Shown here in pieces: positions 1-52,639 of a stretch of DNA of 52,639 nt. The notes beneath the pieces are model-generated. The model was not told where the DNA came from. It was given only the letters and a program-made list of their open reading frames with translations, and searched no databases. Numbering within the stretch: position 1 is the stretch's first letter; each line of letters begins with the position of its first letter. A program made the translations under genes and the position numbers. The DNA is from Candidatus Gastranaerophilales bacterium (GTDB lineage Bacteria > Cyanobacteriota > Vampirovibrionia > Gastranaerophilales > Gastranaerophilaceae), in NCBI GenBank assembly GCA_944323705.1, contig CALUTM010000006.1, forward strand, positions 1-52,639, given 5' to 3'.

Positions 1-79
1 GGGGTAAATAACGGGGGGGTAAATAACGGGGGGGGTAAATAACGGGGGGGGGTAAATAAAGAGGGTAAATAAATGGGGA
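1..79. repeat. G-rich tandem repeat (GGGGTAAAT family)
   Basis: Five G-tracts are separated by TAAATAAC or TAAATAAA spacers. The complete tracts grow from 7 to 8 to 9 G, followed by a shorter GGG and a GGGG. It lies about 160 bases downstream of the end of the minus-strand gene at 242-544. Related GGGGTAAA blocks recur at 8335-8382, 26824-26878 and 48701-48737. Four or more G-runs with 8-base loops could form a G-quadruplex. The window begins inside the repeat, so its full length is unknown. Confidence 0.85.
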
Positions 80-241
80 AAATACAGATGATAAATTAAT
101 TGTTTTGATAAATTTCCTGTATTGTTCATTCTAAAAAACATAAATTGCTCGGATTACTTGGTGCAACTTATGTTTTTTGTTTATGAAATCACAAATAGTA
201 TAAATAAGATACTGAATATTTTTTTGCGGCTTTTCCGGGTT

Positions 242-544
242 TTAGTCTTTTAATATATTTGTTTTATCGTCGTGCAAAAGCCCCGCAACTACACCTGCAC
301 CTCCGGCAATTCCTGCCATTGTGGCTGCACCTGCCAATAATCCCATTCCAACACAACTTATCAGACCAACAAAGGCACCGCCAAGGGCATAGAGGGAGCC
401 CATTCTTAAGGCATTCTTAATTCCTTTAAAAGAAACGCTGTCTGTTTTGGCTTGTTCTACAGGACTCTGTAATTCGTTTTTTCGGGGGCTGACATTTGTA
501 AATCTCGGTTTTGTATAAGCCAAATTAATTGCACTAACTCTCAT
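242..544 (-). CDS. Small Gly/Ala-rich membrane protein with VSFKG motif
   Basis: This is a 100-residue protein I do not recognise. A polar N-terminal stretch ends in VSFKG at residues 37-41. A hydrophobic Gly/Ala-rich segment follows (about residues 48-90), resembling a glycine-zipper hairpin of one or two membrane helices. The start is supported by GGAAAGGAG a few bases upstream. The gene stands alone, with noncoding DNA on both sides. The same N-terminal motif occurs in several other proteins of this window, so it probably belongs to that lineage-specific group. Function unknown; the membrane location is inferred from hydrophobicity. Confidence 0.7.
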   Translation of the reverse strand: MRVSAINLAYTKPRFTNVSPRKNELQSPVEQAKTDSVSFKGIKNALRMGSLYALGGAFVGLISCVGMGLLAGAATMAGIAGGAGVVAGLLHDDKTNILKD

Positions 545-671
545 AATAAACTCCTTTCCGAATTTTGCATCAAATACACTTAAGCCTTTGTTACATATTA
601 CAAAAAATCAATAAAACATTCAAGGGGTAATTAAATGAGGGGAAATATGCAGGAGCAAATACGCGGGGGGA
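545..671. other. Noncoding spacer with G-rich tracts
   Basis: This short spacer lies between two minus-strand genes. It contains GGGG and GGGGGG tracts near 625-670, just beyond the stop of the 672-1298 gene. They resemble the G-rich repeat family but are less regular. I see no convincing terminator hairpin. Confidence 0.5.
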
Positions 672-1298
672 TTATTTTATATTAGGAAATGCATAAATTA
701 CTCCGTCGTTACTTCGCCATCTCAAATAGCCTGTTTTAGGGGTCTGGTCAATATCAACAACAGAAACCAGTGCCCAGTTGCCGCGAATTGCAGTTAGTCG
801 AATTTGTTTTACATATCTCAGTTTTCCGATGTTTTGCGATAAATCCTCACTTTTAGCGTGAAGAACTTCTATCTCGTCAGGAGTGTCTTTTAGCAGACGC
901 AAACCGTACTTTCGTCCATACATGTTATAGAAACTGAGCCAGGGAAGAAATTGAAAACGATCTTCCGTTTGTACCCATCCTCTTGCACCTGTTTGCCTGT
1001 TATAAATTACTTCTACCCAACCGTCATCACCTATGTCCGAAACGTATAAAAATCCGAGCTTTTTATCGTTTAAAAGAAACGCAAAAACTCCATCCGGCAT
1101 TGTGTCGGATTTATACGAAAACTCCATTTTCTTTATAACTTCCGAATTAGCTTCAGGATGAGACAGGATAGTGATATTATCGCCTGTCTGGTACATCCCG
1201 ATTGCTTCTTTCGGGATGGAATTCATATAAAAAGGCATCGTATCAGCAAAAACAGGCAATATAAATGCCAAACATATAATCAGTAATAATTTCTTCAT
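672..1298 (-). CDS. Exported protein, possible SH3-like domains
   Basis: A 208-residue protein with a clear signal peptide (lysines, then a hydrophobic stretch ending near VFA at about residue 18). It is therefore probably exported. The mature part has two segments that look like small beta-barrel SH3-like repeats, with GWVQ near residue 107 and GYLRWRS near residue 190. Such domains in envelope proteins often bind peptidoglycan or peptides, but no catalytic motif is visible. GAGGAAATT just upstream supports the start. It is monocistronic. Function unknown; the SH3-like assignment is tentative. Confidence 0.65.
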   Translation of the reverse strand: MKKLLLIICLAFILPVFADTMPFYMNSIPKEAIGMYQTGDNITILSHPEANSEVIKKMEFSYKSDTMPDGVFAFLLNDKKLGFLYVSDIGDDGWVEVIYNRQTGARGWVQTEDRFQFLPWLSFYNMYGRKYGLRLLKDTPDEIEVLHAKSEDLSQNIGKLRYVKQIRLTAIRGNWALVSVVDIDQTPKTGYLRWRSNDGVIYAFPNIK

Positions 1299-1406
1299 AA
1301 TTTCCTCTCTTTATATTGTATCATTGAACAAGATTTCTGTAAAATTGGCGGGCAAAAAAATTTTTTGAAGTTTTTACATGTATGTTAGATTTTATCTGGA
1401 GAAAAT

Positions 1407-1766
1407 ATGTATATACAAAAAAATTCGTTTGTAAGTTTTAATGCAAGAATATCCGAACGTGTGTATAAACAGATATGGAATCAGGTTGCGGAATATCCTT
1501 CAAAGAAAAAGAATACAAAAAAAGTAAATTCACAAATAGAAAATATTAAGAAATGGGGCAATCCCGACTCTGAAATTGTTATTTGTAAAAATTATTCAGG
1601 TTTTTACAGGTTGGGCTTGCAAAGCAAATCCGCAAACGGTAAAACTGCGACGGTACCGTTTAAAGATGTAAGAGCAAGAACAGAACTGTCTCAATTTTTG
1701 AAAATAAGAGAGCACGATATATTAAATGCCGAGAATTTGGCACTTAAAGGTGAAAATCTCGTTTGA
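1407..1766 (+). CDS. Small basic protein with N-terminal VSFNA motif
   Basis: A 119-residue soluble, lysine-rich protein with no signal peptide or membrane helix. The N-terminus carries VSFNA at residues 9-13, a variant of the xSFxG motif shared by several unrelated proteins here. The rest has a mixed helix/strand pattern and a basic stretch near residues 32-42. GGAG lies a few bases before the ATG. It converges on pheT with only ten bases between stop codons. I do not recognise the family. Confidence 0.65.
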   Translation: MYIQKNSFVSFNARISERVYKQIWNQVAEYPSKKKNTKKVNSQIENIKKWGNPDSEIVICKNYSGFYRLGLQSKSANGKTATVPFKDVRARTELSQFLKIREHDILNAENLALKGENLV

Positions 1767-1776
1767 AGAGAGTCTT

Positions 1777-4251
1777 CTATTCTCTGAAAGATAATTCAGG
1801 TATAGATTTTTTAAGCACTGCTCTGAGATTTGCCATTTGGGTTTCGATATCCTCATCGGTCATCGTATTATTTGCATCTTGCATTTTTACTCTAAATGCC
1901 AGAGACTTGAAACCTTCCTGAACATGTTCTCCTTGATATACGTCAAATACGCTGCATCCGGTAAATACTTTATTATCAATTCCTTTTTTGATAATTTTGT
2001 TTAATTCATCCCAGGTTGTATCGGCAGGCACTATAACCGCCAAATCTCTTTGGACTTCAGGATACTGCGGCAGCTTCCTGAATCTCGGGACTCCCGGATT
2101 TACTGCATTTATGAATAAGTCTAAATCAAGCTTAAATAAATATGCATTCTGATTTAGTTTCATTTTATTTTTTAATTCCGGGTGTATTTCTCCGTAATAT
2201 CCGACGATTTCGGGCTGTTTGCCCAAAAGTGTTAAAACTGCGGATTTGTAAGGGTGCATGCAAGTATGTGTTTCTGCAAGCTTTGAGTCTGCAAGAAGTT
2301 CAAACTTGATTCTTCGCGTAAGTCCGAAAGCATCCAAAATTTTATCGACAATGCCTTTGACGGTATAAAAATCAACATCTCCGGTTTTTTGCCAGAGGGA
2401 GTTTTGAATATTTCCCGTGATTACACCCGCAAGTATTTGAGTTTCTTTTACTCCGGTATTTTTTTCATCGGCTTTGGCTACTCTTACATAGCTTCTACCT
2501 ATTTCATAAGCCCAGAAATCTTTTTGACCGTTGTCATAATTATATTTTAAGCACTGGAGAATACTTGCCATAAGAGTTTGTCTCAGCATTGTATAATCCT
2601 CAGAGGCAGGATTCTGTACAAAGACGGCTTTTTCCTTGTTATATGAAACGTTAAATTGTTTTAGTAAAGGTTCACCGATAAGTGAAGAGGTTTGAATTTC
2701 GTCAAGCCCTTCTCCTGACATAATATTTCTTACTTTTGCGATTACTTTTTCGGCGTTGGAAATTTCTGCCGTTCCCGGTCTTGCAGGGAGTGTCGGAGCT
2801 ATTTGGTCATAGCCGTTTATTCTTGCAATTTCTTCAATTAAGTCGCACTCTCCTTCCACATCTCCCGCACGGAAAGACGGAACTTTTATTTTGCAGGCAA
2901 TTTCATTTTTGCCCAGAATTTCAAATCCTAATTTTTCAAGGATAGAGAGACATTTTTGCGGTTCTATTTCGCAACCCAAAATTCTTTTTATCTGTGGGTA
3001 TCTTAGAGTTATTTCAATCGGTTCAAGTTTATTAACTCCGGTTTCCGCAATTCCTTCAAAAGTTGCGTCCGCATATTTTTCCAAAAGTTCTACGGCTCTA
3101 AGCAGTCCCGGTCTTACGGCTTCTATATCAACACCACGTTCAAATCTTGCACAGGCTTCGGAGCGATAACCGACGCTTCTTGAACTTCTTCTGTTTGCTT
3201 TTGGTGTGAAGTATGCGGCTTCAAGGGCAATATTTTTTGTGTTTTCGTCAATTTCGGAGTTGGCACCGCCGAATACGCCGCCAATACATACGGGTTCATT
3301 TTCGGAGGCTATTACTACCGTGTCATGGGTGAGTTGCCTTTCCGTTTCATCCAAGGTTACAAGGGTTTCGCCCTCTTGAGCCCGTCTTACGCATAAATAA
3401 CCGTTAAGCTTATCCGCGTCAAACGCATGAAGCGGTGTTCCGTATTCCAACAAAACGTAATTCGTAATATCAACAATATTATTTATTGCTCTTATACCTG
3501 ATGAAGCCAATCTTTTTTGCATCCAATCAGGCGATGGTTTAATTACGGCATTTTTAATAACACCGATAGAGTAATACTTACAAACATCACTGTCTTTTAT
3601 TTCGACTTTAAAATCGGCGGGGAATGTTTCTCTTGCAGCATATTCAAATACAAGCGGTCTGTTGAACAGTGCGGACAATTCTCTTGCAATACCTACTGCA
3701 GACATTTGGTCGCCTCTGTTTGCTGTCGGAGCCGTGTGAAGAATATAATCTTTTTCAAATCCGAGAACATTTTCAACGTCCAGTCCTAAGCCGACGTTTG
3801 GGAAAATTCTGTTAAGGATTAATATTCCGTCTTCTTCCTGATAATTTCTGTCCGCAACTCCTAATTCGTCATCGGAGCAAAGCATTCCTTGAGATTCCAC
3901 GCCTCTTATTACTGCAGGAGTTAATTCAAACTGTTCTCCCGTTTTTCTGTCCAAAACCTTACTACCTACGGAAGCATAAGGGATTATTTGACCTTCTTTA
4001 ATATTTTGGGCACCGCATACAACAGTTTTTAATTCAGAACCCGTATTTACGGTTACAAGATGCAGATGGTCCGAATTCGGATGGTTTTCTATTTTTTCTA
4101 TCTTAGCGGTTATTATATTGGTAAATTTAGGTCTGACTTCTTCAACCTCCTCAACTTCCAATCCGCTCATAGTAAGCTCGTGTGCAATTTGAGCCACATC
4201 TAAATCTCTTAAATCAACTAATTCATTTAACCAGTTTAATGAAATCTGCAT
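1777..4251 (-). CDS. pheT: Phenylalanine-tRNA ligase beta subunit
   Basis: At 824 residues this is the full usual length of bacterial PheT. It forms the alpha2-beta2 enzyme that charges tRNA-Phe in the cytoplasm. The order is an N-terminal EMAP/tRNA-binding domain (about 40-150), the B3/4 editing domain (about 210-400, with NIVDITNYVL), the B5 domain (about 405-480), the inactive catalytic-like core, and the C-terminal anticodon-binding FDX-ACB domain (about 730-824, with KLPQYPEVQRDLAVIV). The partner pheS is not adjacent, so the subunits are encoded apart. A TATAAT box lies at 4279-4284 and an AGGGAAG ribosome site precedes the ATG. Confidence 0.97.
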   Translation of the reverse strand: MQISLNWLNELVDLRDLDVAQIAHELTMSGLEVEEVEEVRPKFTNIITAKIEKIENHPNSDHLHLVTVNTGSELKTVVCGAQNIKEGQIIPYASVGSKVLDRKTGEQFELTPAVIRGVESQGMLCSDDELGVADRNYQEEDGILILNRIFPNVGLGLDVENVLGFEKDYILHTAPTANRGDQMSAVGIARELSALFNRPLVFEYAARETFPADFKVEIKDSDVCKYYSIGVIKNAVIKPSPDWMQKRLASSGIRAINNIVDITNYVLLEYGTPLHAFDADKLNGYLCVRRAQEGETLVTLDETERQLTHDTVVIASENEPVCIGGVFGGANSEIDENTKNIALEAAYFTPKANRRSSRSVGYRSEACARFERGVDIEAVRPGLLRAVELLEKYADATFEGIAETGVNKLEPIEITLRYPQIKRILGCEIEPQKCLSILEKLGFEILGKNEIACKIKVPSFRAGDVEGECDLIEEIARINGYDQIAPTLPARPGTAEISNAEKVIAKVRNIMSGEGLDEIQTSSLIGEPLLKQFNVSYNKEKAVFVQNPASEDYTMLRQTLMASILQCLKYNYDNGQKDFWAYEIGRSYVRVAKADEKNTGVKETQILAGVITGNIQNSLWQKTGDVDFYTVKGIVDKILDAFGLTRRIKFELLADSKLAETHTCMHPYKSAVLTLLGKQPEIVGYYGEIHPELKNKMKLNQNAYLFKLDLDLFINAVNPGVPRFRKLPQYPEVQRDLAVIVPADTTWDELNKIIKKGIDNKVFTGCSVFDVYQGEHVQEGFKSLAFRVKMQDANNTMTDEDIETQMANLRAVLKKSIPELSFRE

Positions 4252-4278
4252 ACTTCCCTACCTCTCTGTTTAGTTTCT

Positions 4279-4284
4279 ATTATA
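4279..4284 (-). promoter_or_regulatory. Probable -10 box of pheT
   Basis: TATAAT on the minus strand lies about 28 bases before the pheT start, with an AGGGAAG ribosome site between them. No good -35 hexamer is seen at 17 bases, so this is a partial promoter call. Confidence 0.45.
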
Positions 4285-4397
4285 CAACATAAATTGAAAA
4301 TTTTTACTTCCAAAATATTTTACAAATTGTAATAATATGACATTTTTTTATATGTTTGAGTTTTAATTAAATTGTGTAGGTTTATATGGAGATAAAT

Positions 4398-5597
4398 ATG
4401 ATGATTAGGGTAAACGGATTAAATGCTTTGAATTTTGTGTCACAACCGATGTTTCATGGTAAGGCAGAAGAAAAAAATGTTGAAAAACTGCCGGAGGAAA
4501 CAAATCTTAATGGTGTAGAAGCTCTTGCCTCATACAATTTTTCGGTGATTAATAAACCTGCAAAATTTGATGACATTGAACCCCTAGAGGTACTTTATAA
4601 TCCCGGTGAAGAGATTGACGGAGAAAGAATATATAATTCTGAGGGAAAATTGCATGCAATAGTTAAGGATAACGGAAAAACAAAAAACGTATTTACTCCT
4701 TTTGATGGCAGCGAAGAGCTTATTGAACGAGTTGATGTTGTTGATAAAAAGTCGGGACAGGTTGTAATGAGTCAGGAAAACGAGATTGACGATGATAAAT
4801 ATGGCGATTATATCTCTGTTACCAAATATTCTGACGGAAAAATCGTTCAAGATTCAACATATAATAACGGAACTCTTGAGTCTGTCAGTGTGACTAAGCG
4901 TGGAAAAGATAGCAAGGAATATTATTTAGATAAAAATTTTGCGGATAATAAATATTATATTTCTATGTATGATGATAAATCAGGTTTTAATGCGGAACTT
5001 GGACCCGAACAACAATTGTACCATTATAGCGAATATAAAAATATAGGAACAAGAGAAATTGAAAAGGAAATTAATTTATACGGCGGAAGTGTAATTTCTG
5101 TTGAGAAAAACGAAAAACTTGTTGTTCCGAATTATTTGGGCAGAGAAAAACTCAAAAACCCTGAGCTGTTACCTGCTCCAAAATTTGAGCCTGAAATGGA
5201 TTACAAAGGACATAAGGGTGAAGCAGTATATTATTCAAACGGAGCTATTGAGAAAAATGTTATAAATAACGGTGAGATAGTCGCATTTTTTGATATCGAC
5301 GGAAACCTGGAAAGGCTTAAACACGGAAATAGAGAAATTAGCTTAAACCCGAACGGCTCACAAGATATTGTTGAAGACTTGGGTGACGGTAAACAGAAGA
5401 CTACCTCATACTTTAGCAGCGGACGGGGAATGGTAGAGGTATGCACAAATGATGCATATACGGAGATTTTCTTTGATGAGCATGCAAGACCGACATCTTA
5501 TTACGAAGGATCTATTGACGAAAACGGAGAAGAATACAACAGACTTTCCATGCATTTTAATGACAAGGGAATGTTGACGTATGCATACCAGTACTAG
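4398..5597 (+). CDS. Repeat-containing protein with N-terminal PMFHG motif
   Basis: About 399 residues from the preferred ATG at 4398. GGAG at 4388-4391 is correctly spaced for this ATG and not for the in-frame ATG at 4386. The protein is rich in Tyr, Asp, Asn and Gly, with repeated phrases such as YSDGKIV, YNNGTL and YSNGAIEKNV. They resemble MORN_2/YD-type beta repeats. PMFHG at residues 17-21 is a variant of the xSFxG motif. No signal peptide is visible. It overlaps the convergent HD-domain gene by four bases. The exported protein at 13445-14404 has similar repeats. Function unknown. Confidence 0.65.
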   Translation: MMIRVNGLNALNFVSQPMFHGKAEEKNVEKLPEETNLNGVEALASYNFSVINKPAKFDDIEPLEVLYNPGEEIDGERIYNSEGKLHAIVKDNGKTKNVFTPFDGSEELIERVDVVDKKSGQVVMSQENEIDDDKYGDYISVTKYSDGKIVQDSTYNNGTLESVSVTKRGKDSKEYYLDKNFADNKYYISMYDDKSGFNAELGPEQQLYHYSEYKNIGTREIEKEINLYGGSVISVEKNEKLVVPNYLGREKLKNPELLPAPKFEPEMDYKGHKGEAVYYSNGAIEKNVINNGEIVAFFDIDGNLERLKHGNREISLNPNGSQDIVEDLGDGKQKTTSYFSSGRGMVEVCTNDAYTEIFFDEHARPTSYYEGSIDENGEEYNRLSMHFNDKGMLTYAYQY

Positions 5598-6352
5598 TTG
5601 TCAAAAATTTCGGCATATTTGACAAGGGCATTGTAAACTTCCGGCAGGATTTTGCCCTCTCTGACTTCTTTGTAGAGAATCAAAAGGGCTTCAAGTCTGC
5701 TGATCCTGCGTCTGTATACGCGGGATTCTCTGAGTGCACTGTATTTGTCGGATATTGATACGATTTGTATCCCCACATCCGAAGATATTTCGTCCTCCGG
5801 GGCAGGATAACCCGAATGGTTCAAATTTTGGTGATGGTATTTTACAAGCTCCAGTGTGTCGGGAGAAACAGACTGGGTTTTAAGGAGTTCATATCCCAAT
5901 GTGGAGTGGATATTCATTATTTCCCGCTCTTTTGTGCTTAATTTTGCCGGTTTGTTGAGGATTTTTGCGGGAATCAAAACTTTCCCCAAATCGTGCAGCA
6001 TAGAAGCTTCTTTTACGGCAGATTTGTCAGTTTTACAACGAAGGTTTTCAGATAAAAAGGAATAAACACCGTTTGCTATATTACAGGTTTCGTTCATGTG
6101 ACCTCCGGCAAGCTCTTTTAACGCTTTAGTGTTTATGGAGGGTCTTATTTTGTATTTTTTCAGAAGGCTGCCAATTGCAGGATTGCGTTCAATCATATCC
6201 TTGACCAGATATTTGTGCAGCTTTTCATCTTTTCCTGTTTTTAAGAATGTTTTTCCCTTATCGTCAGAGCAGACAAAAAAGCTGTTATGATTTATTTGAA
6301 CAGCACCTTTTAAGCTTACTCTCTTTCTTTTTTGGGGTTTTAATGTAATCAT
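5594..6352 (-). CDS. Degenerate HD-GYP-type phosphohydrolase
   Basis: A 252-residue protein with an HD domain at about 83-235. Visible metal-ligand candidates are H85, HDLGK at 120-124, H149, HH at 173-174 and D202. GYP is present at 181-183, but the usual HHExxDGxGYP reads HHQNLNHSGYP, so the Glu and the Asp-Gly are replaced. HD-GYP enzymes degrade cyclic-di-GMP. This copy may be altered in activity or act as a binding protein. The N-terminal 80 residues match no domain I know and contain VSLKG at 12-16, a possible xSFxG variant. No ribosome site is obvious. A GGDEF protein is encoded 2 kb away. Confidence 0.8.
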   Translation of the reverse strand: MITLKPQKRKRVSLKGAVQINHNSFFVCSDDKGKTFLKTGKDEKLHKYLVKDMIERNPAIGSLLKKYKIRPSINTKALKELAGGHMNETCNIANGVYSFLSENLRCKTDKSAVKEASMLHDLGKVLIPAKILNKPAKLSTKEREIMNIHSTLGYELLKTQSVSPDTLELVKYHHQNLNHSGYPAPEDEISSDVGIQIVSISDKYSALRESRVYRRRISRLEALLILYKEVREGKILPEVYNALVKYAEIFDN

Positions 6353-6490
6353 AATTCAAACTCAATACAAGTTTACAATAAATTTTGTATTTTTACAATA
6401 CAAATTTTATTGCGAAAGAAAAATTACACAACAGGCGGAGTAAAAAAATTTTTCAATATGTATTCTTAGGATGTAAAAGGAGAAAATTTT

Positions 6491-7024
6491 ATGACTGAAA
6501 AAAGGTTTTTAAGCTTTGTGCTGACGGAAGGCATTCTTCTTACCGTTCTTGGATTGTGTATGTTAATGCTTCCCAAGCTTACCACGCTGACTTTTGGTTT
6601 GATAATGTGTATTGCATTTATTGTCTATGGTGGGTATAAAGCTATCAATGCATTTATGACAAGGAATTATTCCAGGCATTTTGCTCTTAATATGATTTTA
6701 GGGTTGATTCTTATTGCACTCGGGGTATTTTTGTTTATGGCACCGTTATTTAATCTTATGCTTATTACTTCCGTAATCGGTGTGTATTTTTTACTGGAAA
6801 GTATTTCTTCAACAGGGTTTGCCATTCAAAACAGAAAGACATTGTATTTTTGGTGGGCGGATATTTTTGTTGCAATAATGCAGTTTATTATCGGTTTAAT
6901 AATTATTATAGGTTTGCCATCGACGGCTCTTTGGGTTGTTGGAATTCTTGCGGGAGTAAATTTCCTTATTGCCGGCATGGTTATGATTAGTATGTTTATA
7001 TCGACGAAATATGTATACAATTAA
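6491..7024 (+). CDS. HdeD-family (DUF308) membrane protein
   Basis: A 177-residue, very hydrophobic protein with six predicted transmembrane helices arranged as three hairpins, as in HdeD/DUF308 proteins. E. coli HdeD is linked to acid resistance, but the molecular role of the family is not settled. AAAAGGAG precedes the ATG. The rhodanese gene follows after 11 bases and a second AAAAGGAG, so the two are probably co-transcribed and end at the terminator at 7434-7461. Confidence 0.85.
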   Translation: MTEKRFLSFVLTEGILLTVLGLCMLMLPKLTTLTFGLIMCIAFIVYGGYKAINAFMTRNYSRHFALNMILGLILIALGVFLFMAPLFNLMLITSVIGVYFLLESISSTGFAIQNRKTLYFWWADIFVAIMQFIIGLIIIIGLPSTALWVVGILAGVNFLIAGMVMISMFISTKYVYN

Positions 7025-7035
7025 AAGGAGAAAAT

Positions 7036-7422
7036 ATGACAGACGAAAAAATTCAGAATATTCGAAATAATACGGAAAAAGCAGAGTGCTACTTCTCTAA
7101 AAAACTAGCTTTTACGCTTGGACCTGTTGAGCTTAAAGAACTTGCAGAAGAAAAAAATATCAAAATTATTGATGTCAGGTTAAAGTCGGATTATGAGGTT
7201 GGGCATATTCCTCAGGCGGTTTCCATGCCTTATGAAGAATTGGAGTCTCGTCTGAATGAGCTTAACAAAGACGATCTTCATGTCGTATATTGTTACAACA
7301 ATTATTGTCATCTTGGTGCTCGAGCTTCGCTTTTGCTTGCAAGAAATACATACTCGGTAATGGAGTTGTCAGGCGGATTTAAGACCTGGGCGGAAGAATT
7401 TCATTTCGCGGTTGTTCAGTAA
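7036..7422 (+). CDS. Rhodanese-domain protein
   Basis: A 128-residue single rhodanese domain, cytoplasmic, with no signal peptide. It contains the typical IIDVR-x-YxxGHIPxA segment (about 41-60). The loop near residues 91-100 reads VVYCYNNYCHLGAR and holds two candidate Cys residues, one of which would carry the persulfide. Such proteins transfer sulfane sulfur or act in thiol handling. The longer Cys-x4-Cys loop differs from the common CRxGxR form but is seen in some stand-alone rhodaneses. Second gene of a two-gene operon with the HdeD-like protein. Confidence 0.88.
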   Translation: MTDEKIQNIRNNTEKAECYFSKKLAFTLGPVELKELAEEKNIKIIDVRLKSDYEVGHIPQAVSMPYEELESRLNELNKDDLHVVYCYNNYCHLGARASLLLARNTYSVMELSGGFKTWAEEFHFAVVQ

Positions 7423-7433
7423 AATTCAGATAG

Positions 7434-7461
7434 AGAGGGAGTTAGGCTCCCTCTTTATTTT
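7434..7461 (+). terminator. Rho-independent terminator after rhodanese gene
   Basis: An 8-bp perfect stem AGAGGGAG/CTCCCTCT with a five-base loop is followed by TTATTTT. It lies 12 bases after the rhodanese stop. It also argues against starting the next gene upstream of it. Confidence 0.9.
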
Positions 7462-7489
7462 AATATGGGTTTTTTGTAAAATAATTATT

Positions 7490-8302
7490 ATGGTATGGGG
7501 TATGTTTAGATTTCTCGTTGTTTTGTTTATAAGTACGTTATTGATAAATCCCGTATATTCTGAGGATTATTCAAGCTATAGCGGTAATACCATAATTCAA
7601 AATGATTTTTCCGAGTATATGAAGGGTGTTCAGAGCAAAATCCAGAGAAATTGGAATCCGCCCGATTTTGGTGAGGACGGGCAGGCGGTAATTCTGTTTA
7701 AAATTTCCCGCAGAGGGGATTTGGTAAATACAGAGGTTGTGCAAAGTTCAAATAATGAAGTTTTTGATGAATCTGCTCTTGAGGCATTAAAAAAAGCCTC
7801 TCCGTTTGATAAGTTTCCTGCAAATACTGCCCGAGATTCTTTGACAATTAAATACACATTCAATACATCTGTCGTAAAAACAGACAGTATGAGGGAATAT
7901 GTACAAAATGCGGACAGATATTATAACGTGAATAACCGTGTTGCTTTGGACTATATAAACCGTGCGATAGATGAAGTTGAAGGGGATATAAGTTCATACT
8001 TTCTGTACGGTAAACGCAGTAAAATAAAAATGGCACTCGGCGATACGGAAGGTGCGGAAAAGGATTTGAACGAGTGCAAACGACTTAAAGCAAAGTATGA
8101 CCAAAAACGCATTATGTCGGGCAAATTGCTTGTTGAGACGGAGCAGACTCCGTTTTCATATTTTTATCTGGCACACTCATACGAAATTGCGGGGGATTAT
8201 GAGCACGCACTGGAGGCTATCGACAAGGCGATAGAGCTTACGGAACTTAATAACCAATATAAGAGGTATAAGAACGAATTAAGGCAAAAAAGCGGACTGT
8301 AA
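7490..8302 (+). CDS. Exported TonB-C-like and TPR protein
   Basis: About 270 residues from ATG 7490, or 266 from ATG 7502. The reading frame stays open upstream to 7412, but that part spans the preceding terminator and is rejected. A signal peptide ends near NPVYS. A TonB C-terminal-like domain follows (about 35-125), with phrases typical of the family such as IQRNWNPP, VILFKISRRGDL and ESALEALKKASPF. The last 120 residues form TPR-like helices. TonB-C domains without the N-terminal TonB anchor occur in periplasmic proteins of unclear role. TAAAAT ends seven bases before ATG 7490, so the mRNA may be nearly leaderless. Confidence 0.75.
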   Translation: MVWGMFRFLVVLFISTLLINPVYSEDYSSYSGNTIIQNDFSEYMKGVQSKIQRNWNPPDFGEDGQAVILFKISRRGDLVNTEVVQSSNNEVFDESALEALKKASPFDKFPANTARDSLTIKYTFNTSVVKTDSMREYVQNADRYYNVNNRVALDYINRAIDEVEGDISSYFLYGKRSKIKMALGDTEGAEKDLNECKRLKAKYDQKRIMSGKLLVETEQTPFSYFYLAHSYEIAGDYEHALEAIDKAIELTELNNQYKRYKNELRQKSGL

Positions 8303-8320
8303 AGTCCGCCTTGATATTTC
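8291..8320 (+). terminator. Probable terminator of TonB-C/TPR gene
   Basis: GCGGACT/AGTCCGC form a 7-bp stem with a GTAA loop that includes the stop codon. TTGATATTTCTTT follows. The U-tract is imperfect, so confidence is moderate. Confidence 0.65.
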
Positions 8321-8334
8321 TTTAAGGGTATTAA

Positions 8335-8382
8335 TCACCTATTTACTCCCTTTATTTACCCCCTTTATTTACCCCCCTACAT
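8335..8382. repeat. G-rich repeat (GGGGTAAAT family)
   Basis: Read on the minus strand, GGGGGGTAAATAAA, GGGGGTAAATAAA and GGGAGTAAATA follow one another. This is the same unit as at 1-79. It starts at the stop codon of the diguanylate cyclase gene and sits between two converging genes. Confidence 0.8.
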
Positions 8383-9249
8383 TTCCAAATTCATTTGAGA
8401 GAATTGAATAATTTTGTTTTTCCCTCTGTGTTTAGCATTGTATAATGCGTGTTCCGCATATCTTATAACGGTATTTGCATCTTCATCCACATCCGGCATG
8501 CAGGGGAATGTTGAAATACCGCCTGATATTGTAACCTTGTGAGGTTCTTCTTCTCCGGCAGGAATAAATTCCATTTTCTCGATTTCTCTTCTGAATCTTT
8601 CGCCGAATAAGAAAGCATTATCCTCCGAAGTGTTTGGAAGTACGAGCAAGAATTCTTCATCGCCGTAGCGGGTTAAAATATCTTCTTTTCTAATCATTGC
8701 ATGCAATTTGTTTGCAATGTTTCTCAGAAGAATATCGCCCCATTCATACCCGTACATATCGTTTACAACTTTGAAAAAGTCAATATCAAACAGTATGCAG
8801 GAAAGCTTTGTTCCGTATCGTTTAGAACGGGAAATTTCTTCTTCAAGACGTTCTTGCAGATATTTTCTGTTATGCAGCCCTGTCAAATCATCGGTTGTGC
8901 TGACTCTTTCAAGTTTATCCTTTATTGCTTTTATTCTCAAAAGAGCATTAACTCTAACAATTAATTCATCCGTATCTGCCGGATTTTTAATAAAATCATA
9001 TCCTTCAGCCCTTACCGTAACATCTCTTCTTGTCGGACCGAAGAATAAGATGGGGCACGGGAATTTGTTGGTCATAAGTGCATCTTTTGCCATGTCAATA
9101 TTTTCAACAATCATTAATGAAGGATTAATCACCGCATAATCTTTCATCTGGTCAATTGATACTACCCTTACGTCTGCCTCATCAATTTCCATAAGTGCAG
9201 CTTGTAATTCGGGCATAGGTTTAGTCGAATAAATAACAATATTGCTCAT
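8377..9249 (-). CDS. Diguanylate cyclase with receiver-like domain
   Basis: A 290-residue protein. Residues 1-105 look like a response-regulator receiver, but the phosphorylated Asp position is E49 (MIVEN), while the Lys of FIKNP remains near residue 88. A GGDEF domain follows from about 115, with D155 as metal ligand and the product-inhibition site RKED at 187-190. The signature at 196-200 reads GDEEF in place of GGDEF or GGEEF. The enzyme would make cyclic-di-GMP, but the changed glycine could weaken or remove activity. The gene is separated from the upstream aminotransferase by a terminator. Confidence 0.88.
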   Translation of the reverse strand: MSNIVIYSTKPMPELQAALMEIDEADVRVVSIDQMKDYAVINPSLMIVENIDMAKDALMTNKFPCPILFFGPTRRDVTVRAEGYDFIKNPADTDELIVRVNALLRIKAIKDKLERVSTTDDLTGLHNRKYLQERLEEEISRSKRYGTKLSCILFDIDFFKVVNDMYGYEWGDILLRNIANKLHAMIRKEDILTRYGDEEFLLVLPNTSEDNAFLFGERFRREIEKMEFIPAGEEEPHKVTISGGISTFPCMPDVDEDANTVIRYAEHALYNAKHRGKNKIIQFSQMNLEM

Positions 9250-9275
9250 AAAAATTCCTCTTATTTAATAGTATG

Positions 9276-9309
9276 AAAAAGGGGAGAGCCTGTTCACCCT
9301 CACCCTTTT
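9276..9309 (-). terminator. Probable terminator after DegT-type aminotransferase
   Basis: Reading the minus strand, AAAAGGG pairs with CCCTTTT, and GAG pairs with CTC across a one-base bulge. The 3' side ends in CCCCTTTTT. It lies about 80 bases beyond the aminotransferase stop and before the cyclase start. Confidence 0.6.
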
Positions 9310-9386
9310 ATAATACCTAAATTTTTGTAACTATGCAAGTGGGAAAGATACTTGATATCATTTTCCTGCACATGCTATATTTTCCC

Positions 9387-10505
9387 TTACACTCCGAGTT
9401 TGGATTTTTCCAAACAGTCGATAAGTGTTGACGCTACTGTCTTTTGCTCTTCTAAAGTCAGTTCTGGGAACATTGGAAGCGAAATGACCATTTCGGTATC
9501 TTTTTCCGTATTCGGAAGCATTCCTTTTGTCCAACCGAGGTGTGCATGAACTTTTTGAAGGTGGAGCGGAATCGGGTAATAGAGCATGGCTCCAATTCCT
9601 GCTTCTTGCAGCATCTTATGGATGTTATCCCTGTTGGGAATTTTTACCGTGTACTGGTGGTATACGCAATAAGTGTCCGGCAGCTCTTTCGGTGTTTGAA
9701 TATCGGGGTGTCCCGCAAACAATTCGTTGTATGTTTTTGCGTGAGCCCTTCTTTGTTTGTTCCATTCATCAATATAATTTAACTTAACCCTCAAAATAGC
9801 AGCCTGAATTTCATCTAATCTTGAGTTAACTCCGATTTCGTCATGATGGTATCTTATGGCACCGCCGTGGTTTCTGAGGGCAATAATTCTGTTTTTAAGG
9901 TTTTCACTGTTTACTGTGATTAATCCGCCATCTCCCATACCGCCTAAATTTTTGGTCGGATAGAAACTGTAGCATCCTATATCGCCGAACGTACCTACTT
10001 TTTGTCCTTTGTATTCGGCTCCTATAGCTTGACAGCAGTCTTCAATGACGTACAGGTTATACCTTTTTGCAATATCCATTATTGCATCCATATCACAAGG
10101 TTGTCCGTATAAGTGTACCGGAATAATAGCTTTTGTTTTCGGTGTAATTCTTTCTTCAATCTTTTTAGGGTCAATGTTGAAAGTATCAGCATCAATATCC
10201 GCAAAAATCGGAGTTGCACCTACAATACCGATTGCTTCAGTTGTAGCAACAAATGTAAAAGCGGTTGTAATTACTTCATCTCCCGGACCTATATCCAGTG
10301 CTCTCAATGCCAAATGCAAAGCATCCGTTCCGGAGTTTAAGGAAACCGTGTAGTTGCATCCTATGTATTTTGCAAGCTCAACTTCAAGTGCCTTGACGTT
10401 AGGACCTAAGATATAAGAACCTGAACGTAAAACTTCACAAACTGCTTTTTCAATCTCGTTTCCGATTGTTGCATACTGTCTTTTTGAATCTAAAATCGGT
10501 ATCAT
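9387..10505 (-). CDS. DegT/DnrJ/EryC1/StrS-family aminotransferase
   Basis: A 372-residue PLP enzyme of the sugar aminotransferase family. These transfer an amino group from glutamate to a nucleotide-linked keto-sugar, usually for surface polysaccharide or lipopolysaccharide. The cofactor-binding start (SLNSGTDALHLALRAL, about 55-70), the IEDCCQAIGA segment (about 155-165) and the PLP-lysine motif SFYPTKNLGGMGDGG (about 180-195) are all intact. AGGAGGATAAT gives a very strong ribosome site. No sugar-biosynthesis genes are adjacent, so the exact substrate cannot be told. Confidence 0.92.
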   Translation of the reverse strand: MIPILDSKRQYATIGNEIEKAVCEVLRSGSYILGPNVKALEVELAKYIGCNYTVSLNSGTDALHLALRALDIGPGDEVITTAFTFVATTEAIGIVGATPIFADIDADTFNIDPKKIEERITPKTKAIIPVHLYGQPCDMDAIMDIAKRYNLYVIEDCCQAIGAEYKGQKVGTFGDIGCYSFYPTKNLGGMGDGGLITVNSENLKNRIIALRNHGGAIRYHHDEIGVNSRLDEIQAAILRVKLNYIDEWNKQRRAHAKTYNELFAGHPDIQTPKELPDTYCVYHQYTVKIPNRDNIHKMLQEAGIGAMLYYPIPLHLQKVHAHLGWTKGMLPNTEKDTEMVISLPMFPELTLEEQKTVASTLIDCLEKSKLGV

Positions 10506-10607
10506 ATTATCCTCCTATTCTTTCTCTCTATATTATTAAGTTTAGCACACAAAATTCGAGCCTTTATATAATCTTAATTGGAAATTTAAAACGTGCTAAA
10601 GGCGAAA

Positions 10608-11576
10608 CTACATAAGACTTAAAATCATAGCAGTTGTTAATATGAGTGAAAAATAAATCATTAAATTTCTTGCCTGATATATCCTTATCATAAAATTTGG
10701 AGCGTTCATCATGTTTTCCATCGGGAAATGATACCACTTATGCGACGGAACAGACTCGGGGTTCTTAGAATATTCTTCCAGTGATTTATATAAATCTACA
10801 GCAAGCGGGATTGTTAAATACACAAAGAAAACTTGCCAGTCAAGAATATCAAATATGCATAAAAGAATAAGGGATAAATATGCCGCAATAAGAAGCCATT
10901 TTAGAACCACAAGAGAGTTTAGCCTTGATTTAAAAGTGTTAGCAATAGTATTATGCCCTTCGTTAATATCATATTCATAATCCATAATCGTGTGAATATA
11001 CAACAAAACAACGGTTATAAACATTGTCGGTACGGAGAGTATCAGAACTTCTTTTGAAAAAGTTTTGGTCATCACGTAATAAACTCCTCCAAAGAGAGCC
11101 GGACCGTATGCCAGAGCAACTGCCAATTCGGAAAGTCTTATCTTGGAAAGAAAAGAATACGATATTCCGATAATACCTCCGATTAATGCGAAATAAAGAA
11201 CTCCTATACCGCACTTGAAGTACAGGAATAATCCTATACAAACGGCAGCAGTAGCGTATAACAGTGCCAGTGCCAATACTTCCTTCGTTTTCATTCTGCC
11301 GGATATAATGTATCTGCATTTCGTTCTCTGGGAATTTTTCAGATATTCTTTTTTATTGAAACCGACCTGTTTTATTAATGCTTTATAATCAAAATAATCG
11401 TCAAAAATATTGGTTGCAAGATGTGCGAAGCAAACTCCGAAAAAGGCTAAAATACCGTATAATGTGTTCCCTGCATTCAGTAAAGCAAAAACAAAAGCGA
11501 CCAGCCAGGACATTATTGTCATCGGCAGGGAGAATATTCTGGAACATTCTAAAATAGCATTAAGTTTACTTAACAA
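10608..11576 (-). CDS. UbiA-family prenyltransferase, MenA-like
   Basis: A 322-residue protein with about eight or nine membrane helices. The first Asp-rich site is NIFDDYFDYK (about 56-65) and the second is MDYEYD (about 200). Both bind Mg-diphosphate in UbiA enzymes. The LSELAVALAYGPALFGGVYYV segment resembles MenA, which attaches a prenyl chain to 1,4-dihydroxy-2-naphthoate to make menaquinone. Other UbiA substrates cannot be excluded. It starts with TTG behind GAGGAAAGG. It is the last gene of an operon with nanE, a ROK kinase and a 74-residue protein. Confidence 0.8.
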   Translation of the reverse strand: MLSKLNAILECSRIFSLPMTIMSWLVAFVFALLNAGNTLYGILAFFGVCFAHLATNIFDDYFDYKALIKQVGFNKKEYLKNSQRTKCRYIISGRMKTKEVLALALLYATAAVCIGLFLYFKCGIGVLYFALIGGIIGISYSFLSKIRLSELAVALAYGPALFGGVYYVMTKTFSKEVLILSVPTMFITVVLLYIHTIMDYEYDINEGHNTIANTFKSRLNSLVVLKWLLIAAYLSLILLCIFDILDWQVFFVYLTIPLAVDLYKSLEEYSKNPESVPSHKWYHFPMENMMNAPNFMIRIYQARNLMIYFSLILTTAMILSLM

Positions 11577-11597
11577 CCCGAGAGACCTTTCCTCAAA

Positions 11598-11813
11598 CTA
11601 ACTCACTAATCCGCCGAAAGCCATAACATCTTCGTACGAAGCTCCTGCCTCCAACATTTCTTCCGCAGTAAATCCGAACAAAGTTATAGTGTCAATAACT
11701 TCATTTTTATTATCAATATTTCTGATAACGGAATCCAGTGCGGATTCTCTTGTCATATACTGAAATTTGTCATGAATTCCTTGCTTAAGGCTTCTTCGTT
11801 TGGCTTTTCCCAT
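11598..11813 (-). CDS. Small hypothetical protein
   Basis: About 71 residues from the preferred ATG. A TTG nine bases upstream is also open. The start lies close behind the stop of the ROK kinase, so translation is probably coupled. The N-terminus is basic (KAKRRSLKQ), followed by an acidic C-terminal half with a helix-turn-helix-like spacing (ITLFGFTAEEMLEAGASYEDVM). It might be a small DNA-binding or regulatory protein, but I do not recognise a family. The operon context gives no clear function. Confidence 0.6.
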   Translation of the reverse strand: MGKAKRRSLKQGIHDKFQYMTRESALDSVIRNIDNKNEVIDTITLFGFTAEEMLEAGASYEDVMAFGGLVS

Positions 11814-11814
11814 T

Positions 11815-12693
11815 TTACACAACCCCTTTATCGAAAGCGAGCAATGCCGCTCCTATCATACCTGCATAATTCCCCGCTTCGGCAAGCCTTACGGATGTCG
11901 GTGATGTAACTATATCCGCATTAACCGCTTTTTCTACTGCTTTTACGTCAACAAATTGTGCCATTGAACCTGATAATACAACACAATCGGGGTCAAATAA
12001 ATTAGCAAGTCCGTTAATTCCGATTATGATGTCGTTTATCCATCTGTCGAAAATTTCTTTCATCTTAGTGTTACCGTTTTTTACTCCGTCAATTATATCA
12101 TAAGTCGTAACATCAGGGTCATTAAGCATCTCTTCGCCGTCTTTTTTTAATGCCGTCCCGGAAGCGTATGCCTCAAAGCAGTCCCAACTTCCGCAAGTGC
12201 ATTTTCTGCGTTTGTCGGGGTACATTTTGAAATGCATTTCTCCCGCGGCACCTGATTTGCCTTTTAAAATTTTGTTGTCGATAATTATTCCGCCGCCAAC
12301 ACCCGTTCCGAGCGTTAGCATCACGGAAACTTTGCAATTTTTTGATGCTCCGACTTTATACTCTGCCCAAGCTGCTGCGTTTGCATCGTTTTCAAGAAAA
12401 ACTTTTTTATTGCTCAAGCCCTGAAAATCGATGGTGTAGTATCCTTCGACAAGATTTCCTGTTGAGCCGATAACCGCAGTATTCTCATTATTTACGGCTC
12501 CTGCGGTTGATATCGCAATGACATCCGCTTCATTTTCAAATTTTGAAATCCGCTCCTTAAGAAGATTTTTTATACCTTCAATGGTTTTTGGCGTTTGAAA
12601 TTTTTCTATTTCGGAAATTATTTTTCCGTTTTCGTCAATTATACCGCTGTAAATCTTTGTTCCTCCGATATCAAACGCCAATGCTTTTTTCAT
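11815..12693 (-). CDS. nanK: ROK-family sugar kinase, probable ManNAc kinase
   Basis: A 292-residue ROK kinase. FDIGGTK at about 8-14 binds ATP, the END segment near 100 carries the catalytic Asp, and the ROK zinc motif reads CTCGSWDC with an upstream GEMHF His. Position next to nanE suggests it phosphorylates N-acetylmannosamine on the sialic acid catabolic route, though ROK members also use glucose or GlcNAc. It follows nanE by two bases. No sialic acid lyase (nanA) or transporter is in the window. The symbol is inferred from context. Confidence 0.8.
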   Translation of the reverse strand: MKKALAFDIGGTKIYSGIIDENGKIISEIEKFQTPKTIEGIKNLLKERISKFENEADVIAISTAGAVNNENTAVIGSTGNLVEGYYTIDFQGLSNKKVFLENDANAAAWAEYKVGASKNCKVSVMLTLGTGVGGGIIIDNKILKGKSGAAGEMHFKMYPDKRRKCTCGSWDCFEAYASGTALKKDGEEMLNDPDVTTYDIIDGVKNGNTKMKEIFDRWINDIIIGINGLANLFDPDCVVLSGSMAQFVDVKAVEKAVNADIVTSPTSVRLAEAGNYAGMIGAALLAFDKGVV

Positions 12694-12695
12694 AA

Positions 12696-13373
12696 TTATT
12701 TTCCTTCTACAAATCTTTTTGTGATTAATTGCGGTCTTGTAACCGCAGACCCTATGACAACGCTGTGTGCTCCGCGTTCAAAAGCCTTTCTTACTTCCTG
12801 CGGTTCCCAAATTCTTCCCTCAAGCACAACGGGCTTATCGACGTTTTTGACTAAATCCTCAAGGAGTTTATAATCAGGTCCTTTGGTCGGTTCCCCGGAT
12901 TCAAGCGTGTACCCCGCAAGTGTGGTAGAAATGATATCTGCTCCGAGCTTTGCACACATCATTCCTTCCTGAAGGGTTGATATGTCAGCCATTGCAAGTC
13001 TTTCCGATTTATGAATGAGAGCAATTATATCCTCAACGGTGCAACCGTCATGTTCTCTTGCAGTTCCGTCAAATGCAATAATATCCGCTCCTGCATCTAT
13101 TAATTCCTTCACGTCATTGAGATTTGGTGTTATATAAACAACTTCTTTCCAATTGTCAGGCAGCTTGTCAGGCTTGGTAAGCCCGATAACCGGGACATTA
13201 AATTGCTTTGCGTTTCTTACATCCCTGCTTCCCGCAACTCTAAGCCCTTCTGCACCTCCGTTTATAACCGAATGCATCATTGCCAACATGCATTCTTCAC
13301 GGTATAGTGGTTCATCAGGCATTGCCTGAGAAGAAATGATTACTTTCCCTTTTAAATATCCGATAATATCCAT
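12696..13373 (-). CDS. nanE: N-acetylmannosamine-6-phosphate 2-epimerase
   Basis: A 225-residue TIM-barrel enzyme that converts ManNAc-6-P to GlcNAc-6-P in the cytoplasm. Family phrases are plain: the VIISSQAMPDEPL start, GLRV near 44, ADIST, TTLAGYT near 145, GRIW near 190 and the final VIGSAVTRP. The size is normal. It is the first gene of a four-gene operon. TAAAAT ends exactly six bases before the ATG and no ribosome site is visible, so the message may be leaderless. Gut bacteria use this route for host mucin sialic acid. Confidence 0.93.
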   Translation of the reverse strand: MDIIGYLKGKVIISSQAMPDEPLYREECMLAMMHSVINGGAEGLRVAGSRDVRNAKQFNVPVIGLTKPDKLPDNWKEVVYITPNLNDVKELIDAGADIIAFDGTAREHDGCTVEDIIALIHKSERLAMADISTLQEGMMCAKLGADIISTTLAGYTLESGEPTKGPDYKLLEDLVKNVDKPVVLEGRIWEPQEVRKAFERGAHSVVIGSAVTRPQLITKRFVEGK

Positions 13374-13444
13374 ATAAAAATTTTACCACAAATTGTATTG
13401 ATTAAAAATAAAAACAAGATTATAATTACAGATGTGAGGGTCCT

Positions 13445-14404
13445 ATGAAAAAACAAGCTTTAGCGGTTGGTTTTTGCTGTATTATATGTGTTGCATGTGT
13501 GTACTTTCTCTCGGATATGAAGCAGAAGGAGGAAGCACCTGCCGTTGTTGCTGAAGAAAAGCCAGTGGTGAAAAATGAATCTGTAGTTAAGCCCGTGCCG
13601 AAACAAACTGCAGCGGCTCCCAAAAGCGTTTCTGTTAAAAAAACAAATTTGTACGGTACTCTGCCCAATAATCTGCTCCCTCTTTCGGGAATTTCACTTC
13701 TTGCGGACTTACCCGAAAATATTAAAGATAAGGTCGATAATTTGTTGGACACCTCTCAAGGCTTGTACTATATCAATCAAAACGGTGATAAGATTACCAT
13801 AGTTATGGAAACATCGGAAGAATGCCCCCGCCACGGAATAGGATTTGTGGAAATAAATACGGCAGACGGTGAGCAATCCGTAAAACCGCTTGGGTTAGAG
13901 GATAAAAACACCGACTCTGAGAATGATTTTTGGAAGTATGACGAAAAAACAAATCTTCCGCTTAAGCATACGAAGTATAATGAAGATAAAGAGGTTGAGT
14001 ATGTTGAACAGTGGAACTACTCGGAAGATGAGCCTGTAAAGTATGAAATGAAGGACGGAGACGGTAAAATCCTTGCCATCAAAAAAGAAATTATGGAAGG
14101 CGATGCGGGTATGCGTTTAGAAAATATCATTTATGATAAAGAGGGGAATATAAAACAGAATGTGTCTGCATCATACGACGGTGCTGATATTACAAGGTTT
14201 ACCTATTATGATTCCGAAGCTCCGCAAAGCGGTACCGTTATTATGAGTGAATATGTTGACGGTTTAAAAACCAAGGAAACTGTTTATACATCCGATTTTA
14301 AGGTGAAAAACGTATATAAGGCGGAATATTCGGATGGTGAGCGGAAGGGTATAACCGTGTTTGATTCCGCAAACAAAGAAGTTGGAAAATTCTTAGCCGA
14401 ATAG
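13445..14404 (+). CDS. Membrane-anchored or exported YD-like repeat protein
   Basis: A 319-residue protein with an N-terminal hydrophobic, Cys-containing segment (about 5-24) that could be a signal anchor. A Pro/Val/Lys/Glu-rich linker follows (about 28-65), then a domain rich in Tyr, Asp, Glu and Lys with short YD-like repeats (FTYYDSEAP, YVDGLKTKETVY, YSDGERKGITVFD). These resemble MORN_2-type repeats. GAGGG precedes the ATG and TATAAT lies about 20 bases upstream. It converges with the next gene, overlapping by 12 bases. Similar repeats occur in the 4398-5597 protein. Function unknown. Confidence 0.7.
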   Translation: MKKQALAVGFCCIICVACVYFLSDMKQKEEAPAVVAEEKPVVKNESVVKPVPKQTAAAPKSVSVKKTNLYGTLPNNLLPLSGISLLADLPENIKDKVDNLLDTSQGLYYINQNGDKITIVMETSEECPRHGIGFVEINTADGEQSVKPLGLEDKNTDSENDFWKYDEKTNLPLKHTKYNEDKEVEYVEQWNYSEDEPVKYEMKDGDGKILAIKKEIMEGDAGMRLENIIYDKEGNIKQNVSASYDGADITRFTYYDSEAPQSGTVIMSEYVDGLKTKETVYTSDFKVKNVYKAEYSDGERKGITVFDSANKEVGKFLAE

Positions 14405-15181
14405 TAAAAAGTCGTCGGTTTCAACTTTTTTGGGGCGTGTAAATTTGTCCATGATGATTCCGGCAGCTCCGACCGCAAGTCCTGTCAGAGATGCGTGTCC
14501 TATATATGTTAAAAGAGCTTTTGCGTAAAGCTTTTTCATATTATTAATCAGAGGTTTTGCAAGTCCCGAAGCTTTTGCAAGTTTTATACCCTTATAACTT
14601 GCCATTCCTTCTTCAAATACCGTCGGAAGCATACAGGCAAAAGCAAGCTTACCCGCATTATCTCTGACGACGTCGAGTCCGTTTCGGGGGGCATCTTTCG
14701 GTTTGGGGCGGGCAAACAGTGCCAGAGTGCCCAATAAACCTGCCGCATATCTTCCGGGCCAACGGAGTTTGCTTAAAAATTTTCCGAATTTTCCGGTTAT
14801 ATCGTTCATTGCATGTCCTGCCTCGTGAAATCCGGCAATTGAAATTTTATCGGTATTTATGACAATTTTTCTGGTAGACGGCTGATAGTAGGCATTTAAT
14901 CCGCAGGCTTCATCGCTCATTCCCCCTAGAAGCTGTGCGGGTACAATATTTACTCCTTTGGCGGCAAGCCCCGAATTCTTGATGGAACTTTCAAAAGCAT
15001 CCTTGTAGAGATGATTTTGTGAATGTTCTTTTACCAGTTGTTTGGAAAAAGGTTTGGAAAATGCGGGCATCGCCCCGAGAATCATCCCGGAAGCCAAAGA
15101 AGCGGCAATATAGCCCATATACCCGTTATTAGGATCTCTGGGTACGTATTGATTACCGTTGTAATAATAAGAATTTACCAT
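14393..15181 (-). CDS. Putative membrane zinc metallopeptidase
   Basis: A 262-residue protein with a Tyr/Asn-rich N-terminus, one or two hydrophobic segments near 22-42 and another near 215-232. HEAGH at 119-123 is a gluzincin-type zinc motif. E190 or E191 in FEEGMAS, 67 residues on, could be the third ligand. The segment just before (KIVINTDKISIAGFHEAGH) looks like the strand that precedes such sites. I do not recognise the exact family. No ribosome site is clear. Its end overlaps the convergent 13445-14404 gene by 12 bases. Confidence 0.6.
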   Translation of the reverse strand: MVNSYYYNGNQYVPRDPNNGYMGYIAASLASGMILGAMPAFSKPFSKQLVKEHSQNHLYKDAFESSIKNSGLAAKGVNIVPAQLLGGMSDEACGLNAYYQPSTRKIVINTDKISIAGFHEAGHAMNDITGKFGKFLSKLRWPGRYAAGLLGTLALFARPKPKDAPRNGLDVVRDNAGKLAFACMLPTVFEEGMASYKGIKLAKASGLAKPLINNMKKLYAKALLTYIGHASLTGLAVGAAGIIMDKFTRPKKVETDDFLLFG

Positions 15182-15274
15182 AACACATTTTCCGAAAAAA
15201 CTTCACTTATTTATTATAAAACCGTACTGTTAAAAAAATTGCTAAATTGTTACACTTTGTTATATTATAAGTTT

Positions 15275-17881
15275 ATGAATTGTTTTTTTAGAGATCAGCA
15301 GGAAGCTTTATTTAAGGCGAATAAGCCCTATCAGTATGTCGGCGGGGAATTTTTGTCTTATAATAAAGACTTTGATTCGGCAAGCGTGCGATTTGCGTTT
15401 GTATTTCCCGATAAATACGAAATAGGGATAAGTAATCTCGGTGTCAGAATAATTTATGACAGGGTTAACTCCTATAGACGTCCTGCGGGCGGGGATGAGC
15501 CCGATAAATATATTTCTCCTTTCATGGCAGACAGAGCGTATGCCCCCGAACCTGATTTTAAACCCGAATTTTTGTACGGTGTCGAATCAAAGCGTGCTCT
15601 TAAAGATTTCGACGGTGTAGGGTTTTCGCTCCAGTATGAATTGTCATACCCGACAGTTTTAAAAATGTTGGAAATGGGCGGTATTACGGTCAGAAGCGAT
15701 GAACGCAGAGAAGACGAGCCGATAGTTTTGGCAGGCGGACCCTGTACGTTTAATCCGCTTCCGATAAGTGATTTTATTGATGTGTTTTGTATCGGTGACG
15801 GTGAAGAGATGATGGTTGAGGTCTGTGAATCTTTGGAACGGACAAAAGGACTTTCCCGAAAAGAAAAAATAGAGGATTTGTGTAAAATAAAAGGTTGTTG
15901 GTCGTCCGCAATTTCTCGAGACGACTCCGGGCGGGAATGCGGAAATTACCGCTCCGTCGAAAAACGTATTTCGCCTCTTGTTTTGGAATATACGCCTACA
16001 TCTTATCCCATACCTTTTTCGAGTTCCGTTCATGACCGTGCAATTGTGGAAATCAGACGCGGGTGCGGAAGGATGTGCAGGTTCTGTCAGCCCGGACACG
16101 TAACTTTGCCCGTAAGAGAGCGTTCGGCGGAGGACATAATCAAGATTACAAAAGAACTTGTGAACAATACGGGCTATGACGAATATTCGCTGTTATCACT
16201 TTCTTCCAATGATTATTCAAACATCAAAGAAGTTATAAAAGAGCTTGCCTTGGATTTTAACGAGCGTAAAGTCTCGGTTTCGCTTCCAAGTCAGCGTATT
16301 GACGGATTTAACCTTGAACTTGCAAATTTGGTGCAGTCGGTGCGTAAGTCGGGAATGACGCTTGCACCTGAGGCGGGAAGCCAACGCTTGAGGAATGTTA
16401 TTAAGAAAAATATATCGGAAGAGCAGATTATAAATGCCGCACTCACGCTGTATGAAAACGGATGGTCAAAAATTAAATTCTATTTTATAGCAGGCTTGCC
16501 CACGGAAACAATTGAAGATATGGAGGAGATGGCGGAGCTTCTCAATAAAATTAAGTATCGCTCAAAACTTATAAAACGGGCAAAAGGATTGAACTACGGG
16601 CTTGAAATTACCTGCACGCTTTCGATTTTCGTTCCTAAACCCTTTACTCCGTTTCAGTGGTGTCCTCAGGCTGACCTGGATGAAGTGAGTGCACATATAG
16701 CATATTTGAAAGAAAAGGTTAAGCATATAAAAGGTGTAAAAGTAAATTATCACGAAAAGTATGTTTCGCAAATAGAGGCGGTTTTAACAAGAGGTGATGC
16801 GACTCTTTGCAGATACATAGAGGCACTGTACAAAAAAGGATGCTATCTCGATGCTTGGGGAGAGTATTTTGACAAAAATGTTTGGGCGGATACCGCAAAA
16901 GAATGCGGGTTTTCTTTGGAAGAGCTTGCCCGAAAAGAGTACGGATTGGATGAAGTACTACCTTGGGACTTTATAAATACGGGGTTGAGTAAAGAATGGC
17001 TCAAAAATGAGTATAAAGAAGCTTTCGCACAAGGTTGTGAATTTAACCTCCAGCCAACCTGTGAAAACAAATGTGTTCAGTGTGGTGTATGTCCGACTTT
17101 GGGTGTACATAAGGTTATGGCAAAGCCTTATACTGCCTCGGAGAAAGCTCAAAAGCTTGCTTCTAAGCCTTCTGCGGACCCGACAAGAGTTCATCCCGAC
17201 TTGAGTGTACCCGTATATAAATACAGACTAAAGATAACTAAGAAGGGACTTTTAAGGTACTTTTCGCACCTCGATTGGCAGAATACTTTTCATAAAGTAT
17301 TGGCAAGAAGCGGTTTAAACATGGTGTTTTCGCTTGGTTTTAATCCGACAATGAAGGTATCGATGGGTATAGCACTTCCTCTGTTTGCCGAATCGGAAGG
17401 GGAGCTTATTGATATAGAAATTTATGATAATTTATCTTGTGAAGAAATAAAAAACATTATTAATCCTAATTTGCCCCAAGGTGCGGAAATTGTAGATGCC
17501 CGACAAATCGACAGACACGCACAACCCGTCGAAACAGAAGCTCAGTGGGCGGAATACAGGATAACTCCATATAATAAGTCAAATGAAAAATTTCTTTACA
17601 ATTTGGAAAAATTCAGGTATGATGTTGATAAGGTTTTGTCTTCCGATGAAATTTTACTCACGAAGAAAAACAAAAAAGGTTTTGAAAAAACAACAGATAT
17701 TAAGAAATCTATAGGAACACACAGGTTTGAAAATAATAGTCTGTTTATATGTCTAAAAATCGGTCAGGGTTCAGAGATTCCTGCTTTGAGAGCGGATGAT
17801 TTGATGAAGCTTGTTAATGAAAATCAAATTTTTGACATTACAAGAGTCAGATTCCTGAATGAAAAACTGGATGAGATGTAG
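15275..17881 (+). CDS. Radical SAM fusion protein (TIGR03960/TIGR03936 type)
   Basis: 868 residues from ATG 15275. The frame is open 252 bases further upstream, but that part overlaps the divergent gene and its translation looks noncoding. The N-terminal part has a B12-binding-like fold and a radical SAM core with CGRMCRFC near 264-271 for the 4Fe-4S cluster. A Cys-rich segment (CENKCVQCGVC, about 595) may hold another cluster. The last 220 residues match the TIGR03936 domain (YRLKITKKGLLRYFSHLDW). This fusion commonly sits before RNase E/G genes, as here. The exact reaction is not established. TATTAT ends six bases before the ATG. Confidence 0.88.
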   Translation: MNCFFRDQQEALFKANKPYQYVGGEFLSYNKDFDSASVRFAFVFPDKYEIGISNLGVRIIYDRVNSYRRPAGGDEPDKYISPFMADRAYAPEPDFKPEFLYGVESKRALKDFDGVGFSLQYELSYPTVLKMLEMGGITVRSDERREDEPIVLAGGPCTFNPLPISDFIDVFCIGDGEEMMVEVCESLERTKGLSRKEKIEDLCKIKGCWSSAISRDDSGRECGNYRSVEKRISPLVLEYTPTSYPIPFSSSVHDRAIVEIRRGCGRMCRFCQPGHVTLPVRERSAEDIIKITKELVNNTGYDEYSLLSLSSNDYSNIKEVIKELALDFNERKVSVSLPSQRIDGFNLELANLVQSVRKSGMTLAPEAGSQRLRNVIKKNISEEQIINAALTLYENGWSKIKFYFIAGLPTETIEDMEEMAELLNKIKYRSKLIKRAKGLNYGLEITCTLSIFVPKPFTPFQWCPQADLDEVSAHIAYLKEKVKHIKGVKVNYHEKYVSQIEAVLTRGDATLCRYIEALYKKGCYLDAWGEYFDKNVWADTAKECGFSLEELARKEYGLDEVLPWDFINTGLSKEWLKNEYKEAFAQGCEFNLQPTCENKCVQCGVCPTLGVHKVMAKPYTASEKAQKLASKPSADPTRVHPDLSVPVYKYRLKITKKGLLRYFSHLDWQNTFHKVLARSGLNMVFSLGFNPTMKVSMGIALPLFAESEGELIDIEIYDNLSCEEIKNIINPNLPQGAEIVDARQIDRHAQPVETEAQWAEYRITPYNKSNEKFLYNLEKFRYDVDKVLSSDEILLTKKNKKGFEKTTDIKKSIGTHRFENNSLFICLKIGQGSEIPALRADDLMKLVNENQIFDITRVRFLNEKLDEM

Positions 17882-17928
17882 TTAGAAGAGTTTATTAATC
17901 TCTTCTGTAGCAAAAAGGATTTGAAAAA

Positions 17929-19632
17929 ATGAAAGATACGGTAGCTAACAAAATTATTATAGCCGAGCGTGACAATATCGCTGCGGTTGTTGAGAACGGA
18001 AAAGTCGCGGAATTTTATGTACATAGAGGCGAAATAATTCTCGGAGATGTATACTTGGCACAGGTAGAAAATATCTTACCGTCAATAGAAGCGGCTTTCG
18101 TTAATGTAGGCTCTGATAAAATGGGCTTTTTGCACGCCCAGGATGTAATGGGTAAGGGTGCTTTGCAGGATAAGTTAAAACCCAAACAAAAAATTGTTGT
18201 TCAGGTTGTGAAAGAACCCGTAGGACATAAAGGCCCGAGAGTTACAACGGAGATTTCTCTTCCGGGAAGATTTTTGGTTCTTATGCCCAATGAAACCGGG
18301 ATTAATGTCAGTAAAAAGATAACTTCTTCCAAGGAACGTGCAAGATTGAAGTCGATTGTTAATCTCCTTAAACCTGTAGGAATCGGGGTTATCGTAAGGA
18401 CTGAAGCTGAAGGTCAGACAGAAGCGGATATTCAGGAAGATTTGGAAATCCTGCTTGAAAAGTGGAATAATATTATAACTTCGGCTGAAAGTATGACGCC
18501 GCCAAGTCTTTTGTACAGAGATCAGGATTTGCTTTACAGAGTTATAAGAGAAGCTTGTAATGAAGAAACTCAGGAAATTGTTGTAGATACGGCATTTGCA
18601 CTTAATAGGGTCCAAAATATTCTTCAAAACTGGCACATGAACAAGAATATTAATGTTACTCTCTACAAAGGCTCGGAGCCGCTTCTCGTCGCAATGGATA
18701 TTCATAAAGAAATCAAAGCTGCATTGCAGATGAAGGTTAACTTACCTTCAGGCGGATATTTGTTTATACAAACAACCGAGGCTCTTACTGTTATAGATGT
18801 TAACAGCGGTAAGTTTACTAATTCTTCGACTCAGGATGAGACAATTCTAAAGACGAATATTGAAGCCGTTCACGAGATTGCACGTCAATTGAGACTTAGA
18901 AATATTGGCGGAATGATTATCATTGACTTTATTGATATGACTTCCCGCGTTGATAAGTTGGCAATGATGGAAGAACTCGAATTGGCAATGGAAGCTGATA
19001 AAGCAAAACCGCAAGTAGGGCAGCTCTCTGATTTAGGCTTGGTAGAGATGACGCGTCATCGTCAAGGTCAGGCTATCAGCGAAATTTTTGCAAAACGTTG
19101 TCCTCACTGCCAAGGAAACGGCTATATAATGGAGGATATCAAGTTTGCTTCGGCAACTTCGGAAGGCGAATATCGTGCAAAAGCTGCGAAGATTAAACTC
19201 CCAATGGGCGGCAAGAAAAAGTTTAACAATAATAAATTCAACAAGCCGGAAGAGGTTAAGGAACAAACAGTTGTTCAGGAAGAAAAACTTGAAACAACCG
19301 AGAATCCTTCCGTTAATGCTCAGGAAGCCGCTGTAGAGATTAAGCAGGAAAAGGAAACGAAAAAGGCACGCGGCAAGGGCAGAAGAAAACTTAAGGAAGC
19401 AGATGTTCAGCCGGAAGTTACGGCACAAACGGTTATAAATGAAAATTCGGAGATTGTGCCGGTGATTTCAGAAAATGCTGCCGTACAAGAGACGGAAAAT
19501 ACAGTACCGCAGCAGGAAAATGCGGAAGCTAAACCGACGGAAACCGAAGAAAAACCTGTAAGGAAAAGCCGCAGACCTAACAGAAATTCGCAGAAAAGAA
19601 CAAGAAAGACAACAAAGAAAGATGAAGAATAA
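17929..19632 (+). CDS. rne: Ribonuclease E/G
   Basis: A 567-residue endoribonuclease that starts mRNA decay and processes rRNA precursors. An S1 domain (about 38-125) is followed by the catalytic part, with metal-binding VIDVNSGK (about 285-292) and IIDFIDM (about 330). The zinc link reads CPHCQGNG (about 390). The C-terminal tail of 150 residues is low-complexity and charged, ending in a basic KSRRPNRNSQKRTRKTTKK stretch. It resembles the basic tail that binds PNPase in cyanobacterial RNase E, though no such binding is shown here. AAGGA precedes the ATG. It overlaps the next gene by 11 bases. Confidence 0.94.
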   Translation: MKDTVANKIIIAERDNIAAVVENGKVAEFYVHRGEIILGDVYLAQVENILPSIEAAFVNVGSDKMGFLHAQDVMGKGALQDKLKPKQKIVVQVVKEPVGHKGPRVTTEISLPGRFLVLMPNETGINVSKKITSSKERARLKSIVNLLKPVGIGVIVRTEAEGQTEADIQEDLEILLEKWNNIITSAESMTPPSLLYRDQDLLYRVIREACNEETQEIVVDTAFALNRVQNILQNWHMNKNINVTLYKGSEPLLVAMDIHKEIKAALQMKVNLPSGGYLFIQTTEALTVIDVNSGKFTNSSTQDETILKTNIEAVHEIARQLRLRNIGGMIIIDFIDMTSRVDKLAMMEELELAMEADKAKPQVGQLSDLGLVEMTRHRQGQAISEIFAKRCPHCQGNGYIMEDIKFASATSEGEYRAKAAKIKLPMGGKKKFNNNKFNKPEEVKEQTVVQEEKLETTENPSVNAQEAAVEIKQEKETKKARGKGRRKLKEADVQPEVTAQTVINENSEIVPVISENAAVQETENTVPQQENAEAKPTETEEKPVRKSRRPNRNSQKRTRKTTKKDEE

Positions 19633-19948
19633 AGTTGTTACCGTATTATTAATGTTGTTACTCTGTGTACCCGTGTATGCGGAGCCGATTTCTTCCGCAC
19701 AGACGGAAACAATAAGTTATAAACAACCGATAAGCCGCAGAAAGATTGCAAAGAAATTTCTTCTTGCTATGGCAGGCGTGGGAGTTTCCTCGGTCTTACT
19801 GTTTTTAATCTTAAGCCTTTATAATAAAGTAAGGGAAGGTGTTGCGGATAAATCAATTTTCGCAAGAGAGGGCGAATCTTTGGAGACTCCCGATAACATG
19901 GCTGATGCGATTAAAACTTTTCTTGAAAAAACCCGTTGGGACGGTTAG
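19622..19948 (+). CDS. Small membrane protein downstream of rne
   Basis: A 108-residue protein with a signal peptide ending near VPVYA (about residue 21). One strong membrane helix follows (about 45-68, FLLAMAGVGVSSVLLFLILSLY) and then a charged C-terminal tail of about 40 residues. If the signal is cleaved, the tail would face the cytoplasm. Its start lies inside the end of rne and it ends three bases before rsmI, so all three are probably one operon with translational coupling. I do not recognise a family. A link to RNase E localisation is only a guess from the arrangement. Confidence 0.7.
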   Translation: MKNKVVTVLLMLLLCVPVYAEPISSAQTETISYKQPISRRKIAKKFLLAMAGVGVSSVLLFLILSLYNKVREGVADKSIFAREGESLETPDNMADAIKTFLEKTRWDG

Positions 19949-19951
19949 AGT

Positions 19952-20761
19952 ATGGTTCGGAAGTTTAATTTCTACGTTGTTCCGACTCCTATCGGCAATA
20001 TCGGCGATATAACTTTAAGGGCAATAGACATCTTGAAAGAAGTTGATTTTATTGCTTGCGAAGATACAAGGGTGACTCAAAAACTTTTAAATCGTTACGG
20101 TATAAAGACAAAATGTATTTCTTATCACAAGTACAATGAGCGTGAAAGGGTAGAGTTTTTCTTAAGGGAATTAAGTGCGGGCAAGACAGTTGCATTGGTT
20201 TCGGATGCAGGAACTCCTATGATTTGCGATCCCGGGGGGGTAATTATAGATGAGCTTATTAAACACGGATTCTCTGTGTCGGCTTTGCCGGGTGCTTGTG
20301 CTTTGACGACATTTTTATCTCAGATTCCGAGAGCGTGTGAAGAGTTTATTTTTTTAGGGTTCATTTCAAGAAGCGAGAGTCGGATAAAGGAAGTTGTTAA
20401 GAAGTATTCGGGTGTAAATATGGTATTTTATGATTCGCCGGAAAGAATACTAAATACACTAAAAAGTATCAAAGAAGCCCGAGGAGACATTATAGTAACT
20501 GTCGGGCGGGAACTTTCCAAAATGTTTGAGGAGGTTAAAACAGGCTATATTTCTGAAATTTCGGATTATTATAAAGAAGAGGTGCGAGGCGAAATTGTCT
20601 GTATGGTGTATGGTGAAGAGGATTCAAAAGTCGCTGATTTGGATTATAAAATATCTCTTTTAAAGGCAAAGGGGTTTAAAGACAAGGAGGTTTCCGTAAT
20701 CCTTTCGACACTTTATAGGCTAAACAAGAATGAGTTATATAAACATATAATAGATATGTAA
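19952..20761 (+). CDS. rsmI: 16S rRNA (cytidine1402-2'-O)-methyltransferase
   Basis: A 269-residue SAM-dependent enzyme that methylates the ribose of C1402 in 16S rRNA near the decoding site. Family phrases are clear: VVPTPIGNIGDITLRAIDIL near the N-terminus, CEDTRVTQKLL, SDAGTPMICDPG (about 85-97) and PGACALTTFL. The GGGGGGG tract at about 20235 encodes part of the DPGGV turn. It is the fourth gene of the RNA-metabolism operon. Size is typical. Confidence 0.95.
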   Translation: MVRKFNFYVVPTPIGNIGDITLRAIDILKEVDFIACEDTRVTQKLLNRYGIKTKCISYHKYNERERVEFFLRELSAGKTVALVSDAGTPMICDPGGVIIDELIKHGFSVSALPGACALTTFLSQIPRACEEFIFLGFISRSESRIKEVVKKYSGVNMVFYDSPERILNTLKSIKEARGDIIVTVGRELSKMFEEVKTGYISEISDYYKEEVRGEIVCMVYGEEDSKVADLDYKISLLKAKGFKDKEVSVILSTLYRLNKNELYKHIIDM

Positions 20762-20866
20762 ATATTTGTAAATTTTTTTAAAAAAGTCCTAAAGTTTTTG
20801 AAAAAAATGCCGATAAGTATATTACGAGACTCAGAAAAATACATTTATCGGAAAGGACAAAAGGAT

Positions 20867-21022
20867 ATGTTAAAGAAGATTGCAACCCCATCAAACAACA
20901 CATTTAGCGGAGTTGAGTTCATATTAAGAGGGGCTAAAAAACGCAGGGCAATGGCAGTATCTAATGCAGTAATGATTAACGCTGAATCGGGAGTTCAGGT
21001 TAAACTGCAAGCTGTGAAGTAG
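20867..21022 (+). CDS. 51-residue basic protein with NTFSG motif
   Basis: The preferred ATG at 20867 has AAAGGA nine bases upstream. The frame extends to 20798 without a better start. The protein is short and basic, with NTFSG at residues 11-15, the xSFxG-like motif seen elsewhere, followed by the basic stretch RGAKKRR and an alanine-rich helix. It follows rsmI by about 100 bases and is closed by the hairpin at 21095-21128. I do not recognise the family. The basic patch could bind nucleic acid, but this is a guess. Confidence 0.6.
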   Translation: MLKKIATPSNNTFSGVEFILRGAKKRRAMAVSNAVMINAESGVQVKLQAVK

Positions 21023-21094
21023 GGGCGAGGTAAATTATTACTCCCCCGTTATGAAAAGGACTGTCTTGGAATAAGATAGTTGAGAGTATGAATA

Positions 21095-21128
21095 AAATCC
21101 TGATTTTATGGTCGGGATTTTTATTTTG
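21095..21128 (+). terminator. Rho-independent terminator
   Basis: AAATCCTGA pairs with TCGGGATTT (one G-T pair) around an eight-base loop, followed by TTTTATTTT. It lies 70 bases after the 51-residue gene and before the tRNA. Confidence 0.8.
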
Positions 21129-21167
21129 AAAAATAAAATATTTATGTTATTATTAATATATTAGCGA

Positions 21168-21257
21168 GGAGAAGTGGCCGAGTAGGTTTAAGGCGGCACC
21201 CTGCTAAGGTGTTGTATGGGGTAACCTGTACCGAGGGTTCGAATCCCTCCTTCTCCG
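21168..21257 (+). tRNA. tRNA-Ser(GCU)
   Basis: A 90-base tRNA with a perfect 7-bp acceptor stem (GGAGAAG/CTTCTCC) and a discriminator G at 21257. The anticodon loop is CTGCTAA with anticodon GCT at 21203-21205, reading AGC and AGU serine codons. The long variable arm is typical for tRNA-Ser, and GGTTCGAAT forms the T loop. CCA is not encoded. Confidence 0.96.
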
Positions 21258-21263
21258 TTTTTT

Positions 21264-21285
21264 GGGACCCGCAAGGGTCTTTTTT
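21264..21285 (+). terminator. Terminator of tRNA-Ser
   Basis: GACCC and GGGTC form a stem around a GCAA tetraloop, followed by six T. It begins nine bases after the tRNA. Confidence 0.85.
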
Positions 21286-21296
21286 AATGTGGAGAG

Positions 21297-21407
21297 TTAG
21301 AACGACAGGACAAAGCTGTAGTTAAGTTCCAAGCGACAAAGACAATTCCTAAAATATTTATACATTTGTTTTTGATTTGTTATTGTTGGTGCTAATTCTA
21401 CTTTCAT
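21297..21407 (-). pseudogene. 36-codon ORF, probable truncated gene start
   Basis: ATG at 21407 is preceded by AAAGGA, so it has a plausible ribosome site, but the frame ends after 36 codons next to the tRNA terminator. The peptide begins MKVELAPTITNQKQMYKYF and then becomes Cys- and Leu-rich. The first part looks like the start of a normal enzyme that has been cut off. It may be a decayed gene, or a real small protein. I cannot tell which family it came from. Confidence 0.35.
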
Positions 21408-21427
21408 ATATAATCCTTTCTTTTATT

Positions 21428-21631
21428 TTAACAATTTACAATAAGTTCGTCAATCGGATTTTGCTCCAATGACGCTTCAAAATGCCATAAAATTTTTTCA
21501 GGGCAATATTTAGCTTTTTCAATGATTAGTACTCCGTTTCTTTGTCCCAGAAATTCCGCTTCATTGAGTCTTTCTACATTATAGCTTTCAATTGATTCTC
21601 TTTTTGCACCCGCAGGAATATTTATTCCATT
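21428..21631 (-). pseudogene. Unstarted ORF fragment after Nudix gene
   Basis: An open frame of 67 codons runs from just inside the end of the Nudix gene to TAA at 21428, without any ATG, GTG or TTG at a usable place. The composition looks like real protein, for example INIPAGAKRESIESYNVERL and LIIEKAKYCPEKILWHFEAS. It could be the 3' part of a gene cut by the arrival of the Nudix gene, a frameshifted extension of the latter, or an ORF using a rare start. I do not recognise the family. Confidence 0.4.
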
Positions 21632-22134
21632 TTATCCGTTTTGTTTAAATATTCTTCATATAAAACGTAAGCTATGTTATCAGGGTGTTTTGGGTAAATT
21701 TTGTCGGTTACGGTTTCAAGCGGAACCCACTCTGCTGAGTCGACTTCTTCTGATAAAACTAAATTATCTTTGTCCGTTTGGGCAATAAAACCAAGCATAA
21801 GAGTTTGTTTTAAATGAAACCATAGGGAAGTAACATAACGCAATGTAGAAATATCTAAGCCGACTTCTTCCTTAATTTCTCTATTAATAGCGGCTTCCGC
21901 ACTCTCACCTTCTTGCATATATCCGGCAACAAAAGTTGAGTATTCTTTTGAAATGTATGACTGTTTTAGAAGCAGTACTTCATTGTGTGTATTTACTATT
22001 AGTGCTATTACACAAACAGGGAATAAGTTAAATCGGAAACAGTTGCATTGTTTGCAAAAAGGGATTAGTCCATCATCTCCTGCTTGCTTTTTTATTAATT
22101 TATTTCCACACACGGGACAATATTTAAATACCAT
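21622..22134 (-). CDS. Nudix hydrolase with zinc ribbon (NudC-like)
   Basis: A 170-residue protein. A zinc ribbon CPVCG...CKQC (about 6-30) precedes a Nudix domain with a complete Nudix box GYMQEGESAEAAINREIKEE (about 91-110) followed by VGL. Zinc ribbon plus Nudix is the layout of NudC-type NAD(H) pyrophosphatases, and the SLWFHLKQTLMLGF stretch sits where NudC has its SQPWPFPxS motif, but it is changed. Substrate therefore uncertain. TATTGT ends six bases before the ATG with no ribosome site, another possible leaderless start. Confidence 0.85.
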   Translation of the reverse strand: MVFKYCPVCGNKLIKKQAGDDGLIPFCKQCNCFRFNLFPVCVIALIVNTHNEVLLLKQSYISKEYSTFVAGYMQEGESAEAAINREIKEEVGLDISTLRYVTSLWFHLKQTLMLGFIAQTDKDNLVLSEEVDSAEWVPLETVTDKIYPKHPDNIAYVLYEEYLNKTDKME

Positions 22135-22264
22135 ATTTGTACAATAACATAAGTGTAAAAAATATTCTATAAAAATGTCCCTTTAGTTATATTAGTCTGT
22201 TAAATAATATCTGTAATACTTATAATTTATCATTTAATGTGACTTTCCGATGTATAATGGGAGT

Positions 22265-22936
22265 ATGACTATAGAAAAAAATATATTTCAACGATGTTCG
22301 CCGAATTATGATAAGTTGGAAGAATACGGATTTATAAAAAGTAATGGCAATTACAAGTTGGAAAAATCGTTTAAGAACGATTTATTTAAAGCAGTTATTG
22401 TAATCTGTTCTGACGGAGATATAACAGGCACCGTATATGATTTAGAAAATGATGATGAATATTTACCGCTGAGAGTAGAGAGTGCTTCTTATGCAAGTGA
22501 AGTCAGGAACGATTATGAAAAAATCTTGGAGGATATAAGGGAAAAATGTTTTACAAAGAAATACTACATTTTTCCGCAATCAAACAGAATTACAGAGATG
22601 GTGATGAAAAAATACGGAGATAAACCTGAGTTTTTATGGGAAACAACGCCGGGAACGGGGGTTTTTAGAAATCCCGAAAGTAAGAAATGGTACCTTGCAA
22701 TTTCAAATGTTGACAGGTCAAAAATTCAAGAAGATAAAAAGGGATTGGTTGAGGTTGCATTAATCAAGTTAAATCCTGATAATGTCAAGGAGATAACAAA
22801 ACAGGAACATTTTTATCCGGGTTGGCATATGAATAAAAAGTACTGGATAAGTGTGATACTGGATGAAACGGTTGCTGATGACAAAATCATGCAGCTTGTG
22901 GAGGAAAGTCACGGTTTTACGGTAAAGAAGAAATAG
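22265..22936 (+). CDS. MmcQ/YjbR-family protein
   Basis: About 223 residues from ATG 22265. An ATG at 22250 is also in frame. The C-terminal 100 residues carry the MmcQ/YjbR fold, with the typical phrase HFYPGWHMNKKYWISV (about 182-197) and a final LVEESHGFT. E. coli YjbR is a CyaY-like, double-wing DNA-binding protein of unclear role. The N-terminal 95 residues are an extension beyond the usual 115-residue size. TATAAT at 22253-22258 ends exactly six bases before ATG 22265, which favours a leaderless message from that ATG. Confidence 0.8.
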   Translation: MTIEKNIFQRCSPNYDKLEEYGFIKSNGNYKLEKSFKNDLFKAVIVICSDGDITGTVYDLENDDEYLPLRVESASYASEVRNDYEKILEDIREKCFTKKYYIFPQSNRITEMVMKKYGDKPEFLWETTPGTGVFRNPESKKWYLAISNVDRSKIQEDKKGLVEVALIKLNPDNVKEITKQEHFYPGWHMNKKYWISVILDETVADDKIMQLVEESHGFTVKKK

Positions 22937-22993
22937 GATTTAAAGCTGTTTGACATTATTTTTTTGTTTAAATTAGGTTTTACCAAATTGCAA

Positions 22994-24109
22994 TTAACCG
23001 AGCTTTCTCTTGAAAGTGCGGCCTGCAAGAGTGAGCGTTATGATTGCAATTATAATAAGGGGTATTAAATTTATCATAACATCTTCGATACCTATTCCTT
23101 TGAGAAATATTCCGCGGGTTAACACCATAAAAAATCTTACGGGATTCAGTAGAGTCAAGTATTGCAGGGTAATTGGCATATCTTCAATCGGAGAAATAAA
23201 ACCCGACAATAACACCGCAGGCATCATAAATGTCATAACACTTAAAATCGCTTGCTGTTGGGTGTTACAAATTGAAGAGATAAAAAGTCCGACACCTACT
23301 ATTGCAAGTAAAGAAATAAAAATTGAAATCATAAATAAAATAAATGAACCTGCAAACGGAATATGAAAGAATAGTATTATAATACCCGTCATTATCATGG
23401 TTAACATCATTGCAATTATTAAAGGCGGCACGGATTTTCCTAAAAGAATTTCAAAAGAAGAAAGCGGACTTACAATCAACTGGTCGAAGGTTCCAAGTTC
23501 TCTTTCACGTGCGATGGAAAGGGAAGTTAAGATTAGTGTTGTGACAAGTGAAAGCATCGCGACAATGACCGTCAAAATAAACCATTTATATTCAAGATTA
23601 GGATTAAACCAGTTTCTGACGGAAATGTTTATGCCTGCACTGTTTTGCGGGTGCGAAATTTCCTTGCCGTATGCCGAAATAATCTGCGAAGCATAACCTG
23701 ACGCAATTGAAGCGGAGTTTGTTTGCCTGCCGTCTGCTATTACTTGTACCTCAGTCGGTTTTTTTGCTTTAACATTACGGGCAAAATCGTTATTCAGCAT
23801 CAGTCCTATTTGAACTCTTTGGGTATCTATTTTATTTTTGAATTCCTGTTCATTATTCACATAATAAAACTTTCTGAATCTTGGAGAGTTTTCAAATCGG
23901 GATAGCAACTCTCTTGATTCAACGCCTTGCGAACGGTCAAGGACTACCGTGTCAATATTCTGAACCTCCATTGTTGCTGCATTTGAAAAAATCAGAAGCT
24001 GCATTAAAGGCATCCCGATTATTATCCCTTTAGTTTTAGGGTCATTCCATATTGTTATAAATTCTTTTTTAATAAGAGCAAGTACTCTGCGGAAAAAATC
24101 TCTAGGCAT
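22994..24109 (-). CDS. ABC-2 type transport permease (YbhR-like)
   Basis: A 371-residue membrane protein with one N-terminal helix, a large extracytoplasmic domain (about 45-170) and five or six C-terminal helices including RERELGTFDQLIVSPLSS (about 203-220), typical of ABC-2 exporters. It would pair with the preceding permease to form the export channel powered by the double ATPase. It is the last gene of a six-gene efflux operon and starts on the last base of the previous stop. Drugs or other toxic compounds are likely substrates by family, not shown here. Confidence 0.88.
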   Translation of the reverse strand: MPRDFFRRVLALIKKEFITIWNDPKTKGIIIGMPLMQLLIFSNAATMEVQNIDTVVLDRSQGVESRELLSRFENSPRFRKFYYVNNEQEFKNKIDTQRVQIGLMLNNDFARNVKAKKPTEVQVIADGRQTNSASIASGYASQIISAYGKEISHPQNSAGINISVRNWFNPNLEYKWFILTVIVAMLSLVTTLILTSLSIARERELGTFDQLIVSPLSSFEILLGKSVPPLIIAMMLTMIMTGIIILFFHIPFAGSFILFMISIFISLLAIVGVGLFISSICNTQQQAILSVMTFMMPAVLLSGFISPIEDMPITLQYLTLLNPVRFFMVLTRGIFLKGIGIEDVMINLIPLIIIAIITLTLAGRTFKRKLG

Positions 24110-25257
24110 TATTCCACCGCCCTTTCTTTTGTACCTCTTTTTTGGGGTACTTTTTCCAATCTGATAGAAGTATTTTTATAAACCGCAATGAAGAATAATA
24201 ATCCTAAAATAGCTAAGAAAATAGCATTTTCTAGCCTGATACTGTTTACCCCTCCTGCCATAAATTCACTCTCTACAAATGAAACGTAATATCTTGGAGG
24301 TATAATTCTTGTCAGATATTGGAAAAATATTGGCATGGAATTGATTGGAAACATTAAGCCGGAAAGCATTAGGGCGGGTAAAAAACCTGCACTCATTGCA
24401 ACCATACTTGCTAAAAACTGGTTTTTAAGCAGGGAGGAAATATTTAATCCGATTCCGAGGCAAGTAAAGAGGAAAAGTCCGCTGACTAAAAGCAGCATAC
24501 AATAACTCCCTCTAAACGGTATCTGAAAAATTACCACACAGAGAAAAATATTAAAAATGAGGGAGAGCATTCCAAGGATAAAGTATGGAATATATTTACC
24601 TAAAACTATATGAATAGGTTTAACAGAGGTTGAGAGGAGGGCTTCCATCGTCCCGCGTTCCCATTCACGTGCAACAACGAGGGAGGTTAATAATATACCT
24701 ATAAGAGTCATTGTAATCGCAATTGAACCGGGAACAATAAAATAATGGCTGTTTAAATCAGGGTTATACCAGGTTCGAATTTCTGCATTTATTGCCGGAG
24801 GTTTTACTGATGCGGCATACTTACTTGTCGTAAGCCAGTTATTTGCTATTGCCATAGCATAGCTTTGGACATAATTGGCAGTGTTGACCTCCGAACCGTC
24901 AGTTATAACAAGCAAATCCGCTTTCTGTCCGCGTGCAAGCTTTGTTGAAAAATCATTCGGGATTATAACGGCTCCTTTAATTTTTGAACGTGCAATTGCA
25001 CCTTCTATGTCCTTCTGGTTATCAAAATAAATTGAATTAACATACTTGCTGTGTCCGAAGGATTTTACGAGGGTTGCAACTTCAGGGGATGAGTCGTCAT
25101 TTTTTATGCCCATTGTTACTTTTACGGAATCAAGATTTATTCCGTACATATAAATCATTATGGAGATAAACGGCAGGACAAAAGCAATAATTATACTGCT
25201 CGGGTCCCGCAGGATTTGTTTTATTTCTTTTTTTATGAGTGCTAAAAGTATTTTCAT
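24109..25257 (-). CDS. ABC-2 type transport permease (YbhS-like)
   Basis: A 382-residue membrane protein of the same layout as its partner: N-terminal helix, extracytoplasmic domain, then C-terminal helices. AREWERGTMEALLSTSVKP (about 195-213) is the coupling region that contacts the ATPase. It overlaps the ATPase gene by four bases and the next permease by one, so expression is tightly coupled. The basic C-terminal tail (KVPQKRGTKER) faces the cytoplasm. Confidence 0.88.
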   Translation of the reverse strand: MKILLALIKKEIKQILRDPSSIIIAFVLPFISIMIYMYGINLDSVKVTMGIKNDDSSPEVATLVKSFGHSKYVNSIYFDNQKDIEGAIARSKIKGAVIIPNDFSTKLARGQKADLLVITDGSEVNTANYVQSYAMAIANNWLTTSKYAASVKPPAINAEIRTWYNPDLNSHYFIVPGSIAITMTLIGILLTSLVVAREWERGTMEALLSTSVKPIHIVLGKYIPYFILGMLSLIFNIFLCVVIFQIPFRGSYCMLLLVSGLFLFTCLGIGLNISSLLKNQFLASMVAMSAGFLPALMLSGLMFPINSMPIFFQYLTRIIPPRYYVSFVESEFMAGGVNSIRLENAIFLAILGLLFFIAVYKNTSIRLEKVPQKRGTKERAVE

Positions 25258-26738
25258 TTTCCCTCACTTTCTTTAATAAGGGTAATGAAAGTTTCTTCCA
25301 TTGTAGCGGCTTTTGCTTTATTTTTTAATTCCCCGGGGGTTCCGAGTGAAATCGTTTCCCCTTTATAAAAAAGGCTTATTCTGTCACAATACTCCGCTTC
25401 GTCCATAAAATGTGTTGTGACAAGAATTGTAACTCCCTTTTTGGCAAGTGATGTTATATGGTTCCAAAAATCTCGGCGGGTCAAAACATCGACTCCCGAT
25501 GTCGGCTCATCTAAAAATAATACCGGAGGGTTGTGTATAAGAGCACATGCCATTGATAACCTCTGTTTTAAACCGAGAGGAAGTTCTTCACTTTTTTGGT
25601 TTGCGTAATCTTTTAACCCGAATACTTCAATAATTTCCCGTACTTTGTCGGCTCTGTTTTTAAACTTTATACCGTAGGCGGAGGCAAAAAACTCAAGATT
25701 TTCTTTTACGGTAAGAGAGCCGTAAAGCGAAAATTTTTGTGCCATATAGCCTAAATTGGAACGTGCTTTTTCAGGATCCTTGGTGATATCAATCCCCATA
25801 ATCCTTGCGGTTCCGTTTGTTGGTTTTGCCAGTCCGCACATCATTTTAAAAGAAGTGGATTTGCCCGCCCCGTTTGGTCCCAGAAGCCCGAAAATTTCTC
25901 CTTTTTTAATACAAAACGAATTATTTTTTACCGCATAAAAATTGCCGTATTTTTTCTCCAAGTTGTCTGCTTCAACCGTACAATCTTTGATATCTTCCCT
26001 GAGAGTATAATTTTCTGCAATTTTTGACGGCTCTTGTTTATATCCGCCCATAAGGTCGATAACTTTATTTTCAAATTCCTGCGGAGTTGGTGCAAGGTCG
26101 TGAGGTTTTCCCTCATAAATTACTTTTCCTTTATCAATTACGACAGATGTGTCAAAACTGTGAGCTTCATCCAAATATGCCGTTGACCATAAAACGGTTG
26201 TTTGGGGATTAATCATTTCCCTCACCATTTTCATTAAATCTCTGCGTGAAATCGGGTCAACCCCGACGGAAGGTTCATCAAGCAGTAAAAAATCGGGATT
26301 TCCGAGAAGTGTACAAGCCAACCCGAGTTTCTGCTTCATTCCGCCTGATAAAGCTCCCGCAAGCCTGTCTTGAAAAGGTGCAAGGGTGGTAAATTCCAAC
26401 ATCCTGTCAAAGACGTGCGGAACATTTTTTAAATCGGCATAAAGTGTTAAATTCTCGATAACCGTTAAATCTTCGTATAGTCCGAATTTTTGCGGCATAT
26501 ATCCGATATGCGGAGTTAATTCGTTCTTTTGCGTCACGGGATTAAATCCAAGAGTTGAAATCTCTCCTTTGTCAGGGGTTAAAAGCCCGATAATCATCCT
26601 TAGAAGGGTGGTTTTTCCCGCACCGTCAGCACCGATAAGCCCGGTAATCTTACCTTTTTCGATATTTAGAGAAAGGTTATTAAGAGCAATAATTGAGCCG
26701 AAATTTTTTGTTAAATTTTTAATCTCAACGGTATACAT
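25254..26738 (-). CDS. Double ABC ATPase (YbhF-like)
   Basis: 494 residues from the preferred ATG at 26738, with AGGA nine bases upstream. The frame continues to 26822, but those 28 residues are unlike the family. Two ATP-binding domains are fused. The first has GADGAGKTT, LSGGMKQK and LLDEPSVGVD. The second has GPNGAGKST, an altered signature LPLGLKQR and FLDEPTSGVD. The altered second signature is also found in E. coli YbhF, so it is a family trait. The protein powers the two permeases. It follows the membrane fusion gene after G-rich repeats. Confidence 0.93.
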   Translation of the reverse strand: MYTVEIKNLTKNFGSIIALNNLSLNIEKGKITGLIGADGAGKTTLLRMIIGLLTPDKGEISTLGFNPVTQKNELTPHIGYMPQKFGLYEDLTVIENLTLYADLKNVPHVFDRMLEFTTLAPFQDRLAGALSGGMKQKLGLACTLLGNPDFLLLDEPSVGVDPISRRDLMKMVREMINPQTTVLWSTAYLDEAHSFDTSVVIDKGKVIYEGKPHDLAPTPQEFENKVIDLMGGYKQEPSKIAENYTLREDIKDCTVEADNLEKKYGNFYAVKNNSFCIKKGEIFGLLGPNGAGKSTSFKMMCGLAKPTNGTARIMGIDITKDPEKARSNLGYMAQKFSLYGSLTVKENLEFFASAYGIKFKNRADKVREIIEVFGLKDYANQKSEELPLGLKQRLSMACALIHNPPVLFLDEPTSGVDVLTRRDFWNHITSLAKKGVTILVTTHFMDEAEYCDRISLFYKGETISLGTPGELKNKAKAATMEETFITLIKESEGK

Positions 26739-26823
26739 TGTTGTTATTCCTGCAATTTCCTCTATATCTTTCTCGTATTTGCCGGGTCGACGGAATAATT
26801 TTATCGTGTAGACAGAATTCAAT

Positions 26824-26878
26824 CCCCTACATTTACCCCTTTACCCCTATCCCTTTACCCCTATCCCTTTACCCCTAA
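26824..26878. repeat. G-rich tandem repeat between hlyD-like and ATPase genes
   Basis: On the minus strand, AGGGATAGGGGTAA units repeat two to three times, then AAGGGGTAAATGTAGGGG. The repeat overlaps the last codons and stop of the membrane fusion gene and fills the space to the ATPase frame. It is a relative of the GGGGTAAAT repeats at 1-79 and 8335-8382. Confidence 0.8.
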
Positions 26879-27706
26879 GGCAACTTTAATAGTGACAGGC
26901 ATGCCCTGACGCAGGTATTCATCTATATCATAAATGTAGACTCTTATACGGTAAACCAGATTTGTTCTGATATCTGTTGACTGTACTGTCTTTGGCGTAA
27001 ATTCCGCAACGGGTGAGATATAACCTATTTGTCCTTTATATGTTCGTTTTTGTCCTGTTTTAGGGTCTACGCTGTCCGTGTATACATTTACCTCCTGACC
27101 GTATTTAATGTTACCAAGGTCGGTTTCGTTTACGTAAGCTCTTACCCATACGGGTTTTGTTTTTGCCATGGTATAAATTGCCTGACCCTTAGCCACGTTT
27201 GCTCCGGGTTCCTGTACCCTTATCATAATTATTCCGTTTTCGGGTGCATAGACCTTTGTATAATCGAGTTGGTTTTTTGCAAAATTTTTCTGTGCGATTG
27301 CCGCATCATAGTCGGCTTTGGATTTATTCTTTGTATTTAAAAGTGTGTTATAATCCTGTTTTGAAATAGTGTTATCTTCAACCAGAGGAGCATTACGTTC
27401 AAATTTTGATTCCGCGTCATCCTTAAGTGCAAGCGTTTTATTTACGTCGGCTTCAGCTTTTTCCAGGTTTGAAATATAATCTCTGTTATCCAATACCGCC
27501 AATAAATCGCCTTGTTTTACGGTGTCGCCTTCTTCTTTAAACATTTTTTCAATTTTGCCTGACACCTGAAAACTCAAATCAACCTGACGAATTTCAATAT
27601 TGCCGTAAAGGGTTAGTTCATTATTTTCCTTGCGGTTTTTTAAATATAAAAATACTAAGGTCCCGCAAATTGCCAGTATTAGCAGTATCAAAATCTTTTT
27701 CTTCAT
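26861..27706 (-). CDS. Efflux membrane fusion protein (HlyD family, YbhG-like)
   Basis: A 281-residue periplasmic adaptor that joins the inner membrane transporter to the outer membrane channel. It has an N-terminal membrane anchor (about 5-22), a biotinyl-lipoyl half (GNIEIRQVDLSFQVSGKI, about 36-53, and YAPENGIIMIRVQEPG, about 155-170), a short coiled-coil hairpin between them (about 80-150) and a beta-barrel. It starts inside the stop of the TolC-like gene (ATGA). The last codons (GVKG) lie in the G-rich repeat, so the C-terminal end may have been formed by repeat expansion. Confidence 0.92.
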   Translation of the reverse strand: MKKKILILLILAICGTLVFLYLKNRKENNELTLYGNIEIRQVDLSFQVSGKIEKMFKEEGDTVKQGDLLAVLDNRDYISNLEKAEADVNKTLALKDDAESKFERNAPLVEDNTISKQDYNTLLNTKNKSKADYDAAIAQKNFAKNQLDYTKVYAPENGIIMIRVQEPGANVAKGQAIYTMAKTKPVWVRAYVNETDLGNIKYGQEVNVYTDSVDPKTGQKRTYKGQIGYISPVAEFTPKTVQSTDIRTNLVYRIRVYIYDIDEYLRQGMPVTIKVALGVKG

Positions 27707-29037
27707 AATTTACCCCCGACGGCTTTATATAACGTGAAATAATTTACGATTCTTTGTGTTTTTGCCTGTGCATATTTTGTTTGTGTATTTATAAAATTAT
27801 TTTCTTCTAAAATATATTCGGGCTCTGAAATTATGCCGCGATTAAATTCTTTTTGTATATTTTGAAAATTTAATGCCTCACAGTTAAGTTCAGATTTCGT
27901 ATTTTCTTCAATCCGTCTATCGTGTTTAATTATGCAAAGAGTGGTATTTACTTCCTTTACGGCTTCCAAATTAGTTTGGTTATACTCCTCAAAGAGTTCT
28001 CCGTACTTTGCTTTTTTGATTTTTAAATTAGCAACTTTCATTCCGCCTTTAAAAATATCTTGAGATGCACCCGCTAAAATTGCTGCAAGTGAAGATTCCC
28101 ACGAAAAGAATGTTCCCGGAGCTATGGTATTAAACGCCCAGACTCCGACGATGTTGAATGTCGGGAAAAATTCTTTTTTGGCAACTCTAACATCAATTTT
28201 TGCTTTTTCAAGGTTGGCTTCGGAAGCCTTCACATCGGGGCGGGAAAAGATTACATCCGAGCTTATTTCATCGGGAATTTTTCCCGAATATTCAAAATTG
28301 TCCAAATCTCCGAATTTCATTTCTGAAATATTTAAAGAAGAATTCCCGGTTAAAACCGCTAATTGCATCATGGCAATTTCCCGTTCTTTTATAAGCTTCT
28401 CAAGTGAACTTTTGCTTGTTTCAACATTTTTTTTTGCATTATTTAATGCGGTTGAATTTATGACACCGCGTTCAAATTTTTTCTTGCTTCTCAGCAAGAT
28501 TTCCTCTTGATTTTTAAGTGTATTTGTTTGGTTCTCAATTAAATCATTATATTGTAAAATGTTTGTATAAACTGTTGCTACATCAGTTATCAGAGCAATA
28601 TAAACGGCTTTTTCATTAAACTGTACAGCTTCATAACTCTTCTTGAGAGCCCTTGTTCTATCCCTGTTTTTAAGCAGAAAATCAGCCTCATAACTTGCCA
28701 TAAAAGGTAGTATAAACGCGTTATCCTTTAGTTGAAAATTATCAAGCTGCGGTACTTTTATACCCAGATAATTTGCACTGACACTAAATGACGGAAGCTC
28801 TTTACCCAGTGAATATTTTACCTGTTGCCGATATTGTTCCACAATATGTTCCGCTTTTTTTAAATCATGATTATTGTCCAGTGCCTGTTGAATGTAACAG
28901 TTTAGATTTTCATCATTAAATCTGTCGAAGAATTCAAGGTTCAGTTCCCGAATATCAACGGCAAAAGAAGATTGAGCAAAAAGCAGACAAGTAAATATAA
29001 GGAGTATTTTTTTAGTTATAATTCTTCTCTTCTCCAT
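27703..29037 (-). CDS. TolC-family outer membrane efflux protein
   Basis: A 444-residue protein with a signal peptide ending near SSFAV (about 27). Two related halves of long helices carry the family pattern (ALDNNHDLKKAEHIVEQYRQQV, about 48-69, and SRPDVKASEANLEKAKIDVR, about 262-281). It forms the trimeric channel across the outer membrane, which shows that the cell has a double membrane. It follows the TetR gene directly (stop and start adjacent) and overlaps the adaptor gene by four bases. Confidence 0.92.
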   Translation of the reverse strand: MEKRRIITKKILLIFTCLLFAQSSFAVDIRELNLEFFDRFNDENLNCYIQQALDNNHDLKKAEHIVEQYRQQVKYSLGKELPSFSVSANYLGIKVPQLDNFQLKDNAFILPFMASYEADFLLKNRDRTRALKKSYEAVQFNEKAVYIALITDVATVYTNILQYNDLIENQTNTLKNQEEILLRSKKKFERGVINSTALNNAKKNVETSKSSLEKLIKEREIAMMQLAVLTGNSSLNISEMKFGDLDNFEYSGKIPDEISSDVIFSRPDVKASEANLEKAKIDVRVAKKEFFPTFNIVGVWAFNTIAPGTFFSWESSLAAILAGASQDIFKGGMKVANLKIKKAKYGELFEEYNQTNLEAVKEVNTTLCIIKHDRRIEENTKSELNCEALNFQNIQKEFNRGIISEPEYILEENNFINTQTKYAQAKTQRIVNYFTLYKAVGGKL

Positions 29038-29661
29038 TTATACTGCCTCCGCCTTTATAATTTTATTAATATAAAGTTTTACATTTTCTTTTATAATATC
29101 AATATCTTCCTTGCAAAAATCATTTTGACCTAAAATTCTTAAAGAAAATGCGGGCAAAATTCTTGGGGAATTTATTTGTGAAAGCATAAAAAGCATTTTA
29201 AAAATTACTTCTCTGTCGTTAATATCTTTGTCTAAAATTCTTGCAACCATTTTTCTTATGTAATCAAGGACAGGAGATTTAACGATAAAATCAGGTCTTT
29301 GTTGTTCTTTTAAAAGTATAACGATTAAATCCGAGGAAATATTTGTATAGAAGAAATCAACACATTTTTCCATTGCTTTTAGCAAAAGTTCGGTGCATTC
29401 ATCAACTGAGATGTCATAAGGATTTCTATTTAAATCAAGAAAGCTCTTGGAATATTCTATTTGTTTTTCAAGAAGATTTTCAATAATTCCGCGGTAAAGT
29501 TCCTGTTTTCCTCCCCAGTAGTATGAAATCATGCAAAGATTTACGTTTGCCCTTTTGCAAATTTCTCTTATGCTTGTGCCGTCAAATCCTTTTTGGGCGA
29601 ACAGTGTAGTTGCTGCTTCCAGAATCCGCGATTTAGAATTTTCATCTTTTTGCTTTTCCAT
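29038..29661 (-). CDS. TetR-family regulator, CecR/YbiH-like
   Basis: A 207-residue repressor. The N-terminal helix-turn-helix is clear (RILEAATTLFAQKGFDGTSI, then REICKRANVNLCMISYYWGGKQELY, about 13-57). The C-terminal ligand domain resembles the DUF1956 type found in E. coli CecR, which controls the homologous ybhGFSR efflux genes. It is the first gene of the efflux operon and therefore probably controls itself and the pump. The inverted repeat inside its own promoter (29688-29699) is the likely operator. GAGG precedes the ATG. Confidence 0.9.
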   Translation of the reverse strand: MEKQKDENSKSRILEAATTLFAQKGFDGTSIREICKRANVNLCMISYYWGGKQELYRGIIENLLEKQIEYSKSFLDLNRNPYDISVDECTELLLKAMEKCVDFFYTNISSDLIVILLKEQQRPDFIVKSPVLDYIRKMVARILDKDINDREVIFKMLFMLSQINSPRILPAFSLRILGQNDFCKEDIDIIKENVKLYINKIIKAEAV

Positions 29662-29681
29662 TCAAAAACCTCAACAATTTT

Positions 29682-29710
29682 ATTATAAAACGAACGTTTG
29701 ATTGTGTCAA
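29682..29710 (-). promoter_or_regulatory. Promoter and TetR-type operator of efflux operon
   Basis: On the minus strand TTGACA (29705-29710) and TATAAT (29682-29687) are separated by exactly 17 bases, a perfect sigma-70 type promoter. The spacer holds an inverted repeat with arms AAACG and CGTTT around two bases (29688-29699), typical of TetR-family operators. A bound repressor would block both boxes. Confidence 0.88.
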
Positions 29711-29775
29711 ACCAAAGTTAATTTTGGGATGCTACTTCCAAGCTAAATTACAAAATATTTGAAATCTGCGGTTGC

Positions 29776-29804
29776 TTGACAATGGAAAATTATCATCATA
29801 TTAT
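29776..29804 (+). promoter_or_regulatory. Promoter of the microprotein gene
   Basis: TTGACA at 29776-29781 and TATTAT at 29799-29804 with a 17-base spacer. Transcription should start near 29811, immediately before AAAAGGA, giving a leader of about 12 bases. It diverges from the efflux promoter, about 65 bases away. Confidence 0.85.
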
Positions 29805-29822
29805 GAATCTAAAAGGAATTTA

Positions 29823-29912
29823 ATGATGATAAACAATAACACTATGATGATGCAAATGATGATGCAAAGCCTTGTCTCAGGTGGTTGTTGTTATGCGTAT
29901 CGAATGTGTTAG
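29823..29912 (+). CDS. 29-residue Met- and Cys-rich microprotein
   Basis: ATG at 29823, or the next codon, lies just behind AAAAGGA. The peptide has eight Met and four Asn/Gln among its first 15 residues (MMINNNTMMMQMMMQ), then SLVSGG, then the eight-residue end CCYAYRMC with three Cys. The gene has its own near-consensus promoter and a strong terminator 25 bases after the stop, so it is a complete transcription unit. LVSGG before CC resembles a double-glycine leader cleavage site, and Met plus Cys could bind copper. No processing enzyme is adjacent. Function unknown. Confidence 0.7.
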   Translation: MMINNNTMMMQMMMQSLVSGGCCYAYRMC

Positions 29913-29936
29913 TTCCAAATACTCAAAAACAAATTT

Positions 29937-29963
29937 AAGCCACCTGATAAGGGTGGCTTTTTT
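29937..29963 (+). terminator. Terminator of microprotein gene
   Basis: AAGCCACC and GGTGGCTT form a perfect 8-bp stem with a seven-base loop, followed by a run of T. Confidence 0.92.
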
Positions 29964-30002
29964 AATGCGGCAGTTTTCAGATATAAAAAGGATGGTTAAT
30001 AA

Positions 30003-31304
30003 ATGATTTCAAGTATTAATTTAATAAATGACGGCAAAACAAGTTACACTACAGATAAAAAAGGCGTCCCTTTCAAGAGTGCACTAAGCGGTGGAGGAGT
30101 CAAATTTTTAGACACGTTTATAAAGTCTCAGGAGAATTTATCTTCAACAAGATTTATACAGGATACTACAACAAATTGGGTTCCAAAGGCATTATTATCC
30201 CGCAGTAAGGCCGATTTTTGGGAATTTACGTTTTTGGAATTTTTGGAATCGGGGTTATTTTATTATGCAGCTCCGTTTTTTGGAGAGTATTTGTACAGAA
30301 AGGGCTTATTTAAGTCGGTTTTGCCTAAAAACTTGAAAGAAGATGTTTTAAAAAATATTCCTCAAAGTTTGGAAACAATTAAAAAGTCTAATGCGGATAA
30401 GGCAATGAAAAATCGCTTGGTTACCGCAAAATCGGGTATTGTATTAGCCTGTCTTGCAATACCGGCATTGGAATACGCTTTGAGTTTTGCAAAAAATTTA
30501 TTCACGTTAAAGGTCTTTAAGGTCAGCGATTTTAATAATATCGCGAATTTAAACAAAGACAAAAAAGAGGATATCAATCAACAAAAACATGTAGAATCTC
30601 ACGCAAAAAAAGAACTTGTTAAGGCAGGTGTTATATCTGCTGCGGGAATAGGTGCGGGTCTTGTACTTGCGGCTAAAGGGCATAAGTCCGATAAAGCAGT
30701 AAAATTATCGGAATACATTTTGGAGCCCGGAGAAAAGTTGGCGGAAACATTGCGTAAGACGGGAGTGAAATCTCCTAAATTGGAGAAGTTTTTAAAGGAT
30801 TATATGAAATTGGACTTTGAAAACAGCGGTGGAAAATTATCTTTGAGCAAAGGTCAGCTTGCAGTAATTTGTACAATCGGACTTTTTGGGTATTCAAATG
30901 CCGCAAAGGACAGAGGAAAGCTTGATTTTTATGAAGTTTGGACGCGTGTACCTTTAGTCGTTTTATATACAATTTTCGGCTCTTCGATTTTTGATGCAGG
31001 GTTTAAGAGTATTTTAGCCAAAAAAGGTAAGTACCCGGAGTTGATTAAAAAGGATAAAAACGGGGTAATAAATGTGCCCTCTCGTACTGAATTACAAGAA
31101 ATAGCAAGTAAACTTGGACAAAAAAACAACACATCTTATGAAAAAGAGTTGTCGGCTCTTATAAAACAAAAAGCGGTAATAACCGGTGTTCCGTACGCAT
31201 TTTCTCTTGCGGTAATGGGCTTTAGCTTGAGTGCCATAACAAGAATATGGACAAAATACCGATATAACCATCAACAGAAAAACGGTTCCGATAAACAGAG
31301 TTAA
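30003..31304 (+). CDS. Polytopic membrane protein with VPFKS motif
   Basis: A 433-residue protein I do not recognise. VPFKS at residues 22-26 is a variant of the shared N-terminal motif. It has about five or six hydrophobic segments (near 80-95, 140-160, 205-222, 285-300, 315-335 and 395-412), separated by lysine-rich loops. There is no signal peptide. AAGGATGG precedes the ATG. It begins just after the microprotein terminator. Layout (polar motif N-terminus, Gly/Ala-rich helices, basic loops) resembles the proteins at 49407-50617. Function unknown. Confidence 0.65.
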   Translation: MISSINLINDGKTSYTTDKKGVPFKSALSGGGVKFLDTFIKSQENLSSTRFIQDTTTNWVPKALLSRSKADFWEFTFLEFLESGLFYYAAPFFGEYLYRKGLFKSVLPKNLKEDVLKNIPQSLETIKKSNADKAMKNRLVTAKSGIVLACLAIPALEYALSFAKNLFTLKVFKVSDFNNIANLNKDKKEDINQQKHVESHAKKELVKAGVISAAGIGAGLVLAAKGHKSDKAVKLSEYILEPGEKLAETLRKTGVKSPKLEKFLKDYMKLDFENSGGKLSLSKGQLAVICTIGLFGYSNAAKDRGKLDFYEVWTRVPLVVLYTIFGSSIFDAGFKSILAKKGKYPELIKKDKNGVINVPSRTELQEIASKLGQKNNTSYEKELSALIKQKAVITGVPYAFSLAVMGFSLSAITRIWTKYRYNHQQKNGSDKQS

Positions 31305-31399
31305 TTGCAAGAAGCGGTATTTTTATATGCCTTATCTTTTTATTTAAATAATATTATGTTATAATAAATAGGAAAAAAGGTTTAAATCAAGGAGCTTTT

Positions 31400-32746
31400 A
31401 TGTCTGCTTTATCAAGATCCGTATATGTTCTTACTGTTGTTGATGCATTAATTATAACGCTCGTGACAATGTTCACGTTTATAAGTTTTGTCGGTTCAAT
31501 AGCACAGTTTTTATTTATAGTCTTATGGTTTTTGTTGGTTTTACTTTTTGTATTGTATGCTAAGGGTTATTATACCATAAGACGATATGGTTTTAAGGAT
31601 ATATACCTCTTGTTTGAAGGTGTAACGGTCGCGACTGTTATTGCGGCAATTCCGTTTTTATTTGCAGGATTCAATGTTTTAACCTTTTTACTCTTTGTAA
31701 TTAACGGCATTGGTGTTTTTGCAGGAATTTTGATTTTCAGAATTTTATTTTTAATATACCTTAAATTTTTTAAAGCAACCAAGAATGTCCTTATTGTAGG
31801 GGCAGGGCAGGACGGTAAATTAATTGCCGAAAAAATTCAGGAAAGGCCGGAGCTTGGGTTGAAAGTTGTCGGATTTCTTGATGATAATATGAATACAATA
31901 GAAGACGAAGACTCCTCTATACCGATTCTGGGTTTGACTTGTGATTCCGAAGCGGTAATAAAGGATAATAACGTTAAACTTGTTATTGTTGCGGTCAAGT
32001 CCAGAATGGATGCGGATACGCTTACTGATTTGGTAAAAGGTATTCCTCTCGGAGTTAAGGTATGGAGAATGCCTAAGTTTTACGAGAAAATTACGCATAA
32101 ATATCTGGTTTCAAAAATGACTGTTAACTGGTTGTTTTATAATTGTGTTCAAAAGAAGGCATTGCTCTATTCGTATTTAAAAAGATTATGCGACATTATA
32201 TTTTCAATTGCAATAATGATAGTTACATTGCCGCTTTCTCTTATTGCAATGATAGGTATTAAGCTTTCTGACCTTGGTCCGATATTTTTCTTCCAAACAA
32301 GAATAGGAAAATTCGGCAAGCCGTTTAAGATGATAAAGTTTAGAACTATGTATCAGGACAAAGTTGAGGAAGATTTTGATGACGATTTAAATGAAGTTCA
32401 TGCTGATGACAAAAGGATTATGCCTTTCTGTAAAGTTTTGCGAAAATTCCATATTGATGAACTTCCTCAGATGATAAATGTTTTGCGTGGTGAGATGAGT
32501 ATTGTAGGTCCTCGTCCGATCAGGGAAGAGGTTTATTACGATAACAAGGAAAGAATGCCGTTTTGGGAAGCTAGGAATTGGGTTCGTCCGGGATGGTGCG
32601 GCTGGCAACAGATAAATGTTGCAGAACCTTTAGCTGAGGAGAGGTTGGAATATGATTTGTATTATATAAAACACAGACATATTCTTTGGGAATTTGCAAT
32701 ACTTGTCCAATATATAGCAAAAGTTTTTTCCGGCAGATGCGGTTAG
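31400..32746 (+). CDS. Polyprenyl-phosphate sugar-phosphate transferase (WbaP/WcaJ-like)
   Basis: A 448-residue membrane enzyme that puts the first sugar phosphate on undecaprenyl phosphate to start polysaccharide or glycan synthesis. Four N-terminal helices (about 10-120) precede a Rossmann-like CoA-binding-3 domain (VLIVGAGQDGKLIAEKI, about 131-147). The C-terminal bacterial sugar transferase domain has KRLCDIIFS, the FKMIKFRTM motif (about 312), FHIDELPQ and IVGPRP. A TATAAT box lies at 31360-31365 and AAGGAG before the ATG. It appears to be a single gene, away from other polysaccharide genes. Confidence 0.93.
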   Translation: MSALSRSVYVLTVVDALIITLVTMFTFISFVGSIAQFLFIVLWFLLVLLFVLYAKGYYTIRRYGFKDIYLLFEGVTVATVIAAIPFLFAGFNVLTFLLFVINGIGVFAGILIFRILFLIYLKFFKATKNVLIVGAGQDGKLIAEKIQERPELGLKVVGFLDDNMNTIEDEDSSIPILGLTCDSEAVIKDNNVKLVIVAVKSRMDADTLTDLVKGIPLGVKVWRMPKFYEKITHKYLVSKMTVNWLFYNCVQKKALLYSYLKRLCDIIFSIAIMIVTLPLSLIAMIGIKLSDLGPIFFFQTRIGKFGKPFKMIKFRTMYQDKVEEDFDDDLNEVHADDKRIMPFCKVLRKFHIDELPQMINVLRGEMSIVGPRPIREEVYYDNKERMPFWEARNWVRPGWCGWQQINVAEPLAEERLEYDLYYIKHRHILWEFAILVQYIAKVFSGRCG

Positions 32747-32800
32747 GCTGAACACAAATTTTCTGTTTTTGTTATAATGATAAAAACAGGAGATTAAATT

Positions 32801-34264
32801 ATGTTGGAAATATTGAAAAAGAGTGCAATGGAACAGAGCAGAGCCATTAGGAACAAAGAGGTTTCTGCAGTTGAATTAACAAAAGCTTCACTTGAGAGAA
32901 TTAAAAATATTGATGAAAAGCTCGGAGCTTTTAACTCTTTAACCGAAAGTATAGCTTTGGATACCGCAAAACAGGCGGATGAAAAACTTGCAAAAGGCGA
33001 AGAACTTCCTCTTCTTGCGGGTGTACCTTTGGCATTAAAGGATAACATGAACTTGATAGGTTCAAAAACAACGGCTTCAAGCAAGATTCTTGAAAATTTT
33101 GTTTCTCCCTATAATGCTACGGCAACCCAAAAGCTTTTGGATAATTTAATCCCTATAGTCGGAAAGGCTAATTTAGATGAGTTTGCAATGGGGTCTTCCA
33201 ACGAAAACTCTGCATTTAAAAAGGTTCACAACCCCTGGAATTTGAAAAAAGTACCGGGAGGCTCTTCAGGCGGTTCTGCGGCATCCGTTGCATCTTGTGA
33301 AGCTGCCTTGGCATTAGGTTCGGATACGGGCGGAAGCATAAGACTTCCGGCAAGTTTCTGCGGTATTGTCGGTATGAAACCAACATACGGTAAAGTCTCA
33401 AGATACGGCTTGATTGCGTTTGCTTCTTCACTTGACCAAATAGGTCCGTTTGCAAGAACTGTTGAAGATGCAGCTGCTCTTCTGGAAGTTATTTCGGGGT
33501 ACGATTTCCATGATTCAACATCTTTAAAGCTTCCTGTGGAAAATTACAGAAATGGCTTGAATAACGATATTAAGGGCATGAAAATAGGGGTTGTTAAAGA
33601 ACTTGTATCTGAAGGACTTGCGGATGACGTTAAAAAAGCAATTGAAAATGCTGTTGAAACCTATAAATCGCTTGGTGCGGAAGTTATGGAAATTTCGCTT
33701 CCGAATTTAAAACACTCCATAGGGATATATTATATTCTTGCAACGGCGGAATGCAGCTCAAACCTTGCCAGATTTGACGGGGTAAGATACGGACACAGAA
33801 CGGCTGATGCCAAAAATCTTCTTGAAATGTATTGTAAAACACGTGCGGAAGGTTTCGGACCGGAAGTTAAACGCCGTATAATGCTTGGTACTTATGCTTT
33901 GTCATCAGGGTACTATGATGCTTATTACAAGAAAGCTTTGCAGATGAGAAGAGTTGTTGCGGAGGATTTTGTTAAAGCATTTTCTAAAGTAGATGCTCTG
34001 ATTTCTCCCACTTGCCCGAATACGGCTTTTGATTTGGGTGCAAGAACAGAAGATCCGCTTGCTATGTATCTTACGGATATTGCCACTATATCTGCTAATT
34101 TGGCGGGATTACCGGCTATAAGCGTTCCTGCGGGATTTGACTGCGACGGTATGCCTATAGGACTTCAAATAATGACGCCTCAACTTACGGAAACCAAATT
34201 ATTCAATTTGGCGTATAAATTTGAACAGGCTCACGATTATTACAAAAAATTAGCAGAGATTTAG
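32801..34264 (+). CDS. gatA: Aspartyl/glutamyl-tRNA amidotransferase subunit A
   Basis: A 487-residue amidase subunit. It releases ammonia from glutamine so that GatB can convert misacylated Glu-tRNA-Gln (or Asp-tRNA-Asn) to the correct form. The Ser-cisSer-Lys triad is complete: the Lys in ALKDNMN (about 78), the Ser cluster GGSSGGSAA (about 150-158) and the nucleophile in GSDTGGSIRLPASF (about 173-186). TATAAT at 32773-32778 and CAGGAG before the ATG are well placed. gatB and gatC are not in the window. Confidence 0.97.
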   Translation: MLEILKKSAMEQSRAIRNKEVSAVELTKASLERIKNIDEKLGAFNSLTESIALDTAKQADEKLAKGEELPLLAGVPLALKDNMNLIGSKTTASSKILENFVSPYNATATQKLLDNLIPIVGKANLDEFAMGSSNENSAFKKVHNPWNLKKVPGGSSGGSAASVASCEAALALGSDTGGSIRLPASFCGIVGMKPTYGKVSRYGLIAFASSLDQIGPFARTVEDAAALLEVISGYDFHDSTSLKLPVENYRNGLNNDIKGMKIGVVKELVSEGLADDVKKAIENAVETYKSLGAEVMEISLPNLKHSIGIYYILATAECSSNLARFDGVRYGHRTADAKNLLEMYCKTRAEGFGPEVKRRIMLGTYALSSGYYDAYYKKALQMRRVVAEDFVKAFSKVDALISPTCPNTAFDLGARTEDPLAMYLTDIATISANLAGLPAISVPAGFDCDGMPIGLQIMTPQLTETKLFNLAYKFEQAHDYYKKLAEI

Positions 34265-34962
34265 TTGCTTTTTCCTGCACGGTAACCGCAGTAAGTGTAT
34301 ATAAACGGAAGCAGTTTCTCAAGATGAAGCTTGTCAACAAGCGGGAATTTTGCAAGTACAAGTACACCTATTGCATCGTCTATATTTGCGATACAGTCGA
34401 GAAGTGTAAGCTTTCTGTCAGGTCTTTTGTCGTGCGGATCGCAAATAAGATTGGATATTGATGCGGCACCGTACATTCCTACGAGTAGCCCCCCTGCAAT
34501 AGATAACATTTTACCGGGTATATTGTTAAAATTTTTACTGCCTTCGCAGAGTTTTAACACTCCGCCGACAATCCAAGTCGGTACTGCAGCGTTTAAGAAC
34601 TGGAAAATACCTTCTTTTACTTTGTTCTGTTTTGTTTTCTTGTTTTCTCCTATCATTCCCGTGCATACACCTCCGATAACCGAAGTGCCTGACAAGAGAA
34701 CCATGTCATTCAGTTTGTATTTTAATTTTAGAGGATTTTTAATCTTTTGTTTTTTCATCAGATAAAGCATAGGTATAATTGTACCCGCTAAAGCTCCAAT
34801 CCCTGCCTTTATTTTGTCGTTGGTTGTAACTTTTCTTTCGGTTGCACGGTGTCTTCTGAGGGAAAAAGAGTAATACCCTGCATAGTTTTTATCGCCATAT
34901 TCAGGGTAACTGTCCATCTTTTCCAGTGTGGGATATCTGTAGTTTGTGTAGTTGATTGTCAT
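34261..34962 (-). CDS. Polytopic membrane protein with Tyr-rich N-terminus
   Basis: About 233 residues from the preferred ATG at 34962, behind GGTGAGGAA. The frame extends 15 codons further without support. The N-terminus is polar and rich in Tyr and Asn (NYTNYRYP, YPEYGDKNYAGYYSF). Four or so Gly-rich hydrophobic segments follow, interrupted by basic loops (KKQKIKNPLKLKYK, ENKKTKQNKVKE). Near the C-terminus is CDPHDKRPDRKLTLLD. The stop overlaps the end of gatA by four bases. I do not recognise a family. Confidence 0.65.
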   Translation of the reverse strand: MTINYTNYRYPTLEKMDSYPEYGDKNYAGYYSFSLRRHRATERKVTTNDKIKAGIGALAGTIIPMLYLMKKQKIKNPLKLKYKLNDMVLLSGTSVIGGVCTGMIGENKKTKQNKVKEGIFQFLNAAVPTWIVGGVLKLCEGSKNFNNIPGKMLSIAGGLLVGMYGAASISNLICDPHDKRPDRKLTLLDCIANIDDAIGVLVLAKFPLVDKLHLEKLLPFIYTYCGYRAGKSN

Positions 34963-35100
34963 TTCCTCACCCGCCTTGATTATAACCGAGAAATACATTC
35001 TTAACAAGTGTATTGTTCGTAAATATTTGTAAAGTTTAAATTTTTACATGGCAATTATTACGCTTCATTGGTTTTATGTTATTAAAAGGAGTGTGGGTTT

Positions 35101-35484
35101 ATGGCAGTAACGGCAGAAATAACAAGGAAATTTGATAACGGGAACGTACAGGTTGATATCAGCTCAAAAAATGCCAGTACAAAGTACTATGAGGTTCCTG
35201 CAAATAAAGCGGATTCTTTTATAAAGACCTATAAAGACAGGGCTAAAAAGAATTTGTACTTAACAAACTCTGTTTTTGCAGGTTCAATTTTGGCAGGAGT
35301 ATTGCTGGCATCTGCACTCGTAAAGAAATTTGTCAAAAATAAATTTCTCAAATTTGCTCTTCCGACAATGGGAGGTATTGTTGCCTCAATAGCAGGTATG
35401 ATGGGAACCTGGAACTATATCGACAAAAAAGATAACGAAATAATAAAACAACACAACGCCAAGGAAATTTTTTATAACGCCTAA
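35101..35484 (+). CDS. Small membrane protein
   Basis: A 127-residue protein with a polar N-terminal half (about 1-55), then two hydrophobic helices (about 60-78 and 88-108) joined by a basic loop (KKFVKNKFLK), forming a hairpin with both ends probably in the cytoplasm. AAAAGGAG precedes the ATG. It runs divergently from the gene at 34261-34962 and converges with atpG, four bases apart. Its end lies in a weak G-rich repeat. I do not recognise the family. Confidence 0.6.
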   Translation: MAVTAEITRKFDNGNVQVDISSKNASTKYYEVPANKADSFIKTYKDRAKKNLYLTNSVFAGSILAGVLLASALVKKFVKNKFLKFALPTMGGIVASIAGMMGTWNYIDKKDNEIIKQHNAKEIFYNA

Positions 35485-35488
35485 TCCC

Positions 35489-36400
35489 CTACTTTTGTAC
35501 CCCTTGGGCTCCTGATACAATTTCAACAAGCTCCTGCGTAATTGCTGCCTGACGAGCCTTGTTATAATCGATGGTCAGTGTATTTATCATCTCTTCCGCG
35601 TTATTAGAAGCAGCGGACATTGCTGTCATACGTGAAGCAAGTTCACTTGCGTTTGCCTCTAAAAGTGCCTGATAAATAGAATTTGTAATATACATAGGTA
35701 TAAGCTGCTGCAATACCGAATGCGGAGAAGGTTCAAATTCCATCAAAGCATCCAGTTCGGAAGAATGAGCTTTTTCTATCTTAACGGGTAAAACCTCCCA
35801 GGAAACAATATTATAAGACATCATATTATTGAAATGAGTTGTAATAATATCAATTCTGTCAATTTTACCTGAAACGAAATCTTCGGCAATATCTTCCGCT
35901 ATAATATTTGCTCCCGTTGCGGTCGGTTCGTTTGCTATACTTATGTAACCGTCTCTGAGCTCGTAATTACCGGGTTTGTGCTTGAAAGCCGAAACTGCTT
36001 TCTGACCGACAGGATAAATTATTGTTCTAATCCCGCTTTCCGTATTCGCTTTTATACGACTGATAGCAGCCTTAATTATGTTGGCGTTATACGCCCCCGC
36101 CAAACCTTTGTTTGATGTAATAACAAGCAGCCCTTCCGATTTAATCTCTCTTTTTAAAAGTAATTCGGGATAATTATCCAAAGCACGTTCAACTTTTAAA
36201 CCTGCAGTCGAATACTCTCCAACTGTTGCAAGCATTTTCCTGCACAGTTTTAAAAGTTCGTCGGAAAAAGGACGTGCAGCCTTAACGGTATTTTCGGCTT
36301 TTTTTACCTTAGCCGCAGCGACCATTTTCATTGCTTTAGTTATCTTTTTCGTGTTTTGAACACTGGATATTCTGCTTTTTATATCTTTTAAGTTTGGCAT
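35489..36400 (-). CDS. atpG: ATP synthase gamma subunit
   Basis: A 303-residue central stalk subunit that turns inside the alpha3-beta3 head. The N-terminal helix (LKDIKSRISSVQNTKKITKAMKM, about 4-26) and the C-terminal MTAMSAASNNAEEMINTLTI...NKARQAAITQELVEIVSGA (about 258-300) are the most conserved parts and both are intact. It is the last gene of the operon. No beta or epsilon gene follows, as in cyanobacteria, where they lie elsewhere. The last codons lie beside a GGGGTAC/GTAGGGG sequence. Confidence 0.96.
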   Translation of the reverse strand: MPNLKDIKSRISSVQNTKKITKAMKMVAAAKVKKAENTVKAARPFSDELLKLCRKMLATVGEYSTAGLKVERALDNYPELLLKREIKSEGLLVITSNKGLAGAYNANIIKAAISRIKANTESGIRTIIYPVGQKAVSAFKHKPGNYELRDGYISIANEPTATGANIIAEDIAEDFVSGKIDRIDIITTHFNNMMSYNIVSWEVLPVKIEKAHSSELDALMEFEPSPHSVLQQLIPMYITNSIYQALLEANASELASRMTAMSAASNNAEEMINTLTIDYNKARQAAITQELVEIVSGAQGVQK

Positions 36401-36410
36401 TATTATTTCC

Positions 36411-37922
36411 TTATAAAGTCTTGCCGTAAGCTTCTAGTTGTTCTCTGAGAGCCTTAATATCTTCGTCGGATAATTTAGCTCCTTCGTTTAGAGCTTTGCT
36501 CAGTTCCGGCATATTTGCTTCAAAATACTCAAACCATCCGTTCTTGTATTCATTAATTTTCTTGTTATCAATTTCATCAAGAAAACCTTCATTAGCTGCA
36601 AACAGAACCGTAACCTGTTGGGCAACCGTTAACGGCTTGTATTGAGGTTGTTTAAGAACTTCCGTAAGCTTTTCACCTCTAAGAAGCTGCTTTTTGGTTG
36701 CTGCATCCAAATCCGATGCGAATTGAGCAAACGCTTCCAATTCTCTGTATTGTGCCAAATCAAGACGGAGTTTACCTGCTACTTGTTTAATACCCTTTGT
36801 CTGAGCGGCACCGCCTACACGGGAAACTGAAATACCTGCATTGATAGCCGGTCTTACACCTGAGTTAAACAGAGCAGTTTCCAAGAAAATTTGACCGTCC
36901 GTAATTGAAATTACGTTTGTCGGAATGTAAGCCGAAACGTCGCCTGCCTGAGTTTCAATGATAGGAAGTGCAGTAATACTTCCACCGCCCAACTCATCGT
37001 TAAGTTTAACCGCTCTTTCCAATAATCTGGAGTGAAGATAGAATACATCACCCGGATAAGCCTCACGTCCCGGCGGTCTTTTAAGAAGCAAACTCATTGC
37101 ACGATATGCTTGAGCGTGTTTGGTCAAGTCATCATACACGATTAAAACGTGTTTACCTTGTTCCATAAATTCTTCTGCAATCGCAACCCCTGCGAAAGGA
37201 GCAATATATTGTAACGGAGCGGGCTCATTAGCCGTTGCCGAAACAATTATCGAATAATCCATTGCACCGTGCTTTTCCAAAGTCTTAGCCAGTTGTGCAA
37301 CCGTAGATGCTTTCTGACCTATTGCGACGTAAATACAAATTACGTCACCGCCTTTTTGGTTAAGAATAGTATCAATGGCAATAGCAGTCTTACCTGTTTG
37401 TCTGTCCCCGATGATTAATTCTCTCTGCCCTCTACCGATAGGAGTCAGAGCGTCTATAGCGGTCAAACCTGTTTGGAGAGGCTGATGTACGGATTTTCTT
37501 GCAACAATACCGGGAGCAACTCTTTCAACGGGTCTTGTTTTATCCGTAACGATTTCACCTTTTCCGTCAATAGGACGACCTGTCGGATTTATAATTCTGC
37601 CGATTAAGGCGTCACCTACAGGAACAGAAGTTATTCTACCGGTTGTTTTTACGGTCATACCTTCTTTAATATGAGTATATTCACCCAAAATTACAACACC
37701 GACATTGTCCTCTTCAAGGTTTAACGTGATACCAAGAGTACCTTTACCGTCCTCAAATTCTACCAACTCGTTTGACATAACGTTTCTCAGTCCGTAGATA
37801 CGAGCAATACCGTCACCGACTTCCAAAACGCTTCCGATATTGGATACTTCAGCTTTAGCTTCATAGTTTCTGATATTTTCTTTTAATATCGAGCTGATTT
37901 CATCAGGATTTATAACTGCCAT
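36411..37922 (-). CDS. atpA: ATP synthase alpha subunit
   Basis: A 503-residue subunit of the F1 head, which binds nucleotide at the non-catalytic sites. The P-loop [11 protein letters not shown] (about 169-179), the PIGRGQREL segment before it and the [11 protein letters not shown] stretch (about 372-382) are intact. Length is typical. It follows atpH after a three-base gap and precedes atpG by ten bases. Confidence 0.98.
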
Positions 37923-37925
37923 TTC

Positions 37926-38489
37926 CTATCCTTTCATTATACTTTTACTTAAATTTTCCAGTTTATGTCTGATACTGTTGTCAATTATAGTTTCGTTTAT
38001 ATTAAATACCAGACCTGCTATAATATCCGCATTAACATCCCAGTTCACAATGACTTCTTTATGGAGTTTTTCTGCGATTTTATTCTTTATTTCATTCTTT
38101 TTGTCATCGTTTAATTCTATTGCTGATGTCACATGAACTCTAACGATTCCACGCTTTTCTTCCAATTCCTTTTGGAATTCATCGGCTATTGCACCTATTA
38201 TAACCAATCTTTTTTTGAGGTTAAGTGCAATAAGAAAATTGTAAACTATCGGCATTACTTTATTTTGAAACAGTTTACAAATTATAATCTGCTTTTCTTC
38301 CGTTGAAACGGAAGGATTGCTGATAGCATTATGTAATTCTTCGGAACTTTCTATATTTTCTGCAACTTCCCTTAAATCATCAAGGATATCGTCTTTTGAA
38401 ATCCCCTCGTTTTCATCCGCAAGTTCCATCAGAGCTTTCGCCCATCTTTTTGCTGTAAGTTCATAATTTTGTTTTACGGAAGTCCCCAT
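37926..38489 (-). CDS. atpH: ATP synthase delta subunit
   Basis: A 187-residue stator subunit that ties the top of F1 to the b/b' stalk. An N-terminal helical bundle (RWAKALMELADE, about 15-26) and the C-terminal GIVRVHVTSAIELNDDKKNEI segment (about 112-132) match OSCP/delta proteins. Its ATG overlaps the stop of the b gene by one base. The C-terminal part contains IIAGLVFNINETIIDNSIRHKLENL, the typical ending. Confidence 0.93.
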   Translation of the reverse strand: MGTSVKQNYELTAKRWAKALMELADENEGISKDDILDDLREVAENIESSEELHNAISNPSVSTEEKQIIICKLFQNKVMPIVYNFLIALNLKKRLVIIGAIADEFQKELEEKRGIVRVHVTSAIELNDDKKNEIKNKIAEKLHKEVIVNWDVNADIIAGLVFNINETIIDNSIRHKLENLSKSIMKG

Positions 38490-38995
38490 TAACCTGCCTC
38501 GTTTATTGCTTCTATACTTTCGTCAATCAGTCTGTTATGCAATTCGTAGTTATTGTTCAATTCGTTAATAATATGATTTTTTGCAACCTCAATAGATGCC
38601 CCGGAAGCTCTTTTTAGTATGTCATTTTTCAGCAGAGCACTCCTGTTTTCGACTGCCTTTTGAGAATTTTCTTTTATTCCGCTAATAGTTTTTTGAGCAT
38701 CTTCAAGGATTTTTTCGCCTACCAATTTAGCATTATTTTCCGATTTTTTAATTATGCCGTCAATTTCATCTTCAATATGAGCAAGTGTTTGTTCGATGTC
38801 TTTAAGATGCGATTCCGATTCGGCTTTGGTATTCTCGGAGGTTTCAATATTTTCTTTTACCTTATTCTTTGCACCCTCAAGTATGCCGTTTAAATTTATT
38901 TTTTTGCATACATAGATGATAATAGCTAAGAATATGGCAAAGTTAAATAAATTTGTTCTTCCTATATAATCAAGTATTGAATTGAAACCTTCCAT
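38489..38995 (-). CDS. atpF: ATP synthase b subunit
   Basis: A 168-residue peripheral stalk subunit. One N-terminal membrane helix (LFNFAIFLAIIIYVCKKI, about 16-33) is followed by a long, highly charged coiled coil. It follows the shorter b' gene by 15 bases. A pair of different b-type genes is typical of cyanobacteria, chloroplasts and some alpha-proteobacteria, and would give a b/b' heterodimer. Confidence 0.92.
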   Translation of the reverse strand: MEGFNSILDYIGRTNLFNFAIFLAIIIYVCKKINLNGILEGAKNKVKENIETSENTKAESESHLKDIEQTLAHIEDEIDGIIKKSENNAKLVGEKILEDAQKTISGIKENSQKAVENRSALLKNDILKRASGASIEVAKNHIINELNNNYELHNRLIDESIEAINEAG

Positions 38996-39010
38996 AATAC
39001 CTCTGTTTTT

Positions 39011-39481
39011 CTAGCGGTACAAAATATTGTTAACCGTATCGTTATCAAATCCTTGAACTTCGCTTCTGTACCCCAAGACTTTTTCGACAATATCATTTGC
39101 CAAATCAGTCATTTTTCCTTTCAAACCTTCTTTTGTTTGATTAGAAATGTTATTCAAATTCTCATAAGCCAGAGTCAGTTCGTTACTCGTCTCATCCTGA
39201 GTTTTTTTGACAAGCATTGTCCGTTGTTCTTTGAATCCGTTAACGGATTCGTTGTATCTGGTACGGGCATCATTTTTGGCACCGTCGAGCTTTTCTTCTC
39301 TTTCTACGGATAGTTCATCAGCCTTTTTGTTATTTTCATTGGCGGTATTAATATTATCGTCAATGAAATTTTTTCTTTGACTGACAATTTTTTCCATAGG
39401 CGAGTATAGTATTTTATTCATTAAGAATACAAATACTATGAAAGAAATTATAGATACCAAAAATGTTCCGTTAAATTCCAT
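39011..39481 (-). CDS. atpF2: ATP synthase b' subunit
   Basis: A 156-residue second b-type subunit. A membrane helix (FLVSIISFIVFVFLMNKIL, about 7-25) is followed by YSPMEKIVSQRKNFIDDNI, the common entry to the stalk, and a charged coiled coil. It lies between atpE and atpF as in the cyanobacterial a-c-b'-b order. The symbol for b' varies between annotations (atpG in cyanobacteria). Confidence 0.9.
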   Translation of the reverse strand: MEFNGTFLVSIISFIVFVFLMNKILYSPMEKIVSQRKNFIDDNINTANENNKKADELSVEREEKLDGAKNDARTRYNESVNGFKEQRTMLVKKTQDETSNELTLAYENLNNISNQTKEGLKGKMTDLANDIVEKVLGYRSEVQGFDNDTVNNILYR

Positions 39482-39506
39482 TTTGTTTAACCCTTAGTGA
39501 TTTTTC

Positions 39507-39752
39507 CTAGCCCATCATACCGCATAATTTCATAGCAATTACGAGTGCATAAATAGCACAAGCTTCAGCAAGAGCAGCACCTACGAGGAAGAAACCAACT
39601 GCTTTACCTGCAATTTCCGGCTGTCTTGAAATACCGTCCATCAAACCTTTTGTTGCAATACCGATACCGAGTCCGGCACCTGTTGCACCAAAACCCATTG
39701 CAATACCTGCTCCTAATTGTGCTAAATCAGAAATTGTTTTTACATCTTCCAT
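39507..39752 (-). CDS. atpE: ATP synthase c subunit
   Basis: An 81-residue hairpin of two membrane helices that forms the rotor ring. The polar loop SRQPE is present and the ion-binding carboxylate is E63 in LAEACAIYAL. The residue after this Glu is Ala rather than the Ser or Thr usual in sodium-binding rings, so proton use is more likely. GAGAAAAAA precedes the ATG. Confidence 0.97.
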   Translation of the reverse strand: MEDVKTISDLAQLGAGIAMGFGATGAGLGIGIATKGLMDGISRQPEIAGKAVGFFLVGAALAEACAIYALVIAMKLCGMMG

Positions 39753-39775
39753 TTTTTTCTCCTTTTTATTTAATT

Positions 39776-40471
39776 CTAATGTTCTTCGTTTACCGCAGTT
39801 GCGATGTATACCGTTGTAAGCATGGTAAATACAAGTGCTTGCACGCAGGCTACTAAAATTTCAAAAAACATAATCGGCAGCGGTAATCCCCAGGCACAAA
39901 GTCCTATAAGAGCCGTAATTAATATTTCTCCTGCCAATATGTTCCCAAAAAGTCGCAGTGCCAACGTTAAAGGTCTTGTAAACAGTTCCAGAATTTCTAC
40001 AAGCAGTGAGATTATACCTACAAATGAAAATTCATGAAGGAAGAACTTTCCTTTTTTCTTTATAAGTCCTGCCGTAACATAGTAAACAAGTACAATTATC
40101 GCTAATGCACCGGTCAAATTTATATCATTTGTCGGCGAAGCTATTTCGCCATGTTTAAGTTCAAAAATCTTCAAAGGCAGTTGTCCCATAAGATTTGCCG
40201 TTACAATGAACAAAAATAATGATGCTATAAGAGGAAAGTGTTTTTTACCCTCTTTTGGCATCATATTTGTGACCAAATCGCTAAAATATCCTAAAATATT
40301 TTCGAAAACTATTTGAAGCTTGTTCGGATATATAGTTAATTTTCTGGTTGCAATAAAAGAAACGATGAGCAGAAATGCCATTGCCGCCCACATAGTAATA
40401 AGTGTATCCATATTGAAAGCCATTGAGTGACCTGCAATAACTTTATTCACTATCCAATGTCCTTCACTCAT
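39776..40471 (-). CDS. atpB: ATP synthase a subunit
   Basis: A 231-residue membrane subunit that forms the ion half-channels next to the c ring. The essential Arg lies in the TLALRLFGNILAGE motif (about 170-183). Five or six helices are visible. It is the first gene of the operon, behind AGAGAGG. No atpI gene precedes it. Instead an AT-rich spacer of about 70 bases separates it from the LptF/G-type gene, which must contain the operon promoter or allow read-through. Confidence 0.96.
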   Translation of the reverse strand: MSEGHWIVNKVIAGHSMAFNMDTLITMWAAMAFLLIVSFIATRKLTIYPNKLQIVFENILGYFSDLVTNMMPKEGKKHFPLIASLFLFIVTANLMGQLPLKIFELKHGEIASPTNDINLTGALAIIVLVYYVTAGLIKKKGKFFLHEFSFVGIISLLVEILELFTRPLTLALRLFGNILAGEILITALIGLCAWGLPLPIMFFEILVACVQALVFTMLTTVYIATAVNEEH

Positions 40472-40540
40472 TTGAGCAACCTCTCTCTTTTCACGATTAT
40501 GTTAGCACAAAAAAAAAAGTAGTGCAACGAAAAAAATATA

Positions 40541-41668
40541 CTAACAAATAGTGTAAACTTTTCTGTAATACAGTGCAGCACCCGCAATTGACAATATTAT
40601 ATTGGGCATAAAAGCTGCAAGTATGGGGGGTAAAGAACCTGCTTCTCCGAAAGAAATAGAAAGAGCTCTAATCAGATAGTATGCAAAAATAATCAGAATA
40701 CTAAACAGGAACCCGCGGTTATATCTCACTCTTGGAGGTGTAATCGCAAGCGGTACTCCGATTAATACCAGAACTATTGTTGTTAGAGGAAGTGCAATTT
40801 TATCAAACAGATTAATTTTTAAAACATGTTTATCTTGAACGTCCGATTTTGCAAGGAATTGGCAAAGTTGTACAAAGTTATGTTCGTTTGCAAGGTTTCG
40901 GTTCATTTCTTTGGATAAATCCATGCCGAATTTTATGGTAGAATCGCCAAACAGTGTTGTATCAAGAGTTTTTCCGCTGTCAGAAATTGTATATATGGCA
41001 CCTTTTTGGAACTTCCACCCCTCCGGTGAAGTTGCGCCTTCTCTTGCCTGTAAAATTTGAATCGTTCCGTCTTTTGATGCGTCCAGTACAGTAATATTGT
41101 GCAGTTTTTTATTGGTGCAATCTCCGACATAAAACAGTCGTTTCAACACTCCGCTTTCTTTTGTTTCTTTGAACGTAAAATTATGTTTGCCTTCAGGTAT
41201 ATTTTTTTTACTGAACGCATATAATGCCAAATCCGTGGATTGTTTTGTCATAATTGGTACAACCGTTTCGTTCAGAACAAAACTTACGCATGCCATGACA
41301 ATTCCGAATATAAAAATAGGTTTTGCGATTCTGTTAAGTCCTATACCGCAAGCTCTCATTACCGTTATTTCGGAACTTAAACTCAAGCCGTTCAGCGTCA
41401 TAACCGTTGCAAGCAGTACACCCATCGGGATTGTCATTACAAAAACTGACGGAAGATGTAGGATTATAATCAAAAACGCAATCTTGAACGGAATACCGTA
41501 CATAGAAATTTGTTTAATCAACGTAATAAATGTGTCTGATGCGAATATGATGGAGGTAAAGACTAATACACCCATTATAAACATCTCAATAACCTGCTTT
41601 AAGATGTACTTGTCAAGCAGTTTCATATTCTCGAGTTTATAAATTAAATTTTTGATAAAGTTTTTCAT
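40541..41668 (-). CDS. LptF/LptG-family permease
   Basis: A 375-residue inner membrane protein of the YjgP/YjgQ family. Three N-terminal helices, a periplasmic beta-jellyroll (about 150-270) and three C-terminal helices (GVPLAITPPRVRYNRGFLFSILIIFAYYLIR, from about 305) are visible. With LptB and a partner it extracts lipopolysaccharide toward the outer membrane. Only one copy is present here, whereas many bacteria have LptF and LptG as a pair. MKLLDKYILKQ at residue 15 is the family start, so ATG 41626 is an alternative. It reads toward the ATP synthase operon. Confidence 0.88.
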   Translation of the reverse strand: MKNFIKNLIYKLENMKLLDKYILKQVIEMFIMGVLVFTSIIFASDTFITLIKQISMYGIPFKIAFLIIILHLPSVFVMTIPMGVLLATVMTLNGLSLSSEITVMRACGIGLNRIAKPIFIFGIVMACVSFVLNETVVPIMTKQSTDLALYAFSKKNIPEGKHNFTFKETKESGVLKRLFYVGDCTNKKLHNITVLDASKDGTIQILQAREGATSPEGWKFQKGAIYTISDSGKTLDTTLFGDSTIKFGMDLSKEMNRNLANEHNFVQLCQFLAKSDVQDKHVLKINLFDKIALPLTTIVLVLIGVPLAITPPRVRYNRGFLFSILIIFAYYLIRALSISFGEAGSLPPILAAFMPNIILSIAGAALYYRKVYTIC

Positions 41669-41695
41669 CAGCTCAAACTAGATTATATCAAAAAA

Positions 41696-42646
41696 TTATC
41701 TTTGTTTCCATTTGATTTTTATTTTAAAGCCAAGTACAACAATGACTTTTCTTTTTTGACAACCGCTGTATTCATTGTATTTATATAAAATTTTCCTGAA
41801 AAAACAAAGTGCAAAATGTTTAAACCTTTCAAATTTATCAACTTTGCAAATATACTGTTTATATTTATCCTGATTATCAATGATATACTGTGGGAAAAAT
41901 TTGTCCAATGGAACAACTGTATAACCCCTATGGTTTTTAACCTGTTTTTTAAGATATTTTAATTCACTTTTTCCTGCCTCGACAATTTCAGTATGAGAAA
42001 TTGACTCCAGCTTATGTTTTATATTTTCGATATTGCCCTGCCAGGTAATGTGCCAGCCTCCGTCGGGAATATGATAAGTTTTTTTGTAATATCTGACAAG
42101 TGATGGGGTTACCCCTTTGTTCATATCTTCAAATAGATGGTCATTAAATTTCGGCTTTTCGTTATCATACAAATGTTTATATACATTATATGAAAGCATT
42201 TTAGTACCTAAAAGCCAGTTCATTTTTTTGTTTTTTATGCAATTTATATAATAGCGGCTTTCTGTTAGTTCAAATAATTTTACACCCGGCAAGTTCTTAT
42301 ATTTATCTATTAGTTCAGGTCTTGGAATTTCGTCCAAATCCGATATTAAAATTATGTCATCATCTTTGCAATTAACAAAACCTCGGGCAATTGCGTTTCT
42401 CTGGTTATTTTCTAATACCCAGGGATTATCACTCTCTGGATATGTATCTACTATTATATGAATAATCTTATTTTCAAATAGCTTAAATCGTTCTTTATTT
42501 TCATTATAATAAAGAGGTTTATCATTTCCTGTGAAAGTTTTGGTAGCTTCTACCAAAACAAAGTAATCAACATAATCATTAAGAATATTCAGTCTTATTT
42601 CCAGTAAATCAAGCTCATTGAAGAACGTAAAACAATCATAAATCAT
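41696..42646 (-). CDS. Glycosyltransferase family 17 protein
   Basis: A 316-residue enzyme similar to GT17. MIYDCFTFFNELDLLEIRLNIL at the N-terminus and ILISDLDEIPRPE (about 100-112, with the DxD-type metal site) are family hallmarks, along with GWHITWQG near 198. In animals GT17 (MGAT3) adds the bisecting GlcNAc to N-glycans. Bacterial members are found in surface-glycan loci, so this one probably adds a sugar to LPS or another glycan. The C-terminal basic end (LGFKIKIKWKQR) is common in such enzymes. AAGGAG lies upstream. It is placed between an LPS-export gene and an MFS gene. Confidence 0.85.
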   Translation of the reverse strand: MIYDCFTFFNELDLLEIRLNILNDYVDYFVLVEATKTFTGNDKPLYYNENKERFKLFENKIIHIIVDTYPESDNPWVLENNQRNAIARGFVNCKDDDIILISDLDEIPRPELIDKYKNLPGVKLFELTESRYYINCIKNKKMNWLLGTKMLSYNVYKHLYDNEKPKFNDHLFEDMNKGVTPSLVRYYKKTYHIPDGGWHITWQGNIENIKHKLESISHTEIVEAGKSELKYLKKQVKNHRGYTVVPLDKFFPQYIIDNQDKYKQYICKVDKFERFKHFALCFFRKILYKYNEYSGCQKRKVIVVLGFKIKIKWKQR

Positions 42647-42726
42647 CAGTATATATTCTCCTTAAACCAAGTATGCAAGGAATATTATAGCATATAATCA
42701 GGGAAGGGAAAATATATTTTACAATT

Positions 42727-43893
42727 TTAAGATTTATCTTTCAAATATTTGACAAAATAAGAAACCGCTGCCGGAATTATACTCAGGCATACCAGTACGT
42801 TCATGATTCCGAAATTTTGTGCCACAGCTCCCAAAACGGACATACAAAGTGCTACAACGCCCCAACAGAATCCGTTAATGAAACCTGCAACAATACTTTT
42901 GTATTCGGGCAAAGTTCTCTGTGCCCAAACCATGGTAACGGGCTGAGCAAGCATTGTGGTAAATCCTATTATGGAGAATATTACAAGAGAAAATATCGGG
43001 TGTAATTTATACGTAAAAGCGAATATAAGCATCATTGGCAAAGTAGCCAGCATTGAAAAGTATATGACGGGTTTTGAGCCGAACAATTTTTCTGCCTTGG
43101 GGCTTAAAAAAGAACCTATGGAGCCTGCAAATACAAATAAAAATAATGCAAAGCCTATGTAAAACGGTGAGTATGCCATTGATTTCCACAAAAACGGAAG
43201 CAGTATACAGGAACTGTTTGTTATCAGGGATTTCATCATTGCAATGAGCATAAGGTAATTCATTTGACGGTTAGCCAAGATTTCCTTAAAAGATTTTATA
43301 AATTTCTTATGTACGGGTTTCTTTTCGATTTTTGATAATTTGGGTACGCACAGGAACATAAAGGCTGCAAGTGCAATTCCGACAATTGACGTATAGGATA
43401 TCATATCAAGCCCGAGCACCTGCGTAATTAGGGCTGCCATAAGAGGTCCGAATGCGAAACCGAGTGAGCCCATGCTGATAAAGATTCCCATATTATCGGA
43501 ACAGTTTTTGCCTGAAAAATAGTTGATAAAACCCATCGATTGCGGGTGGAAAAAACTGCCTCCGAGGCTTCCCAGTATCATAAATACTAAAAGTATGCGT
43601 ACATTTGGTGCAAGAGGGGTCAGAGGTATAAATACCGAGGCAAGAATTAATCCCCAGAAGATAAAAAAACGCTTGAGTATATTATCCGCAAAAAAACCGA
43701 ACAGGGGCTGAAGCATAGAAGAACAAATATGCGAAATACTTATGACAACGGTTGCGGTTGCCAGAGTAAACCCGAGTTTTGCCGCGATAAAAGGCATTAT
43801 CGGGTTAAGAAATCCGCTGTATACGTCTGCCGTCAAGTGTGCAAGACATAGCCAAATTATTGCACTTCTGCTGTTTTGAATTCTTTTCTCCAT
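42727..43893 (-). CDS. MFS transporter, fosmidomycin-resistance (Fsr)-like
   Basis: About 388 residues with twelve membrane helices. LAHLTADVYSGFLNPIMPFIAAKLGF near the N-terminus and GSLGGSFFHPQSMGFI (about 114-129) match the Fsr subgroup of the major facilitator superfamily, which exports drugs such as fosmidomycin in E. coli. Real substrate unknown. ATG 43893 is preferred, with a GTG directly upstream. TATAAT ends five bases before that GTG and eight before the ATG, and no ribosome site is seen, so the message has little or no leader. Confidence 0.88.
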   Translation of the reverse strand: MEKRIQNSRSAIIWLCLAHLTADVYSGFLNPIMPFIAAKLGFTLATATVVISISHICSSMLQPLFGFFADNILKRFFIFWGLILASVFIPLTPLAPNVRILLVFMILGSLGGSFFHPQSMGFINYFSGKNCSDNMGIFISMGSLGFAFGPLMAALITQVLGLDMISYTSIVGIALAAFMFLCVPKLSKIEKKPVHKKFIKSFKEILANRQMNYLMLIAMMKSLITNSSCILLPFLWKSMAYSPFYIGFALFLFVFAGSIGSFLSPKAEKLFGSKPVIYFSMLATLPMMLIFAFTYKLHPIFSLVIFSIIGFTTMLAQPVTMVWAQRTLPEYKSIVAGFINGFCWGVVALCMSVLGAVAQNFGIMNVLVCLSIIPAAVSYFVKYLKDKS

Positions 43894-43931
43894 CACTTGA
43901 TATTATATTTCAAGCTCTTTGGATTAATCAA

Positions 43932-45950
43932 CTAAATAAGTTGTAAAGCAAGAGAAGGCGTTTGATTTGCGGTTGCAAGGAGCGTCGCCGCAGCTTGTTG
44001 CAGTATTTGATTTCTGATATATTGTGAACTTTCTTCGGCAATGTCGGCATCTCGGATGGTAGAACGGGATGATACCAGATTTTCGTATTTAATTCCTATT
44101 TCTTCCAAAGAACTTGTAAGCCTGTTTTCGATTGCTCCGAGGTCAGTCTGCCGGGCATTTACTTCTTTTAAAAATTGATCTATTTTTTCCAGCGTCCCCT
44201 CTGCTTCAAGCCCGTTAACCGCAATTGTGCGGAGTCCGCCCAGTGCAAAGAACGAATTAAACGTTATCTTCGAAGATTCATTGGAATCAATTCCGACTTG
44301 CAAGCTTGTATCCGCAAGTTCATATATATCTTTTACATTATTAACGGTCGATGACGATATACCCGTAAGTCCTAAATTTTGGTTAAGCTGTCCGTTGTAT
44401 GAACTTTCTTCAACTGTAGTATTTACTCCTGAATAACCTACGAAAATTCCGGTTCTGGAGTTACCGTTGATTTGCCCTAAAACTAAACAATTTGAAATTG
44501 TAGCACGGATTCCTTGTCCGGCAATTCCTCCAACATTCATGCCGCTACCGCTTATATCACCGATAGTGTAACTGTTTTGGATATTAACAGTACTCCCTGA
44601 CCCGGTAACACCAACAAGTCCGCCAACAAGGTTAATACCATTTACATTTCCGGTTGTATAACAATTCTGGATTACGGTTCCATTTGCTGAAGAATTACCC
44701 ACTAGGCCGCCTGTGTCACCGGAAGATTTTACATTGCCTGTAGTAAAACAATTACTTATGACCGCTCCTGTAGTTTCTTGTTTGCCTAATAATCCCCCTG
44801 TAGCTATAACAGAACTCTCATCCCAACATACAACATCTCCGGTTGCGTAGCAATTAGTCACTTCTTTTGCCTTTGATCTTCCTGCCAGTCCTCCGACAAC
44901 CCAAGTCTTGCTTACAACATCTCCGGTTGCATAACAATTCACAATTTTACCTACATTCGCTGCACCCAGAAGTCCGCCCCCGCCGTTAGCTAAATCCATA
45001 TCCACATCAGCATAACAGTTTTCTACTACACTTGTGAGTGTGTTCATTCCTCCTAAACCTACCAGACCGCCGGAATTTGAATGAGCTGTTATATTTCCTT
45101 CCACTCCGACATTTTTTATTACCGCATCTTCTATATATCCGAAAAGACCCTGGCAATGGTTTGTAGGTCTGTCAATGTACAAGTTTGTTATTTTATATCC
45201 ATTACCGTCAAAAGTTCCTTCAAATGGATTGCTGTATCCGTTATTTCCGCCTATCGGTTTCCACCCTCCGTTTTCCGTATATGCACTAAGGTCAATGTCA
45301 TTGGTCAGAACAAATTCGCTGCCCGCTTCTACAAGTCCCGCATTTTGCATGGTTGCAAGTTTTGCCAACTCTTCTGCCGTGGAAATTGAATAACTCCCTC
45401 TTGCAAGCGTTTGTGTTTCATCGACACTCGCAAGTGCAGTCATAGATGATGTGTCACGCCTTTCTACTTCTTCTATAAAACCCGACGGTCCGGCTTTTAA
45501 ATCCGTACCTATTTCTCCCGAGTCGGCTGCATTTTCTCCAAAAATATCAATGCCGTTGTATGTCGTTGAATTTTTTATTCTGTAAATTTCATTAATTATA
45601 GATGCCGCTTCCGAATTAATGGCTTGAATAGAGGTTTTGCCATAGGTACCGTTTGCCGCTTGTTCCGCAAGAGAACGTAGCCTTGAACCCAAATCCGACA
45701 TTAATGCAAGGTTTGAAGAAGCAGTCTGAACAAAGTCAATACCTGCACTGGCATTATCTTCCGCAATCATATAGGCACTTATTTTTGTACTCATATTAGT
45801 GCTTATTGAAAAATTGGCAGCATTATCTTTCGCCCCGTTGATTTTGAAACCTGTAGTCATCCTCTCTATGGCTTGGTTTAGGGCATTTGTAGATTTATTT
45901 AAACTATTTTGTACGGTCAGTGAAGAAATGTTTGTATTTATATTAAGCAC
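43932..45950 (-). CDS. Flagellin with inserted GLUG beta-helix domain
   Basis: 672 residues. The N-terminal D0/D1 part (1-165, from LNINTNISSLTVQNSLNKS) and the C-terminal D1/D0 part (about 580-672, ending in QILQQAAATLLATANQ) are normal flagellin. Between them lies a domain of about 370 residues with seven GLUG motifs (GGLVG or similar at 294, 325, 353, 385, 414, 443 and 474), expected to form a right-handed beta-helix on the filament surface. Seven repeats carry N-C-Y-like triplets, six of them with Cys, although flagellins normally lack Cys. R90, L94, Q97 and E114 match the TLR5-contact residues of Salmonella FliC. It starts with GTG behind GAGG. Confidence 0.93.
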   Translation of the reverse strand: MLNINTNISSLTVQNSLNKSTNALNQAIERMTTGFKINGAKDNAANFSISTNMSTKISAYMIAEDNASAGIDFVQTASSNLALMSDLGSRLRSLAEQAANGTYGKTSIQAINSEAASIINEIYRIKNSTTYNGIDIFGENAADSGEIGTDLKAGPSGFIEEVERRDTSSMTALASVDETQTLARGSYSISTAEELAKLATMQNAGLVEAGSEFVLTNDIDLSAYTENGGWKPIGGNNGYSNPFEGTFDGNGYKITNLYIDRPTNHCQGLFGYIEDAVIKNVGVEGNITAHSNSGGLVGLGGMNTLTSVVENCYADVDMDLANGGGGLLGAANVGKIVNCYATGDVVSKTWVVGGLAGRSKAKEVTNCYATGDVVCWDESSVIATGGLLGKQETTGAVISNCFTTGNVKSSGDTGGLVGNSSANGTVIQNCYTTGNVNGINLVGGLVGVTGSGSTVNIQNSYTIGDISGSGMNVGGIAGQGIRATISNCLVLGQINGNSRTGIFVGYSGVNTTVEESSYNGQLNQNLGLTGISSSTVNNVKDIYELADTSLQVGIDSNESSKITFNSFFALGGLRTIAVNGLEAEGTLEKIDQFLKEVNARQTDLGAIENRLTSSLEEIGIKYENLVSSRSTIRDADIAEESSQYIRNQILQQAAATLLATANQTPSLALQLI

Positions 45951-46194
45951 GATACACCTCGTCCGTTAGCCATTGTCTTAGAGTTTGTGTATGGCGGGGA
46001 GCATTAATCCATACCCCCTTGAAACCTCTGCATTATCCGATAAGGCGGCTTCCATATATAACTAACAACATATCCATATCTATTTTATAGATACCACATA
46101 TAGAGCATTTATAACATATATTCTAAAAAATTTAACATTTCTTAATAAAACTAAGGACCTTCCAAAATATATTAAAAAGAGTTATAATAAACTC
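45951..46194. promoter_or_regulatory. Intergenic control region of flagellin and wHTH gene
   Basis: This 244-base region separates two divergent genes. On the flagellin side, the segment 45980-46029 can fold: AGAG-TTT pairs with AAACTCT around an inner GTATGG/CCATAC stem, and GGGG and CCCC are left free to pair. On the other side TATAAT at 46183-46188 serves the wHTH gene. No convincing sigma-28 promoter (TAAAGTTT, GCCGATAA) is seen. Confidence 0.55.
45980..46029 (-). ncRNA. Structured 5' leader of flagellin mRNA
   Basis: A nested stem of seven and six base pairs (AGAG-TTT with AAACTCT, GTATGG with CCATAC) lies 30-80 bases before the flagellin start. GGGG in the internal bulge could pair with CCCC in the loop, or these runs could form a competing hairpin. 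I do not recognise a known riboswitch. Confidence 0.4.
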
Positions 46195-46509
46195 ATGAGT
46201 TCTGATGCTGAAGATAGAAGTTTGAAAATGGTTGGTCTGGAGCTCATGTTCCTTACCCCCGAAAAATACTGTCACGAAGACGGTATTACTGCTGTTGAGC
46301 TGGCGAAATTAGTTGGTTTGCCGCTTGAAGAGGTAAAGAAAAAACTCCAAATTCTTAAGGATAAAAATATTGTAAGAGTTAAAGGGATTAATCCTAAGTA
46401 CTGGAAATTTGACGAATACAACTTTCAACGTCTCGATGACGATGACGACATATTCCATTTGTTGTGTAATTTTGAAGATGTGGATTTTGACAGATATTTT
46501 ACTTATTAA
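46195..46509 (+). CDS. Small winged-helix DNA-binding protein
   Basis: A 104-residue acidic protein with a winged-helix pattern (AVELAKLVGLPLEEVKKKLQILKDKNIVRVKG, about 29-60, followed by a short wing). The C-terminus is acidic (LDDDDDIF). It is divergent from the flagellin gene, so it could regulate it, but that is inferred from position only. TATAAT at 46183-46188 ends six bases before the ATG and no ribosome site is present, so the mRNA is probably leaderless. Its end overlaps the convergent Cys-rich gene by 11 bases. Confidence 0.75.
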   Translation: MSSDAEDRSLKMVGLELMFLTPEKYCHEDGITAVELAKLVGLPLEEVKKKLQILKDKNIVRVKGINPKYWKFDEYNFQRLDDDDDIFHLLCNFEDVDFDRYFTY

Positions 46510-46705
46510 GCAGTTTTGAATAAACTTCCATAAAATATTTAATTGAACGATTATGCTTGAGCTCCGCACTTTTAGGGAAAAAACATCCGGGAATCTCTCC
46601 CGCTTCGCGGTGATGTTTTACGCATTCGCAGCACATTCCCCTGTTTTTGCAAGTTGTAGCGGAACATGTGCACTCTGATAAATTTTCTTCTCTTTTACAT
46701 TCCAT
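46499..46705 (-). CDS. Small Cys-rich protein (DUF6485-like)
   Basis: About 68 residues from ATG 46705, which has AGAGG eight bases upstream. An ATG 24 bases earlier is also in frame. Seven Cys lie in the first 45 residues (ECKREENLSECTCSATTCKN, then GMCCECVKHH and GCFF), followed by a short helix. The pattern suggests a bound metal or iron-sulfur cluster. It fits the small DUF6485 family, whose role is unknown. It is the last gene of an operon with VKOR-DsbA and QueH. Confidence 0.7.
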   Translation of the reverse strand: MECKREENLSECTCSATTCKNRGMCCECVKHHREAGEIPGCFFPKSAELKHNRSIKYFMEVYSKLLNK

Positions 46706-46709
46706 TCTG

Positions 46710-47258
46710 TTATCCTCTTTGTTTTGCAAATTCGCATCCGCAATAGTTCTGTCTGTATATTCCCAACTCTTTGGACAGTTTGTTTGTCTTTAAAAAACCG
46801 TCCTTTTTCTTAAAATCTATCGGAACAAATTCTATACCGTCAGCAACATCCGCTCCGATTTTTGAAATTTTTTCAAAGTTTTTATGCGGACTTATTACCA
46901 GCGATGTTGTGAATTTTTTGATTCCAAGCTCTTTTGCCTTCTTAGCAGTCATCAAAAGCCTTTGGCGAATACAAACGTCGCAGCGTTTTCCCCTCTCTGG
47001 CTCCCCCTCAAGACCTTGTACGGCGGACAAATAATCCTCGTGGCAATATTCCTCAATAACCAAATCAACCCAATGATACATACAAACAATTTTTTCTGCC
47101 TCAAGTCGTTTTTCATACTCTTCTCTTGTATCAAGGTTGTTATTGCAAAAATACACAACAGGAGTGTATCCCAACTCTTTTAAAAATGAGATGGGATAAC
47201 CCGAACAAATTCCGCAGCAGGCATGAATCAATATTTTATTTTCCGTGCTTTGCTCCAT
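46710..47258 (-). CDS. queH: Epoxyqueuosine reductase QueH
   Basis: A 182-residue iron-sulfur enzyme that makes the last step of queuosine in tRNA anticodons, in organisms that use QueH in place of QueG. HACCGICS (about 12-19), the CDVC pair (about 93-96) and the final YRQNYCGCEFAK are all intact. The enzyme does not need cobalamin, unlike QueG. Its start lies inside the end of the VKOR gene, and the Cys-rich gene follows closely. Confidence 0.93.
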   Translation of the reverse strand: MEQSTENKILIHACCGICSGYPISFLKELGYTPVVYFCNNNLDTREEYEKRLEAEKIVCMYHWVDLVIEEYCHEDYLSAVQGLEGEPERGKRCDVCIRQRLLMTAKKAKELGIKKFTTSLVISPHKNFEKISKIGADVADGIEFVPIDFKKKDGFLKTNKLSKELGIYRQNYCGCEFAKQRG

Positions 47259-48426
47259 GTTTAATCAATATTTCCCTTAGCTCATAATATGGTTTTACTC
47301 CGACAACCTGCTCTCCGTTAATATACATTGTAGGAGTACTGTCAATAAGAAGCGAACTTGCCTTTGAGAGCTCGTCCTCTATCTCTTTTGAGGTTTCACG
47401 TGAGTTAAAATCGGAGACGAACTTGTCCTTATTAAATCCCAACTGCTCAGCCAACTTGAGCATGTCAGTCATGTTTTTGGGCTGATTTTCGTACAACAGA
47501 GAACTCATTTCCCAATAATTTCCCTGATTTCTTGCCGCGATTGCACCTTTTGACATAAAGCATGCATTTGGATGCATATTAATCGTAATATAAGGATTGC
47601 ATTCCTTGTCGAAAGGATAATTGTGGTGAATTACTTTGATATTTGAAAATTCTTTTGCTGCCTGGTGAAGCATTATGTTATTGATGTAACAGAGCGGACA
47701 AACGTAGTCCGAATACAATTCAATTGTTACATCAGCCTTTTCGTTTCCTAAAAGATTGCCTTTAACCCTGTAAGGGTTGTATTTAATGTCTCGATATTTA
47801 AGTATTGCCTTTTGCTTTTTTACGTGCGGTACAAAATTGTATGTAATTCCGCTGTAACACAAGAAAGATACTGCCAAAATTACAAGAACAATAAAGGTTT
47901 TAGTGTACTGCTTTGCACCCGCAATGAAGTCAACAAATGTTGTCTGAAAGCTTTTGACTAGTTCTTTCAGGTTCCAGGATGAGGCATGCAATGCAATAAT
48001 AAGATCTATAATGTATGTTATTACGCACAGTATGCAGAGTTTGTTTATTTTATGCAGGCTTAAATACGCCAACACCATTGAGCAGGCAAAGGCAACGGTG
48101 CCTAAAAATGATATGTATGCAAATGGATTTTTGAATACTTCAAGAAATTTCAAAAATTTTATCTGCTTAAGCTTGTCAACAACGGTTAAGAATAATACCG
48201 TAACATAGAAAAATATGCCCCAGTAGGCAAGGGGTATGCCCCAAAACTGCGATACTGTTGACCTTGCAGCTCCGTCACAATCAATAAATTCGTTAATTGA
48301 ACAAAAACTGGAAAGAGCATATTTTTCATAGTTTGCGACATAATATATGCAAGCAAGCTTGATTGATAATACAAGTCCTAAAAGACCTAACAGCTGAATT
48401 CCGAGTTTCTTTTTGTCTATATTCAT
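47236..48426 (-). CDS. VKOR-thioredoxin/DsbA fusion, disulfide-forming enzyme
   Basis: A 396-residue fusion. The N-terminal VKOR domain has four or five helices, loop cysteines C42 and C50, and the redox pair CILC at 131-134. It passes electrons from thiols to quinone. The C-terminal DsbA-like thioredoxin domain faces the periplasm, with active site CPLC at 243-246 and cis-Pro in STPTMYING (about 367). It oxidises exported proteins in one polypeptide, replacing DsbB plus DsbA. Cyanobacteria have fusions of this kind. GGAGTGGAG precedes the ATG. The queH start overlaps its end by 23 bases. Confidence 0.92.
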   Translation of the reverse strand: MNIDKKKLGIQLLGLLGLVLSIKLACIYYVANYEKYALSSFCSINEFIDCDGAARSTVSQFWGIPLAYWGIFFYVTVLFLTVVDKLKQIKFLKFLEVFKNPFAYISFLGTVAFACSMVLAYLSLHKINKLCILCVITYIIDLIIALHASSWNLKELVKSFQTTFVDFIAGAKQYTKTFIVLVILAVSFLCYSGITYNFVPHVKKQKAILKYRDIKYNPYRVKGNLLGNEKADVTIELYSDYVCPLCYINNIMLHQAAKEFSNIKVIHHNYPFDKECNPYITINMHPNACFMSKGAIAARNQGNYWEMSSLLYENQPKNMTDMLKLAEQLGFNKDKFVSDFNSRETSKEIEDELSKASSLLIDSTPTMYINGEQVVGVKPYYELREILIKHGAKHGK

Positions 48427-48700
48427 AAAACTCCACTCCTGTCCTATCTATATTACTAATTCTAGTATATAATAATCTTTTTTCAATAATAAAAATACCA
48501 AGAAGCACTAGTCTTAAGGTTTTAGCCGAATAGTAGTATAAAGCAAATTTCACTTGGATTTGGTTATAAAATCATACATTCTAATGATTTTATTTAAAAA
48601 ACATACTGTTAATATATAACTATACTCCTTAAAAAACGACGATACACATATCCCTAATCAACAGCTATGCACGATAAAAAGTTCATAGCTTTTTCTTTTA

Positions 48701-48737
48701 TAGGGGGGATAGGGGTAAATTATGGGCGGGGGGGATG
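48701..48737. repeat. G-rich repeat (GGGGTAAAT family)
   Basis: GGGGGGATAGGGGTAAATTATGGG followed by another long G-tract. The GATAGGGGTAAA core matches the units at 26824-26878. Confidence 0.7.
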
Positions 48738-48884
48738 TAGCAGAAAAATCGCTTTTTAAGCTTTCCGTCATTCATGTATATGTTACGTAATTCGGTGACA
48801 AAATTTGAGATATTCTAACATCAGAATAAATAAAAAGTCACGTCGGTCGGGCAATGCCTGCCCTTGTTTAGCAAGTGCAAGCGT

Positions 48885-48920
48885 TCCCTCTCCTAACAGG
48901 AGAGGGTTAGGGTGAGGTGT
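48885..48920. repeat. CTCTCCTAACAGGAGAG palindrome
   Basis: CCCTCTCCT and AGGAGAGGG form a 9-bp stem, followed by TTAGGGTGAGG. It looks like a REP-type palindromic unit within the larger repeat cluster. Confidence 0.6.
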
Positions 48921-49097
48921 CAATCTACAAGCCAGTGACTAGTGAATAGTGACTAGTGAATAGATTTTTGTCGGGCAATGCCCGACCTACAAATTTATAA
49001 AGCCGCACGGTATTGTTCGCCAAGGCTCACACGCGTGCGGTTTAGATAGTAGATTAGAAAGTCTTGCTATCTTGGCGTTATGCTTGTTTTGGGTAAG

Positions 49098-49152
49098 ATC
49101 TTGAACAGATTGAAAAACTACACGTTCGTTAGTTTTTCTAATCTTTCAAGAT
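49098..49152. repeat. Long imperfect hairpin
   Basis: Three consecutive paired blocks (ATCTTGAA/TTCAAGAT, AGATT/AATCT, GAAAAACTA/TAGTTTTTC) give 22 base pairs with two single-base bulges and a nine-base loop. It is at the centre of the inverted-repeat cluster. Confidence 0.75.
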
Positions 49153-49406
49153 GACATAGTATTTTATCCAAAAGTAGGGCGGGCACTGTCTAACAAAAAT
49201 CCACTCACTATTCACTAGTCACTAACTTGTAGGTCGTGGCATTGCCCGACATTAACTTTTAAAGGCGAACGTGCGGCAAAGCTGCGATAGTGAGCCAAAG
49301 TGTGCGGGCTTGCCCGCACATTCTAAATGTAAATTTTTTGTAACAATTTTTATATAAAAGTCAATTTTCAAGTTTTATATGTTTTATACTTGCAGGAAGA
49401 AGTGTT

Positions 49407-50057
49407 ATGAATATACAGCCGAATTATGATAGCGTGTCTATGCGCGGGAAGAATTGGAATTCCATAACAGACAGAATCATGCAGAAAATTCTTGATGCTG
49501 TCCCTACTGCTACGGCAAAAGAATCGGCAAAAAAACTTGAGAGATGGAAAAAAACTGATGATGTGATTTCGCGTCCTGCACAAAACAGAGGTATTCTGGG
49601 TGCAACGGCTCTTATTACACAGCCCGCGATTGATTACTATAACCATAGGGTAGATGAAGAGACAAGAACGGTTTCCAGGAATCGTACAATTGCAAAAATT
49701 ATTGCCGGAACCGCCGTTGGTATGTTCGTGGTAAGAGGTCCTATATATAAAGCAATAGTCAATATGACAGATTTAAACGGTAAATCTAAACTGAGTAAAG
49801 CACTGATTCCTAAATCCCAGCTTTTAGATATTACAAAAAATCCTAAATTCTTAAAAAACTATAGAAGTGCTCTGTCTATGTCGATAGCACTTCTTGCAAT
49901 GAGCGTTACAAACTTTGTTCTTGACGCACCGCTTACTGTATATCTGACAAACATGCTTAATGACAAAACGCTTGCGAAAAAAGACAAGGGAGCTGAACGG
50001 AATAAAGGTATGAATGCGGAAAACGGTATAAACAAAGAGAAGGGGGGTAAAGTATGA
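49407..50057 (+). CDS. Membrane protein with VSMRG motif
   Basis: A 216-residue protein. VSMRG at residues 10-14 is a variant of the shared N-terminal motif. Hydrophobic segments near 93-112 and 150-180 are separated by basic loops, and the C-terminal tail is charged and repetitive (KKDKGAERNKGMNAENG). The last codons lie in an AAGGGGGGTAAA tract of the G-rich repeat family. It overlaps the next gene by four bases (ATGA). I do not recognise a family. Confidence 0.65.
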   Translation: MNIQPNYDSVSMRGKNWNSITDRIMQKILDAVPTATAKESAKKLERWKKTDDVISRPAQNRGILGATALITQPAIDYYNHRVDEETRTVSRNRTIAKIIAGTAVGMFVVRGPIYKAIVNMTDLNGKSKLSKALIPKSQLLDITKNPKFLKNYRSALSMSIALLAMSVTNFVLDAPLTVYLTNMLNDKTLAKKDKGAERNKGMNAENGINKEKGGKV

Positions 50058-50617
50058 AGACTTCTCCTTTTCAAAAATGTTTAACCTGGGTTTATGAAAA
50101 CTTTAAGCGGAATACCGCTAAAATGTTGATTTGGACCGGAACAGCAGGCTGGGGGCTTTCTTCTTTGGCACAGGTCGGAGCCGTCTTGTTTAACCCGAAA
50201 ATTTCTAAAGAACAAAAAGGGTTTCTGGTTCCTCAGGAAATTTTGGATGCTTGTGTAAACATCGGTTCGTTTTTTATCATTACACAATCCGCCAAGAAAA
50301 TTATTTCCAAAATGGCATCCACAGGGAAAATTGCTCCGCAAAAAGTAAGAGATTTTCTCAATAAAAACAAGGATTTGTATGGTGATAAAGTCGGAAAACT
50401 CTCACTCGATTTGGACAAAGTCCTTGTGAATAATTCCAAGTTTCCGACGGATTCTTATTATACGTACAAAAACTACGTGACCACCATTGGTACAGTTGGT
50501 GCAAGCGTGCTTTCTTCCAATATTGTTACTCCGATTATAAGAAATGCTTTTGCATCGGATATGCAGAAAAAGTATCTTAATAACAGACCGCAAACTTCTT
50601 CCGGCATGAAAGTATAA
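50054..50617 (+). CDS. Membrane protein, partner of preceding gene
   Basis: A 187-residue protein with hydrophobic segments near 23-45, 68-85 and 138-160 and basic stretches between. No motif or catalytic residues are recognised. The GGGGGGTAAAG just before its ATG is both ribosome site and part of the G-rich repeat. Overlap with the preceding gene suggests that the two proteins work together, perhaps as a membrane complex. Function unknown. Confidence 0.65.
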   Translation: MKTSPFQKCLTWVYENFKRNTAKMLIWTGTAGWGLSSLAQVGAVLFNPKISKEQKGFLVPQEILDACVNIGSFFIITQSAKKIISKMASTGKIAPQKVRDFLNKNKDLYGDKVGKLSLDLDKVLVNNSKFPTDSYYTYKNYVTTIGTVGASVLSSNIVTPIIRNAFASDMQKKYLNNRPQTSSGMKV

Positions 50618-50638
50618 TATTTGTGCTAAAATAAATGT

Positions 50639-51868
50639 ATGGAATTTTTTGATTACGGAATAATAGGCGGTGGTCCGGCAGGTTATACGGCAGGCATACT
50701 TCTTGCAAAGCAAGGACATTCTGTTGTTTTGTTTGAAAAAGATAAACTCGGCGGAACATGTTTGAACAGAGGATGTATTCCGACTAAATCATTGCTGCAC
50801 TCATCAGATTTGTATGCAGAGGTTATGCAAGCCCTACAAAAAGGCGAATTTGAAGGCAATATATCTTTTGATTTTGCAAAAGTTGCGGAGAAGAAAGACA
50901 AAACCGTTGAGAAAATCCGAAAATCATTGGAATTAGCGGTTAAAAATTCCGGTGTAAAGACCGTTTATGCCGAAGCTTGCGTGGTTGATAAAAATAAAAT
51001 TAAAGCGGCTCAAGAAGAATATAATGTCGGGAAAATAATCCTTGCTACAGGTTCAAAACCTCGAGAAATCAAAGGATTGGAATATGATAAAGAATTTATT
51101 TTAAGCTCGGATGACGTGCTTAATCTGCAAAAACTCCCCAAATCCGTTCTTATAGTTGGTTCAGGGGCGATAGGTATTGAATGGGCAAGAATTTTTTCAA
51201 ATTTTGGCGTTGAAGTTGTAATTGTCGAAATGGCTGAACATTTGATTCCCGTTGCTGATACCGAAGTCTCTAAAAGAGTCGAAAGAATCTTTAAACAGAA
51301 AAAAATAAAGTTCTTTCTAAACAACAGCATTGATAATATTTGTAATAAAACAGTAACTCTGAAAACGGGAGAAATCCTTACGCCTGACTTTATTCTGTGT
51401 GCCGTAGGGAGAGAACCCGTATGTCCGAGTTGTCAGAAAGATGCAGTTCTCGGGGATGCTTGCGGTGAAATTCAACTCGCTCATTACGCTATACATCAGG
51501 CAAAAGAATTCGCTCTTCAAATTCCGTATGATAAAAATCTAATACCGTCAGTTATATACGGAGAACCTGAAATTGCATGGGTTGGAATGCGTGAACAGGA
51601 TTGTGACGACTCTTATAATATAACGATGCTTCCGATTACAGCACTTGGAAAAGCTTGGTGTGATGATGCAACAGACGGTTTTATAAAACTTATAACCAAA
51701 GATAACTTGATTTATGGTGCTCATATAGTTTCTAAAGAAGCTTCCTCATTGATTCATATACTCTTGACCGCTATTCAAAACAAGCTGCCCGCTGAGGATT
51801 TGAAGAAACTCTGTTTTGCACACCCTACCTATGCTGAGGGCATTTTTGATATTCTTTTAAAATTGTAA
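50639..51868 (+). CDS. Dihydrolipoamide dehydrogenase-like flavoprotein
   Basis: A 409-residue FAD/NAD disulfide oxidoreductase. FAD site GGGPAGYTAG (about 10-19), redox pair GGTCLNRGC (C41 and C46), NAD site GSGAIGIEWA and the catalytic H395-x4-E400 in HPTYAE are all intact. It is about 50 residues shorter than usual. The gap lies after GREP, where the second FAD strand is normally reached, and CPSC appears at this place. Lipoamide dehydrogenase is the best guess, but other disulfide reductases are possible. TAAAAT ends six bases before the ATG, with no ribosome site. Confidence 0.85.
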   Translation: MEFFDYGIIGGGPAGYTAGILLAKQGHSVVLFEKDKLGGTCLNRGCIPTKSLLHSSDLYAEVMQALQKGEFEGNISFDFAKVAEKKDKTVEKIRKSLELAVKNSGVKTVYAEACVVDKNKIKAAQEEYNVGKIILATGSKPREIKGLEYDKEFILSSDDVLNLQKLPKSVLIVGSGAIGIEWARIFSNFGVEVVIVEMAEHLIPVADTEVSKRVERIFKQKKIKFFLNNSIDNICNKTVTLKTGEILTPDFILCAVGREPVCPSCQKDAVLGDACGEIQLAHYAIHQAKEFALQIPYDKNLIPSVIYGEPEIAWVGMREQDCDDSYNITMLPITALGKAWCDDATDGFIKLITKDNLIYGAHIVSKEASSLIHILLTAIQNKLPAEDLKKLCFAHPTYAEGIFDILLKL

Positions 51869-51950
51869 ATTTTTATTAAGTTAAACGCAAAAAATTCTTT
51901 TACGAATTTTTATAAAAATACTTGCAACCAATAAAGAAATGGAGCCTTAT

Positions 51951-52340
51951 ATGCTTACAGTACAAAACTATCAACCGATAAATTATAAACCGAGTTTTAG
52001 ATGTAAAGTAGCAAATGCAACTAATGTGAATGAACTCTCACAAACATCAAAAAAGTTGCTTCAAGATATTTATAAACTGATTAAGTCAGAAAAGACATCT
52101 GCTACATCCTCTCAAATAATGCGTTCCAAAAGATTTGCCGACGGTTCTTTCGTTGAACTGCAAGGAAGCAATAAAGGACTTAACCTGAAATATATGAGAA
52201 TGAATCAAAGACCGACCGAGCTTGATATAAATTTAAACGGAACCATTGAATACAAAAATAAATTATCTACCGATTTGAACGGGCTTATTGAAAAGTACAT
52301 CCCGGACATAATTGAAAGAGAGCAATGCAGGTATATATAG
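51951..52340 (+). CDS. Small protein with N-terminal PSFRC motif
   Basis: About 129 residues from ATG 51951, which has GGAG six bases upstream. An in-frame ATG at 51939 lies on the ribosome site itself. PSFRC at residues 14-18 is a variant of the shared xSFxG motif, after a polar Tyr/Gln/Asn-rich start. The rest is soluble, with a helix (SQTSKKLLQDIYKLIKSEK, about 32-50) and beta-like segments. The same double-ATG arrangement occurs at 4386/4398. I do not recognise a family. Confidence 0.65.
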   Translation: MLTVQNYQPINYKPSFRCKVANATNVNELSQTSKKLLQDIYKLIKSEKTSATSSQIMRSKRFADGSFVELQGSNKGLNLKYMRMNQRPTELDINLNGTIEYKNKLSTDLNGLIEKYIPDIIEREQCRYI

Positions 52341-52639
52341 ATTTCTTATGTGCGTATGTAAAGATTTGTAACAATATATAATGTAGAGTGAAATTTTATA
52401 TCAAAAATATACTTTATATATATGTAAGTCGAAAATGACAAACATTAAATAAACACATAACACAAACCTTTCATACAACCTACACACTAACCTTCTACAC
52501 ATGAGGAATTATTAAAAAAGATTCCAAACCTTTCTTTAGAGAAAGGTTTTTTTTTGGTGCTACGCACGTAGATATTTGGTCGGAACACATAGGTAAGCAG
52601 CCAAGATTGAAAAAAACTACAGGTGTTCCTCAATGGTAA
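52341..52639. other. Noncoding end of window
   Basis: AT-rich DNA without a plausible gene. A short run of CACA/ACCTT-like sequence at 52450-52500 precedes a strong terminator, which suggests that a small transcript or the end of the preceding gene's message stops there. Confidence 0.5.
52526..52556 (+). terminator. Rho-independent terminator
   Basis: AAACCTTTCT and AGAAAGGTTT form a perfect 10-bp stem with a TTAG loop, followed by a run of T. It lies about 185 bases after the last gene. Confidence 0.9.

What the first reader, a model, noticed from the sequence alone, without database searches (positions are those of the whole stretch)
43932..45950. Flagellin carrying a GLUG beta-helix domain in its surface-exposed region
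Normal flagellin ends (residues 1-165 and about 580-672) enclose about 370 residues with seven GGLVG-type motifs spaced 28-32 residues apart. GLUG repeats are known from surface adhesins and IgA-peptidase-like proteins. If assembled, the filament would display thousands of beta-helices, making the flagellum a possible adhesive or glycan-binding surface. Flagellins with an inserted protease (flagellinolysin) are known, but I know of no described GLUG version.
Basis: partly seen in the sequence, partly recalled or inferred. Interest (0 to 1): 0.85.

Follow-up and report, generated by a model that had tools for sequence, protein, structure and literature searches.

The report
Flagellins carrying a GLUG beta-helix
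A gut bacterium related to cyanobacteria makes a flagellum building block with a long beta-helix inserted in it, as does much of its family, and its flagellar cap protein carries similar domains, so its flagellum may work as a sticky surface as well as a propeller.

Summary
The gene lies on the minus strand (45950..43932, GTG start, 672 aa). It has intact flagellin ends around a roughly 360-residue GLUG region. AlphaFold2 folds that region as a confident beta-helix; its closest solved structures are the N-terminal beta-helix of M26 IgA1 proteases and 3n6z. It is not a chimera: the same genome has two more GLUG flagellins, and fusion matches occur in at least 41 of 383 genomes of the order (Gastranaerophilales, gut "Melainabacteria"). 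None was found outside the order in the samples searched.

New points. (1) The insert sits before the D1 beta-hairpin, not at the usual D2/D3 site. (2) None of 25 members has HExxH, but 7 of 17 match Pfam Peptidase_M26_N, so the 17 "Peptidase_M26" flagellins reported in 2017 may be of this kind and not proteases. (3) The same genome has a 4,171-aa FliD (cap) with GLUG-like blocks. (4) Poly-G runs precede 14 of 32 GLUG flagellin genes and 0 of 26 plain ones, suggesting phase variation; the window gene has only five Gs.

Best reading: a display flagellin for adhesion or recognition. Structure and distribution are well supported; filament assembly and ligand are inferred. It is a new variant of a known kind.

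The parts
43932..45950 (-). GLUG flagellin gene, 672 aa, GTG start at 45950, stop at 43934..43932
45955..45960 (-). ribosome-binding-site-like GAGGTG, 4 nt before the GTG start
   Evidence: read directly from sequence
45534..45941 (-). Flagellin_N (PF00669), aa 4-139: D0 and ND1 helices (model H7-99, H105-128)
44304..45533 (-). inserted region, aa 140-549, between the ND1 'YNGI..F' segment and the D1 hairpin 'LQVGI'
   Evidence: placement against FliC
44391..45473 (-). predicted beta-helix, aa about 160-520, block pLDDT mostly 81-97; N-terminal cap aa about 185-275
44517..45071 (-). seven GLUG core motifs GG[LIV][VIAL]G, first to last (aa 294-478)
44256..44303 (-). D1 beta-hairpin, aa 550-565 (LQVGI...), kept after the insert
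43935..44192 (-). Flagellin_C (PF00700), aa 587-672: CD1 and CD0 helices
46014..46018 (-). run of five G in the leader, 63 nt before the start; other GLUG flagellin genes have runs of 6-13 G near this place. Short here, so weak

Best explanation
This is a true flagellin paralogue specialised for display. Its D0/D1 ends are those of an exportable, polymerising flagellin. A GLUG beta-helix is inserted through two flexible linkers into a D1 loop, just before the D1 beta-hairpin. The protein should be exported through the flagellar channel, join the filament together with the shorter plain flagellins of the same genome, and fold its beta-helix outside, so that many copies line the shaft. Giant FliD caps of the same lineage carry similar GLUG blocks at the tip. 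The repeated, fast-diverging beta-helix most likely acts as a multivalent binding surface for mucus, glycans, food fibre or other cells in the gut; it is not a protease. In many relatives, though not clearly for this gene, a poly-G run in the leader probably switches the gene on and off. SHOWN: sequence architecture, predicted fold, homology to solved GLUG folds, distribution, absence of HExxH, association of G runs with GLUG flagellin genes. INFERRED: export and assembly, copy number, binding function, phase variation.
For: Intact Flagellin_N and Flagellin_C in the window protein and in all 17 aligned homologues. AF2: beta-helix at 160-520, flagellin helices at 7-128 and 586-663; a paralogue with 48% identity folds the same way. 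Structural matches: IgA1 protease beta-helix 7uvk Z 28.4, 3n6z Z 22.6, FliC 9iwq Z 19.9 over 180 residues at rmsd 1.6; paralogue Z 26.9, 25.6 and 19.1 (1io1). Sequence profile hits 3n6z over positions 183-407, E 9e-29. Three GLUG flagellins and five plain flagellins in one genome, plus FlgL, FlgK, FliD and FliS. Fusion matches in at least 41 of 383 genomes of the order. Ends 59-62% identical on average but the insert 34-43%. GLUG-like domains also in a giant FliD. No HExxH in 25 members. Poly-G leaders 14/32 against 0/26. Flagellin and FliD have been reported as adhesins in other gut and mucosal bacteria (PMC4009794).
Against: There is no expression, proteomic or microscopy evidence, and the relatives seen are metagenome assemblies. 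The insert site differs from the D2/D3 site and might hinder packing in the filament; this was not modelled. The gene is not next to other flagellar genes, and no sigma-28 promoter was recognised. No ligand-binding site was identified; a beta-helix could be a passive spacer or antigenic coat. The window gene itself has only a five-G run.
Confidence: 0.7

Rival explanations
1. Antigenic or phage-evasion coat: the beta-helix has no specific ligand; it covers D1 and varies so that phages, IgA or TLR5 do not recognise the filament.
For: The insert diverges fast (34-43% against 59-62% in the ends), repeat number varies (inserts of 309-508 aa), and GLUG genes seem to be phase variable. Antigenic and phage-driven variation is a known role of flagellin variable regions (PMC7018530).
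Against: The fold and the GLUG core are kept across genera, and similar domains sit in the FliD cap, which a mere coat would not need.
Confidence: 0.2
2. A flagellin-like protein that is exported but stays a minor part (for example near the hook or tip) or is shed, and is not a bulk filament subunit.
For: GLUG flagellins form an old paralogous class with longer branches than plain flagellins; large inserts at this D1 site could disturb packing; plain flagellins can make the filament.
Against: D0/D1 ends keep the conserved residues and helices; many genomes carry several such genes.
Confidence: 0.15
3. A proteolytic flagellin: an M26 (IgA1 protease) flagellin comparable to flagellinolysin.
For: 7 of 17 homologues match Pfam Peptidase_M26_N; earlier work lists Peptidase_M26 in 17 flagellins (PMC5595980).
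Against: That match is to the non-catalytic beta-helix part. No member has HExxH, no M26 catalytic family was hit, and the NCBIfam flagellinolysin model scores 20.8 bits against a cut-off of 205.
Confidence: 0.02
4. Assembly chimera of a flagellin gene and a GLUG adhesin.
For: Gene from a fragmented assembly (87 contigs).
Against: Open frame without stops; two more GLUG flagellins on other contigs of the genome; fusion matches in at least 41 separate genomes.
Confidence: 0.01

Closest known systems
Flagellinolysin (FliA(H) of Clostridium haemolyticum; NF033876; PMC5595980)
   Same: A flagellin with a foreign folded domain between its N- and C-terminal helical regions, shown to be part of assembled filaments there.
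   Different: The inserted domain is a non-catalytic GLUG beta-helix, not an HExxH metallopeptidase; the lineage is different.
Flagellins annotated with 'Peptidase_M26' (17 sequences, Table 1 of PMC5595980)
   Same: Probably the same kind of insert, since Peptidase_M26_N matches 7 of our 17 GLUG flagellins. Inferred; their accessions were not available here.
   Different: Described there as putative enzymes; here the match is to the structural beta-helix and the catalytic motif is absent.
N-terminal beta-helix of M26 IgA1 proteases (7uvk, 6xjb; PMC7695701) and 3n6z of Bacteroides ovatus
   Same: Same fold and, for 3n6z, detectable sequence homology.
   Different: In the IgA1 protease the beta-helix gates a protease and its NTD binds the IgA1 Fab; here it is inserted in flagellin without a protease.
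Salmonella FliC and other flagellins with D2/D3 outer domains
   Same: D0/D1 core.
   Different: In FliC the variable domains follow the D1 beta-hairpin; here the insert precedes it (about FliC 138-144) and little follows before the C-terminal helix.

Membership tests
Bacterial flagellin | Flagellin_N and Flagellin_C helical regions above the curated cut-offs | tested here: met
   95.8 bits against 26.6 and 70.4 against 23
Bacterial flagellin | D0/D1 fold like solved flagellins | tested here: met
   9iwq Z 19.9, 180 residues, rmsd 1.6; paralogue 1io1 Z 19.1
Bacterial flagellin | not the hook-associated protein FlgL | tested here: met
   NCBIfam ranks flagellin models far above FlgL (8e-52 against 3e-20, none over its curated cut-off); a separate FlgL sits next to FlgK
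Bacterial flagellin | assembles into a filament | not testable with these tools
   needs polymerisation, EM or proteomics
GLUG beta-helix (PF07581) | repeated GLUG motif above cut-off | tested here: met
   38.1 bits against 20.5, six stretches
GLUG beta-helix (PF07581) | beta-helix fold related to solved GLUG proteins | tested here: met
M26 IgA1 metalloprotease | HExxH catalytic motif | tested here: not met
   absent in all 25 GLUG flagellins
Flagellinolysin (NF033876) | model score over cut-off and HExxH | tested here: not met
   20.8 bits against 205; no HExxH
Phase-variable (contingency) gene | long homopolymer run in the leader | tested here: inconclusive
   G runs of 6 or more in 14/32 GLUG and 0/26 plain genes, so met for the class; the window gene has only five G
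Phase-variable (contingency) gene | run length varies within one population and changes expression | not testable with these tools
   only between-copy variation seen (G13 and G10 with near-identical flanks in one genome); reads and expression data needed

The most novel reading that the evidence does not exclude
Probability: 0.4. Interest if true: 0.92.

Novelty: new variant of a known kind. Interest (0 to 1): 0.75.

Why it matters
Flagellins with inserted domains are known, but a beta-helix inserted at a different D1 site, found across at least five genera of a gut lineage and matched by giant FliD caps, suggests an organelle built for contact as much as for swimming. It also offers a correction: the 'M26 peptidase' flagellins in the literature may not be proteases. 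The insert site and the poly-G switch can both be tested directly.

Tried and rejected
Assembly chimera: excluded by paralogues and relatives. Protease: no HExxH and no catalytic family. Structured RNA or riboswitch in the leader: no relevant Rfam match and no pair with changes on both sides. Sigma-28 promoter: no convincing match in 25 leaders. A 'TGTGGMAT...TATAA' element occurs before 7 of 32 GLUG and 2 of 26 plain genes, too weak for a claim of common regulation. Searching 28 GLUG-bearing genomes from many phyla gave full-span matches only in two Gastranaerophilales-type genomes. Full-text search for 'flagellin' with 'GLUG' found no paper, but the library holds open-licence papers only.

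Full report
WHAT IS THERE. The gene runs on the minus strand from a GTG at 45950 to a stop at 43932. Pfam gives Flagellin_N 4-139, six significant Glug stretches and Flagellin_C 587-672.

FOLD. AlphaFold2 on a 17-sequence alignment gave mean pLDDT 80 and pTM 0.61. Residues 160-520 are regular strands with block pLDDT mostly 81-97; flagellin helices are at 7-99, 105-128 and 586-663. Linkers near 139-149 and 520-545 are less sure, so the angle between D1 and beta-helix is not known. The closest solved structures are the beta-helix of M26 IgA1 proteases (7uvk Z 28.4, rmsd 3.0, 276 residues) and 3n6z (Z 22.6); FliC aligns over D1 (9iwq Z 19.9, rmsd 1.6, 180 residues). The paralogue on contig 31 (48% identity) gives the same picture. 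A sequence profile alone also reaches 3n6z at E 9e-29. These Z-scores come from a re-ranking of Foldseek hits.

INSERT SITE. In 29 of 32 GLUG flagellins the hairpin motif LQVG lies 119-130 residues from the C-terminus, after the insert; in the other three the motif was not recognised. In most plain flagellins it follows closely after ND1, and the variable region comes later (LQVG 123-224 residues from the end). The HMMER alignment places the insert at about FliC 138-144. This is a different site from D2/D3. Whether the site is exposed in the filament was not modelled.

DISTRIBUTION. The host is a Gastranaerophilales ('Melainabacteria') gut bacterium, judged from named relatives. Its genome has nine Flagellin_N genes: three with GLUG inserts, five plain, one FlgL. 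Only two of the three GLUG inserts pass the Pfam Glug cut-off. With a profile across the junction (A5), matches spanning flagellin and GLUG parts occur in at least 41 of 383 genomes of the order: at least 28 of 49 in the genus and 13 in four other genera of the family (counted by hand from the listed rows). One match in another family of the order (G038, 602 aa) also spans the junction; its ends were not read. No spanning match appeared elsewhere in a 386-genome sample of the phylum or in 28 GLUG-bearing genomes from many phyla, apart from two Gastranaerophilales-type genomes. Of 80 loci from a scan of 84,980 species, nine were flagellin fusions: eight titled Melainabacteria, Gastranaerophilales or cyanobacterium, and one an unnamed yak-colon bacterium. 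Those scans were pattern-limited, so absence elsewhere is not proved.

EVOLUTION. A tree of the D0/D1 ends needs four label changes for GLUG (shuffled mean 20), so this is an old class and not a recent insertion, though inner branches are weak. Ends average 59-62% pairwise identity and the insert 34-43%. Other long flagellins in the genus carry other repeat domains: 1,796 aa (L044), RTX-like GGxGND repeats in 1,374 aa (L046), and mixed repeats plus GLUG in 1,237 aa (L043).

GIANT FliD. The same genome has, besides an ordinary FliD of 578 aa, an ORF of 4,171 aa with FliD_N at 10-111 and FliD_C at 3929-4163. Its middle holds many short repeats that look like Flagellin_IN (by eye, not by Pfam) and three GLUG-like blocks. 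The blocks rest on the A5 profile (E down to 1.7e-26) and visible motifs; Pfam Glug itself was not reported there. The relative L217 has FliD_N plus 21 Glug stretches (E 1.3e-101), cut by a contig end. In the genus 62 of 65 genomes have FliD_C and 45 of 65 have it in an ORF of 1,000 aa or more, up to 6,148 (counted by hand; ORFs not individually read).

LEADER. Runs of 6 or more G on the sense strand occur within 400 bp of 14 of 32 GLUG genes and none of 26 plain ones (Fisher 8e-5, treating related genes as independent). A conserved leader element ending in the run occurs 17 times in 7 of 65 genus genomes and twice in the own genome, both before GLUG flagellins. Two copies in one genome share near-identical flanks but have 13 and 10 G. 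In 8 of 8 genes with a run of six or more within 130 nt of the start, at least one reading frame other than the flagellin's own is open from the run to the start codon, and the flagellin's own frame is closed (shuffled mean 3.0, p 0.0005, post hoc). That fits a switch in which run length decides whether a leader ORF runs into the flagellin start. The window gene has only five G, so this part concerns its relatives.

PRIOR ART. PMC5595980 found 61 domains in flagellin variable regions and lists Peptidase_M26 in 17. Seven of 17 of our GLUG flagellins match Peptidase_M26_N, which covers the beta-helix and not the catalytic part; none has HExxH. I infer that at least some of the 17 are GLUG flagellins. 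In pneumococcal IgA1 protease the corresponding beta-helix moves as a gate and the NTD contacts the IgA1 Fab (PMC7695701). That is a lead for IgA binding, not evidence of it. Flagellated Melainabacteria are described in PMC3787301.

VERDICT. A real, conserved, structurally convincing display flagellin; function inferred. New variant of a known kind.

Noticed in passing
L210:6465-18977 (G000 contig 16), minus strand: Giant FliD (flagellar cap) of 4,171 aa with FliD_N and FliD_C ends, many repeats and GLUG-like blocks; 45 of 65 genus genomes have a FliD_C ORF of 1,000 aa or more.
   Followed up: partly
L128-L146 (leaders in G000, G007, G012, G074, G080, G083, G087): Conserved leader element ending in a G run of variable length (6-13), mostly upstream of flagellin genes; no Rfam match, no covariation.
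   Followed up: partly
L046:1308-5432, minus strand: Flagellin of 1,374 aa whose insert consists of RTX-like GGxGND repeats.
   Followed up: no
L044:2469-7859, plus strand: Flagellin of 1,796 aa with about a dozen repeats of one module; insert at the same D1 site.
   Followed up: no
window 1-80: Contig end made of short tandem units 'GGGGTAAATAAC' with growing G runs.
   Followed up: no
G000, whole genome: Roughly 38 separate poly-G runs of 8 or more (70 overlapping matches), many near contig ends; possible further phase-variable genes.
   Followed up: no
G226 contig 5, 24620-43411: ORF of 11,061 aa with many GLUG N-cap repeats; its C-terminal end looks like a FliD-type coiled coil by eye.
   Followed up: no
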